Assembly (NCBI GenBank): GCA_021296095.1
Contig: JAGWBB010000010.1
Span: forward strand, 1-42,945
Reading direction: 5' to 3'
Length of the DNA stretch: 42,945 bases
DNA from: Desulfurellaceae bacterium
GTDB taxonomy: Bacteria > Desulfobacterota > Binatia > Bin18
Positions 1 through 42,945 of the stretch are shown here, one piece after another; the first letter of the stretch is position 1, and each line of letters begins with the position of its first letter. Position numbers and translations under genes: made by a program. Under the pieces are notes generated by a model. It was not told where the DNA came from, ran no database searches, and worked only from the letters and a program-made list of their open reading frames with translations.

Positions 1-659
1 TTCACGTGCGGCACCCCAGCGATGAGACACGGAAAGGCCCACAGATAGCCCGGCAAGCCGTGGGGAACGGGCAAAAAGTTAAAATCGTAGCGCTGCCGGC
101 CAAACCCGTCCCAGTTGGTGTCGGCCACCGGCACGTCACACATCACCGCCCTGCCGAGCGGCAGGGGCGGTGCGCCGACGAGTCGCTGGCGCACCCGACT
201 GCCCGAACCGTCCGCCCCGACAAGAACCCGGGTCCGGTAGGTCTGCTTATCAGTGACAAGGCGGACGCTGTCCGGCTCTCGCACCACATCGATCAGCTTC
301 TCGGCCTGGCGGACCTCGGCTCCCCGCTCCTCGGCGGCGCGGACCAGCAAGAAGTCAAATTCGTTGCGCCGGACAATCGAACACAGGCCGCCGTCCTCGC
401 ACACCACCTGCCGCTCGGGCGGCACCCGAACAAACGCCCGGTCAACCGTCACATGGGGGATGCTGAGCGGGACATCAAGCTCATCGAGACAGTTGAGGGT
501 ATGCGGAATGAGCCCGCCGGCGCAGATCTTGTCGCGGGGATGGCGGGCCTTGTCGAGCAGCAGGATATTGCCCCGCAGCTGCGGCTCGGCCTTCAGCAGA
601 GACAGGGCCGTGGCCGTCCCGGCCGGCCCGGTCCCGACGATCGCGACATCGTAGGTCAC
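1..659 (-). CDS. FAD-dependent oxidoreductase, geranylgeranyl-reductase-like (3' part cut by window edge)
   Basis: The first 219 codons are visible and the C-terminus lies outside the window. Translation from a GTG at 659 gives an N-terminal Rossmann motif, VAIVGTGPAGTATA (about residues 5-18), for FAD binding. It is followed by the DKARHPRDKICAGGL stretch, which matches the 'K.R.K.CGGG' region of the geranylgeranyl reductase / group A flavin monooxygenase family, and by VLVGADGSGSRVR (about residue 150), the second flavin/NAD(P)-contact motif. The start lies 3 nt after the stop of the B12-binding subunit gene, so both are probably co-transcribed. The substrate (isoprenoid, quinone or other) cannot be decided without the C-terminal half. 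Confidence 0.8.
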   Translation of the reverse strand, partial: MTYDVAIVGTGPAGTATALSLLKAEPQLRGNILLLDKARHPRDKICAGGLIPHTLNCLDELDVPLSIPHVTVDRAFVRVPPERQVVCEDGGLCSIVRRNEFDFLLVRAAEERGAEVRQAEKLIDVVREPDSVRLVTDKQTYRTRVLVGADGSGSRVRQRLVGAPPLPLGRAVMCDVPVADTNWDGFGRQRYDFNFLPVPHGLPGYLWAFPCLIAGVPHV

Positions 660-662
660 GCC

Positions 663-1079
663 TCAGACCACCCCGGCCCGCGGTTCCACGTACTCGTGAA
701 TCCAGTCGACAATGGTCTGGGTACTCGCCCCAGGCGTGAAGATCTCTTTGACCCCGGCCTGTTTGAGCTGAGGGATATCGTCATCGGGCACGATCCCGCC
801 GCCAAAGACCGCGATGTCCTCAGCCCCGCGCTCGTCGAGCGCTTTCATGATGGCCGGAAAGAGCGTCATGTGCGCCCCGGACAGAATGCTCAGCCCGATG
901 GCGTCCACGTCTTCCTGGACGGCAGCCTCGGCGATCATCTCCGGCGTCTGATGGAGGCCGGTGTAAATCACCTCAAAACCCGCGTCGCGCAGGGCGCGGG
1001 CAATAATCTTGGCCCCTCTATCGTGGCCGTCCAAGCCAGCTTTGGCCACCAGAATGCGTAACACGTTCTTGTCGGACAC
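663..1079 (-). CDS. B12-binding small subunit of acyl-CoA mutase
   Basis: This 138-aa protein is a stand-alone cobalamin-binding domain of the methylmalonyl/isobutyryl-CoA mutase family. It has the DGHDRG motif (DxHxxG, about residues 17-22, whose His is the lower axial cobalt ligand), SILSG (about 64-68) and a GGG turn (about 93-95). Its length matches split mutases (IcmB-type about 136 aa), in which a separate large subunit carries the substrate barrel. That large subunit lies 82 nt upstream in the same direction. The start is GTG at 1079, preceded by GGAGGG at a good distance. The DNA shows a mutase partner; whether the enzyme acts on methylmalonyl-CoA or isobutyryl-CoA depends on the large subunit. 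Confidence 0.92.
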
Positions 1080-1161
1080 AGAAACCCTCCGTCATGGCGA
1101 TTCGAGGCGGTTCATCCTGGCCTGTGGACCAGGCAGAGCGGATGAGACCCCCCTGTCAGAC

Positions 1162-2799
1162 TTACAACCAAGCCGGGTCGCGGTAGACCCCAAACACATC
1201 ACGGTAGACATCCGAGATTTCGCCCAGGGTACACGAGGCTTTGACCGCCTCAATCAGCGGCGGCATCAGATTGGTGCCATTGCGGGCTGCGGCATGCACC
1301 CGGCCCAGATGTTCGCTGACCGCAGTCTGGTTACGTTCGGCCTTGATCTTTTTGACCCGCTCAATCTGGCTGCGCTCCACCTCGGGCTCGATTTTGAGAA
1401 GCTCGAGCGGGCGTTCCTCGGGCGGGACCTGATACTTGTTGACGCCGACGATGATCTTCTCCTCGGCGTCGAGCTGCTGCTGGTAGCGGTAGGCCGAGTC
1501 GGCGATCTCCTTCTGCGGATAGCCGGTATTGATGGCGTTGATGATCCCGCCCAACTCATCAATCCGATCAATATAGGCGAAGGCGTCTTGTTCGATGCGG
1601 TCGGTCAGGGCCTCAATCGCCCAGCTGCCGCCCAGGGGATCAATCGTGTTGGTCACCCCACTCTCTTCGGCAATGATCTGCTGGGTTCGCAGAGCAACCA
1701 TCACCGCCTGCTCGGTCGGCAGGGCCAGGGTTTCGTCCATCGAGTTGGTGTGCAGCGACTGGGTGCCGCCCAACACCCCGGCCAGGGCCTGGACGGCCAC
1801 CCGGACGACATTATTCATCGGCTGCTGGGCGGTCAGGCTCACCCCGGCCGTCTGGCAGTGGGTGCGCAGCAGCAGCGATTTGGGCTGCTTGGCGCCAAAG
1901 CGTTCCTTCATGATCTTGGCCCACATGCGCCGGGCCGCCCGCAGCTTGGCGATTTCCTCAAAGAAGTCATTATGGAGGTCAAAGAAGAAAGACAGCCGGG
2001 GCGCGAACTCATCAACGTCCAGGCCGCGCTCCAGAGCTGCCTGCACATAGCCGATGCCGTCGGCCAGGGTAAAGGCCAGTTCCTGGACCGCGGTCGAGCC
2101 GGCCTCACGAATGTGGTAGCCGGAGATCGACACCGCGTGCCAGCGCGGCACCTGTTTGGCGCAGAATTCGATCATATCAGTCACAATCCGCACCGCCGGC
2201 TCAGGCGGACAGATCCACTCTTTCTGGGCGATATACTCCTTGAGCATATCGTTCTGGATCGTCCCCCCCAGCTGCTCGCGCGGCACGCCCTGCTGGTCGG
2301 CCACCGCGATATACATGGCCAGGATGATGCTGGCCGTACAGTTGACCGTCATCGAGGTGGTCACCTGATCGAGCGGAATCCCGTCGAACAGACGTTTCAT
2401 ATCGTTCAGGGTCGAGACCGACACGCCCTCGCGGCCGACCTCGCCCAGTGAGCGGGGACTGTCGGCGTCGTAGCCCATCAGAACCGGCATATCAAAGGCC
2501 GTGGACAGACCGTTCTGGCCCTCCGACAGCAGCAGCCGAAAGCGCCGGTTGGTATCCTCGGGCGTCCCGAAACCGGCAAACTGGCGCATGGTCCAGAACT
2601 TGCCGCGGTACATATTCGGGTACACCCCACGGGTATACGGGTATTCGCCCGGCAGGCCGATGTCCCGCTCATAGTCCGTCCCGTTCTTGTCTTCGGGGGT
2701 GTACAGCGGCGCGACCTCCATATCGGAGATGGTCGAAAAACGTTCCAGCCGTTCGCCCTGCCTGGGATACTTCTGGGTCAGCCATTCGTGTTTGTTCAT
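1162..2799 (-). CDS. B12-dependent acyl-CoA mutase large subunit (methylmalonyl-/isobutyryl-CoA mutase family)
   Basis: This 545-aa catalytic barrel subunit contains [12 protein letters not shown] (about 53-64), [11 protein letters not shown] (69-79), [12 protein letters not shown] (179-190), [11 protein letters not shown] (His229, the His244 equivalent) and HTNSMDE. It rearranges the carbon skeleton of an acyl-CoA using adenosylcobalamin bound by the separate small subunit. Size and split architecture fit both archaeal-type methylmalonyl-CoA mutase and IcmA. Phe74 sits where classical methylmalonyl-CoA mutases have Tyr89, and Gln192 where they have the carboxylate-binding Arg207. Both substitutions are those described for isobutyryl-CoA mutase (Phe80/Gln198), so the methylmalonyl label is doubtful. 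The ATG at 2799 follows a strong AAGGAGG. No MeaB/ArgK chaperone gene is in the window. Confidence 0.93.
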
Positions 2800-2880
2800 C
2801 GATCCTCCTTAACAACGGAAAGTCGGCGCATGACACCTGCTCGGACCACGGTCGGAACACACGCCTTTCCGATCCCGGCT

Positions 2881-2908
2881 ATCTTAACCTGCCCGGCTCA
2901 GAGATCAA
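2881..2908 (-). promoter_or_regulatory. Predicted sigma70 promoter of the acyl-CoA mutase operon
   Basis: Read on the minus strand, TTGATC (2908-2903) and TAAGAT (2886-2881) are separated by 16 bp. They lie in the 242-bp gap between the mutase gene and the terminator of the preceding operon, giving a leader of about 75 nt. Called by eye from consensus similarity only. Confidence 0.45.
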
Positions 2909-2977
2909 CTGTCGGGGAGAGCGTCTTGGCCGAACGACAGGTCGGGCTTCCCTCTCCTCCCCGGCAGGCAAGCGCAT

Positions 2978-3003
2978 CAAAAAAGACACGGCTTGGCGTG
3001 TCT
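2978..3003 (-). terminator. Intrinsic terminator after enoyl-CoA hydratase
   Basis: On the minus strand, AGACACG and CGTGTCT form a perfect 7-bp stem with a 6-nt loop, followed directly by a run of T. It lies about 40 nt past the stop of the enoyl-CoA hydratase gene and separates the alaC-to-hydratase operon from the mutase operon. Confidence 0.85.
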
Positions 3004-3041
3004 CTCCTCTACAGGGGACGCTTCGGTGGCGGGCTACGCCC

Positions 3042-3824
3042 TCACTTGCCCGTGAACTTGGCCGCGCGCTTTTCCAGAAAGGCGGCCATGCCTTCCCGCT
3101 TGTCCTCGGTCGCAAAGGTCATGGCAAACGCCTCGGCCTCGAATCGGCTGGCGTTGGCGATGTCCATGTCGATCCCCGAATTGATCGCGGCCTTGGCCTG
3201 ACGAATGGCGATCGGTGGCTTGGTCGCAATTTTTTGGGCCAGGGCTTTGGCCTCGGTCAGCAGATCGGCCAGGGGCACAACGCGGTTGGCGATGCCGTAG
3301 CGCAGCGCGGTCTCGGCGTCGATCATATCGCCGGTGTAGATCAGCTCGCGGGCCAGCGGCAGACCGATCCGGCGGGCCAGGCGCTGGGTGCCGCCAAAGC
3401 CCGGAATCACCCCCAGGTTGATCTCGGGCTGCCCGAACTTGGCCGTGTCCGCAGCAAGAATCAGATCGCAGGCCAGGGCCAGCTCGGTTCCGCCGCCCAG
3501 GGCAAAGCCGTTGACTGCGGCAATCACCGGGATGGGCAGTTCTTCGAGAGTTCGACCGACATTCAGGCCACTACTCGCAAACGCTTTGCCTTCGAGCGGC
3601 GACATCTCAACCATGGCCGAAATGTCGGCCCCGGCCACAAACGCCCGCTCGCCCGCGCCGGTGATAATCAGGCAGCGAATCGAGGCGTCGGGGCGCACCT
3701 GTTCGAGGCAGGCCGCAATTTCCTGCACGGTGGCCGGGTTGAGCGCGTTCAGGCTTTTGGGCCGATTGACGGTCAGGATGCCGACCGCGCCGTCCTGTTC
3801 AAACACAATATTCTCATAGGCCAT
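3042..3824 (-). CDS. Enoyl-CoA hydratase/isomerase (crotonase family)
   Basis: This 260-aa protein has the full crotonase signature: NRPKSLNALNP near the N-terminus, an oxyanion-hole AGADISAM (about 65), NGFALGGGTELALACD (about 105-120), and FGQPEINLGVIPGFGGTQRL (about 130-150). The last segment carries both catalytic Glu positions of true hydratases, ELALACD and PEINLG. It should hydrate trans-2-enoyl-CoA in fatty-acid or related acyl-CoA breakdown. I chose the ATG at 3824, one base after the glpX stop, because GGAG lies at the right distance; a longer frame to 3848 would run back into glpX. It is the last gene of the operon, before a clear terminator. Confidence 0.93.
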   Translation of the reverse strand: MAYENIVFEQDGAVGILTVNRPKSLNALNPATVQEIAACLEQVRPDASIRCLIITGAGERAFVAGADISAMVEMSPLEGKAFASSGLNVGRTLEELPIPVIAAVNGFALGGGTELALACDLILAADTAKFGQPEINLGVIPGFGGTQRLARRIGLPLARELIYTGDMIDAETALRYGIANRVVPLADLLTEAKALAQKIATKPPIAIRQAKAAINSGIDMDIANASRFEAEAFAMTFATEDKREGMAAFLEKRAAKFTGK

Positions 3825-3825
3825 C

Positions 3826-4782
3826 TTAATACTCCGGGTGTTGCTCAAAGTGGTGAAAGGTTTCCAGCAGCCGCAGGGTTCGGGTCTCAGACCGCACTAC
3901 GACCGAATTGGTCATCGCCCCCCCGCTGTAGAAGCGCACACCGGTCAGATAGCCACCGGTCGTCACCCCGGTAGCGGCAAACATGACATTCCCTCCGGCC
4001 AGCTCTTCGGTGCCATACTTCTTGCGAAAGTCATAGATATCCAGATCGTGCAGCTGCTTGGCCTCGTCCTCATTGCGGGGCCGAAAACGCCCCTGGATTT
4101 CGCCGCCAATACAGCGCAGCGCGGCCGCAGCCAACACGCCCTGGGCTGCCCCGCCAATGCCCATCAGCAAATCGACTCCGGCCGGTTCGTGGGTGGTGGC
4201 CAGGGCGGCCGACAGGTCGCCATCGCCGATCAGTTTGACCCGGGTGCCGAGCCGGCGCAGCTCGCCGATCAGAGCTTCGTTGCGGGGGCGATCCAGCACG
4301 ACCACCGTCAGGTTGGAGACGGGTACCCCCTTGGCCTTGGCCACCGCCAACAGGTTGTCTTCAACCGGCTTGTCCAGATCGATCTCGCCCTGGCCCTCCG
4401 GCCCGACCGCAATCTTGTCCATGTGACAGTTGGGCGGGCAGCGCAGAAAGCCGCCCGGCTCGGCGGCCGCGATGACCGAGATGGCGTCCGACGAACCGGT
4501 CGCACACGAGGTCGCGCCCTCCAGGGCGTCGAGCGCCAGCTCAATAGGCGGCCCGGAGCCGTTGCCCAGCTTCTCGCCAACGTACAGCATGGGAATCGCC
4601 TCTTCCTCACCCTCGCCGATGACGATCTGGCCGTCGCACTCAATAACCGAAAACAGGCTGTGCATGGCTTCGGCCGCAGCATAATCGGCCTCAACTTCGT
4701 CTCCCCGGCCCATCAGTCGGGCCGACGCCAGGGCCGCAGCTTCGGTGAGCCGGACCATTTCGAGGGCGAGGTTGCGTTCCAT
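3826..4782 (-). CDS. glpX: Class II fructose-1,6-bisphosphatase
   Basis: This 318-aa GlpX-type phosphatase shows the metal-binding set GQIVIGEGEEEAIPMLYVGE (about 51-70), LALDALEGATSCATG (about 82-96) and HMDKIAVG (about 121). It hydrolyses fructose-1,6-bisphosphate, and in many GlpX enzymes sedoheptulose-1,7-bisphosphate, in gluconeogenesis. DPLEG of classical GlpX is DALEG here, but the metal-binding Asp and Glu are kept. It starts 12 nt after apgM ends and is followed within 2 nt by the hydratase gene, so it lies in the alaC-hom-thrC-apgM operon. Coupling to apgM, another glycolytic/gluconeogenic enzyme, makes sense. Confidence 0.93.
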   Translation of the reverse strand: MERNLALEMVRLTEAAALASARLMGRGDEVEADYAAAEAMHSLFSVIECDGQIVIGEGEEEAIPMLYVGEKLGNGSGPPIELALDALEGATSCATGSSDAISVIAAAEPGGFLRCPPNCHMDKIAVGPEGQGEIDLDKPVEDNLLAVAKAKGVPVSNLTVVVLDRPRNEALIGELRRLGTRVKLIGDGDLSAALATTHEPAGVDLLMGIGGAAQGVLAAAALRCIGGEIQGRFRPRNEDEAKQLHDLDIYDFRKKYGTEELAGGNVMFAATGVTTGGYLTGVRFYSGGAMTNSVVVRSETRTLRLLETFHHFEQHPEY

Positions 4783-4794
4783 ACGCTTCCGACC

Positions 4795-6024
4795 TCAGGC
4801 ATCCGCGCCAATGGCCTGGCCGCGGATGAAGCGGGGCATGATGTGCCAGGCCTGGGGGACGACGAGTCCGGTCTGCTTGGCGCTCGACTCGTTGTAGGCC
4901 ACGTCCCGAGGGGGAGCGTTTTGCCACTCGCGCGACGACACCACGGCAAACGGCACCGGGTCGTCGGAGTGGGTCTTGATGGCGACCGGGGTCGCGTGAT
5001 CAGGCATCAGCAACAGCCGCCACTCGGCAAAGCGGCCGAGCCCTTCCAGGATGGTGCCGACAACCTTGTGGTCAAAATCCTCAAGCGCCTGGACCTTTTT
5101 GTCGGCCGCGCCCATGTGCCCGGCCTCGTCGGTGGCCTCGACGTGCAAAAACAGGAAGTCTTTGTGCCTGAGTGCCTCCAGGCCATACTCGGCCTTGCCC
5201 AGATAGTTGGTGTCCAGAAAACCGGTCGCGCCGGGTACCAGAATCACCTCCAGGCCGGCCAGCACGCCGATACCGCGGACCAGATCAACGGCCGAGATGA
5301 CCGCGCCGTGGAGCCCGAACTGTTCGTGCAGGGTGGGCACCGCAGGCCGTCGGCCCTGGCCCCACAGCCAGATGCCGGAGGCCGGAGTCTGGCCCTGCTC
5401 GCGCCGCCGTAGGTTGACCGGATGCTCGGCAAAAATCTCGCGCGAGGCCTCCATCAAGGCGCACAGCCGCTCGGCGCCCTGGCCGTGGGGGAAATGGCCG
5501 GCGAGCGGCTTATCAGTGATGTCGTGGGGCGGGGTCGTGGTCATGGCTTCCGTGCCGTTGTGCCAGACCAGCAGGTGCCGGTAACTCATCCCGGGGTAAA
5601 AGCGCAGCTCGGCTCCGCCGAGTTCAGCGTTCAGCGCGTCGATCAGCTCGGCCGCCTCTTCACTCGGAATATGACCGGCCGTAAAATCGTGCATCACCTC
5701 GCGGCCGTCGGCCTGGGTGGCAAAGCTGACCAGATTGCACCGAAAGGCAATGTCGGTCGGCCCCAACTCGACCCCCATGCTGGCCGCCTCAATCGGTGAG
5801 CGGCCGGTGTGATAGTCGCGCGGGTCAAAACCGAGCAGACTCATCGTGCCCACATCGCTGCCGGGCGGATAGCCGTCGGGAATCGTGTGGGTCAGCCCCA
5901 GCCTGCCGCGGGCCGCAATCCGGTCCATATTGGGGGTGTGGGCATACTCGAGGGGAGTTTTATGACCCAGCTCCGGTACCGGCCAATCGGCCATGCCATC
6001 ACCTTGCAGCACGACGTACTTCAT
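4795..6024 (-). CDS. apgM: Cofactor-independent phosphoglycerate mutase, archaeal type
   Basis: This 409-aa member of the alkaline-phosphatase superfamily interconverts 2- and 3-phosphoglycerate without 2,3-BPG. Visible metal and nucleophile motifs are VLQGDGMAD at the N-terminus, PPGSDVGTMSLLGFDP (about 53-68, containing the Ser nucleophile), and EATDEAGHMG followed by DHATPVA (about 315 to 360) for the second metal site. Family members usually read GSDVAN; GSDVGT is a small deviation. In several deltaproteobacteria apgM follows alaC/hom, as here. The ATG at 6024 has GAGGAAG upstream. The sequence is closer to aPGAM than to the longer bacterial GpmI (about 510 aa). Confidence 0.93.
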   Translation of the reverse strand: MKYVVLQGDGMADWPVPELGHKTPLEYAHTPNMDRIAARGRLGLTHTIPDGYPPGSDVGTMSLLGFDPRDYHTGRSPIEAASMGVELGPTDIAFRCNLVSFATQADGREVMHDFTAGHIPSEEAAELIDALNAELGGAELRFYPGMSYRHLLVWHNGTEAMTTTPPHDITDKPLAGHFPHGQGAERLCALMEASREIFAEHPVNLRRREQGQTPASGIWLWGQGRRPAVPTLHEQFGLHGAVISAVDLVRGIGVLAGLEVILVPGATGFLDTNYLGKAEYGLEALRHKDFLFLHVEATDEAGHMGAADKKVQALEDFDHKVVGTILEGLGRFAEWRLLLMPDHATPVAIKTHSDDPVPFAVVSSREWQNAPPRDVAYNESSAKQTGLVVPQAWHIMPRFIRGQAIGADA

Positions 6025-6094
6025 ACCAGCTTCCTCAGTCCGGGGTGCTCACCCCGTCACTCAGTCAACGATCCCGGCTGGGATCGGGGGTGCA

Positions 6095-7480
6095 TCAGTG
6101 GCTACTGTTTTCCAGGGCACGAAAAATCGCGTCCCGGGCGTGTTCATAGTCGGCCGCCAGTTCGACCGGCCGGTTGGCGTAGCGCGAGGCGACGCCCCGC
6201 AGCTTGCCCTCGTGGTAGCGCCGCTTGAAATCGGTGAATTTGAGCCCGTGGGCGGTCGAGATGACAATGACACGCTCACGGGCGGTGATCACGCCGCGCT
6301 TGAGCAGCTTGAGCAGGACGGCCAGTCCGACCCCGGTGTGGGGGCAGTTGAACAGGCCGGTCCGATCAGCCAGGGCTGCGGCGTCGGCCAGCTCTTCTTC
6401 GGTCGCCTGCTCGACAATACTGCTCTCAAACGCCTTGAGGGTCTTGATCGCCTTGTGCACGCTGACCGGATCGCCGATCTGAATGGCCGACGCCAGGGTT
6501 TTTTTGGCCCGCACCGGCCGGTACGACTCAAAGCCCCGGACATAGCTGCGGTACAGCGGATTGGCCCGGGCAGCCTGGGCGCACACCAGGCGCGGCAGCC
6601 GATCAATCAGGCCGACATCCCGCAGGAGCAAAAATCCGCGACCAATGGCCGTGATATTGCCCAGATTGCCGCCCGGCACGATCACCACCTCGGGCACTTC
6701 CCAGTCAAACTGCTGGACGATCTCCAGCGAAATCGTCTTCTGGCCTTCCAGCCGCAGGCTGTTCATGGAGTTGGCCAGATAGATGTTTTCCCTGGTGCAC
6801 AGCTCGCGCACGACCCGCATACAGCCGTCAAAGTCGGTGTCCAGGGACAGGGTCAGGGCACCGTTGGCCATGGGTTGAATCAGCTGGGCGGTCGAGACCT
6901 TGTTGCGGGGCAGAATAACGATGGCCGGAATGTCGGCCGCAGCACAATAGGCGGCCAGGGCGGCCGAGGTATCGCCGGTCGAGGCGCAGGCCACGGCCGG
7001 GATACGCGTCCCCTCGGCAATCATCTGCTTGACCATGGAGACCAGGACGGTCATGCCCAGGTCCTTGAACGATCCGGTATGGGCGGTCCCACACTGCTTG
7101 ACCCACAGGTCTTCGAGCCCGATCTGATGGCCCAGCCGCTCGGCCCAGAACAGGTTGGAGCCGCCCTCATAGGTGGACACGACATTGCCGTTGTCGACCG
7201 CCGGGCACACCATCTCCTTCTTGCCCCACACCCCGCTGCCATAGGGGTAGGTGGTCCGTCGGTAGCGATCATCAAACAGCCGTTTCCAGTCCTCGGGCGG
7301 GCGGGTTCTGAGCGCATCCAGATCGTGCTGAACATCGAGCAGACTGCCACACTTGGGACAGTAATACATGATCTGATTGAGCGGCCACTGCCCGCTACAG
7401 CCGGATGCGCAGCCAAACCAGGCCCGAAACGGGGGCGGTGTCGATACAGCCAGAGGTTCAGCAAACGCGCCGTCAGCCAT
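6095..7480 (-). CDS. thrC: Threonine synthase
   Basis: This 461-aa PLP enzyme converts O-phosphohomoserine to threonine. It starts with a zinc-ribbon-like segment (CASGC...CPKCGS, about residues 25-46) typical of the plant/archaeal-type enzyme. GSFKDLGMT (about 136) contains the PLP lysine, and [11 protein letters not shown] (about 265) is the phosphate-binding loop. I chose the ATG at 7480 over the longer frame (7528) because AAGGAGG ends 8 nt before it and the longer frame would overlap the end of hom. It follows hom by 28 nt; together with alaC the cluster covers aspartate-family amino acids. Confidence 0.94.
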
Positions 7481-7508
7481 AAGACGTCCCTCCTTCTCCC
7501 CAAGGCTG

Positions 7509-8828
7509 CTAGCCGAGATTTTCTTCAATGCGGACGCACACCGCCTGGCCCTCGACGACCGGCAGCTGGTTCACCTGCCGGAGGGCGGCTTTGAGGTTGC
7601 GCTCACCCGCAGCATGGGTACGGATGACCAGGGGGACAGACGCGTCACTATTGCTGCGCCCGCGCTGAATGACCGAAGCGATGCTGATCGACTGCTCGGC
7701 CAGCCTGCCGGCAATGGCGGCCAACACTCCCGGCCGGTCGGCAACCTGGAAGCGGACATAGTACTCGCTCACGACCTCGTCCATAGGGCGGATCGGCGCG
7801 CTGCGCAACTCTTTCCAGGCATAGCCCAGGCCGGGCAGTTGACGGGCCGAGGCCAGGCCGCAGGTCCGGGTCGCGTCCAGAATATCCGAGACCACCGCCG
7901 CCGCAGTCGGCGGGCCACCCGCCCCACGGCCGAAATACAATGAGGAACCGAGGGCCTGGCCCTGGACAAAAATCGCGTTATAGGCGCCGCCCACCCCGGC
8001 CAGCAGGCTGCGCTGGGGCACCATAGTCGGATGGACGCGCAGCTCGACCAGACCGTCCTCCTGCTTGGCAATCGCCAGCAGCTTGATCTCGTAGCCGAAT
8101 TCTCGGGCAAACAGGATATCGGTCTGGCTCAGCTGGCGGATACCCTCGGTGTAGACCGCGTCAAAGGGCACCCGCACGCCAAAGGCCAGCATGGCCAGCA
8201 GGGTCAGCTTCTGGGCTGCATCAATGCCGTCAATGTCGAAACTGGGGTCAGCCTCGGCCAGACCCTCGTCCTGCGCGCTGCGCAGGGCCGTCTCAAACTC
8301 GGCGTCCTGCTCCCGCATCATGGTCAGGATGTAATTACAGGTGCCGTTCACAATCCCGAACAGGGCGTGATTCTGGTCGGCCGCCAGACTCTCGCGCAGG
8401 GTGCGCAGAATGGGAATCCCGCCGGCCACACTGGCCTCAAAGCCGAGCGGCACGCCACGTTCTTCGGCCGCCGAAAAAATCTCCTCACCGTGCACGGCCA
8501 GCAGGGCCTTGTTGGCGGTCACCACCGCCTTGCCAGCCTCAAGAGCGGCCAGCAACAGAGAGCGGGCCGGCTCGGTGCCGCCGATCAGCTCAACCACCAG
8601 CTCGACTTCGGGATCGCGGGCCACCGCCCAAGGGTCTGTTGACAGACGGGCGCCGCTCAGGTCGGGGTGCGGTTTGGTATGAATGCTGCGGCTGGCCACA
8701 TGGACGAGGCGTAAGCGGCAGTTCCGTTTGCGGGCCAGAGCGTCGGCGTTCTGCTCCAGCAGGCGGACAACCTCGCTGCCCACCGTGCCCAGGCCGATGA
8801 GACCCAGCCTCAGCTCACCCGCTGCCAC
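7509..8828 (-). CDS. hom: Homoserine dehydrogenase with C-terminal ACT domain
   Basis: This 439-aa enzyme reduces aspartate semialdehyde to homoserine. [14 protein letters not shown] (about 8-21) is the NAD(P)-binding loop, [10 protein letters not shown] (about 100) and [11 protein letters not shown] (about 137) are family signatures, and [10 protein letters not shown] (about 165) with [17 protein letters not shown] (about 197-213) form the substrate pocket. The last 80 residues, starting near [18 protein letters not shown], are an ACT domain, usually for threonine feedback. The start is GTG at 8828, overlapping the alaC end by 19 nt, which suggests translational coupling. No good Shine-Dalgarno is visible. 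Confidence 0.94.
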
Positions 8829-10036
8829 GCCGACCCCACGTTTGCGTCGTTGACGGCACGCTTGTCCGCCCCGCCAAAGGCCCGGCGGATGCCCCGGATA
8901 GCCTGGCGGGTACGCTGCTCATTCTCAATCAGGGCGAAGCGGACAAAGTCATCCCCATACGGGCCAAAACCGATTCCCGGCGAGACCGACACCTTGGCCT
9001 CGGTCAGCAGGAACTTGGCGAAGTCCATGGAGCCCATTTCCCGAAACGGCTCGGGCACCGGAGCCCAGACAAACATCGTGCCCCGGGGCTTGGGGATATG
9101 CCAGCCCAGCCGTTCCAGGCCGTCGATCAGCACATCGCGCCGCACCAGGTAGCGCTGGCGAATCTCTTCGACGCAGTCCTGGGGTCCGTTCAGAGCGTGA
9201 ATGGCCGCAATCTGTATGGGCTGGAAAATACCGTAGTCAAAATAGCTCTTGAGGCGGCTGAGGGCGGTCAGGGCTTCGGGGTTGCCGCAGGCAAAGCCGA
9301 CCCGCCAGCCCGGCATATTGTACGACTTGGACAGGGTGAAAAACTCGACCCCAATATCTTTTGCGCCCGGCACCTGCAGAAAACTCGGCGGGCGGTAGCC
9401 GTCAAAAAACAGGTCGGCGTAGGCAAAATCGTGGACCACAAACAGATCATTGTCCCGCGCAAAATCGACCACGCGCTCAAAGAACTCCAGTTCGACGACC
9501 GTCGTGGTCGGATTATGGGGAAAGTTGATCAACAGCATCTTGGGTTTCGGCCAGCACTGACGTACGGTTTCCTGCAGCGAGGCGAAGAAGTCCTGGCCGG
9601 GCATCAGCGGCACGACCCGCAGGTCGGCGTTGGCCATCACAATCGAGTACTGGTGGATGGGATAGGTCGGGCTGGGACAGATGGCGACCTCACCCGGCCC
9701 CAGGATGGCCAGGGCGAGGTGTGACAGCCCCTCTTTTGAGCCGATGGTCACCACCGCTTCGGAGTCTGGATCGAGCTCAACATCGAAGCGACGCCGATAC
9801 CAGTCACAAATCGCCGCGCGCAGTTTATAGATGCCGCGTGAGCTGGAGTAGCGGTGATTCTGGGATTTGTTGGCCGCCTCGACCAGTTTATCGACCACGT
9901 GCCGAGGGGAGGCCTGGTCTGGATTACCCATGCCAAAATCAATAATATCCTCGCCGGCCCAGCGGGCCTCCATCTTCATCTTGTCGAGGGTGGCGAACAG
10001 GTAGGGCGGCAGTCGTTTGATGCGGGGAAATTCCAT
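8810..10036 (-). CDS. alaC: PLP-dependent aminotransferase class I/II (AlaC-like)
   Basis: This 408-aa fold-type I aminotransferase resembles AlaC (glutamate-pyruvate transaminase) more than AspC. The key features are [11 protein letters not shown] near residue 34, [13 protein letters not shown] (about 65), [10 protein letters not shown] (about 170), [15 protein letters not shown] (about 200) and the PLP-lysine motif [16 protein letters not shown] (about 234-249). AlaC relatives directly upstream of hom are common in deltaproteobacteria. It is the first gene of the operon and sits behind a well-formed promoter. Substrate choice (pyruvate versus LL-diaminopimelate-type) cannot be settled by eye. 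Confidence 0.9.
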
Positions 10037-10112
10037 GCGGGTTCAACCCACCTTTGCGTAAAACCTTTGGAACTGGGCGATCGTAGCACGCCCTGCGGTA
10101 GCGGTCTGTACG

Positions 10113-10141
10113 GATATAGTTGATTTCAGGCACAGGGTCAA
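10113..10141 (-). promoter_or_regulatory. Predicted sigma70 promoter of alaC-hom-thrC-apgM-glpX-hydratase operon
   Basis: On the minus strand, TTGACC (10141-10136) and TATATC (10118-10113) are separated by exactly 17 bp. Transcription would start near 10106, giving a 70-nt leader before alaC. It lies just past the rsmI stop. Confidence 0.6.
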
Positions 10142-10174
10142 ACAACCCGGCCTCGCACCGCCGGCTCCGAGAAC

Positions 10175-11056
10175 TCAGGACGCCTCCCCTGCCCGGTTCT
10201 CGGCTTTTTTCATCCGTACGCCCAGCGCATACACCTCCCGCCTGGACAGCCCGTGCCGCTGGCTCAGAATCCGGGCAATGTCTTTGAGCGCCAAGCCCTC
10301 GGCCGCAAGCTGGTCGATGTGGTGGCCGAGGGCCAAAGCGTCGAGTGGCGTCTGTTGTTCATCACAGCCGGCGACCAGGAGCGCCACCTCGCCCTTAATG
10401 GGCCGCCCGTGCAGGCGCGTTTGCAGCTCGCTCAGCCGACCGCGCAACACCTCTTCAAAGCGCTTGGTCAGCTCACGGCCGATGACTGCCGGACGGTCAC
10501 CCAGGATGTCACACATGTCGGCCAGGCTTTCGGCCAGACGGTGGGGGGATTCAAACACCACCAGGGTGCGGGTCTCGGTCTGCAAACGCAGCAGGGCTTT
10601 ACGACGCTGGCCCTGTTTGGCCGGCAGGAAGCCCTCGAAGGCGCACCGGTCGGTGGGCAGCCCACCGATGCTCAGCAGGGCGGTCAGCATGGACGGGCCG
10701 GGGACGGGCACGACGCACACGCCGGCCTGCCAGGCGCCCTGCACCAGGCGGTAGCCGGGGTCGGCAATACCGGGCGTGCCCGCGTCGCTGACCAGGCCGA
10801 TTGACTGGCCGGCCCGCAGCTTGTCGAGCAGAGCCGGCGCTTTTTTGCGTTCGATCTGGTCGTAATAGCTGGTCAGCGGAGTGCTGATATTGTAGTGGAC
10901 CAGCAGCCGGCGGGTGCGGCGGGTATCCTCAGCCGCAATCAGGTCAACCTCTTTGAGGACGCGCAGCGCGCGCAGAGTGATATCTTCGAGGTTGCCAATC
11001 GGGGTGGCCACCACGTACAGCCTGCCCGGCTCAGTCGCCTCGCTCGGGGGGGCCAT
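10175..11056 (-). CDS. rsmI: 16S rRNA (cytidine1402-2'-O)-methyltransferase
   Basis: This 293-aa SAM-dependent methyltransferase of the tetrapyrrole-methylase fold methylates the ribose of C1402 in the 16S rRNA decoding centre. Signatures are LYVVATPIGNLEDITLRAL (about 13-31), AAEDTRRTRRLL (about 40-51), SDAGTPGIADPGYRL (about 90-104), and the C-terminal family extension with LSQRHGLSRREVYALG. Its ATG lies 18 nt after the SDR stop. The last codons contain an inverted repeat (CCGAGAAC / GTTCTCGG) that is T-rich only on the opposite strand. Confidence 0.95.
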   Translation of the reverse strand: MAPPSEATEPGRLYVVATPIGNLEDITLRALRVLKEVDLIAAEDTRRTRRLLVHYNISTPLTSYYDQIERKKAPALLDKLRAGQSIGLVSDAGTPGIADPGYRLVQGAWQAGVCVVPVPGPSMLTALLSIGGLPTDRCAFEGFLPAKQGQRRKALLRLQTETRTLVVFESPHRLAESLADMCDILGDRPAVIGRELTKRFEEVLRGRLSELQTRLHGRPIKGEVALLVAGCDEQQTPLDALALGHHIDQLAAEGLALKDIARILSQRHGLSRREVYALGVRMKKAENRAGEAS

Positions 11057-11073
11057 GGTCTGCGCCTCGGCCC

Positions 11074-11856
11074 CTAGCCCATCAAGCCCTGGTTTGCCCC
11101 GCCGTCAATGGTGATATTCGCCCCATGAATGAACGCGGCTCTGTCCGAGGCCAGAAACAGGATCAGGTCGGCCACCTCTTGGGGCTGGCCGACCCGGCCG
11201 ATCGGGGTCATCTTCTGCAAGGCTTCCTCAGGACTGCCGCTCTGGGGACTGAAGGTCGAGATGAAACGCTGGAGGCGTTCGGTCAGGATCGGACCCGGAT
11301 TCACCCCCACCACCCGGACCTTCTTTTTGGAGCCCTCGTCGGCCAGCGCCTTGGTAAAATGGTTGAGCGCGGCGTTGGCCGCCCCGCCAATCATGTAGCT
11401 GCCCATCGGCTTGAGCGCGCCGGTGCCGATGACATTGACGATCACCCCGCCCTGCTGGTGCTGCATGTGGGGCAAGACCGCCCGCGCCATCCGCATGTAG
11501 CCAAAAAATTTGAGCGTCCAGTCGTCCAGCCAGGCCTCGTCCGGCAGCTCCAAAAAATCGCCCGGCCGCGCGCTGCCGGCATTATTGACCAGAATATCCA
11601 CCCGCCCGAACTCCTGGATGCAGCGCGCCACGACCGCCGTGATCACCTCGGCCTGGGTCAGGTCGGCCGACATGGCCAGGATTTTCCCCGCCCCCTGCTC
11701 GCCGGCCAGCCTGAGCGTCTCATCCAGGGCGTCCTGACCCCGGGCGCACACCAGCACCGATGCACCCTCGGCAATGAGGCTGAGCGCCGTGGCCCGCCCA
11801 ATGCCCTTGCTGCCACCGGTCACGATCGCGACTTTGCCCTCCAGATCGAGTTGCAT
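11074..11856 (-). CDS. Short-chain dehydrogenase/reductase-fold protein with degenerate catalytic tetrad
   Basis: This 260-aa Rossmann-fold SDR has an intact cofactor loop TGGSKGIGRA (13-22) and NNAG (91-94). The catalytic part is not classical. Tyr154 is present, but Lys at +4 is Gly158 (YMIGG), and the usual Ser pair reads IVNVIGTG (139-146). The C-terminus ends VTIDGGANQGLMG, as in FabG-like SDRs. The gene sits 8 nt after the DUF35 gene and 18 nt before rsmI, with AGGAGG at the start. It may still bind NAD(P) but probably does not use the standard proton relay. The substrate is unknown; the DUF35 neighbour hints at an acyl-CoA or thioester context. Confidence 0.88.
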   Translation of the reverse strand: MQLDLEGKVAIVTGGSKGIGRATALSLIAEGASVLVCARGQDALDETLRLAGEQGAGKILAMSADLTQAEVITAVVARCIQEFGRVDILVNNAGSARPGDFLELPDEAWLDDWTLKFFGYMRMARAVLPHMQHQQGGVIVNVIGTGALKPMGSYMIGGAANAALNHFTKALADEGSKKKVRVVGVNPGPILTERLQRFISTFSPQSGSPEEALQKMTPIGRVGQPQEVADLILFLASDRAAFIHGANITIDGGANQGLMG

Positions 11857-11864
11857 ACGCCCTC

Positions 11865-12275
11865 CTACACGGGTTTGAACTTGGGAAGATATACCTCGGG
11901 TTCATGCTCTTCAAAGATGACCTCGACCGGCATGCCGATCCTGATGTCTTCGTTGCTGACGTGCTCCAGGCTGCTGACCATGATGAGTTCGGGGTCTTCG
12001 TCGAGCTGAACCTGGACCACGTTGTACGGTACCTTTTCCCTGGCTGCGGGATGCACCGGATGGGTGATAATGGTGTACGAGTAGACCGTGCCCCGGCCGC
12101 TGACCCTGACCCACTCCCGGCCCAGGACCTCACACGGCCCGAACAGGTTGGGCGGATACCACTGCCCGGACTCCTTGTGGCGTTGCATCCATAGCTCGCC
12201 GCGCTGACAGCCATCCCAGTACGGCTGGGCGTCAAAGCTGGGAATAGGACGGGGGAAGTTGGGGGTGTCTGGCAT
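11865..12275 (-). CDS. DUF35 OB-fold protein lacking zinc-ribbon cysteines
   Basis: This 136-aa protein has the layout of DUF35 (ChsH2-like) proteins: an N-terminal helix with PYWDGCQRGELW, a short ribbon region, then an OB-fold (about 55-130) with GTVYSYTIITHP and PYNVVQVQLDEDPELIMVSS. Such proteins partner thiolase-like or MaoC-like enzymes of acyl-CoA metabolism. The expected two CxxC pairs are missing: the ribbon reads MQRHKESGQWYPPN...GPCE with one Cys. No thiolase gene adjoins it here. The ATG at 12275 follows AAAGGAGG. The family call is confident; the partner is unknown. Confidence 0.82.
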   Translation of the reverse strand: MPDTPNFPRPIPSFDAQPYWDGCQRGELWMQRHKESGQWYPPNLFGPCEVLGREWVRVSGRGTVYSYTIITHPVHPAAREKVPYNVVQVQLDEDPELIMVSSLEHVSNEDIRIGMPVEVIFEEHEPEVYLPKFKPV

Positions 12276-12305
12276 GCCGTAGGTCCTCCTTTGTCAGCCT
12301 CTCCT

Positions 12306-13745
12306 TTATCGCATCGGCCGGGATGTCTCTAGGCCGTGTCCGTCGCCGGCCAGACGCCGCACCCAGTCTTTGAACAGCCGGCCGCGTTCCCGATAGTCCT
12401 TGAACAGCCCAAAACTCGGCGACGCCGGCGAGTGCAGGCAGATTTTTCCCGGCTCGGTATGCGCGTAGGCCAGCCGCACGGCACGTTCCATGCTGCTGAC
12501 AAAAAAAGCGTGCGGCGCGGGCTGCAACGCCACCGCCGACCGGGCGCGGACCGCCTGCCAGATCCGCGCTCCGCTGGTCGGAAACAGCACCAAGTTCCTG
12601 ATCCCGCCGCCGACCAGTCGCCCGGCCAGCTCGGAGAAGTCGAGGTGGCGGTCATGACCGCCCAGCAGGACGGTCTGCACGTCCGGGCCAAGGGCGGCCA
12701 AGTGGGCCAGGGTGACCTCAGGCACGGTCGCCAGCGGGGCGTTGTAGAAGCTGATGTCGCGGTAGGGACCGAGCCGCTCAAAGCGGTGCTCCAGAGCCTC
12801 GAAGCCGCGCACGGCCCTGCGCAGGGATTCGCCCCCGATCCCCAACAGCCGAGCCGTTGCGACTGCGGCCAGCACGTTGGGCAGATTGAAATCGCCCGGC
12901 AGCGGAATGTCTGCAACAGCCAGCAGCGGTTCTTCGCCGCCCGCTTCCGAGCGCCAGACGAGCCTGCCCGACGACACGAAACAGCCCCGGTCCAGGCGTC
13001 GCCGGGTCGAAAAGGGCAGAGTCCGGGCGCGGGAGTCGGCCGCCGCCCGGCTCAGCCGGACCGATTCGGCATTATAGATCAGATAATCCCCGGCCGATTG
13101 GAAGCGGGCGATATTCAGCTTGGCCCGCACATAGTCCTCGAAGCTCGGGTAGTAATCCAGATGGTCGGGCATGATGTTCAGCACCACGGCAATATGCGGG
13201 CTGTGGCGTAAGCCCTCCAACTGGTGCGAGGACAGCTCATGGACGAAAACGGTCCGAGCGTTGGTGTCGGCAAAGATATCGAGCGGCGGTCGGCCGATGT
13301 TTCCGACCAGCCGCGCGTGCATTCCGCCGCCCCGCAGGATGGCGTGGGTCAGGGCGGCGGTTGTACTTTTGCCCTTGGTGCCGGTAATGCCGATAATCGT
13401 CCCCGGGCAGTTACTGAAAAAGAGGGCGGTGTGTGAGGTGAGCTTGCCTTGGGCCGCAGCCCGCTGGATAGCGGGCAAGGTAGGAGGAATACCGGGGGAT
13501 TTGATAACCACATCATAGTCGGCCAGGCTGTTCAGATAGTCCGCCCCCAGGTGAAGCCGCAGCCGCCCGGACTGGGCGCGGAGGCGGTCCTGGGCCGGCC
13601 CGCTCAGCCCATCGAACTCGGCCCGGTCAGCCACCCCAAAGCGTTTGCCGGGAAAACGCCGGCACAGAAACTCGAGGCTGGACAGCCCCTCCTGGCCCAG
13701 CCCCAGGATAAGGACCGACGGGGTTTCGAGAGCGGAAAACTTCAC
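12306..13745 (-). CDS. murD2: UDP-N-acetylmuramoyl-L-alanine--L-glutamate ligase (MurD2)
   Basis: This 479-aa Mur ligase has a MurD-type N-terminal Rossmann domain (LILGLGQEGLSS, about 12-23), the ATP loop GITGTKGKSTTAALT (about 118-132), HELSSHQLEG, NIMPDHLDYYPS, FEALEHRFERLG, and GGHDRHLDFSEL in the C-terminal domain. On its own it would be called MurD. Its start overlaps the stop of a murL gene by 4 nt (ATGA). In Xanthomonas the equivalent pair is MurD2, which adds L-Glu to UDP-MurNAc-L-Ala, and MurL, which then epimerises it, so MurD2 is the better call. I infer cytoplasmic action in peptidoglycan precursor synthesis. Whether an ordinary murD or racemase (murI) exists elsewhere cannot be seen. 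Confidence 0.85.
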   Translation of the reverse strand: MKFSALETPSVLILGLGQEGLSSLEFLCRRFPGKRFGVADRAEFDGLSGPAQDRLRAQSGRLRLHLGADYLNSLADYDVVIKSPGIPPTLPAIQRAAAQGKLTSHTALFFSNCPGTIIGITGTKGKSTTAALTHAILRGGGMHARLVGNIGRPPLDIFADTNARTVFVHELSSHQLEGLRHSPHIAVVLNIMPDHLDYYPSFEDYVRAKLNIARFQSAGDYLIYNAESVRLSRAAADSRARTLPFSTRRRLDRGCFVSSGRLVWRSEAGGEEPLLAVADIPLPGDFNLPNVLAAVATARLLGIGGESLRRAVRGFEALEHRFERLGPYRDISFYNAPLATVPEVTLAHLAALGPDVQTVLLGGHDRHLDFSELAGRLVGGGIRNLVLFPTSGARIWQAVRARSAVALQPAPHAFFVSSMERAVRLAYAHTEPGKICLHSPASPSFGLFKDYRERGRLFKDWVRRLAGDGHGLETSRPMR

Positions 13746-15160
13746 CGGCCGGCCTGCGCTTTCTGGGCCGCCGGGCCGATCTTCCGGTCAAGACCACGGC
13801 GCAGCAGCCCGACATAGGCTCGGGGCAGGCTGTGGCGCTCGCCCCAGCCGCCGAGCAGCTCGGCGGTCAGAGCGGCGAGGTCGGGAGACCGGGGCAGCAC
13901 TTCGGCGGCCACATAACGCAACACCGCCGGCAGGGGCGCCGACCCGGCTCGGCGAATGCTGAGATACAGGGCGGCCAAAACCTCGCGGCTGGTTCCCACG
14001 CACTCGAACGGCCGGTGTTCGTGAAAGCCCAGCAGCTCGCGAATGAGGCCGACCGAGCGCTCGTCGGCAAACAGGTCGCGGCCAAAAATGGCGTGCAGCT
14101 CATCGGCCTCAAGAAAAGGATGTAAGGCGGTGAAGACAAACACACACTTGGCGCACTCACCGCACCAGGCGTCTTCCTTGAGCCTGCGGTTGCAGCTTTT
14201 GAACACCGAAAAATACTCGGGATAACGGGCGAACAGGCGGGTGATCTGCAATTCGTACAGGGGACGCAGGAGGCTGAAATAGTGGGCTCGGCTGGCCACA
14301 TAGCGACGGCTGTACCACTGAAAGGCGCGCTCAAAACGGAGGGTTTTTGAATATTGGTGATTGACCCCGCTGCCCAGAAACCGGGCCGAGTCCTCCTCAC
14401 TGCTGCGCTCATTGGAGACCACAATCCGGCGGTAGTTGCCCACCACCGCCGCCACCATCCCGAGCATGGCCAGGTAGGCCGAAAACGGCGTGTGGCCGTT
14501 CAGATAGCCGCCGGCGTTGAGCCGCAACAGCCTGGGATCAATCGCCCGGCTGACAATAATCGGGGCCGGGCAGGCGGCCAAATCGGCCAGGGCGCGCGCC
14601 GCCGGGGCCGGGTTCAGCAGCAGGGCGTTGAACGACCGCTGGCCGTCCCGCAACAACCGCACGCTGAGCGCGGAGTCTTTGCCGCCGCTGAGCAGCAGCA
14701 GATCCTGCTCGTCGTGCAGGGCCTGGGTGTAGACCGGTATTCGGGCGGGCGGGGCGTGGGTGCTGCTCAATCGCACAAAATCCGGCTGCTTGTAGTTGAT
14801 GCGGTTGCGGTAAAAGAACTCCCGCATCCCGTGCAGCAGCAGATCTGTCCACCAGTCGATCTGCCGCGCGTCCAAATAACCGGCCTGGACAACAATCTGG
14901 GGCGAGCAGGTGGCCTTCCAATAGCTCAGCATCTCAATCAGGCCGAGGTGGAAGACCAGGTTGTTGAGGACGCACGGTTCAAGGCTGTCGAGCCGTGCGG
15001 GATTGACCACGTCGAGGCTCAGCTGGGGCTCAAAGACAATATCCGGCTCGACAACAAAACGGAAACCCAGCGTCCAGCGCCGCCCGCGGAGAGCGTGGGA
15101 GTAGCGTTCATACCTGAACTGCGGATAGCGGTTGCGCAGCCGCTCAAGTGTCAGGGCCAT
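13742..15160 (-). CDS. murL: UDP-N-acetylmuramoyl-L-alanyl-L-glutamate epimerase (MurL)
   Basis: This 472-aa protein matches remembered features of Xanthomonas MurL, which epimerises the terminal L-Glu of UDP-MurNAc-L-Ala-L-Glu with ATP going to AMP and PPi. It has a PP-loop-like ATP motif LLLSGGKDSALSVRLL (about 153-168), VVSNERSSEEDS (about 247), VNHQYSKTLRFERAF, SLLRPLYELQ, and a late metal-like cluster SCNRRL...WCGECAKCVFVF (about 320-345) followed by IFGRDLF. It begins 3 nt after the DAO-like gene and overlaps murD2 by 4 nt, so the three form one translational unit. Without recognition of MurL it would be annotated as a hypothetical PP-loop protein. Confidence 0.88.
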   Translation of the reverse strand: MALTLERLRNRYPQFRYERYSHALRGRRWTLGFRFVVEPDIVFEPQLSLDVVNPARLDSLEPCVLNNLVFHLGLIEMLSYWKATCSPQIVVQAGYLDARQIDWWTDLLLHGMREFFYRNRINYKQPDFVRLSSTHAPPARIPVYTQALHDEQDLLLLSGGKDSALSVRLLRDGQRSFNALLLNPAPAARALADLAACPAPIIVSRAIDPRLLRLNAGGYLNGHTPFSAYLAMLGMVAAVVGNYRRIVVSNERSSEEDSARFLGSGVNHQYSKTLRFERAFQWYSRRYVASRAHYFSLLRPLYELQITRLFARYPEYFSVFKSCNRRLKEDAWCGECAKCVFVFTALHPFLEADELHAIFGRDLFADERSVGLIRELLGFHEHRPFECVGTSREVLAALYLSIRRAGSAPLPAVLRYVAAEVLPRSPDLAALTAELLGGWGERHSLPRAYVGLLRRGLDRKIGPAAQKAQAGR

Positions 15161-15163
15161 GGC

Positions 15164-16102
15164 TCAGACACACGCCAGGGCGGCCCGGGCGCTGCCCCAC
15201 GACAGGGTCACCCCGGCTCCGCCGTGGCCGTAGTTGTGGACGATACGCCGACTGTTTCGCTCTTCGGCCTCAATCCGGCTGCCGCCCTCGCGGTAGGGCC
15301 GCAGCCCGGCATACGCCCGGCGGACATCGCCCAGCTCCAGACCGGGCAGGATGCGCTTGTTGCCGTGAATCACCAGGTGCAGCGCCCCGTTGTCGACCGT
15401 TTCGGTATAGATATTTCTCTCGGTCGTGCCGCCCAGCAGGGTCTCGGTTTTACGCGGATATACATAAAACCCGTCGGCGTTGATCGACCAGTCCATGTCG
15501 GGTCGGGGGCCGACGACCACGACTTGGCCCTTGATCGGGATCAGCCGTTGGTCGTGACACAGCCGGCGCGAGCCCAGGCCGGTACAGTTGAAAATAACCT
15601 CGGCCGGCAGACCGGCCAACTGCTCCAGGTCGGTGAACGGCTGGCCGACAACCACGACACGGCCCGTGTTTTGCTCGAACCGGGCCATCAACCACGTCAG
15701 GTACACGGGCATGTCAATAAAAAAGCTCACGTATCTCCAGCCAAAGGCGTAGCCGCCGGGCACCTCGGGCCGTTCCAGGATGCGTACCTGCTGCATCACT
15801 GACAGATAGTCGGCCGGGGGCCGGGGCGCGCTGCTGGCCTCCCAGTGGACGTGTTTACGCACGCCCGCAACCGCGCCAGCCTCGGCTAGCACCCGCTCAA
15901 ACGCGGTCCAGCTGTCTTCGAGGAGGCGCCGGGTGTGTGCGGTATAGCCCACCGCGTGGGGCTTGAAACTGGCGCCGGCTTTGACCGAGGTGGTGTGCAG
16001 CGGCAGACGGTCGGTGTACAGGCTAACGGTCCAGCCGCGCTGTTGGGCCACAAGAGCCGTGCTCAGGCCAAGCACCCCGGCGCCGAGAACCGCAACATGC
16101 AT
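15164..16102 (-). CDS. D-amino-acid oxidase family FAD enzyme
   Basis: This 312-aa flavoprotein of the DAAO/DASPO family has an N-terminal FAD motif VAVLGAGVLGLSTA (3-16), FNCTGLGSRRL (about 170), the substrate-carboxylate region GLRPYREGGSRIE (about 272-284), and the C-terminal signature VHNYGHGGAGVTLSWG (about 289-304). Family members deaminate D-amino acids to 2-oxo acids with H2O2. The gene sits 3 nt upstream of murL, whose product makes a D-Glu-containing nucleotide, so D-glutamate or a muropeptide-derived D-amino acid is a plausible substrate (inference). The ATG at 16102 has GGAGAG upstream. There is no signal peptide, so it acts in the cytoplasm. Confidence 0.88.
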   Translation of the reverse strand: MHVAVLGAGVLGLSTALVAQQRGWTVSLYTDRLPLHTTSVKAGASFKPHAVGYTAHTRRLLEDSWTAFERVLAEAGAVAGVRKHVHWEASSAPRPPADYLSVMQQVRILERPEVPGGYAFGWRYVSFFIDMPVYLTWLMARFEQNTGRVVVVGQPFTDLEQLAGLPAEVIFNCTGLGSRRLCHDQRLIPIKGQVVVVGPRPDMDWSINADGFYVYPRKTETLLGGTTERNIYTETVDNGALHLVIHGNKRILPGLELGDVRRAYAGLRPYREGGSRIEAEERNSRRIVHNYGHGGAGVTLSWGSARAALACV

Positions 16103-16184
16103 GGCGTCTCTCCGCTGGTCGGGATACCGTTCAGCCCTCTACCCGCCGGGAGACAGACACAGGCGGGGCGTGGGGCTGCCATGG

Positions 16185-16703
16185 CTAGTGGCTATGCGCC
16201 GCCTTGGCCGCGGTCTTACCCTTGGTGGGACCGTGATCGCGCGAATGGGCGTGGCGGCGGAAATTCTTGCTGTCGGTGCTCTTCTTATGGCTGTGGCCGT
16301 GAGTGTGGTCATGGCCGTGCGAGGGCGGCGCATAGCTGGGTTCGGGCAGGCCACGCTGCTTGCGCACCTCGGCCGCCTTGGCCGTGGTATCGTCAAACTC
16401 GTTGCCCCGGCCGACGCTGTGGGCGGCAAAGCGCTTCACCGAATATTCGTCCATGTGGCACGACAGCGGGACCTGCGGGTAGCGCATGCACAGGGGCCGC
16501 TGGTGCTGATTCTGAGGGCTGGGCCGGGGCTGTTGTCCGGCGTGGACATCAACCGCGCCGGAGCTGATGGCAAAGGCCGACACAATCCGGGGGGCGCGTT
16601 TGCCGCAGCTCGGACACGCCTTCTTTTTGTTGGACTCACGCATTGAGCTTAACTCCTCAAAGGTGAGCTGACAGGCGACGCAGTGGTATTCGTACAGCGG
16701 CAT
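16185..16703 (-). CDS. FmdB-family zinc-ribbon protein with His-rich tail
   Basis: The 172-aa protein begins with the FmdB zinc ribbon: MPLYEYHCVACQLTFEEL and KKKACPSCGKRAPRIVSAF, giving CxxC...CxxC within the first 45 residues. The remainder is low-complexity. The last 50 residues carry repeated His-Gly and His-Ser units (SHGHDHTHGHSHKK) and basic residues. FmdB proteins are putative regulators of unproven function. The His-rich tail is unusual and suggests metal binding (inference). The gene lies between the lactonase-like gene (20 nt upstream) and the DAO gene, with a GGGAGAAG ribosome-binding site. Confidence 0.85.
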   Translation of the reverse strand: MPLYEYHCVACQLTFEELSSMRESNKKKACPSCGKRAPRIVSAFAISSGAVDVHAGQQPRPSPQNQHQRPLCMRYPQVPLSCHMDEYSVKRFAAHSVGRGNEFDDTTAKAAEVRKQRGLPEPSYAPPSHGHDHTHGHSHKKSTDSKNFRRHAHSRDHGPTKGKTAAKAAHSH

Positions 16704-16723
16704 GGGTCTTCTCCCGGGGAGGC

Positions 16724-17509
16724 CTATTCGATCGGCGTGGGCGCGTGCGGAAACTCGACCCAGTCTTCGGGGTCGTGCGAAATCCAGACGCTGGCCTCGT
16801 GCAGGTCGCGCAGGGCCTTGATGCGCTGAATCGACAGCGAGGACTGCGCCGGATCGGTGTCCAGCGGCATACCGGCCAGGGTGTCGAACTGCATCCGCAG
16901 GTGGAGGGTATCGCCAACGAGCAGGATGGAGCGGTTGGGCAGGTGGACGTACAGCGAGCTTTCGCCCGGCGTATGGCCCGGGGTCTTGAGCAGGTGCAGG
17001 CTGCTGTCGCCAAACACGTCGAAATCGCCCTGTAACTCCAGCCAGTCGAAATTGCGGGTCGGCACGATATCCTTGAACACGAACACGTCCCGCAGGTGCG
17101 TATCCGGCCAGTAGGCGTAGCGCAGCTCGTTTTCCATGATCAGGAACTTGGCGTTCGGAAAGGCGTGCAGATAGCCGGTGTGGTCGAGGTGCAGGTGGGA
17201 GACGATCACGTATTTGATATCGTCCATCTTGTAGCCCAGGGCCTGAATCTGGCGGTCGAGCAACAGCTCTTTGGGATAGTTGATCTGCAGGGCTTCGGCG
17301 AACGGTCCCCAGTGGCCGACCGGGTCATCGGCCGCAGCCGGATGGCAGCCGGTATCGAACAGGACCAGACCCTTGGGGTGTTCGATCAGATAGGCCGGAC
17401 ACGGAATCTCCACCAGATCGTCAGCCCCGCCGTGGGCCAGCAGGCTCTGGGGCACGGTCAGGGTTGCGTTGGGCAAGGCCCACATCTTGGTCGCTGTTCC
17501 ATTCGCCAT
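16724..17509 (-). CDS. Metallo-beta-lactamase-fold hydrolase (N-acyl-homoserine-lactonase-like)
   Basis: This 261-aa di-zinc hydrolase has SHLHLDHTGYLHAFPNAKF (His-x-His-x-Asp-His, about 104-122), a third-ligand region LKTPGHTPGESSLYV (about 174), VGDTLHL (about 198), and a late SHDPEDW (about 244). The order and spacing, plus ENELRYAYWPD after the first motif, resemble AHL lactonases of the AttM/AiiA group. It could open N-acyl homoserine lactones or another lactone, but family members vary widely in substrate. The ATG at 17509 follows AAAGGAGG. It lies between an acyl-CoA dehydrogenase gene and FmdB. Confidence 0.87.
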   Translation of the reverse strand: MANGTATKMWALPNATLTVPQSLLAHGGADDLVEIPCPAYLIEHPKGLVLFDTGCHPAAADDPVGHWGPFAEALQINYPKELLLDRQIQALGYKMDDIKYVIVSHLHLDHTGYLHAFPNAKFLIMENELRYAYWPDTHLRDVFVFKDIVPTRNFDWLELQGDFDVFGDSSLHLLKTPGHTPGESSLYVHLPNRSILLVGDTLHLRMQFDTLAGMPLDTDPAQSSLSIQRIKALRDLHEASVWISHDPEDWVEFPHAPTPIE

Positions 17510-17595
17510 GGCTTCCTCCTTTGCCCTCAGCCGGGAGTGTTCGGGTCGGCTGAAATGCTAGTCCAAGCCGCTCGCCAGTGTCAAGCGTTTGAGCC

Positions 17596-18783
17596 CTAGC
17601 GTGCCTTGGGCAGCCCCAGCACCCGCTCGCCAATCACTCCGCGCAGAATCTCGTTCGTCCCGGCGGCGATCGTGCCGCCCCGCGCGCTCAGCATCCGATA
17701 CGACCAGCGGGCCTGATCGACCGCAAACGGCGAGCCCTTGGCCAGCACCGCATACGGTCCCAAGAGTTCCATGGCAAAGTCCACGACCCGCATATTCAGC
17801 TCGGTGGAGATGATCTTGGAGAACGAACCCTCGGGTCCCGGCGGCTGGCCGTGGAGCTGGCGGGTCAGCCGCCGCAGCTCGTTGTACTTGACCGCCTCGG
17901 CCTCGATCGAGAACTGGGCCAGCTGTTGGCGCACGGCCTCGTCCTCAATCGCCGGACGCCCGTTCAACTCGACCCGGCGGGCGACCTCGTGCAGCTGGGG
18001 CAGGAGCTTCTCGAAGCGATAAAAGCTGCTGCTCGACACCCGCTCGAACATGAGGGTCGTAATCGCCACCATCCAGCCCTGGTTGAGGTCTCCGACCAGA
18101 TTCTCCTTGGGCACCCGCACGTCCTCAAAAAAGACCTCGTTGAACTCCGCATCGCCGTTGATCTGGACCAGCGGGCGGACCGTCACGCCGGGGCTGTGCA
18201 TATCGACCAGGATATAGCTGATGCCCTTGTGTTTGGGAGCGTCGGGGTCGGTCCGGACCAGCACAAAACACCAGTCCGAGTACTGCGCCCAGCTTGTCCA
18301 CACCTTCTGGCCGTTGACCACGAACTGGTCGCCGTCTTCAACCGCCCGGGTCTGGATCGAGGCCAGATCCGAGCCCGAGCCCGGCTCGGAATAGCCCTGA
18401 CACCAGATGTGCTCGGCCGGCAGAATCTTGGGCAGAAAGCGTTGCTTCTGGGCCTCCGTGCCCCAGTGCATCAGAGTTGGCCCGAGCAGCGAAATCCCGC
18501 TCAGGTTCACCCCTTGCGATACACCCAGACGACTCATCTCCTCGTTAAAGATGGCCTGTTCGAGCAGCGATGCTCCGCGCCCGCCGTACTCCTCGGGCCA
18601 CCACAGGCCGACCCAGCCCCCCTCGTGCAGCTTCTGATGCCAGTCCAGGCCGCGCTGCCAGCGTTCTGCGGGCTCCAGGTCTTCGTCCTTGCCGCCCCGC
18701 AGGTCGTCCGGCACATTGGCCTCCATCCAGGCCCGCACGTCGTCACGAAACTGTTCTTCTGCCGGTGAATAGCTGAAATCCAT
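17596..18783 (-). CDS. Acyl-CoA dehydrogenase
   Basis: This 395-aa flavoprotein begins MDFSYSPAEEQFRDDVRAW. It carries the FAD motif WCQGYSEPGSGSDLASIQTRA (about 122-142), FVVNGQKVWTSWAQ (about 150), LVGDLNQGWMVAI (about 225), and a C-terminal GTNEILRGVIGERVLGLPKAR. The usual IYEGT Glu position is Ala (IAAGT), as in FadE subfamilies that use a Glu elsewhere, so it need not be inactive. I chose ATG 18783, with AAGGAG upstream, and discarded an upstream extension to 19008 with no acyl-CoA dehydrogenase similarity. It is divergent from a second acyl-CoA dehydrogenase; the pair suggests a dedicated acyl-CoA pathway. Confidence 0.94.
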   Translation of the reverse strand: MDFSYSPAEEQFRDDVRAWMEANVPDDLRGGKDEDLEPAERWQRGLDWHQKLHEGGWVGLWWPEEYGGRGASLLEQAIFNEEMSRLGVSQGVNLSGISLLGPTLMHWGTEAQKQRFLPKILPAEHIWCQGYSEPGSGSDLASIQTRAVEDGDQFVVNGQKVWTSWAQYSDWCFVLVRTDPDAPKHKGISYILVDMHSPGVTVRPLVQINGDAEFNEVFFEDVRVPKENLVGDLNQGWMVAITTLMFERVSSSSFYRFEKLLPQLHEVARRVELNGRPAIEDEAVRQQLAQFSIEAEAVKYNELRRLTRQLHGQPPGPEGSFSKIISTELNMRVVDFAMELLGPYAVLAKGSPFAVDQARWSYRMLSARGGTIAAGTNEILRGVIGERVLGLPKAR

Positions 18784-18853
18784 GTCTGGCTCCTTGGCTC
18801 CTTCAGGCCGGACCGAAGTGGCGCAGGGCGACCGCCCCATTGAGACGAACGCA

Positions 18854-18882
18854 TTGCCCAGCCTGATCGCCTGCCTTATAGC
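18854..18882 (+). promoter_or_regulatory. Predicted promoter for plus-strand acyl-CoA dehydrogenase
   Basis: TTGCCC (18854-18859) and TATAGC (18877-18882) are 17 bp apart in the 214-bp divergent region between the two acyl-CoA dehydrogenase genes. On the opposite strand TATAAG overlaps the same spot and could serve the minus-strand gene. Called by eye. Confidence 0.45.
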
Positions 18883-18997
18883 CCACTCCGACCAAAAAAG
18901 CGAAGCGTACCGTGGGCCCGCATAGCGCCACGCATATCTTGCAGCCCCTGCCCGTGGCCAGTACCATGCCCCCACCTGCCCCGCTGAGAGGAGAGCC

Positions 18998-20152
18998 ATG
19001 GAATTCACCTTTAGTGAAGAGCAGCGCCTGCTTCAAGACAGCCTGCGCCAGTACGCCAAGGAAAAACTGCTGCCCAAATACGCCCACTGGGATGCGGGTC
19101 ACACGATCAGCCGTGACGAGCTGCGGGAGGCGGCCGCACTGGGCATCTTCGGGCTGCGAGTGCCGGAAAAGTTTGGCGGCCAAGAGGTCGATTACGTCAC
19201 CTGCGGCCTGATGACCGAGGAGCTGTCACGGGGCGACTTCAACTACAGTCTGTATATCCAGCTGGGCCTGATCGCCTCAGAACTGCTGGCCGACTACGCC
19301 CACCCCGAGGTCCAGGCCGAGTGGCTGACCCGACACGCCCGGGGCGACGCGGTTATCGCCTTTGGCCTGACCGAGCCCAGCGCCGGCTCAGACGCGGCCC
19401 GCATCACCACCCGGGCCCAAAAGATGGGCGACGACTACGTCATCAGCGGCGAAAAAGCCTCCATCACCTTTGCCGGCTATGCCGACGCCTGCATTGTTTT
19501 TGCCCGCACCGGTGAGCAGGGCGCCCACGGCCTGTCGGCCTTTCTGGTCCCGCTCGACAGCCCGGGCGTCAGCCGCCAGGTGTATAAGAGTCCGGGCGAA
19601 CGGCTGACCCAGCGCGGCTCGCTGTTTTTTGACGGGGTGCGGGTGCCGGCCCGCAATCGGGTCGGCGATGAGAGCCGGGGTTTTCAGCAGGCCATGGTCG
19701 CCTTTGATTTCAACCGGGCGATTATCGGGCTGGCCTGCGTTGGCGCCGCCCAGCAGTCGCTGGACGAGACTATCGAGTACACCAAGGGCCGGATCGTCTT
19801 CGGCAAGCCGCTGGCCACCTTTGAAGGCGTGGCGTTCCAGATTGCCGAGCATCTGAGCCTGCTCGAAGCGGCGCGTCTGGTGTCCTACAAGTGCCTGTGG
19901 CTCAAGGACCAGGGCCGCAAACATACCAAAGAAGCGGCCATGGCCAAATGGATGGGGCCCAAGTTCTCGGCCGAGGCGATTCACGCCTGCATCATTCTGC
20001 ACGGCCATTACGGCTACAGCATGGACGCGCCGCTGGAACAGCGCTGGCGGGATGTGCTGGGTCTGGAGATCGGCGACGGCACGCCGGAGATCATGAAGGG
20101 CATTGTCGCCCGCGAGGCGTTCGGACGGGAGTATACCGCCTATCGGTCCTAG
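18998..20152 (+). CDS. Acyl-CoA dehydrogenase with Asp at the usual catalytic Glu position
   Basis: This 384-aa flavoenzyme has FGLTEPSAGSDAARITTRA (about 123-141), YVISGEKASITFAGYADAC (about 147), a central acyl-binding region with IGLACVGAAQQSLDETIEYTKGR (about 243-265), and LHGHYGYSMDAPLEQRWRD (about 336-354). The loop that usually reads IYEGTSEI reads IGDGTPEI, so residue 360 is Asp instead of the catalytic Glu of medium- and short-chain enzymes. It oxidises an acyl-CoA to the 2-enoyl-CoA or a related unsaturated product. The ATG at 18998 has GAGGAG upstream. It is convergent with the hydrolase gene. Confidence 0.93.
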   Translation: MEFTFSEEQRLLQDSLRQYAKEKLLPKYAHWDAGHTISRDELREAAALGIFGLRVPEKFGGQEVDYVTCGLMTEELSRGDFNYSLYIQLGLIASELLADYAHPEVQAEWLTRHARGDAVIAFGLTEPSAGSDAARITTRAQKMGDDYVISGEKASITFAGYADACIVFARTGEQGAHGLSAFLVPLDSPGVSRQVYKSPGERLTQRGSLFFDGVRVPARNRVGDESRGFQQAMVAFDFNRAIIGLACVGAAQQSLDETIEYTKGRIVFGKPLATFEGVAFQIAEHLSLLEAARLVSYKCLWLKDQGRKHTKEAAMAKWMGPKFSAEAIHACIILHGHYGYSMDAPLEQRWRDVLGLEIGDGTPEIMKGIVAREAFGREYTAYRS

Positions 20153-20157
20153 GGGCT

Positions 20158-20188
20158 CCGACCGGGACGGACGAACCGCCCCGGTCGG
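20158..20188. terminator. GC-rich hairpin between convergent genes
   Basis: CCGACCGGG (20158-20166) and CCCGGTCGG (20180-20188) form a perfect 9-bp stem with a 13-nt loop. It lies 6 nt after the acyl-CoA dehydrogenase stop and 15 nt before the hydrolase stop on the other strand. There is no T-run, so if it terminates transcription it is not a canonical intrinsic terminator. Confidence 0.4.
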
Positions 20189-20202
20189 CTGTCACCGCAG
20201 GG

Positions 20203-20997
20203 CTAGGCCAAAAAGCGCCGAACCCGCTCGACAAAGGCCTCGGTCTGTTCGATCTCGGGCCGGTGGCCACAGTTGTCGAAGACGACCAGCTCGGAGCCCG
20301 GAATCGCCTTGTTATAGGCTTGACCCGCGCTCAGCGGGACAACGTCGTCGTTCCTGCCCCAGATGATGAGGGTCGGCAGGTCTTTTGCCCCGGCCAGCAG
20401 GGGCCCCAGGCTGGGGTAGAACATATACGGCTCCCAGGCGATACGGGCGGTCTCGGCCCGCGCGTCTTCCCAGGCTTCGTACTGCTCGGGGGTTTGCTCG
20501 CCGCCGTACAGTTTGGCGAATTCCGGGGTGTTTTCCATGTCAGCAACGCTGGCATCGAGATAGGCCCGGGCGGTCACCACAAACATGTCCTTGATCTCGC
20601 CCTCGGGCGGTCGAATGCCGGTTGCGCCGACCAGCACCAGACGCCGGAATTGGGCAGCGTTGGCGGCCGCCATTTCCGCCGCAACCCAGCCGCCCAGCGA
20701 AAACCCGATGACGTTGGCCGGAGCCAGCCCCCTGTCCTGGATCGCCTGGGCGTAAAAACCGGCCAGGTCGCGTACATTGTTGACCCACTCGACCCGGGGC
20801 GATTTTCCGAAACCCGGGTGGTGGGGGATCATGAGCGTATGCGTCCGGGCCAACTCTTCATGCCAACTGGTAATGCCCGGGTGTCCCAGTTCCTCGTGCA
20901 ACACGAGCAATGCGGGGCCGGAGCCCCCTGTCGTCACTACCAACTCGGTACCAGCAACCTGGACCGTTTCGTCTTGCCATCCTTGTGTTTCTGCCAA
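20203..20997 (-). CDS. Alpha/beta-fold hydrolase
   Basis: This 264-aa hydrolase has a cap domain. The nucleophile elbow is GFSLGG (about 94-99), the acid region is WGRNDDVVPLSAG (about 215), and the catalytic His is in DNCGHRPEIEQ (about 240-250). The oxyanion region HEELGHPGITSW replaces the common HGxP with HEEL. The start is TTG at 20997: AGGAGG lies 7 nt upstream and no ATG is better placed. It lies 24 nt downstream of pyrE. Members include C-C bond hydrolases, esterases and dehalogenases; no substrate can be assigned. Confidence 0.88.
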   Translation of the reverse strand: MAETQGWQDETVQVAGTELVVTTGGSGPALLVLHEELGHPGITSWHEELARTHTLMIPHHPGFGKSPRVEWVNNVRDLAGFYAQAIQDRGLAPANVIGFSLGGWVAAEMAAANAAQFRRLVLVGATGIRPPEGEIKDMFVVTARAYLDASVADMENTPEFAKLYGGEQTPEQYEAWEDARAETARIAWEPYMFYPSLGPLLAGAKDLPTLIIWGRNDDVVPLSAGQAYNKAIPGSELVVFDNCGHRPEIEQTEAFVERVRRFLA

Positions 20998-21021
20998 TGG
21001 ATGTCCTCCTTTCCAGTCTGT

Positions 21022-21621
21022 TTAATGGGCTGGGGGTGAGGCAGGCTGAGACTCGCGCCGGCAGGCTTCGATCTCGGTGCGGGTGAAGACAGTCAGGACG
21101 GGCAATGCCTCGCCGAGCGCCGCCCGGATGTTGTTCAGCCCGTCGTTCTCTTCACGGTCAACCAGGACCAGGGCGCCCCGGACATCTAAACCGCCCTCCC
21201 GACAGGCCTCAATTGCCTTGATGGTCGAGCCGCCGGTCGTCGCCACGTCGTCGAGCACAAAGACCCGGTCGCCGGGCCGGGCGCAGCCCTCGATCCAGCG
21301 CCGCGCCCCGTGGGCTTTGGGTTCTTTGCGGACGCTGAAGGCCTGGATCGGATCGGCCTGCCCGGCGCTGTAGTAGGCCAGGGCCAGGGCCAGGGGATCG
21401 GCGCCCTGGGTCAGTCCGCCACAGGCCACCGCGCGGCCCTTGAGCATGTCGTACAGCAGCTGGCCGACGAGCGGCAGGCTGTGAGCCTGAAAGGTCGTCA
21501 GTTTGCACTCCAGATAATAGTCGCTCAGCCGGCCCGAGGCCAGCCGAAACTGCTTGACCGGGTCCCAGCGGTAGGACTGCTCGACCAGGGCGGCCAATAA
21601 CTGCTGTCGTGCGTCTGGCAT
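21022..21621 (-). CDS. pyrE: Orotate phosphoribosyltransferase
   Basis: This 199-aa enzyme converts orotate and PRPP to OMP in pyrimidine synthesis. The PRPP-binding loop reads VFVLDDVATTGGSTIKAIEA (about 120-139), and SVRKEPKAHGARRWIEG (about 98-114) is the catalytic loop with its Lys and His. FRLASGRLSDYYLECK near the N-terminus is the orotate-binding segment (usually SG..S.yY.d.k). I start at ATG 21621, behind GAGGAG, instead of 21660. A TTGATG / TACAGC promoter lies just upstream. Confidence 0.93.
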   Translation of the reverse strand: MPDARQQLLAALVEQSYRWDPVKQFRLASGRLSDYYLECKLTTFQAHSLPLVGQLLYDMLKGRAVACGGLTQGADPLALALAYYSAGQADPIQAFSVRKEPKAHGARRWIEGCARPGDRVFVLDDVATTGGSTIKAIEACREGGLDVRGALVLVDREENDGLNNIRAALGEALPVLTVFTRTEIEACRRESQPASPPAH

Positions 21622-21676
21622 GGATGTCGTGCTCCTCACGAGCAAGATCCATTGCCACAAACCTTGCCCCTAGGCT

Positions 21677-21705
21677 GCTGTAGCGTAAACCGCGCTTCCC
21701 ATCAA
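21677..21705 (-). promoter_or_regulatory. Predicted pyrE promoter
   Basis: On the minus strand, TTGATG (21705-21700) and TACAGC (21682-21677) are 17 bp apart, about 50 nt upstream of the pyrE start. It shares the 177-bp gap with the start of the plus-strand GT9 gene, where a weaker TCGACA / TAGGAT pair (21732-21761, 18-bp spacer) can be seen. Confidence 0.45.
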
Positions 21706-21798
21706 TAGGGCGACGGATTTTCCGGCCCGGCTCGACAGGCCAATCCGTCAGCGGATAGGATACCCACCGGTCAGCTGAAATCGGCGGGGCCGGACGCC

Positions 21799-22899
21799 AT
21801 GCACCCTTCCCCCAGTCGTTTGGATTTTTCACCCCGAGACGCTGCCGAGCAGTCCCCCATGCGAACCTCTCCGCCGCCCCTGAGCGTTCCGAGCCCCCGG
21901 CGCATTCTGATCGTTCTGCTCGGGGCAATCGGCGATGTCACCAGAGCCCTGCCGCTGCTGATGCGGGTTCGACACGCCTATCCCGACAGCCATATTGCCT
22001 GGGCGGTCGAGCCGGCCGCAGCGCCGCTGCTGGAGTATCATCCGGCCCTGAACGATGTCCTGATCTACCACCGGGCGCGCGGCCTGCGGGCTTTCATTCC
22101 TTTTCTACGCGCGGTTCGAGGCCAGGGTTTTGATCTGGTGCTCGACCTGCAACGCCACGCCAAAAGCGGTCTGGTCAGCTGGTGGTCGGCCGCACCGGTG
22201 CGGCTGGGTTTCCACCGCGTGAACACCAAGGAGGGCAACTGGCTGTTCAATACCCATGCCATCGAACCGGTGGCCGATTTTTCGCTCAAGCTGGGCCAGT
22301 ATCTCAAGTTTGCCGAGCGTCTAGGACTGGAGGAACCCCCGGCGGTGGAGTTCGGGCTCCGCCTGCGTCCCGAAGAGGAGCGACGGGTCGAGCGGCTGCT
22401 GGGCGATACGTCGCAGCCGTTTGCCGCCTTTTTCCTGGGTTCGCGCTGGCCGAGCCGCTTCTGGTTCCCCGAATCGACCGCCCAGGTGGCACGGGCGCTG
22501 CGCGCCAAGCACGGCCTGGGGGTGGTTCTGCTCGGGGGCCCGGACGAGGTGGCGTTTGCCCAGACGGTCAGGCGGGCGGGCGGCCCGGGGGTCACCGACC
22601 TGAGCGGCCAGACCAGCCTGCGCGACCTGATCGGCATCTTCACGCGCTGTCGCCTCGCCTTCGGACCCGACTCGGGACCGATGCATATCGCGGCCGCCAG
22701 CGGCGCGCCGGTGGTCTCGCTGTGGGGGGCAACCAGCCCGGTCCGCTCGGCGCCCTGGGGTTCGCAGCAGTGGGTGATCACCGGACCTGCGGCGTGCAGC
22801 CCGTGTTATACGCGGCAGTGCCGCATCGGCCGCCGCTGCATGCAGCGCATCCGGCCGTCCCAGGTCCTCGAGGTTATTGAGCGGGCCCTCGGCAGCTGA
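21799..22899 (+). CDS. Glycosyltransferase family 9 (LPS heptosyltransferase-like)
   Basis: This 366-aa GT-B enzyme of the ADP-heptose:LPS heptosyltransferase family has ILIVLLGAIGDVTRALPLL (about 36-54), the acceptor/catalytic Asp region, FDLVLDLQRHAKSGLVSWW (about 112-130), GLGVVLLGGPDEVAFA, and the donor site GPDSGPMHIAAASGAPVVSLWGATSP (about 292-317). It should add heptose to lipid A or inner core at the cytoplasmic face. The C-terminus is Cys-rich (CSPCYTRQCRIGRRC). The start is uncertain: ATG 21799 or ATG 21859, since neither has a strong Shine-Dalgarno and the first 30 residues are unlike the family. It begins a plus-strand LPS run. Confidence 0.9.
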   Translation: MHPSPSRLDFSPRDAAEQSPMRTSPPPLSVPSPRRILIVLLGAIGDVTRALPLLMRVRHAYPDSHIAWAVEPAAAPLLEYHPALNDVLIYHRARGLRAFIPFLRAVRGQGFDLVLDLQRHAKSGLVSWWSAAPVRLGFHRVNTKEGNWLFNTHAIEPVADFSLKLGQYLKFAERLGLEEPPAVEFGLRLRPEEERRVERLLGDTSQPFAAFFLGSRWPSRFWFPESTAQVARALRAKHGLGVVLLGGPDEVAFAQTVRRAGGPGVTDLSGQTSLRDLIGIFTRCRLAFGPDSGPMHIAAASGAPVVSLWGATSPVRSAPWGSQQWVITGPAACSPCYTRQCRIGRRCMQRIRPSQVLEVIERALGS

Positions 22900-22915
22900 T
22901 AGCTGATAGCCCTAC

Positions 22916-24160
22916 ATGATGTCACCGCCGAATATTCTCGTCCTGCTGATCGACTGCTTGCGGGCCGATGCCCTCTTCGGCCAGGGACGTGGTTGCCAGA
23001 CCCCAACCCTGGATCGGCTGGTCCGCTCGGGAGTCAGCTGTACCCAGGCTGTCTCGTCGGCCTCTTCGACCACACCGTGTGTGGCCAGTCTGCTGACCGG
23101 CACCTATTCCTTTGTCCACGGCATACGCTCCATCTTCGGGCTCAAGCTGAGCCCCCAGGTGCCCTCCCTGGTCGAGGTCTTCAAGGCCCACGGCTATCAC
23201 ACCTATGCCGAGGTCAGCGGGCCGCTGTTCCCCGAAACCCGGCTTGACCGGGGTTTCGACACCTACGACTTCCGCGACGGCCCGGCCTATCTGTCGACCG
23301 ACTGGGGAACGGACTTGCGCCACCGCCTGCAAACCGCCTACCACCAGCCGTGGTTCGGGTTTCTGCACCTGTGGGAACTCCACCACCACCGGCATATTCT
23401 GCCCCGGTTCCGCAGCCGGGCCTACGGGCGCAACCGCTATGAGCGGGCGCTGTCGTGTCTGGATGACCAGTTGGCTTCGGTGATCGATCTCCTGCCGCCC
23501 AATACGATTGTCGTCGTCCACGGCGACCACGGCGAGAAGCTGGTCAAGACCGATCTCGGCTACCGGACCTATCGCCTGCTGCGCGACGTCTTCGGCCCGT
23601 CCATCGCCAAGCGCGAGGGACACGAGATGGACGTGTACGAAGACCTGATTCGGGTACCGCTGGTGTTCTCCTTCCTCGGTCCCGCGGCCCACCCCCAGCT
23701 CCCCGCCGGGCAGACCGTCACGCAGCCGGTGCGCCAAATTGATGTGCTGCCGACCCTGCTCGAGCTGGCCGGACTGACGCCGCCGGACGACATCCACGGT
23801 CGCAGCCTGGTTCCGGCCCTGGCCACAGACACGCCGCTCGGGCTCGAAGCCTACCTCGAAGCCTTCCTGCGCATCCACTCCGATCCGCGCGACCGCCGGG
23901 TCGGCTGGCGGACGGCGGAGTGGAAATATATCTATGCGCCGGAAAATCCCGAGCTGCCCGAAGAACTCTATCAGTTGACGGCCGATCCGGGCGAACGACA
24001 CAACCTGATCGAGACCCAGCCCGAGGTTGGGCTCAGACTCCGCCAACAGATCGAACGCCTGCAAAACGGCCCGCTGGCCGCCAATCCGGGCCAGCAAATG
24101 AGCGCCGACGAACGGCGTGCGCTGGAGAAGCGCATGGCCGATCTGGGCTATCTGTCATAG
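22916..24160 (+). CDS. Sulfatase/alkaline-phosphatase-superfamily enzyme with Thr at nucleophile position
   Basis: The 414-aa protein has the sulfatase-family fold: NILVLLIDCLRADAL (6-20, metal Asp), TPTLDRLVRSGVSC (29-42), SASSTTPCVASLLTGTYSF (48-66) and VVVHGDHGEKL (about 200). Sulfatases need C/S-x-P-x-R for formylglycine; here the aligned residues are T52-T53-P54-C55-V56. Thr is the nucleophile of phosphoethanolamine and phosphoglycerol transferases in this superfamily. It is soluble-looking, with no signal peptide or obvious membrane span. It lies 16 nt after GT9 and before the LPS kinase-GT fusion, so it may act on a saccharide or phosphoester of the envelope (inference). Confidence 0.87.
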   Translation: MMSPPNILVLLIDCLRADALFGQGRGCQTPTLDRLVRSGVSCTQAVSSASSTTPCVASLLTGTYSFVHGIRSIFGLKLSPQVPSLVEVFKAHGYHTYAEVSGPLFPETRLDRGFDTYDFRDGPAYLSTDWGTDLRHRLQTAYHQPWFGFLHLWELHHHRHILPRFRSRAYGRNRYERALSCLDDQLASVIDLLPPNTIVVVHGDHGEKLVKTDLGYRTYRLLRDVFGPSIAKREGHEMDVYEDLIRVPLVFSFLGPAAHPQLPAGQTVTQPVRQIDVLPTLLELAGLTPPDDIHGRSLVPALATDTPLGLEAYLEAFLRIHSDPRDRRVGWRTAEWKYIYAPENPELPEELYQLTADPGERHNLIETQPEVGLRLRQQIERLQNGPLAANPGQQMSADERRALEKRMADLGYLS

Positions 24161-24191
24161 GCTCGGCATGTGTCGCCCGGAGTAGCGTAGC

Positions 24192-25835
24192 GTGGCAGTC
24201 CCTCCCCTCTCCCCCGTCTTTTGTGTTGCGGACAGGCCGGACCTGAGCCAGCGCCTGCCAATCGCCCCGCAGGACTGGGGTTCGAGCCATCTGCTGAAAC
24301 AGGACAAAGACACGACCGTCAGCCTGGTGTCCCTGCCCCTCGGCGCGGTGGTCACCAAGCATCACCGCTTACAGCGCTGGGGCCGGATCGGCGAGGCGCT
24401 CCTGCACGGCTCGCCAGCCCAGCGATCCTGGCAGGGCGCAAAGCTGCTCCAGGAGCACGGATTCTGTGTGCCACGCCCCCTGGCCGTGCTGGAGCGACGC
24501 CAGGCCGGGCTCGTCCGGGAGAGCGTGTATGTCAGCCAGGGGCTGGTCAGCCAAGTCGGCCTGGACCGCTACTGGCGGGAACACCACGCCGGCTGGTCGG
24601 TCGCCCACCAGCGGCGCTTCCTGGCCGCCCTGGCCGACTTCCTGCGCCGCTTTCACGCCGCAGGCCTGTACGTCGGAGACATGAAAGACGCCAACCTGTT
24701 TGTCGAGACGGTCCAGGGTGCGGACCGAGACGGAGACTGGCGTTTTTATCTGGTCGATCTCGACCGGGTGCGCCACTTTCCGCGCCTCAGCCTCCAGCGC
24801 CGGCTCAAGAACTTAGTCCAACTGGAGCGGACGCTCGGTCGTCGGCTTCGCCTGAGCCAGCGCGTCTTCTTCTTCTACCGCTACTTGGGCACCCCCCTCC
24901 CCCCCTCTCAGGCTCGTCGGGATCTGTTGCGCCGACTCGTCAGGCTGCGGGACAAGAAAGATAGAGAGTACACCCGTCGCCGGGCGCGCCGGCGCTCGGA
25001 CGCGGACCGGCCGTCCGACGCGGCGCTGGAGGCCGACCTCCAGCGGGCACCGATCTCGTGCTGTATTGTGTGTTTTAACGAAGCCGCCCACATCCGCCGC
25101 TGTCTGGAAAGCGTCAAGTGGTGCGATGAGATTGTTGTTGTCGATTCCTTCTCCACCGACCAGACCGTACAGATCTGCCGGGAGTACACGCCCCACGTCA
25201 TCCGGCGCGCGTGGCCCGGCTTTGTCGAGCAGAAGCGCTTTGCGCTGGGCCAGACCAGCCACGAGTGGGTGTTGAATATCGACGCCGACGAAGAGGTCTC
25301 ACCGGCCCTGCAACAAGAGATTGTGACGATCCTGGAGCGCGACGATCCTGCGGTTGACGGCTTTTACATCCCCCGTCTGGTGTATTACCTGGGCCGCTGG
25401 TGGTGGCACGGCTGGTATCCCAGCTATCGGCTGCGCCTGTTCCGCAAGACCAAGGTAAGCTGGGGAGGGGTGAACCCGCACGAAAAAGTCCTGCTGCGCG
25501 GTCAGGCCGACCGTGTAGCGGGCAATATCTACCACTACACCTACGACGATATCACCGATCACCTGCGGACGGTGAACGACCTGACCGACATCGCCGCCCA
25601 GGAGTTGGCCCAGCGTGGCGTCCGGGTTCATGTGTGGGATATCCTGTTCCGCCCGCTGTGGCGCTTTGTGCGTTTTTATGTGCTGAGCGGCTGTATGCGG
25701 GACGGCCGGGCAGGGTTCTTTGTGTCGGTCACCGCCGCTTTGTACACCTTTCTCAAATACGCCAAGCTGTGGGAACACACGCTGGGCAAGCCACCCCATG
25801 CACAGACGCGACCGACGGGCCGTTCTGCATATTGA
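24192..25835 (+). CDS. Fusion of LPS-core kinase (WaaP/Kdo-kinase-like) and GT2 glycosyltransferase
   Basis: This 547-aa two-domain protein combines two functions. Residues 35-250 resemble LPS core kinases: AGLYVGDMKDANLFV (157-171) supplies the catalytic Asp163 and Asn168, and FYLVDLDRVRHF (186-197) the metal Asp. A basic linker (about 245-285, REYTRRRARRRSD) leads to a GT2 domain of the WaaE/KdtX type (about 287-530) with SCCIVCFNEAAHIRRCLES, VVVDSFSTDQTV, NIDADEEVS, WWHGWYPSYRLRLFRK and GGVNPHEKV. It should phosphorylate and glycosylate the inner core. The start is GTG at 24192. The gene overlaps the next one by 38 nt. The two domains are normally separate genes. Confidence 0.88.
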   Translation: MAVPPLSPVFCVADRPDLSQRLPIAPQDWGSSHLLKQDKDTTVSLVSLPLGAVVTKHHRLQRWGRIGEALLHGSPAQRSWQGAKLLQEHGFCVPRPLAVLERRQAGLVRESVYVSQGLVSQVGLDRYWREHHAGWSVAHQRRFLAALADFLRRFHAAGLYVGDMKDANLFVETVQGADRDGDWRFYLVDLDRVRHFPRLSLQRRLKNLVQLERTLGRRLRLSQRVFFFYRYLGTPLPPSQARRDLLRRLVRLRDKKDREYTRRRARRRSDADRPSDAALEADLQRAPISCCIVCFNEAAHIRRCLESVKWCDEIVVVDSFSTDQTVQICREYTPHVIRRAWPGFVEQKRFALGQTSHEWVLNIDADEEVSPALQQEIVTILERDDPAVDGFYIPRLVYYLGRWWWHGWYPSYRLRLFRKTKVSWGGVNPHEKVLLRGQADRVAGNIYHYTYDDITDHLRTVNDLTDIAAQELAQRGVRVHVWDILFRPLWRFVRFYVLSGCMRDGRAGFFVSVTAALYTFLKYAKLWEHTLGKPPHAQTRPTGRSAY

Positions 25836-26904
25836 CCCGGAACGGGACTGGGGCGGCGGGGAAACCCAGGTCCTGGGCCTGACCCGCTACCTGCACCAGG
25901 CCGGCCATCGGTCGGTCGTCGCGGTTGCGCCGCATGGCGCGCTGGGGCGGCGCCTCAGCCAAGCCGCTCTGCCCCAGTGTGGGCTGCGGGTGCGCAACGA
26001 TTTCGACATGCTGGCCGGCCTGCGCCTGCGCCGCCTGGTGCGAACCGGAGGCTATGAGCTGGTCCATTTCCATACTGCCCGGGCTCACGCCTTGAGCCCG
26101 TGGCTGCACGGCCTGGGAGTCAAGCGGGTCGTCACCCGCCGCATGGACTATCCGCTCAAGCGGGGCGGCTGGCAGCGCTTTCTGTACCACACCGGCGTCG
26201 ATGTGGTGGTGGCCATTTCTCGTCGGGTGGAGTCGGCCCTGATTGCCGGGGGTGTCCCGCCGGCCCGCATCCGCCGCATTCCGAGCGGAATCGATACCAC
26301 CCGTTTTACGCCCGACCCGCAGGCCCGGGAACGCATCCGTCGCCACTACGGCCTGGGCAGTACGGACTTCCTCGTCGTGTCGGTCGGGGCGCTGGTCGAA
26401 CGCAAGGCCCAGACTGTGCTGATTGAGGCTGCCGCTCAGCTCCACCGCCAGGGGCTGCGGCTGTCCTACCTGCTGTGCGGCGACGGCCCCCACCGCCAGC
26501 GGCTGGAGGCCCAGACGCGGGCCGCGGGTTTGGGCCTCCAGGTCTATTTCCCGGGGTTTTGCAGCGAGGTTCCGGCCTATCTGGCGGCCGCCGATGCGGT
26601 TGTCCACGTTCCGTACTGGGAAGGCTTGGGGGTGGCCGTTATGGAGGCCCTGGCCGCCGGCCGGCCGGTTATCGCCAGCCGGGTCGGGGGGATTCCTGAG
26701 CTGGTTGAGGATGGCCACACCGGCCTGCTCATTCCGCCTCAGGCACCGAGCGCGCTGGCTGCGGCGCTGGCCGAACTGGTCCACAAGCCGGCCCTGGCCG
26801 ACCGCCTGGGGCGGGCCGGCCGGCAGCGGGCGCTGGCCCATTTTGATATCCGGGCTATGGCACGCGCCAACGCGCTGCTGTATGACGAGTTGCTCACACG
26901 GTGA
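25798..26904 (+). CDS. Glycosyltransferase family 4
   Basis: This 368-aa GT-B retaining glycosyltransferase begins AVLHIDPERDWGGGETQVLGL, a typical N-terminal acceptor glycine loop. It continues with VVTRRMDYPLKR, IRRIPSGIDTTRFTPDP (about 159-175), VVSVGALVERKAQTVLIEAA, and YWEGLGVAVMEALAAGRPVIAS (about 277-298), the E-x7-E donor motif. It probably extends the LPS core. ATG 25798 lies inside the end of the kinase-GT fusion gene (38-nt overlap), suggesting translational coupling. A longer upstream frame has no family similarity and was discarded. Confidence 0.9.
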   Translation: MHRRDRRAVLHIDPERDWGGGETQVLGLTRYLHQAGHRSVVAVAPHGALGRRLSQAALPQCGLRVRNDFDMLAGLRLRRLVRTGGYELVHFHTARAHALSPWLHGLGVKRVVTRRMDYPLKRGGWQRFLYHTGVDVVVAISRRVESALIAGGVPPARIRRIPSGIDTTRFTPDPQARERIRRHYGLGSTDFLVVSVGALVERKAQTVLIEAAAQLHRQGLRLSYLLCGDGPHRQRLEAQTRAAGLGLQVYFPGFCSEVPAYLAAADAVVHVPYWEGLGVAVMEALAAGRPVIASRVGGIPELVEDGHTGLLIPPQAPSALAAALAELVHKPALADRLGRAGRQRALAHFDIRAMARANALLYDELLTR

Positions 26905-26908
26905 AATC

Positions 26909-27937
26909 ATGGCCCAACACCTGTCCACACGCCCTGACGCCCCACCCGTCCCGAATATCCGCGCCGTGCTGGAGCGCTTTTCCCAGGTACGTGTGCTGGT
27001 AGTCGGTGATGTGATGCTGGATCGCTACATCTGGGGGCAGGTCGAGCGGATTTCTCCCGAGGCCCCGGTGCCGATCGTGCGGGTCACCGACGAGAGCCTG
27101 CGGGCCGGCGGAGCCGGCAACGTCATCACCAACATCCGCGCCCTGGGTGGCCAAGTCATCGCCTGCGGCCTGGTTGGTCGGGATCGGCACGGACGCCGCC
27201 TGGTGCACGAGCTGGCCGCCAGCGGGGCCGAGGTCAGCGGCGTCCTGACGAGCCGCAGCATGACGACGATCACCAAGACGCGGATTATCGCCCATAGCCA
27301 ACAGGTCGTTCGGCTGGATCGCGAGCCGCACCGGACGGTCGAGAGCCGGCTCCGAGCTCGGCTGCGCGCCTTTGTTCGTGGTCACATTGAGGAGTGCGAC
27401 GTGGTCGTGGTGTCCGACTACGGCAAGGGGGCGATTGACGCCGAGCTGCTCGACCTGTTGGCCACCTCACACCGCCAGCACGGATTTGTGTATGTGATCG
27501 ACCCCAAACCGCCCAATTTCGCCGCCTACCGGGGGGCGAGTCTGGTCAAACCCAACCTGGCCGAAGCCAGTCAGGCCGCCGGCCTGGCCATTCATGACGA
27601 GACCAGTCTGGCCGAGGCAGGCGCGCGACTGCTCGACCGGTGGGATACCCCGGCAGTCCTGATCTCGCGCGGCGAGGGCGGCCTGAGCCTGTTTCAAGCG
27701 GGCAAAACGGTCCGCCATTTCCCGACTATGGCGCGCGAGGTTTTTGACGTTACCGGAGCCGGGGACACCGTCCACGCCACCTGTGCGCTGGCCCTCGGGG
27801 CCGGCACCTCTCTGGAGGCGGCAACCATCTTCGCCAACCATGCGGCCGGTGTCGTGGTCGGCAAAGTCGGCACCGCCACGGTCAGCCCGGCAGAGCTGCG
27901 GGCGGTCCTATGTGAGACATACCCATGCGCAGTATGA
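26909..27937 (+). CDS. hldA: D-glycero-beta-D-manno-heptose-7-phosphate kinase (single domain)
   Basis: This 342-aa PfkB-family kinase matches the first half of HldE/RfaE: VLVVGDVMLDRYIWGQVERISPEAPVP (about 30-56), GGAGNVITNIRALGG (about 67-81), VVSDYGKGAI (about 163), KPNLAEASQAAG, REVFDVTGAGDTVHATCALAL (about 273-293, catalytic Asp), and GVVVGKVGTATVSPAEL near the end. It phosphorylates heptose-7-phosphate at O-1 for ADP-heptose synthesis. The cytidylyltransferase-like second domain of HldE is absent, so hldC must lie elsewhere. It follows GT4 by 4 nt and overlaps yicC by 13 nt. Confidence 0.93.
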   Translation: MAQHLSTRPDAPPVPNIRAVLERFSQVRVLVVGDVMLDRYIWGQVERISPEAPVPIVRVTDESLRAGGAGNVITNIRALGGQVIACGLVGRDRHGRRLVHELAASGAEVSGVLTSRSMTTITKTRIIAHSQQVVRLDREPHRTVESRLRARLRAFVRGHIEECDVVVVSDYGKGAIDAELLDLLATSHRQHGFVYVIDPKPPNFAAYRGASLVKPNLAEASQAAGLAIHDETSLAEAGARLLDRWDTPAVLISRGEGGLSLFQAGKTVRHFPTMAREVFDVTGAGDTVHATCALALGAGTSLEAATIFANHAAGVVVGKVGTATVSPAELRAVLCETYPCAV

Positions 27938-28800
27938 CAGGCTATGGAAGCGGCAGCGCAGCCTTTCCGGGTGGACGGGTGAGCGCTGAAATACGGACGG
28001 TCAACCATCGCTTTTTGGAAATGAAGATGTCGCTGCCGCGCCTCTTTCTGCCCTGGGAAGATGAGTTCCGGCGCCAGCTGAGCGCGCAGGTCGGCCGCGG
28101 TCGGCTTGAGCTGTCGCTCAATCTGAGCGGACGGACGCCGCACACCTCCACAGTCTCCCTCAACCGCGACCTGGCTCGGGCCTACCGCCTGGCGTTCAGC
28201 GAGCTGCAAAAAGAACTCGGCATCGACACCCCGCTCGACCTGCGGCTGCTGGCCTCGCGGCCGGAGCTGTTCCAGGTCAGCGTCCAGCCCCAGCTCAGTC
28301 AGACCGAGCTTGGAGCGGCCAAAAAAGCGGTTGACAGGGCCCTGCGTAGCCTGGAGCGCCAGCGTAGCCGGGAGGGCAGATTTCTGCGCCGCGAGCTGCG
28401 CGGCCGGCTCCAGACCTTGAGCCGGTTTGGACGGGCGGCCGCCCGCCGTAGCGGCCGGAGCCAGACGGCCGCCCGCCGGCGGCTGGCCGAGCGGGTCCAA
28501 ACCTTTTTGGCTGACACCCAGCTCGACCAGTCGCGCCTGCTCCAGGAGGTGGTGGTAGCCACCCAGAAGAGCGATATCACCGAAGAGCTGGTCCGTTTAC
28601 AGAGCCATGTGGAGACCATGATGGATCTCATTGCCAGCCATGAACCGGTCGGCAAACGCCTGGACTTTCTGCTGCAAGAGATCAACCGCGAGGTCAATAC
28701 GATCGGCGCCAAGGCCGATGACGCCCCGCTCCGCCATTTGGTCGTTGAGGCCAAAGAGGAGGTAGAAAAATTGCGCGAACAAGTGCAGAATGTAGAGTAA
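27925..28800 (+). CDS. yicC: YicC/YloC family endoribonuclease
   Basis: This 291-aa protein opens with the family signature MRSMTGYG and includes SAEIRTVNHRFLEMKMSLPR (about 20-39), GRGRLELSLNL, and the conserved C-terminal half LLQEVVVATQKSDITEELVRLQSH and DFLLQEINREVNTIGAKADD. YicC proteins are RNases; in E. coli YicC has been linked to RyhB decay. It overlaps the kinase gene by 13 nt and precedes gmk by 4 nt, the usual yicC-gmk order. No Shine-Dalgarno is evident, consistent with translational coupling. Confidence 0.94.
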   Translation: MRSMTGYGSGSAAFPGGRVSAEIRTVNHRFLEMKMSLPRLFLPWEDEFRRQLSAQVGRGRLELSLNLSGRTPHTSTVSLNRDLARAYRLAFSELQKELGIDTPLDLRLLASRPELFQVSVQPQLSQTELGAAKKAVDRALRSLERQRSREGRFLRRELRGRLQTLSRFGRAAARRSGRSQTAARRRLAERVQTFLADTQLDQSRLLQEVVVATQKSDITEELVRLQSHVETMMDLIASHEPVGKRLDFLLQEINREVNTIGAKADDAPLRHLVVEAKEEVEKLREQVQNVE

Positions 28801-28804
28801 CTGT

Positions 28805-29506
28805 ATGTCGCGTCAGGCTCACCGTTTCTGCTTTCCCCGACAGGGGGTGCTTTTTCTGCTCTCGGCTCCTTCCGGAACGGGCAAAACCACGCTGGCCCAG
28901 CGGCTGCTGGAGCGGGTGAGCGGGCTGTCGGTCTCGGTCTCGTATACTACCCGCCCGCCCCGGCCCGGAGAGGTCGACGGACGGGCGTATCACTTTGTGA
29001 GCGAAGCCGAGTTTGCGCGGTTGCGCCGAGCCCACGCCTTTGTCGAATGGGCCGAGGTCCACGGCGCGCTGTACGGTACTGCCCACGCCGTCCTCGACGC
29101 CGCCGTGTCACGTGGCCGCGACCTGCTGCTTGAGATCGATGTCCAGGGGGCGCGACACATCAAAAGCCGTTATCCGCAGGCAGTGGCGATTTTTATTCTG
29201 CCACCGTCATGGCAGGAGCTTGAGCGACGGCTGCGAAAACGCGCCACCGACTCGGCCCAGACCATTGCCCGACGCCTGACCCGTGGACGCCAGGAGGCTC
29301 GCCAGCTGGCCCGGTATGACTACTGCGTGGTGAACGAGCAACTCGACGAGACCGAGGCCGACCTCGTGGCTATCATCCGAACCGAGCGGACCCGCATTGC
29401 CCGCTTCACCCAGTCGGTGACGCTGCAAAGTCTGCTCGGCCCGCAGCCGGACTGCTCTTCAACCGCCCCGACCCTGGTCTCGCCCGACGGATACGAACAG
29501 CCATGA
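28805..29506 (+). CDS. gmk: Guanylate kinase
   Basis: This 233-aa enzyme phosphorylates GMP to GDP. Its P-loop APSGTGKTTL is at about 21-30, the GMP-binding SYTTRPPRPGEVDGRAYHFV at about 45-64, and LLLEIDVQGARHIK at about 102-115. It is longer than the usual 200-210 residues because of a C-terminal tail of about 30 residues without known motif. It overlaps the rsh start by 4 nt. Its role in GTP supply fits the adjacent (p)ppGpp enzyme. Confidence 0.95.
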   Translation: MSRQAHRFCFPRQGVLFLLSAPSGTGKTTLAQRLLERVSGLSVSVSYTTRPPRPGEVDGRAYHFVSEAEFARLRRAHAFVEWAEVHGALYGTAHAVLDAAVSRGRDLLLEIDVQGARHIKSRYPQAVAIFILPPSWQELERRLRKRATDSAQTIARRLTRGRQEARQLARYDYCVVNEQLDETEADLVAIIRTERTRIARFTQSVTLQSLLGPQPDCSSTAPTLVSPDGYEQP

Positions 29507-31659
29507 CCCACCAACAGCTGATCGACACCATTCAGACCTACCATCCGGACGCCAACACCGACCTGCTGGCCCGGGCCTACACGTTCTCGGAACGCATGCA
29601 TCAGGGCCAGAAGCGCCGCTCCGGGGAGCCCTACTTCGTCCACCCGGTTGAGGTCGCCAAGCTTCTGACCACGATGAAGCTGGACGTGCCGACGGTCATC
29701 ACCGGCCTGCTGCACGACACGGTCGAGGATACCCTGACCACCCTGGAAGAGGTCGAGCAGCAGTTTGGCACCGAAGTGGCCGGTCTGGTCGATGGGGTGA
29801 CCAAGATCAGCCAGATCCATTTCACCACCCGCGAAGAACGCCAGGCCGAGAATTTCCGTAAAATGATCCTGGCCATGGGCCGTGATATCCGGGTAGTGCT
29901 GGTCAAGCTCGCCGACCGGACCCACAACATGCGCACCCTGTCCTATCTGTCGCCGAACAAGCGGCGCGAGATTGCCGCAGAAACCCTGGACATTTATGCT
30001 CCCCTGGCCCATCGGCTAGGTATCTACTGGCTCAAAAGCGAACTCGAAGACAACGCCCTGCGCTACCTCCACCCCGAGGTCTACCGGCAGCTCAAACGCG
30101 ATATCGCCAAGAAAAAAACCGAGCGGGCGGCCTATATCGACGAAGTCATCAGCATTCTGCAAGCCAAGCTCGACCACGCCCGGATTTCGGCCGATGTCCA
30201 CGGCCGGCCCAAGCACTTCTACTCCATCTACCAGAAGATGGAGTCCCAGAACCTGCTGTTTGACCAGATTTATGACTTGGTAGCGTTTCGGATTATCGTC
30301 AATTCGGTCAGCGAGTGCTACGGCGCCCTGGGGATTGTCCACAGCCACTGGCGACCGGTTCCCGGCCGCTTCAAAGACTACATCGCCCTGCCCAAGGCGA
30401 ACAGGTATCAGTCCCTGCACACCACCGTGATCGGTCCCTACGGCGAGCGCATCGAGGTGCAGATTCGGACCCACGATATGCACCGGATTGCCGAGGAGGG
30501 CATTGCCGCCCACTGGACGTATAAAGAGGGCCGTCGGGTGGTGGAGGAAGACCAACGCTTCTCCTGGCTGCGCCAGCTCCTGGAGTGGCAGCAGCAGGTT
30601 CAGGACCCGGCCGAATTTCTACACACGGTCAAGGGCGACCTGTTCACCGAAGAAGTGTATGTGTTCACCCCAAAGGGCGACCTGCACGATTTTCCGCAGG
30701 GAGCTTCGGCCGTGGATTTCGCCTACCGGGTCCACTCCGAGGTCGGCAACCACTGTACCGCAGCACGGGTCAACGGCCGTCTGGTGCCGCTGCGCTACCA
30801 GCTCCGCAACGGCGATACAGTAGAGATTGTGACCAAGCCCTCCCAAACGCCGAGCAAGGACTGGCTCAAACTCGTCAAAACGCCCAAAGCCCAGGCCCGG
30901 ATTCGGCAGTGGGTCAAGGCCCAGCAGCGCGAGCGCAGCGTTGCCCTGGGTCGCGAACTGCTGGAGCGCGAGCTGTCCCGCCACCAGCTCGACGCGACCG
31001 CGCTGCGCAAACAGGGCAAACTCGAGGGCGCCATCAAGGCCCTGGGCTATAAGGGGGAAGAGACCCTGCTGGCCGCCCTGGGCTACGGCCAGCTGACCGT
31101 CAGAAATCTGCTGCCCCACCTGCTGCCGGCCAACGGCAGCCAGTCGTGGCAAGCCCTGGGCGAGGCCGAACTCGACAAGATTGTCAGCCGAACGGACCGC
31201 GAAGGCGGCGGCCGGAGCGGGGTGCGGGTCGGGGGTATCGGCGATATCCTGGTGCGCTTCGGGCGCTGCTGCAATCCCCTGCCCGGAGAGCGCATTCTGG
31301 GCGTCATCACCCGGGGCAAAGGCGTGACCGTGCACGCGGTGGAGTGTCAGCGTCTGCTGGAGAGCGATCCCCAACGCCACGTCGCGGTCAGCTGGGACAA
31401 GGCCAACGATTTCACCCGCACGGTCAAAGTCGAAGTCCTGTCTGAAGACCGGCCCGGCCTGCTGGCCGCCATGAGCAAGGCCATCAGTTCGGTCGAGGTC
31501 AATATCAAAAGCGCCAATGTCCGCACCCTGTCCGACAACCGGGCGCTGAACGTCTTCGAGGTCATGGTCGGCAGCGCGACAGACCTCAAGCGGGTCGTCA
31601 ACAATCTGGGCAAGATCCGTGGCGTGGTGAAAGTCAACCGCGTCCGCGAGCGTCAATAA
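29503..31659 (+). CDS. rsh: Bifunctional (p)ppGpp synthetase/hydrolase (RelA/SpoT homologue)
   Basis: The 718-aa protein has all Rsh domains. The HD hydrolase has FVHPVEVAKLL (about 44-54) and TGLLHDTVEDT (about 67-77). The synthetase has GRFKDYIALPKANRYQSLHTTV (about 288-309) and EVQIRTHDMHRIAEEGIAAHW (about 319-339). A TGS domain begins near VYVFTPKGDLHDFPQGAS (about 386-403), followed by a zinc-finger-like region with RFGRCCNPLPGERILG, and a C-terminal ACT domain KVEVLSEDRPGLLAAMSKA (about 643-661). Intact HD and synthetase motifs indicate a bifunctional stringent-response enzyme. It overlaps gmk by 4 nt, and no rpoZ lies between them. Confidence 0.96.
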   Translation: MTHQQLIDTIQTYHPDANTDLLARAYTFSERMHQGQKRRSGEPYFVHPVEVAKLLTTMKLDVPTVITGLLHDTVEDTLTTLEEVEQQFGTEVAGLVDGVTKISQIHFTTREERQAENFRKMILAMGRDIRVVLVKLADRTHNMRTLSYLSPNKRREIAAETLDIYAPLAHRLGIYWLKSELEDNALRYLHPEVYRQLKRDIAKKKTERAAYIDEVISILQAKLDHARISADVHGRPKHFYSIYQKMESQNLLFDQIYDLVAFRIIVNSVSECYGALGIVHSHWRPVPGRFKDYIALPKANRYQSLHTTVIGPYGERIEVQIRTHDMHRIAEEGIAAHWTYKEGRRVVEEDQRFSWLRQLLEWQQQVQDPAEFLHTVKGDLFTEEVYVFTPKGDLHDFPQGASAVDFAYRVHSEVGNHCTAARVNGRLVPLRYQLRNGDTVEIVTKPSQTPSKDWLKLVKTPKAQARIRQWVKAQQRERSVALGRELLERELSRHQLDATALRKQGKLEGAIKALGYKGEETLLAALGYGQLTVRNLLPHLLPANGSQSWQALGEAELDKIVSRTDREGGGRSGVRVGGIGDILVRFGRCCNPLPGERILGVITRGKGVTVHAVECQRLLESDPQRHVAVSWDKANDFTRTVKVEVLSEDRPGLLAAMSKAISSVEVNIKSANVRTLSDNRALNVFEVMVGSATDLKRVVNNLGKIRGVVKVNRVRERQ

Positions 31660-31798
31660 GGTCGTGCGGGTCAGGCAGGCGCCTGCGAGCCTAGCCGGCC
31701 AGTTCTGGTAGAAGATACTGACGGCCCGCAATGTCGCTCCAAACTGTCTGGCAACAAGCTTCGCAGAACTTTGTGATGACCGGAGTACAGTGAAGGCT

Positions 31799-32125
31799 CT
31801 AATGCTGACGAGTCTCGGCCAGGATTGCCGCGACCCGTTCCTCGGTCCGGTCTGAGGATTGCTTGATTTCCAGCAGCATTTGCCCCACATCGCGCAGCAT
31901 AGCCTGGGACTCGCGCAGCATAGTCTGAGATTCCTGCTGCTGGCGAGTAGAGTCTTGCCTGGCCAGCACTACGAGCTGCGCCAGGTAGTTGGTCTGCTTC
32001 AGCAGCGCTTTATCGTTGTCTTCCAGAGTAGCCAGCTTTTGCAGAATCTTATCCATCTTCTTGTGGACACCGGTTTGGTTGGCTGCCATGCGTCTTGCCT
32101 CTTCCGCCCACCGGCGTTTCGCCAT
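31799..32125 (-). CDS. Small coiled-coil hypothetical protein
   Basis: This 108-aa protein is not recognised. Almost the whole chain is predicted helical by composition: heptad-like stretches run from KKMDKILQKLATLEDND through LREVGQMLLEIK-type repeats, with a quasi-repeat TMLRESQAMLRD in the centre. There is no signal peptide and no Cys. ATG 32125 and ATG 32089 (M13, preceded by GGAAGAGG) are both possible starts. It is convergent with rsh and lies 22 nt downstream of tRNA-Arg. The 139 bp between it and rsh shows only a 12-bp palindrome (GCAGGCGCCTGC). Confidence 0.55.
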   Translation of the reverse strand: MAKRRWAEEARRMAANQTGVHKKMDKILQKLATLEDNDKALLKQTNYLAQLVVLARQDSTRQQQESQTMLRESQAMLRDVGQMLLEIKQSSDRTEERVAAILAETRQH

Positions 32126-32147
32126 GCAGGCTTCTCGCTCAAAAAAA

Positions 32148-32222
32148 CGCGCCCTGGAGGATTCGAACCTCCGACCTACAGATTCGTAGTCTGCCGCTCT
32201 ATCCAGACTGAGCTAAGGGCGC
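32148..32222 (-). tRNA. tRNA-Arg (anticodon ACG)
   Basis: This is a cloverleaf of 75 nt. The acceptor is GCGCCCT with AGGGCGC, the D-arm TAGCTCAGTCTGGATAGAGC, the anticodon loop CTACGAA (anticodon at 32187-32185) and the T-arm GGTTCGAATCC. The ACG anticodon is read after A34 deamination by TadA. CCA is not encoded. Confidence 0.96.
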
Positions 32223-32368
32223 ATACACGGCGGAAAAACCCCTCCGGTCATGGGCTCTCCCTCCTAGCATACCCGCAGGAACACGACAAGCGCCGAGCGC
32301 AGCGGTCGGTCCTTGTACGACTCGATCAAGGCGTGTCAGTGGAAGCGGTGCGGTGCCGAGAGACGGGA

Positions 32369-32456
<88 letters not shown>

Positions 32457-32486
32457 ACGCTGTTTGGCTCGGATTCGGCTCCCGGA

Positions 32487-32515
32487 ATACTAGCCTTTCT
32501 GCCACAACCGCGCAA
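32487..32515 (-). promoter_or_regulatory. Predicted promoter of tRNA-Ser (possibly also tRNA-Arg)
   Basis: On the minus strand, TTGCGC (32515-32510) and TAGTAT (32492-32487) are 17 bp apart. Transcription would start about 24 nt before the mature tRNA-Ser 5' end. Confidence 0.55.
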
Positions 32516-32545
32516 CGACTTTTTCTTCTCTAGCCCTTGACAAAT

Positions 32546-32570
32546 GAAATTGATAATGATTCTCAATTTC
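32546..32570 (+). promoter_or_regulatory. Fur-box-like operator 1 with upstream TTGACA
   Basis: GAAATTGA and TCAATTTC form an 8-bp perfect inverted repeat around TAATGATTC. The core TGATAATGATTCTCA (32551-32565) fits the Fur 7-1-7 pattern, and 15 of 19 positions match the classical GATAATGATAATCATTATC box. TTGACA at 32537-32542 is a perfect -35 just upstream, so the operator would cover the -10 and start site. It probably represses the com-porin-FMN-ApbE operon when iron is plentiful. Confidence 0.75.
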
Positions 32571-32574
32571 ACTC

Positions 32575-32784
32575 ATGGAAGTCCAAGCTCCATCTTCCTC
32601 ATCAAGCCATGCGCAAGAGTGTCGCTGCTGCTGCGGGAACCTCTTAGCCCTGCTCCGCCCAAACGGCGTCGAACTCAAATGTCGGCGCTGTAAACGGATC
32701 GTTCTCATTCCGTGGGGTGCAGCGTCGATGCGGCATGACGTGACAGCTGAGTGGCGGGACGCCGAACAGGAAGGAGGCAACTGA
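32575..32784 (+). CDS. Small Com-like zinc-finger protein
   Basis: The 69-aa protein has a Cys cluster (C16, C18-C20) followed by GNLLAL and VELKCRRCKRIV (C36, C39). This is the layout of the Com family zinc ribbon, named after the phage Mu Com translational activator of mom. The ATG lies only 4 nt after the Fur box, and no Shine-Dalgarno is visible, so the message may be nearly leaderless or the true start may lie downstream. It is the first ORF of the iron-regulated operon. A nucleic-acid-binding role is plausible; the target is unknown. No phage genes adjoin it. Confidence 0.6.
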   Translation: MEVQAPSSSSSHAQECRCCCGNLLALLRPNGVELKCRRCKRIVLIPWGAASMRHDVTAEWRDAEQEGGN

Positions 32785-32821
32785 GCCCAGAGCCATGATG
32801 TGATCGAATCAGTGCGGCAGA

Positions 32822-32880
32822 GGCCAGCGGTACCAAACCCAGAGCCCTTTTGTGATGGACCTCAAACAGGGAGGAGGGTT
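32822..32880 (+). promoter_or_regulatory. Leader element copy A (GGCCAG...CAGAGCCC) with Shine-Dalgarno-masking hairpin
   Basis: GGCCAG (32822-32827) and CAGAGCCC (32840-32847) are 12 nt apart, matching copies B and C in this window. Downstream, AACCC (32836-32840) and CCC (32845-32847) can pair with GGGTT (32876-32880) and GGG (32869-32871) across a symmetrical 4-nt internal loop. This would bury the GGAGGAGG ribosome-binding site of the porin gene. There is no U-tract, unlike the other two copies. Confidence 0.55.
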
Positions 32881-32884
32881 GAGA

Positions 32885-34330
32885 ATGGTACGAATGTTGG
32901 CAGTCGCCCTGGCGACGCTCATCTGCATGGGCGGGACTTCTCAGTTGGCCCGGGCAGCTGATGATGACCGAATTCAGCAGTTGGAACAGCAAATGCTACA
33001 GATGCAACAAGAACTGACTGCTCTCAAAGAAGAACGACAGCAGGAGCAGGAAGAAGCCACCCGGCGCACCAGCCTGCTGGCCGAGGAAGTGGAAAACCTG
33101 CGCACCAGCCTGACCGTGCCCGACTTCGAGCCGCTGACCATGGAAGACAGCGTGTACGGCCTGGGACCGGCAGCCTCGAAGATTTACGGCGTGGAGCGGG
33201 GCTTGTCGATCGGCGGCTATGGTGAGGCCTTTTACCGCAAGGATGTGAGCGATAAGACGCGCAGCGACCGCGACTTCACGGACAACCTGCGTTTCGTACT
33301 GTACACCGGCTATAAGTTCACCGACCGCATCATCCTGAACGCCGAGTTGGAGTTCGAGCACGCCGGGACGGGCGCCGGCGGCTCGGTGTCGGTCGAGTTC
33401 GCCTACATCGATTTCCTGATGTGGGAGTGGGCCAACTTCCGCGCCGGCATGTTGCTCGCCCCGCTGGGTATCGTCAACGAGTTGCACGAGCCCGTGTTCT
33501 TCTACGGCGTGGAGCGACCCGAGGTCGAGCGGCGCATCATCCCCTCAACTTGGCGCGAGAACGGCATCGGCATATTCGGCCAACTGCTGCCCGGCCTGGA
33601 ATACCGCATCTACGGCATGAACGCGCTTGAAGGCGCGTCGAGCAACACGGCAGCGTGTACGCCTGACGAGAACGGCAACTGTTTGACCAAGCCCTCGTTC
33701 AAACTGAAGGAACACTTCCGCAGCACGCGCCAGAAGGGCGGGAATGCCATGGCCGAGGATATCGCCCTGGCCGCGCGGCTGGACTATACGCCGATGCTGA
33801 ACCTCACGTTCGGCGGCTCGGTGTACACCGGCAAGACCTCCCACGACAGTCAGTACTACGAGTGTGTGGACGGGGAATGTGGCCCGGTCAATGTGCCCGG
33901 CGCGCGGCTGACCATCTGGGAACTGCATGGCATGTACAGCTGGCAAGGGCTGGACCTGCGGGCGCTGTTCGCCATGTCCCATCTGGAAGACTCGGACGAA
34001 CTCAACCGGATCGGCGGCGGCGGCAAGATCGCCAAGGAGATGTACGGCTTCTATACCGAGGCCGCCTACGACATCATGCCGTGGCTGCTGGGCGACACCC
34101 AACAGCAATTGTCGCCCTTTTTCCGCTTCTCGCTTATCGACCAGCATGCCGATATGGCCGGAGACTGGGAGGAACAGGATCGGTACGAGCACAACATCTG
34201 GACCACCGGTATCAGCTATAAACCTCACCCCAACGTCGTGCTCAAGGTAGATTACCGCAACTTCGATACCGAAGATAACAACCACGAGCGCGAAGACGAG
34301 GTCAACTTTGGCATTGGCTTTGTCTTCTAG
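32885..34330 (+). CDS. Outer-membrane porin with N-terminal coiled coil
   Basis: The 481-aa protein has a signal peptide (1-24, ending LARA), then a coiled coil (about 28-75, rich in QQLE/EEQ heptads). A beta-barrel follows, made of alternating aromatic/hydrophobic strands (GGYGEAFYRKDV, RFVLYTGYKFTDRIILNAELEFEHAG, FRAGMLLAPLGIVNELHEP) and ending in NFGIGFVF with C-terminal Phe, the outer-membrane targeting residue. The layout resembles OprO/P-like and other coiled-coil porins. ATG 32885 sits 6 nt after GGAGGAGGG; a longer frame from 32852 would cover the ribosome-binding site. It is Fur-box-controlled and overlaps the next gene, so it may pass iron chelates or other small substrates (inference). 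Confidence 0.85.
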   Translation: MVRMLAVALATLICMGGTSQLARAADDDRIQQLEQQMLQMQQELTALKEERQQEQEEATRRTSLLAEEVENLRTSLTVPDFEPLTMEDSVYGLGPAASKIYGVERGLSIGGYGEAFYRKDVSDKTRSDRDFTDNLRFVLYTGYKFTDRIILNAELEFEHAGTGAGGSVSVEFAYIDFLMWEWANFRAGMLLAPLGIVNELHEPVFFYGVERPEVERRIIPSTWRENGIGIFGQLLPGLEYRIYGMNALEGASSNTAACTPDENGNCLTKPSFKLKEHFRSTRQKGGNAMAEDIALAARLDYTPMLNLTFGGSVYTGKTSHDSQYYECVDGECGPVNVPGARLTIWELHGMYSWQGLDLRALFAMSHLEDSDELNRIGGGGKIAKEMYGFYTEAAYDIMPWLLGDTQQQLSPFFRFSLIDQHADMAGDWEEQDRYEHNIWTTGISYKPHPNVVLKVDYRNFDTEDNNHEREDEVNFGIGFVF

Positions 34331-34862
34331 CCCGTACATCCTGTGCGTGGTGGCACTGCTGGGCAGTGCCACTATTATTGAAGCCGAGGTTTTTTATTCC
34401 AAGGCAAAGGCGTTGCAGGTGGCATTTCCCACGGCAGACCGCGTCGAGACGCAAACCTTCTTCCTCACCCCGCAGCAGATCGAGCGGGTTGAGGCCCTGG
34501 CCCAGACCTCGGTCGATTCCAAGCTGGCCACCTTTCACGTCGGCCATGCGGCCGACACCGTGCAGGGCTACGCCTTTATTGAGACCCATATTGTGCGGAC
34601 CTTTCCGGAAACCTTTCTGATGGTGGTGTCACCCGACGGCAGCCTGCAAAAACTCCTGGTCCTGGCCTTTTACGAGCCGCTCGAATACCTGCCGTCAGAT
34701 CTCTGGTTGGAGCAGTTCGATCAGAAACACTTGACGCCTGCGTTACGCCTGCGGCGCGATATCCACGGTATCATGGGCTCCACCCTGACCGCCCAGGCTG
34801 CGACCCAAGGCGTGCGCAAAGTCCTGGCCCTTTTTCAGGTCTTGATTCAGGAGAAACCATAG
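34308..34862 (+). CDS. Periplasmic FMN-binding-domain protein, predicted flavinylation target
   Basis: This 184-aa protein has a signal-peptide-like N-terminus (LCVVALLGSATIIEA, about 12-26). The body resembles the FMN_bind domain of RnfG/NqrC. It includes a late HGIMGSTLTAQAATQGVRKVL (about 153-173), which parallels the SGATxT motif where ApbE attaches FMN; Thr159 would be the linkage site. The start is a TTG (34308) inside the porin end, with GAGG at a good distance. The gene is followed immediately by a His-bearing membrane protein and apbE. I infer an extracytoplasmic electron carrier, perhaps for ferric reduction. Confidence 0.75.
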   Translation: MALALSSSPYILCVVALLGSATIIEAEVFYSKAKALQVAFPTADRVETQTFFLTPQQIERVEALAQTSVDSKLATFHVGHAADTVQGYAFIETHIVRTFPETFLMVVSPDGSLQKLLVLAFYEPLEYLPSDLWLEQFDQKHLTPALRLRRDIHGIMGSTLTAQAATQGVRKVLALFQVLIQEKP

Positions 34863-34863
34863 C

Positions 34864-35448
34864 GTGCGCTTTGTGATTACCGGCGAGTGGTCCAAAAACC
34901 GGCTGCTCCAACTCATCATCGTCATCTTTGTCATTTATGTGGCCGGCCTGTGGCTGACCAACGCCCTGCTGTATTTCCAGAAGATGAGCCTCAGCTATGC
35001 CTCGGTGACGGAATACTATCTGGGATCGGAAGAACGTTTTTTGCAGCCCCGCAGCTATCAGGGCATGCTGGAAGTGGCACACTTTCATCTCTTTGCCATG
35101 GGGCTGCTCCTGCTGACGCTGACCCATCTGATGCTGTTCGTACCGCTCAGCCCGAATGCCAAGGCCGGGTTCATCATCATTCCGTTTACGTCCGCTCTGG
35201 TGAACGAGGGCGGCGGCTGGCTGGTGCGTTTTGTCCATCCCGTGTTCGCCTACCTGAAAATCGGCGGGTTTGTGGCCTTGGAAATCAGTCTGGCGGTGCT
35301 GATCCTTGTCGCGCTGTGGGCAGTCTTTGTCGGCTCTCAGGAGCAGTACCGCAAGGACCGCAGGCCGGCCGCGACGCCCCGACCGCCCTCCAACAGCCCC
35401 GAGCAGTCGCCCATGACGGAAGTCGGTCTGGAAGGAGTAGAGCGCTAG
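34864..35448 (+). CDS. Four-helix membrane protein, candidate b-type cytochrome partner
   Basis: The 194-aa protein has four predicted transmembrane helices (about 13-38, 71-94, 101-128, 133-157) and a basic, Pro-rich cytoplasmic-like tail. His73 and His75 (VAHFHLFAMG), His88 (TLTHL) and His125 (RFVHPVF) lie in or near helices and could ligate heme. No named family is recognised with confidence. GTG 34864 follows AGGAGA and starts 1 nt after the FMN-binding gene; apbE starts 1 nt after its stop. The tight coupling suggests a membrane electron-transfer module passing electrons to the flavinylated protein. Confidence 0.7.
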   Translation: MRFVITGEWSKNRLLQLIIVIFVIYVAGLWLTNALLYFQKMSLSYASVTEYYLGSEERFLQPRSYQGMLEVAHFHLFAMGLLLLTLTHLMLFVPLSPNAKAGFIIIPFTSALVNEGGGWLVRFVHPVFAYLKIGGFVALEISLAVLILVALWAVFVGSQEQYRKDRRPAATPRPPSNSPEQSPMTEVGLEGVER

Positions 35449-35449
35449 G

Positions 35450-36457
35450 ATGCTGCGACCTCTCCGCCTCCACATCATCCTCCATGTCTTCGGCTGCCTG
35501 CTCCTGCTGAGTCTGCCGAGCGCCGGCCTGCCGCTGTCGTGCGTGATCGACGGCCGCTACACCATGGGCACGGTCTTGCAGCTGACGCTGTGTGGAACCG
35601 ACCCAGACCATACCCGGCGCACCAGCGACAGCCTGTTTCAGACTGCGGCTCGGCTGGATCGGCTGCTGACGACATACGCGCCCGACAGCCCGGTCAGCCG
35701 TCTGAACGCCACGGCCGGCCAGGGCGCGATGCCCGTTCCGGCCGAGGTCATGGACGCGCTCTCCCTGTCCGTTCGCTACTGGGAGCTGACCCGCGGCACG
35801 TTTGACATCACCGTTGGCCCGCTCATGGCCTTGTGGAAGAACGCCTCCGGCCTGCCCTCCCCCGACGCTGTGCGGCACACCCTCAGCCGGGTCGGCAGCC
35901 ACCAGATCGTCCTCTCCCCGCAGGGGACGGTTGCCCTGGCTCAGCAGGATATGACCCTCGACCTCGGGGGTATTGGCAAGGGGTTTGCGCTCGACCGCAT
36001 GGTCGCCCTGCTCAAGGAGCGGCGGGTCGGCCGCGCCCTGCTCAATTTTGGCCACAGCAGCCAGTGGGCTGTGGGCCGCCCGCCCGATGCCCCAGGCTGG
36101 CGGCTGCTGGTCCGACTCCCGGACGGTACCATCACGGGGATCGCCACCCTGCGCGACCAAGCCCTGTCCGTCTCGGGCAGCCTGGGCCAGAGTGTCGCGC
36201 TCGGCGACCGGCGCTACGGGCATGTGATCGATCCCCGCACCGGGCAGCCCATTCAACGCGACCTGCTGGCCTGCGTGGTCGCTCCCAGCGCCGCCCAGGC
36301 CGAAGCCTTGAGCAAAGCCTTGCTCATCCTCGGTGAATCGGAAGGAACGGCGCTGCTGGAGCGTCAGTCAGGCGTAGAGGGCCTGTTACTCGAAGCAGAC
36401 GGGCAGCGGTGGGAAACGAAGGGCTGGCGGCAGGCCGTTTCGTTTGTTGCTTTGTAA
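35450..36457 (+). CDS. apbE: FAD:protein FMN transferase
   Basis: The 335-aa ApbE-family enzyme has a signal peptide or anchor (1-27) followed by the family motifs YTMGTVLQL (about 37), LDRLLTTYAPDSPVSRLNA (about 68-86), GTFDITVGPLMALW (about 116-129), LDLGGIGKGFALDRM (about 169-183) and GHVIDPRTGQP (about 261-271). It attaches FMN from FAD to Thr of extracytoplasmic flavoproteins; the FMN-binding protein two genes upstream is the obvious substrate. Some family positions differ: NFGHSS replaces the common N-x-GG-D, and the late AEALSKALLILG has Glu where many have Asp. GGAAGGAG precedes the ATG. Confidence 0.93.
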   Translation: MLRPLRLHIILHVFGCLLLLSLPSAGLPLSCVIDGRYTMGTVLQLTLCGTDPDHTRRTSDSLFQTAARLDRLLTTYAPDSPVSRLNATAGQGAMPVPAEVMDALSLSVRYWELTRGTFDITVGPLMALWKNASGLPSPDAVRHTLSRVGSHQIVLSPQGTVALAQQDMTLDLGGIGKGFALDRMVALLKERRVGRALLNFGHSSQWAVGRPPDAPGWRLLVRLPDGTITGIATLRDQALSVSGSLGQSVALGDRRYGHVIDPRTGQPIQRDLLACVVAPSAAQAEALSKALLILGESEGTALLERQSGVEGLLLEADGQRWETKGWRQAVSFVAL

Positions 36458-36479
36458 GCGCACACATCAGGAGAGACGT

Positions 36480-36839
36480 ATGTCACACGAGCAAATCTTG
36501 AGTACCATCACGGCCGACAAGGAGCACAGCCGTCTTGAAGTCGCCCTCAGCTCCGATGCCGCCGGCGAACAGACCCTTGAACTCCGGCGGCAGTCGTGGG
36601 GCAAAGGCGTGGGCTGGTACCGGCAACACACCTTACAGCTCGGGCCGGCGGAAGCGGAGGCCCTGCTTCAGACCTTGCGCACAAGCGGCCACACCTGGCG
36701 GAAACACTCGAAACGGACTGGCGGAAAGGTCATTCCGTTTCCCGGACGTGCGTCGGGTACGATTCTCGGCGGCGGGAGGACGGATAAAGGCGATGGGGAG
36801 AGGGCGAAACGGACAAAAAAACGGGCAGCCCGTTCATGA
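36480..36839 (+). CDS. Small basic hypothetical protein
   Basis: The 119-aa protein is not recognised. It has a predicted mixed N-terminal domain (EQTLELRRQSWGKGVGWYRQ, then an LGPAEAEALLQTL helix) and a basic tail (GERAKRTKKRAARS). There is no signal peptide and no Cys. ATG 36480 follows AGGAG and lies 22 nt after apbE, so it is probably the last gene of the operon. Its final codons overlap the terminator of the opposite-strand ferritin-like gene. Confidence 0.65.
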   Translation: MSHEQILSTITADKEHSRLEVALSSDAAGEQTLELRRQSWGKGVGWYRQHTLQLGPAEAEALLQTLRTSGHTWRKHSKRTGGKVIPFPGRASGTILGGGRTDKGDGERAKRTKKRAARS

Positions 36840-36847
36840 GCTGCCCG
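36815..36847 (-). terminator. Intrinsic terminator of the bacterioferritin-like gene
   Basis: On the minus strand, CGGGCAGC (36847-36840) and GCTGCCCG (36829-36822) form a perfect 8-bp stem with a 10-nt loop, followed by seven T. It lies 33 nt past the ferritin-like stop and overlaps the 3' end of the opposite ORF. The same stem may also slow the plus-strand transcript. Confidence 0.88.
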
Positions 36848-36879
36848 CTTATCGGAAAAAAGGGTGAAGAGCCTCGCGT

Positions 36880-37341
36880 TTAGCCGACCCGGCGCAGATT
36901 CACCTCGCGCTCAAGCCCACTCGTTTGGACCATGCCGAGATACATTTCAAGCTCTTCAATGTCTGCCTGCTCCGCCTCAATCTGGTTCTCCAGCATGACG
37001 CGCAGCGGCAGGTTATCGTCGGCCAGGGCGTGGGCGTCCATGTATGCCTGCAGGGCAGCCCGTTCGAGTTCCAAATCCTGGTTCAGCATCTCTTCGAGGT
37101 CGGTTGACTGGCGAATCGGCGCGCCCAACTCGACCGTCGGGATACCGCCCAGGATCACAACTTTCTGGCCGAACTTGTGGGCGTGGCCGTGGGCACTCTC
37201 GCTCTGGTCGGAAAAGAAGCCCGCGTACTCCTTGCGCCACAAGCCGCTGACCAGCAGGGCGTGCTGTTTGTACTGCATGACTGCGGTGTGTTCCAAAGCA
37301 ACCGCCTTATTGAGCGCATCAATCATCTTTTTGGTATCCAT
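36880..37341 (-). CDS. Bacterioferritin-like protein
   Basis: The 153-aa four-helix protein has ferritin-type metal ligands: ALEHTAVMQY in helix A, SESAHGHAHKFG in helix B, LELERAALQAY in helix C, and QIEAEQADIEELEMY in helix D. Bacterioferritins usually have E-x-x-H in the last helix; here the His is Gln (EAEQ), so the ferroxidase centre is not standard. No clear heme-ligand Met is visible at the usual place. I start at ATG 37341, behind AAAGGAG; the frame extends to 37386 without similarity. It stores iron or protects DNA from it, fitting the surrounding iron locus. Confidence 0.85.
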   Translation of the reverse strand: MDTKKMIDALNKAVALEHTAVMQYKQHALLVSGLWRKEYAGFFSDQSESAHGHAHKFGQKVVILGGIPTVELGAPIRQSTDLEEMLNQDLELERAALQAYMDAHALADDNLPLRVMLENQIEAEQADIEELEMYLGMVQTSGLEREVNLRRVG

Positions 37342-37388
37342 CGTGAACTCCTTTCGCTTCAGGACAGGACAAAACGTCGTATGCACAT

Positions 37389-37417
37389 AGAGTAATACGC
37401 TCGACCCGGTGTGTCAA
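37389..37417 (-). promoter_or_regulatory. Predicted promoter of the bacterioferritin-like gene
   Basis: On the minus strand, a perfect TTGACA (37417-37412) and TACTCT (37394-37389) are 17 bp apart, with a leader of about 40 nt. The nearest Fur box (operator 2) lies about 40 bp upstream of the -35, not over the promoter. Confidence 0.55.
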
Positions 37418-37453
37418 GCCTATTTTCGATCTAAGTTACTGATTTTGTTGAAT

Positions 37454-37476
37454 AAAATGATTCTGATAATCATTTT
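37454..37476. promoter_or_regulatory. Fur-box-like operator 2
   Basis: AAAATGATT and AATCATTTT form a perfect 9-bp inverted repeat with a 5-bp spacer. The core TGATTCTGATAATCA (37458-37472) has 7-1-7 form, and 16 of 19 bases match the classical Fur consensus over 37459-37477. It is the closest to consensus of the five in the window and lies in the divergent ferritin/71-aa-gene region. Confidence 0.8.
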
Positions 37477-37497
37477 CAACTAGAAGCAAAGACGATT

Positions 37498-37514
37498 TTG
37501 AAATCCATTTTCAA
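37498..37514. promoter_or_regulatory. Fur-box-like operator 3
   Basis: TTGAAA and TTTCAA form an inverted repeat around TCCAT. The core TGAAATCCATTTTCA (37499-37513) has the same TGA-N9-TCA frame as operators 1, 2, 4 and 5. Its centre is about 41 bp from operator 2. Confidence 0.65.
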
Positions 37515-37539
37515 TTAGAAACGCTATTCATGAACTGAT

Positions 37540-37558
37540 ATTGAAAAGCATTTTCAAT
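37540..37558. promoter_or_regulatory. Fur-box-like operator 4
   Basis: ATTGAAAA and TTTTCAAT form a perfect 8-bp inverted repeat around GCA. The core is TGAAAAGCATTTTCA (37542-37556). Its centre is about 43 bp from operator 3 and about 80 bp upstream of leader copy B. Confidence 0.65.
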
Positions 37559-37629
37559 TCACCCCGGAAAGGACGCCATATGGGACCCTAGTCTATATTT
37601 CACAGGACCGGAGATAAGAGCTGAAAAGC

Positions 37630-37684
37630 GGCCAGAGGTATGCACCCAGAGCCCGTGGAGACATCGTCTTCGCGGGCTTTTTTT
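37630..37684 (+). promoter_or_regulatory. Leader element copy B (GGCCAG...CAGAGCCC) ending in an intrinsic terminator
   Basis: GGCCAG (37630-37635) and CAGAGCCC (37647-37654) are 11 nt apart, matching copies A and C. The last bases of CAGAGCCC form the start of a terminator stem. The element lies downstream of Fur boxes 2-4 and 38 nt before the 71-aa gene. It may be a transcription attenuator in the leader of the 71-aa/imelysin/di-heme genes, or the body of a short Fur-controlled RNA. Confidence 0.6.
37650..37684 (+). terminator. Intrinsic terminator within leader copy B
   Basis: AGCCCGTGGAGAC (37650-37662) and GTCTTCGCGGGCT (37666-37678) form a 13-bp stem (two G-T wobbles) with a 3-nt ATC loop, followed by seven T. 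It is placed upstream of a coding region, not after one, so it acts as an attenuator or ends a small RNA. Confidence 0.88.
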
Positions 37685-37722
37685 GTGCCGTTCAGGCTCA
37701 GTCGGAAAAGGAGGAAGAACCG

Positions 37723-37938
37723 ATGGAAAAAATCCAGGACAACAACACGGTCGTCTTCATGAACCAGCGTGGGCTTTCCACCCGGATCTGTCCGCGTGGC
37801 AGTGTGGCCGTGTGTATCGGTCATACCTGCGTGTCCCTCCGCAAGTCGGATTTTCTCGATCTGGCGGAAATTATCATGGCCACCCAACAACACCTGCTCG
37901 AACATGACGGCTTTGAACATGGCCACACAAAGCACTGA
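37723..37938 (+). CDS. Small Cys/His protein in the iron locus (hypothetical)
   Basis: The 71-aa protein starts at an ATG with a strong AAAAGGAGG. It has three Cys (C23 in RICPRG, C31 and C36 in VCIGHTCVSL), a helical middle (KSDFLDLAEIIM), and a His-rich end (HDGFEHGHTKH). There is no signal peptide. I do not recognise the family; it faintly resembles short iron-regulated Bacteroidetes proteins. It lies 34 nt before the imelysin gene and is presumably co-transcribed. The Cys/His content suggests metal or heme contact (inference). Confidence 0.7.
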   Translation: MEKIQDNNTVVFMNQRGLSTRICPRGSVAVCIGHTCVSLRKSDFLDLAEIIMATQQHLLEHDGFEHGHTKH

Positions 37939-37972
37939 GTCGGTCGGCACCTGAACTTGAGAAGGAGATTGC

Positions 37973-39619
37973 ATGAAGAAGTCAATATGGATGATGTTTG
38001 CGGGCCTGCTGTTCAGCGCCCTTCCGGCCTTCGCCACCATTCAGGTCAGCCTGGAAAACCCGGCCAGCGGGACGAGCGCCAGCGGAGTGACGGTTGTTTC
38101 CGGCTGGGCCTTCAGCGACAGCGGCGCCGCAGTCACGGTCTCGCTGCGCGTCAACGGGAAAACCACCGAGACCACAGTGCTGTGCTGCGGACCGCGTCAA
38201 GATGTCAAGGATAGGCACGCAGCGGCGCCGCTCAACAGCGGCTTCGGCCTGTTGTGGAATTATGGTGCATTGCCCTCGGGCGTCCACACCATCGGCGTCG
38301 AAGTCAGCGCCGAGGGCGAGGAGTCGGTGATTGCGGACAGCAGCATCACCGTGGTGAGACCGGCCGATGCCGAGTTTCTCGAGTCGCTCTCAATCGACAA
38401 TGCCAGGGTCGACATACATGACGGCGAAATTCATATTACCGAGGCCGAGGCGACCCCAACAGACGACACCTCAGTCAAAACAGATCTGACCCTGTCCTAC
38501 CACGTCAGCCGTCAGGGGTTTGGGATCGACATGGCTCAGGATGACCTCGGTCCCATGCAGTCCCCCTACGATGCGTTGGAACTGTTAGAGGATGTCGCCC
38601 ATGCCATCTTCGCCACCTATGACGCGCTGAATGAAGCGACGATAGACCCGGAGGCGTCCACCACGGGCATGACGGTGGACACGAGCACCCTGCACGCGGC
38701 GGTCCATTCCTTTGTCGGGACGAGCGCCGGAAGCCAGGCTGCGGCTGTTGAGCTGCTGCCCGCCGTCCAAGCCGCCTGGCGGAATACGCGGGTCCCCTGG
38801 GAGCAGAGCGAGGCGTTTCTGTTCGGGCCGGTGGACAGTGACGAACACGACCCCTTCCTGGATACCTGGCCGCTCAACGTCACCGACCTCGAAAATATCA
38901 TCGCCTCCAGCGATGACATTGCGACCCTCGATCTTGCCGACGATGTCCAGGGCTTCCACGCCCTGGAATATCTGCTGTTCCAAGACAAAAACGGGAGTAC
39001 CGACCCCGCCGCGATTGTGGCCGGCTTCAGCACCGACGAACGCAGGCGAACCTACGCGCGGACTGTGGCCGGTCTCTTTGCCCGCCACACCCAGGAACTC
39101 CGCAACAGTTGGGACCCGGCAGGCGGCGACTTTGTGCACGAACTGGCCCTGGCCGGCCGCGGTAGGATGACCTACACCGACCAGAAATCGGCCGTGCAGG
39201 AGCTGGTCAACGGCATGATCGGGATTGCCGACGAGTTGGGCAACGTCAAAATAGGGGTTCCTCTCAACGATCAGAGCACCGCCGAAGAAGAGTCGCGCTT
39301 CAGCAACAACTCCAGGCGCGACTTCATCGACAACGTGCGCAGCATCAACAACGTCTATGAGGGCCGTTTTGACCAGCATGACGGCACCTCGACGGGAGTG
39401 ACGGATTTTGTCGCCAATCAAGACCCGGCCCTTGACGCGAAGGTACGGATGGCGATCCGTGACGCCATGACGGCAGTCATCGCCATCCCCGAGCCGTTTG
39501 GCCAGAGCATCATGAGCCATCGCGCGACTGTCCAAGCGGCGGTCGAGGCAGCCCAGCACTTGCAGGCGACGCTGGAAGAAATCCTGCCTGTCGTCCAGGC
39601 GGCGAGCTTCACCCACTGA
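37973..39619 (+). CDS. Imelysin-family (M75-like) protein with extra N-terminal domain
   Basis: The 548-aa exported protein has a signal peptide at about 1-22. Residues about 23-130 form a beta-rich domain with VVSGWAFSDS, LCCGPRQDV and GVHTIGVEV; this domain recurs in the neighbouring di-heme protein. The imelysin domain follows (about 165-540), with the GxHxxE motif as GFHALE (327-332) and LEYLLFQDKNG beyond it. Imelysins are periplasmic or lipoprotein iron-uptake components (IrpA/EfeO relatives); despite the old name they are not proven peptidases. AGAAGGAG precedes the ATG. The di-heme oxidoreductase gene lies 126 nt downstream, as in known Fur-regulated imelysin operons. Confidence 0.9.
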   Translation: MKKSIWMMFAGLLFSALPAFATIQVSLENPASGTSASGVTVVSGWAFSDSGAAVTVSLRVNGKTTETTVLCCGPRQDVKDRHAAAPLNSGFGLLWNYGALPSGVHTIGVEVSAEGEESVIADSSITVVRPADAEFLESLSIDNARVDIHDGEIHITEAEATPTDDTSVKTDLTLSYHVSRQGFGIDMAQDDLGPMQSPYDALELLEDVAHAIFATYDALNEATIDPEASTTGMTVDTSTLHAAVHSFVGTSAGSQAAAVELLPAVQAAWRNTRVPWEQSEAFLFGPVDSDEHDPFLDTWPLNVTDLENIIASSDDIATLDLADDVQGFHALEYLLFQDKNGSTDPAAIVAGFSTDERRRTYARTVAGLFARHTQELRNSWDPAGGDFVHELALAGRGRMTYTDQKSAVQELVNGMIGIADELGNVKIGVPLNDQSTAEEESRFSNNSRRDFIDNVRSINNVYEGRFDQHDGTSTGVTDFVANQDPALDAKVRMAIRDAMTAVIAIPEPFGQSIMSHRATVQAAVEAAQHLQATLEEILPVVQAASFTH

Positions 39620-39745
39620 GCGACCCGATGACTGAACGAGGGAGAGACTGCCCTGAGCGGCCCATCCCCTACAGGACACGTTCCTGCTCTCCTTCCAGAC
39701 ACCTAAGGGTTCAGACCAAGAGCCAAGGAAGGAGCAAGGAGAGCA

Positions 39746-41614
39746 GTGTTGTATCGTGCGTTTATCCTGTGTGTCTGCCTGGTGTGGCCGGCGGTGAGTC
39801 AGGCCACCCTGACCGTCAGCCTCGAAAACCCCGGCGATAGCGGCAGTGTCTCGGGCCTGAGCGTCATTTCCGGCTGGGCCTTCTCGGACAGCGACGCGCC
39901 CATTACGGTCGCGCTCCGCATCAACGGCGAGCCCTACGGCCCCGTCCCCTGCTGCGGCCCGCGCCAGGATGTGACGGACGCCATCCCTGGGGCGCCGCTG
40001 CATACGGCCTTCGGCCTGCTGTTCAACTACGGCCTGCTCGACGCGGGCGTCCACAGCCTGGGGGTGGAGGTCACGGCGCCGGGCGAAGAGCCGGTCTTTG
40101 TCGAGCATCCCGTCAGGGTGGTGAAGCCGGGCGGGGCCGAGTTCGTTGACCAGCTCGACCTGAGTCAGGCCCAGGCCGGCATTGAGGGCAATGAACTCGT
40201 GCTGTCCGGGGTCCGGCTGCGCTCCGAGCTGGGCACAAGCACGGTTGACCTGCGGGTGACCTATGAGCCGCGTAACCAATCGCCGGTCATTGTGGCCGCC
40301 ACCGACAGCGACCCGAGCGGCGCTCAGCACGCCGCCCTGTCGGGCGGCGAGACCACCCTTTTCGACGCGAGCAGCCAGGCGTTTGAAATGCCGGCTCCGA
40401 ACCTGGTCGGGGAGCGTCTCCAGAAGCATTTTGATGGGGACGCCGCTTTTGGAGACAGTTTTGTCACCGCCCCGGCTCCGGTCTTCAGCGGCCTGGGTCC
40501 CATCTTCAACAATAATGCCTGCGACAGCTGTCACCCGAAAAACGGACGCGGCCGCCCGCCCCGCGAGGGCGAGCGGCTGAGGTCCATGTTTCTGCGTATC
40601 AGCGTCCCCGGCACCGACCCCCTGACGGGCGGGCCGCTGCCCGTTCCGGGTATGGGCACCCAGCTCCAACATCGGGCCGTGTTTGGTGTCCGGCCGGAAG
40701 CGGACGTGAGCATGACCGAGACCGAGCGTATCGAAACCTTTGCCGACGGCGAGACCATTCGTCTGCGGACGCTACACTTCCACATCGAGAATCCGACTGA
40801 ACCCCTGCCCGCCCATGTCCTGACCTCGCCGCGCACCGGCCTGCCTGTCTTAGGACGCGGCCTGCTCGAAGCGATTGAGCAGGAGACGATCCTGGCCCTG
40901 GCCGACGAGTTTGACGCCGATGGAGACGGGATTTCCGGTCGGCCGAATATGGTCTGGGACATCGTAAGCGGCACAACACAGCTCGGCCGCTTTGGCTGGA
41001 AGGCCAATAATCCCAACCTCTTCCAGCAGACCTTCAGCGCCTATCAGCAAGACATCGGCATTACCAATCCGGTCTTGCCGCTTGAAAGCGCCTCGGGCCA
41101 AATCCAGGCCGACGGCCTGTCCGACGATCCCGAGATCGATATGGAAACCCTTGATGTGGCGACCTTCTACGTCCAGACGCTGGCCGTTCCGGCCCGTCGC
41201 AACATACACGACCCACAGGTCCGTAGAGGCGAAGCACTGTTTGGTGAGGCCGGTTGTGCGGCCTGCCATACCCCGACGCTGCGGACAGGCGTCCTGGTCG
41301 GGGTGCCGGAGGTATCACACCAGACGATTCATCCCTACACCGACATGCTGCTCCACGACATGGGCGAGGGCTTAGCCGACGGTCGGCCCGACTTTCTGGC
41401 CACGGGTCGGGAGTGGCGCACCCCGCCGCTGTGGGGTATCGGGCTCACCCTGCGTATCCAGGGCCATACCCTGTTCCTGCACGACGGCCGGGCTCGCAGC
41501 CTCATGGAAGCGATCATGTGGCACGGTGGGGAAGCCGCCCGGTCACGAGAAGCCGTGCGGGCGATGGCCAAGGAAGACCGCCAAGCCCTGATCGCGTTTT
41601 TGGAGTCGCTGTGA
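39746..41614 (+). CDS. Di-heme oxidoreductase (DUF1111, thiol-oxidoreductase-like) with shared N-terminal domain
   Basis: The 622-aa protein has a short signal peptide (about 1-19, ending SQA). The same N-terminal domain as in the imelysin follows (about 20-145: VISGWAFSDS, VPCCGPRQDV, GVHSLGVEV). The catalytic part has two c-heme sites, CDSCH (259-263) and CAACH (504-508), plus FNNNACDSCHPKNGRGRPP and LLHDMGEGLADGRPDF as DUF1111 signatures. It probably acts in the periplasm with imelysin in iron handling. The start is GTG at 39746, after AAGGAGA; TTG 39749 is an alternative. About 126 bp of untranslated DNA without a terminator separates it from the imelysin gene. Confidence 0.92.
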   Translation: MLYRAFILCVCLVWPAVSQATLTVSLENPGDSGSVSGLSVISGWAFSDSDAPITVALRINGEPYGPVPCCGPRQDVTDAIPGAPLHTAFGLLFNYGLLDAGVHSLGVEVTAPGEEPVFVEHPVRVVKPGGAEFVDQLDLSQAQAGIEGNELVLSGVRLRSELGTSTVDLRVTYEPRNQSPVIVAATDSDPSGAQHAALSGGETTLFDASSQAFEMPAPNLVGERLQKHFDGDAAFGDSFVTAPAPVFSGLGPIFNNNACDSCHPKNGRGRPPREGERLRSMFLRISVPGTDPLTGGPLPVPGMGTQLQHRAVFGVRPEADVSMTETERIETFADGETIRLRTLHFHIENPTEPLPAHVLTSPRTGLPVLGRGLLEAIEQETILALADEFDADGDGISGRPNMVWDIVSGTTQLGRFGWKANNPNLFQQTFSAYQQDIGITNPVLPLESASGQIQADGLSDDPEIDMETLDVATFYVQTLAVPARRNIHDPQVRRGEALFGEAGCAACHTPTLRTGVLVGVPEVSHQTIHPYTDMLLHDMGEGLADGRPDFLATGREWRTPPLWGIGLTLRIQGHTLFLHDGRARSLMEAIMWHGGEAARSREAVRAMAKEDRQALIAFLESL

Positions 41615-41659
41615 GCGGCGTTTGGCCTTGACAAAGACAAAGAATAATCGTAGGAGCTA

Positions 41660-41684
41660 GTTGAATTTGAAAATCAATTTCAAC
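41660..41684 (+). promoter_or_regulatory. Fur-box-like operator 5
   Basis: GTTGAA...TTCAAC is the outer repeat, and TTGAAA-ATCAA-TTTCAA the inner one (41667-41683). The core TGAAAATCAATTTCA (41668-41682) fits TGA-N9-TCA. TTGACA lies at 41628-41633. The box ends 12 nt before leader copy C, so the RNA from this promoter would start very close to that element. Confidence 0.7.
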
Positions 41685-41696
41685 TGACAGAGTAGA

Positions 41697-41756
41697 GGCC
41701 AGCAGCGATACAGCTCAGAGCCCGCCAGGAAGCATGTTTTCCGGCGGGCTTTTTTT
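41697..41756 (+). promoter_or_regulatory. Leader element copy C (GGCCAG...CAGAGCCC) ending in an intrinsic terminator
   Basis: GGCCAG (41697-41702) and CAGAGCCC (41716-41723) are 13 nt apart, matching copies A and B. The 3' part again flows into a terminator stem. It lies directly after operator 5 and about 130 nt before the TonB receptor start. The transcript from the promoter to the T-run would be only about 70-95 nt. Confidence 0.6.
41719..41756 (+). terminator. Intrinsic terminator within leader copy C
   Basis: AGCCCGCC (41719-41726) and GGCGGGCT (41743-41750) form a perfect 8-bp stem, extended above a one-base bulge by GGAA/TTCC, and followed by seven T. Like the one in copy B it precedes a gene. 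Confidence 0.9.
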
Positions 41757-41884
41757 ATGGACGGATAACAGGAGTGCAACAGCGGGGCGACCAGCCTCCC
41801 GGCCAGGGATGACAAGAGCAGACCTGTCGTTACGGCAGACTCTGGCCGACTCGGGAGGTTTGCCCAGGCCGAAAAAGAGAGCGT

Positions 41885-42945
41885 ATGCGAACCAGCTGTG
41901 TTTGGAGCCTGGCGGCCGTTCTTGTCGTGTGTCTGGGGACCACCAGCCCGGCCCAGGACTCCCCGCAGCAGACACCAGCCTCGGGCGAACAGCCCGTGTC
42001 GCAACCCGTCCCGCCGTCGTCCGCTCCGGCTGTCATGCTGGACAAAATATCGGTAACAGCCACAAAAAGTGAGGAACGTTCGGTGTCCAATATCCCCGGC
42101 CATGTCAGCGTCATCGACCGCCAGGACATTGAGCGTTACCAGGCCCAGGACCTGGCCGACCTGCTGCGCTATGAGCCGGGCATAGACATTGTTTCGGGAC
42201 CACGCCGCATCACCGAACGGCCCTCGATTCGCGGGCTGAGCGGCACCCGCGTCCTGCTGACCGTCGACGGCGCCCGGCTCAATTACAACACCGCCCATGG
42301 GGGCAACCTCAACTTCGTTGACATCGAGTCCTTGGAACGGCTCGAAATCATCCGCGGCCCGGCCTCGGCGCTGTACGGCAGCAGCGCCCTGGGCGGCACG
42401 ATCAATATGCTGACCAAGAGCGGCAGTGAAATGCTCCGCCCCGGCCAGACGGTGGGCGCCCGGGCGCGCTGGACGTTTAACAGCAACAACCAGGAGCTGA
42501 GCGAGCACGTCTCCCTGTACGGCATCATTGGCAAGCGTTTCGATTACATCGTCAGCTACACCCGCCACGACGCGAGCGATGTGGAGACGGCCAGAGACAC
42601 CATCGACAACAGCGGCTTCCGCACAAATGACGTGTTTCTCAAGAGCCGCTATTTTGTGACCGAGCGGGATACGCTGAGTTTCACCACCCAACTCTTTCGC
42701 GACACCTCGGATATTCCCTTTGCGTCGAGCGACCAATACGCCAGCCGTACCCAAGACGATGATACGGACCGCAATCTGTTCAACCTGCGCTACGAACACC
42801 ACTCACCGGGTTCGTGGCTGAGCCGCATCACCTGGCTGGGCTATCTGCACCAGACCGATATTCAGGAGGACGAAAAGCGCCGCGCCCCGGACCACAGTCG
42901 GACACGCATCAAGGACGACCTGGACTGGGACACCTGGGGCAGCGA
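41885..42945 (+). CDS. TonB-dependent outer-membrane receptor, heme/hemoglobin-receptor-like (3' end cut by window edge)
   Basis: The visible 353 residues contain a signal peptide (about 1-23), a Pro/Gln/Ser-rich linker (24-50) and a TonB box region (MLDKISVTATK, 51-61). The plug domain carries VIDRQDIERYQAQDLADLL, RPSIRGLSGTRVLLTVDGAR, and LEIIRGPASALYGSSALGGTINM. The first barrel strands then follow. The plug resembles TonB-hemin receptors, though siderophore receptors share most of it, so the ligand is open. ATG 41885 has AAAGAGAG upstream. The gene is missing its C-terminal barrel only because the window ends. Control is by Fur-box operator 5 and the attenuator-like copy C. Confidence 0.92.
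   Translation, partial: MRTSCVWSLAAVLVVCLGTTSPAQDSPQQTPASGEQPVSQPVPPSSAPAVMLDKISVTATKSEERSVSNIPGHVSVIDRQDIERYQAQDLADLLRYEPGIDIVSGPRRITERPSIRGLSGTRVLLTVDGARLNYNTAHGGNLNFVDIESLERLEIIRGPASALYGSSALGGTINMLTKSGSEMLRPGQTVGARARWTFNSNNQELSEHVSLYGIIGKRFDYIVSYTRHDASDVETARDTIDNSGFRTNDVFLKSRYFVTERDTLSFTTQLFRDTSDIPFASSDQYASRTQDDDTDRNLFNLRYEHHSPGSWLSRITWLGYLHQTDIQEDEKRRAPDHSRTRIKDDLDWDTWGS

Follow-up and report, generated by a model that had tools for sequence, protein, structure and literature searches.

In the BglG/LicT systems, a short irregular RNA hairpin (RAT) has sequence in common with the 5' strand of a terminator, over which it prevails with the help of a protein. In phage Mu, the zinc protein Com binds a hairpin located ahead of mom; an inhibitory structure is opened and the translation of mom is activated (PMC6483171). 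SELEX with Com produced a twice-repeated GAG/CC motif flanking a stem of 3-4 nt, and a CC(N)2-3GAG motif (PMC6483171). Outside phage Mu, the literature searched gave com-like genes only in Pseudomonas, where they precede lectin-like bacteriocin and levansucrase genes and where the available text of the two papers calls their role unexplored (PMC6240691, PMC3899960). The available text of one of them also describes a stop codon in com of P. syringae that had no effect on lscB (PMC3899960).

In the window analysed here (the whole stretch of 42,945 nt), a com-like gene lies directly before the next gene with an RNA site between them, as in a com/mom-type system. The likeness to Mu includes a small, predicted four-cysteine zinc ribbon (...VE[LI][KR]C.RCKR...), the position of com directly 5' of its target with a hairpin between, and a competing inhibitory structure. 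Unlike Mu com/mom, the system is chromosomal and multi-phylum, most of its copies are at terminators and some copies are in trans. The Pseudomonas com-like ORFs are likewise immediately 5' of a cargo gene; they belong to PF10122, have a prophage flavour and come from a single genus, and the available text of the papers gives no RNA target for them. With BglG/LicT-RAT the element shares the overlap of hairpin and terminator and the apparent need for a protein, whereas the RNA sequence and the protein are different, translation platforms also occur and no link to a sugar PTS was seen. Overall, the hairpin and its Com-like protein seem to form a switch that apparently has not been described before.

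Copies of the Element in the Window

The two-block pattern GGCCAG-N11-13-CAGAGCCC occurred exactly three times in the window, always on the + strand (copy A, 32822-32847; copy B, 37630-37654; copy C, 41697-41723), as an earlier note on this DNA had reported. Shuffled windows gave a mean of 0.02 matches and none of 100 shuffles reached three. The copies had been placed outside coding sequence, and this held for all three against real genes, although copy A follows a small ORF that had been overlooked: it lies 37 nt past the stop codon of a com-like ORF of 69 aa, between that ORF and a porin-like gene, rather than in a simple 5' UTR. The two exact blocks were present in every copy but proved to be the two strands of one hairpin in a larger element. 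Copies B and C continue into AGCCCG(N)CGGGCU-T7 terminators, as had been read from the second block, while copy A does not and has no terminator. Folding showed the same overlap of terminator and hairpin strands in relatives as in copy B. Coordinates are given in Table 1.

Table 1. Features of the com-like gene, the three hairpin copies and their surroundings (window coordinates).
Feature	Position	Strand	Remarks
Fur-box-like site	32552..32570	+	16/19, directly 5' of com-like ORF
Com-like ORF, predicted four-cysteine zinc ribbon, 69 aa (MEVQAPSSSSSHAQECRCCCGNLLALLRPNGVELKCRRCKRIVLIPWG...)	32575..32784	+	family profile 3.5e-21
Copy A hairpin	32819..32848, core 32822-32846	+	covariance model 44.8 bits
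Outer-membrane beta-barrel/porin-like gene	32885..34330	+	3' of copy A; OMP/porin matches sub-cutoff only
Fur-box-like cluster before copy B	37459..37555	+	37459, 16/19; 37494, 13/19; 37537, 15/19
Copy B hairpin	37627..37655, core 37630-37653	+	covariance model 40.8 bits
Intrinsic terminator B	37648..37684	+	5' strand (AGAGCCCG) doubles as 3' strand of hairpin B
71-aa ORF, no known family	37723..37938	+	first gene past copy B
Imelysin (Peptidase_M75) gene	37973..39619	+	-
Fur-box-like site before copy C	41663..41681	+	13/19
Copy C hairpin	41694..41724, core 41697-41722	+	42.0 bits; P2 = AGC/GCU
Intrinsic terminator C	41718..41756	+	overlaps hairpin C
TonB-dependent receptor gene (Plug domain)	41885..42945	+	extends beyond window end

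The host genome of the window had at least five hairpins, namely A, B, C and two more (D, E) on contig C104, and one com-like gene was found in it. Copy D (C104:790, + strand) lies ahead of a methyltransferase gene and copy E (C104:2651, - strand; L208:2651-2680) has no clear downstream gene. A TonB receptor-PKHD hydroxylase operon precedes copy E, which has a Fur-box-like promoter and a terminator that has decayed.

Of the Fur-box matches in the window, the best two were located directly before the com-like ORF and at copy B. In the window's family, Fur-box-like sites were present ahead of the com gene and most hairpin copies, so the system would switch on under iron limitation in the window's lineage. 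The proposed RNA layer beneath Fur is thus supported for this lineage, with the leader under Fur-box-like promoters.

Other small genes were observed around the copies. A ferritin-like (Dps/bacterioferritin family) gene at 36883-37341 (-) adjoins copy B and is divergent from the Fur-box-like cluster. An ORF at 36477-36839, without a Pfam match, shares the core 'ELRR.SWG.G(V/I)GW' with small ORFs of L263, L245 and L120, and such ORFs were neighbours of a com-like gene or a hairpin in several genomes. A protein of ~70 aa (...VFxNQxGI(S/A)ARVCPRG...) was found 3' of the hairpin in three genomes (the window's, L044 and L046), which could make it a conserved switch target.

Hairpin Structure, Covariation and Rfam Search

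The element is a hairpin with a stem P1 (GGC/GCC), a symmetric CAGM/CAGA internal loop, a 3-bp stem P2 and a small loop, and in relatives of the window's genome it has the fuller consensus (A/T)G(A/C)GGCCAGMGGU-N4-7-ACCCAGAGCCC. RNAfold preferred an extended hairpin in which the internal loop gains C-G and G-C pairs and two bulges are staggered. The P2 variants among the copies were GGU/ACC, AGC/GCU, GGC/GCC and GGA/UCC. In 83 distinct sequences, P2 showed changes on both sides at all three pairs, with 99.0% of cells paired compared to 96.1% after shuffling, and its covariation score was reached by none of 500 shuffles. P1 was invariant in this set, so its conservation alone is no proof; in the Nitrospira variant adjacent to com, P1 was GGC/GCC, GAC/GUC or GGC/GUC and P2 was GAC/GUC. 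Both stems are therefore supported, P2 by its covariation in the main set and P1 by its covariation in the Nitrospira variant.

The covariance models used in the searches were R2 and R3. Conserved blocks with covarying stems, the outcome that the earlier note had named as support, were observed. With covarying stems, placement before genes and an expression platform, the element is a structured cis-regulatory RNA, and the view of a conserved cis-acting leader joined to different expression platforms was sustained. The second block is in part the 5' strand of the terminator in B and C, which would also be expected if the copies were only look-alike terminators (AGCCCG...CGGGCT). That explanation is given next to no weight, since copies without a terminator retain the first block and the internal loop, and the covariation and the co-occurrence with com contradict it.

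The Rfam scan produced no match at gathering thresholds, in line with the earlier statement that no known class was recognised. The sub-threshold similarities, NsiR1 (25.6 of 39 bits) and OmrA-B, were terminator-driven: these sRNAs resemble the element in having a terminator hairpin and a few common letters (CCAGAGGUAU), but the scores of the element were far under the gathering scores. Assignment to a known RNA family or to a metabolite riboswitch is not supported. The Mu com/mom region did not match the covariance model of the hairpin. The hairpin strands CCAG(A/C)G and CCCAGAG flank a 3-bp stem; only the second, CCCAGAG, fits the CC(N)2-3GAG spacing selected by Com, and this is taken as a resemblance and not as proof.

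Distribution and Downstream Genes

A specific pattern of 20 bases was found in 92 DNA stretches from several phyla, compared to ~1.4 expected by an arithmetic estimate; four of these stretches (L063, L083, L097, L134) look like chance matches. Among the 80 of 92 matches listed, most were from Nitrospira and the others included Dehalococcoidia, other Chloroflexi, Myxococcales, 'Deltaproteobacteria' and Eisenbacteria. Overall, at least five bacterial phyla had the hairpin just before genes. The covariance model detected it in 98 of 147 Nitrospiraceae genomes, and two covariance models detected it in 28 of 148 from the window's class; motif-bearing genomes of both groups usually had one to four copies.

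The downstream genes encoded HD-GYP proteins for the Nitrospira copies, and acyl-CoA dehydrogenase and DUF6125 proteins for the Chloroflexi copies. A restriction to iron genes, or to TonB receptor and imelysin genes, is therefore not supported, and iron is the use made by one lineage and not the defining signal. In five Nitrospira loci (L067, L101, L110, L113, L139), a second small two-CxxC protein (C.LC...PWCRRCR, C.RC...LWC(I/L)KCR) was present ~1.2-1.4 kb past the hairpin.

Copies B and C could also be read as Fur-controlled sRNAs of the RyhB or OmrA type, whose short transcripts would end at the terminator and whose conserved part would act as a seed or bind a chaperone. The Fur-box-like promoters directly 5', the strong terminators, the weak NsiR1 and OmrA-B similarities and the lack of a downstream gene at copy E agree with such transcripts. 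However, most copies stand at a fixed short distance before a Shine-Dalgarno sequence and start codon (47-50 nt in Nitrospira), several have no terminator, Rfam gave no match at threshold, and many copies are flanked by com and the gene that comes next, a linkage that sRNAs leave unexplained. This reading is considered unlikely.

Com-like Protein Family and Linkage to the Hairpin

The 69-aa ORF of the window was the only com-like gene found in its genome by the family profile search. The core of the family is RCxCGxLLARLxxxGVELKCRRCKR, with four cysteines, and 22 members had invariant C18, C20, C36 and C39, the first pair being C-x-C, with RCKR after the last pair. The family is thus a predicted four-cysteine zinc ribbon with RCKR past the last cysteine pair, a Com-type feature. 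The com-like ORF pattern used requires CxC as the first pair; an ORF search for C..C/C..C beside the motifs appeared negative because the family uses CxC. In Mu Com the first pair is CxxC.

Profile comparison gave phage Mu Com as the nearest relative (probability 95, E 2e-8), and one family member matched PHROG gpCom (phrog_13819) at E 2.5e-5. The best family score against PF10122 was 14.3 bits, under the cutoff of 22.9; the ORF of the window itself had no match to PF10122, and no match to Pfam or NCBIfam was obtained for the family at cutoff. The predicted structure had a three-stranded core (pLDDT ~86), for which Foldseek returned no confident PDB match, and a profile search of PDB sequences likewise yielded none. 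The viral contigs searched had no relative of the protein and the annotated phages searched gave matches only at E≥3. Many Nitrospiraceae genomes had two to four com-like genes each, which suggests paralogues with different RNA targets.

In the window's class, a com-like gene was present in 28/28 motif-bearing genomes and in 19/120 others (Fisher p=6e-18), and in Nitrospiraceae in 95/98 and 32/49, respectively (p=4e-7); related genomes are non-independent points in both tests. The motif was present and a com-like gene was not detected in three Nitrospira genomes (G059, G249, G287). All six genomes tested from Chloroflexi and Eisenbacteria had a com-like gene, each just upstream of a hairpin copy. 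At 49 of 143 distinct hairpin sites, a com stop codon was 9-170 nt upstream on the same strand. Conversely, the structural motif was found within ~260 nt downstream of about 90 of 116 distinct com-like genes, against 1.4 expected from shuffles, 1/115 for the reverse-strand control and 7/109 for the upstream control region. The link between com and the hairpin recurred across phyla with differing downstream genes.

This tight linkage points to a protein-sensing leader, and a ligand-sensing riboswitch is not supported as the leading idea. If the RNA sensed a metabolite or metal, the com-like gene would be merely another regulated gene; one sensor-like motif with both terminator and translation platforms and covarying stems would suit such a sensor. 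Its size of only ~27 nt with two 3-bp stems would not, nor would targets without a common pathway (HD-GYP, acyl-CoA dehydrogenase, porins, TonB receptor, methyltransferase), and the hairpin is usually after com and not before it, although com is absent from hardly any motif-bearing genome. A riboswitch is accordingly held to be improbable.

Competing Folds and Proposed Mechanism

In the free leader, the full terminator was the minimum by folding, and forcing the hairpin removed the lower part of the terminator at a cost of ~6-16 kcal/mol. The pairs that were lost are those beside the U-run. Since the terminator wins in the free leader at this cost to the hairpin, an outside stabiliser would be needed, and Mu Com is a factor of this kind. 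In the Nitrospira copies adjacent to com, the 3' arm forms 10 bp with codons 7-10 of the following gene, whose start site is thereby enclosed, a translational version like that of mom. The paired strands of this variant, which is present in L059, L075, L089, L105 and further Nitrospira loci, are GACCAGAGACC-N-GAGUCCCGAGUC and the codon stretch CUCGGGGCUC, and L089 retains most of the pairing despite changes on both sides.

For copy A, the earlier pairing with the Shine-Dalgarno sequence of the porin gene is no more than suggestive; ~10% of shuffles did as well in start-region pairing. Shine-Dalgarno sequestration as a general rule for terminator-less copies received only partial support: L190 showed it clearly, L251 and L257 modestly and copy A weakly, and L189 and L192 did not show it.

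The hairpin is therefore probably the RNA target of the Com-like protein, acting as an antiterminator or a translation on-switch, to which a probability of about 0.7 is given. The hairpin and an off-structure would compete for the common 3' strand (CAGAGCCC), the off-structure being an intrinsic terminator in most copies and elsewhere a stem in which the start of the downstream gene is concealed. When present, the Com-like protein would bind and stabilise the hairpin; the terminator would then lose base pairs beside the U-run, or the start region would be freed, and the next gene would be expressed. The com-like gene is often first in an operon, with the hairpin between com and the gene that would be activated, as com stands before mom in Mu, and further copies (B and C in the window) would form a regulon in trans. 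In the window's lineage, where com and most copies lie behind Fur-box-like sites, the system would come on when iron is limiting.

The anatomy, conservation, covariation, com linkage and competing folds of the hairpin are computational results, whereas binding and activation by the protein are inferred. It might instead bind the hairpin and repress, or mainly limit polarity in its own operon as autoregulation, and com is indeed often the first cistron with the hairpin past its stop codon. Such a role is doubtful, since copies B, C and D are in trans behind their own promoters and the hairpin and terminator are mutually exclusive, so that stabilisation of the hairpin should relieve termination.

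A wider reading, at even odds, is a multi-phylum chromosomal system in which the Com-like zinc ribbon would work, through a hairpin with covarying stems, as a dedicated antiterminator and translation activator. Its metal site might sense iron, zinc or redox state, and Mu com/mom would be a specialised cousin. The reading of the element thus shifts from a possible riboswitch in an iron locus to an RNA that is probably targeted by a Com-like zinc-ribbon protein. The finding would provide a new RNA family and the protein that probably acts on it, a small natural pair of RNA and protein with which antitermination could be studied in vitro, and a concrete, testable chromosomal role for orphan Com-type zinc ribbons. 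It predicts a new control of iron uptake, HD-GYP signalling and other genes in Nitrospira and many uncultured bacteria.
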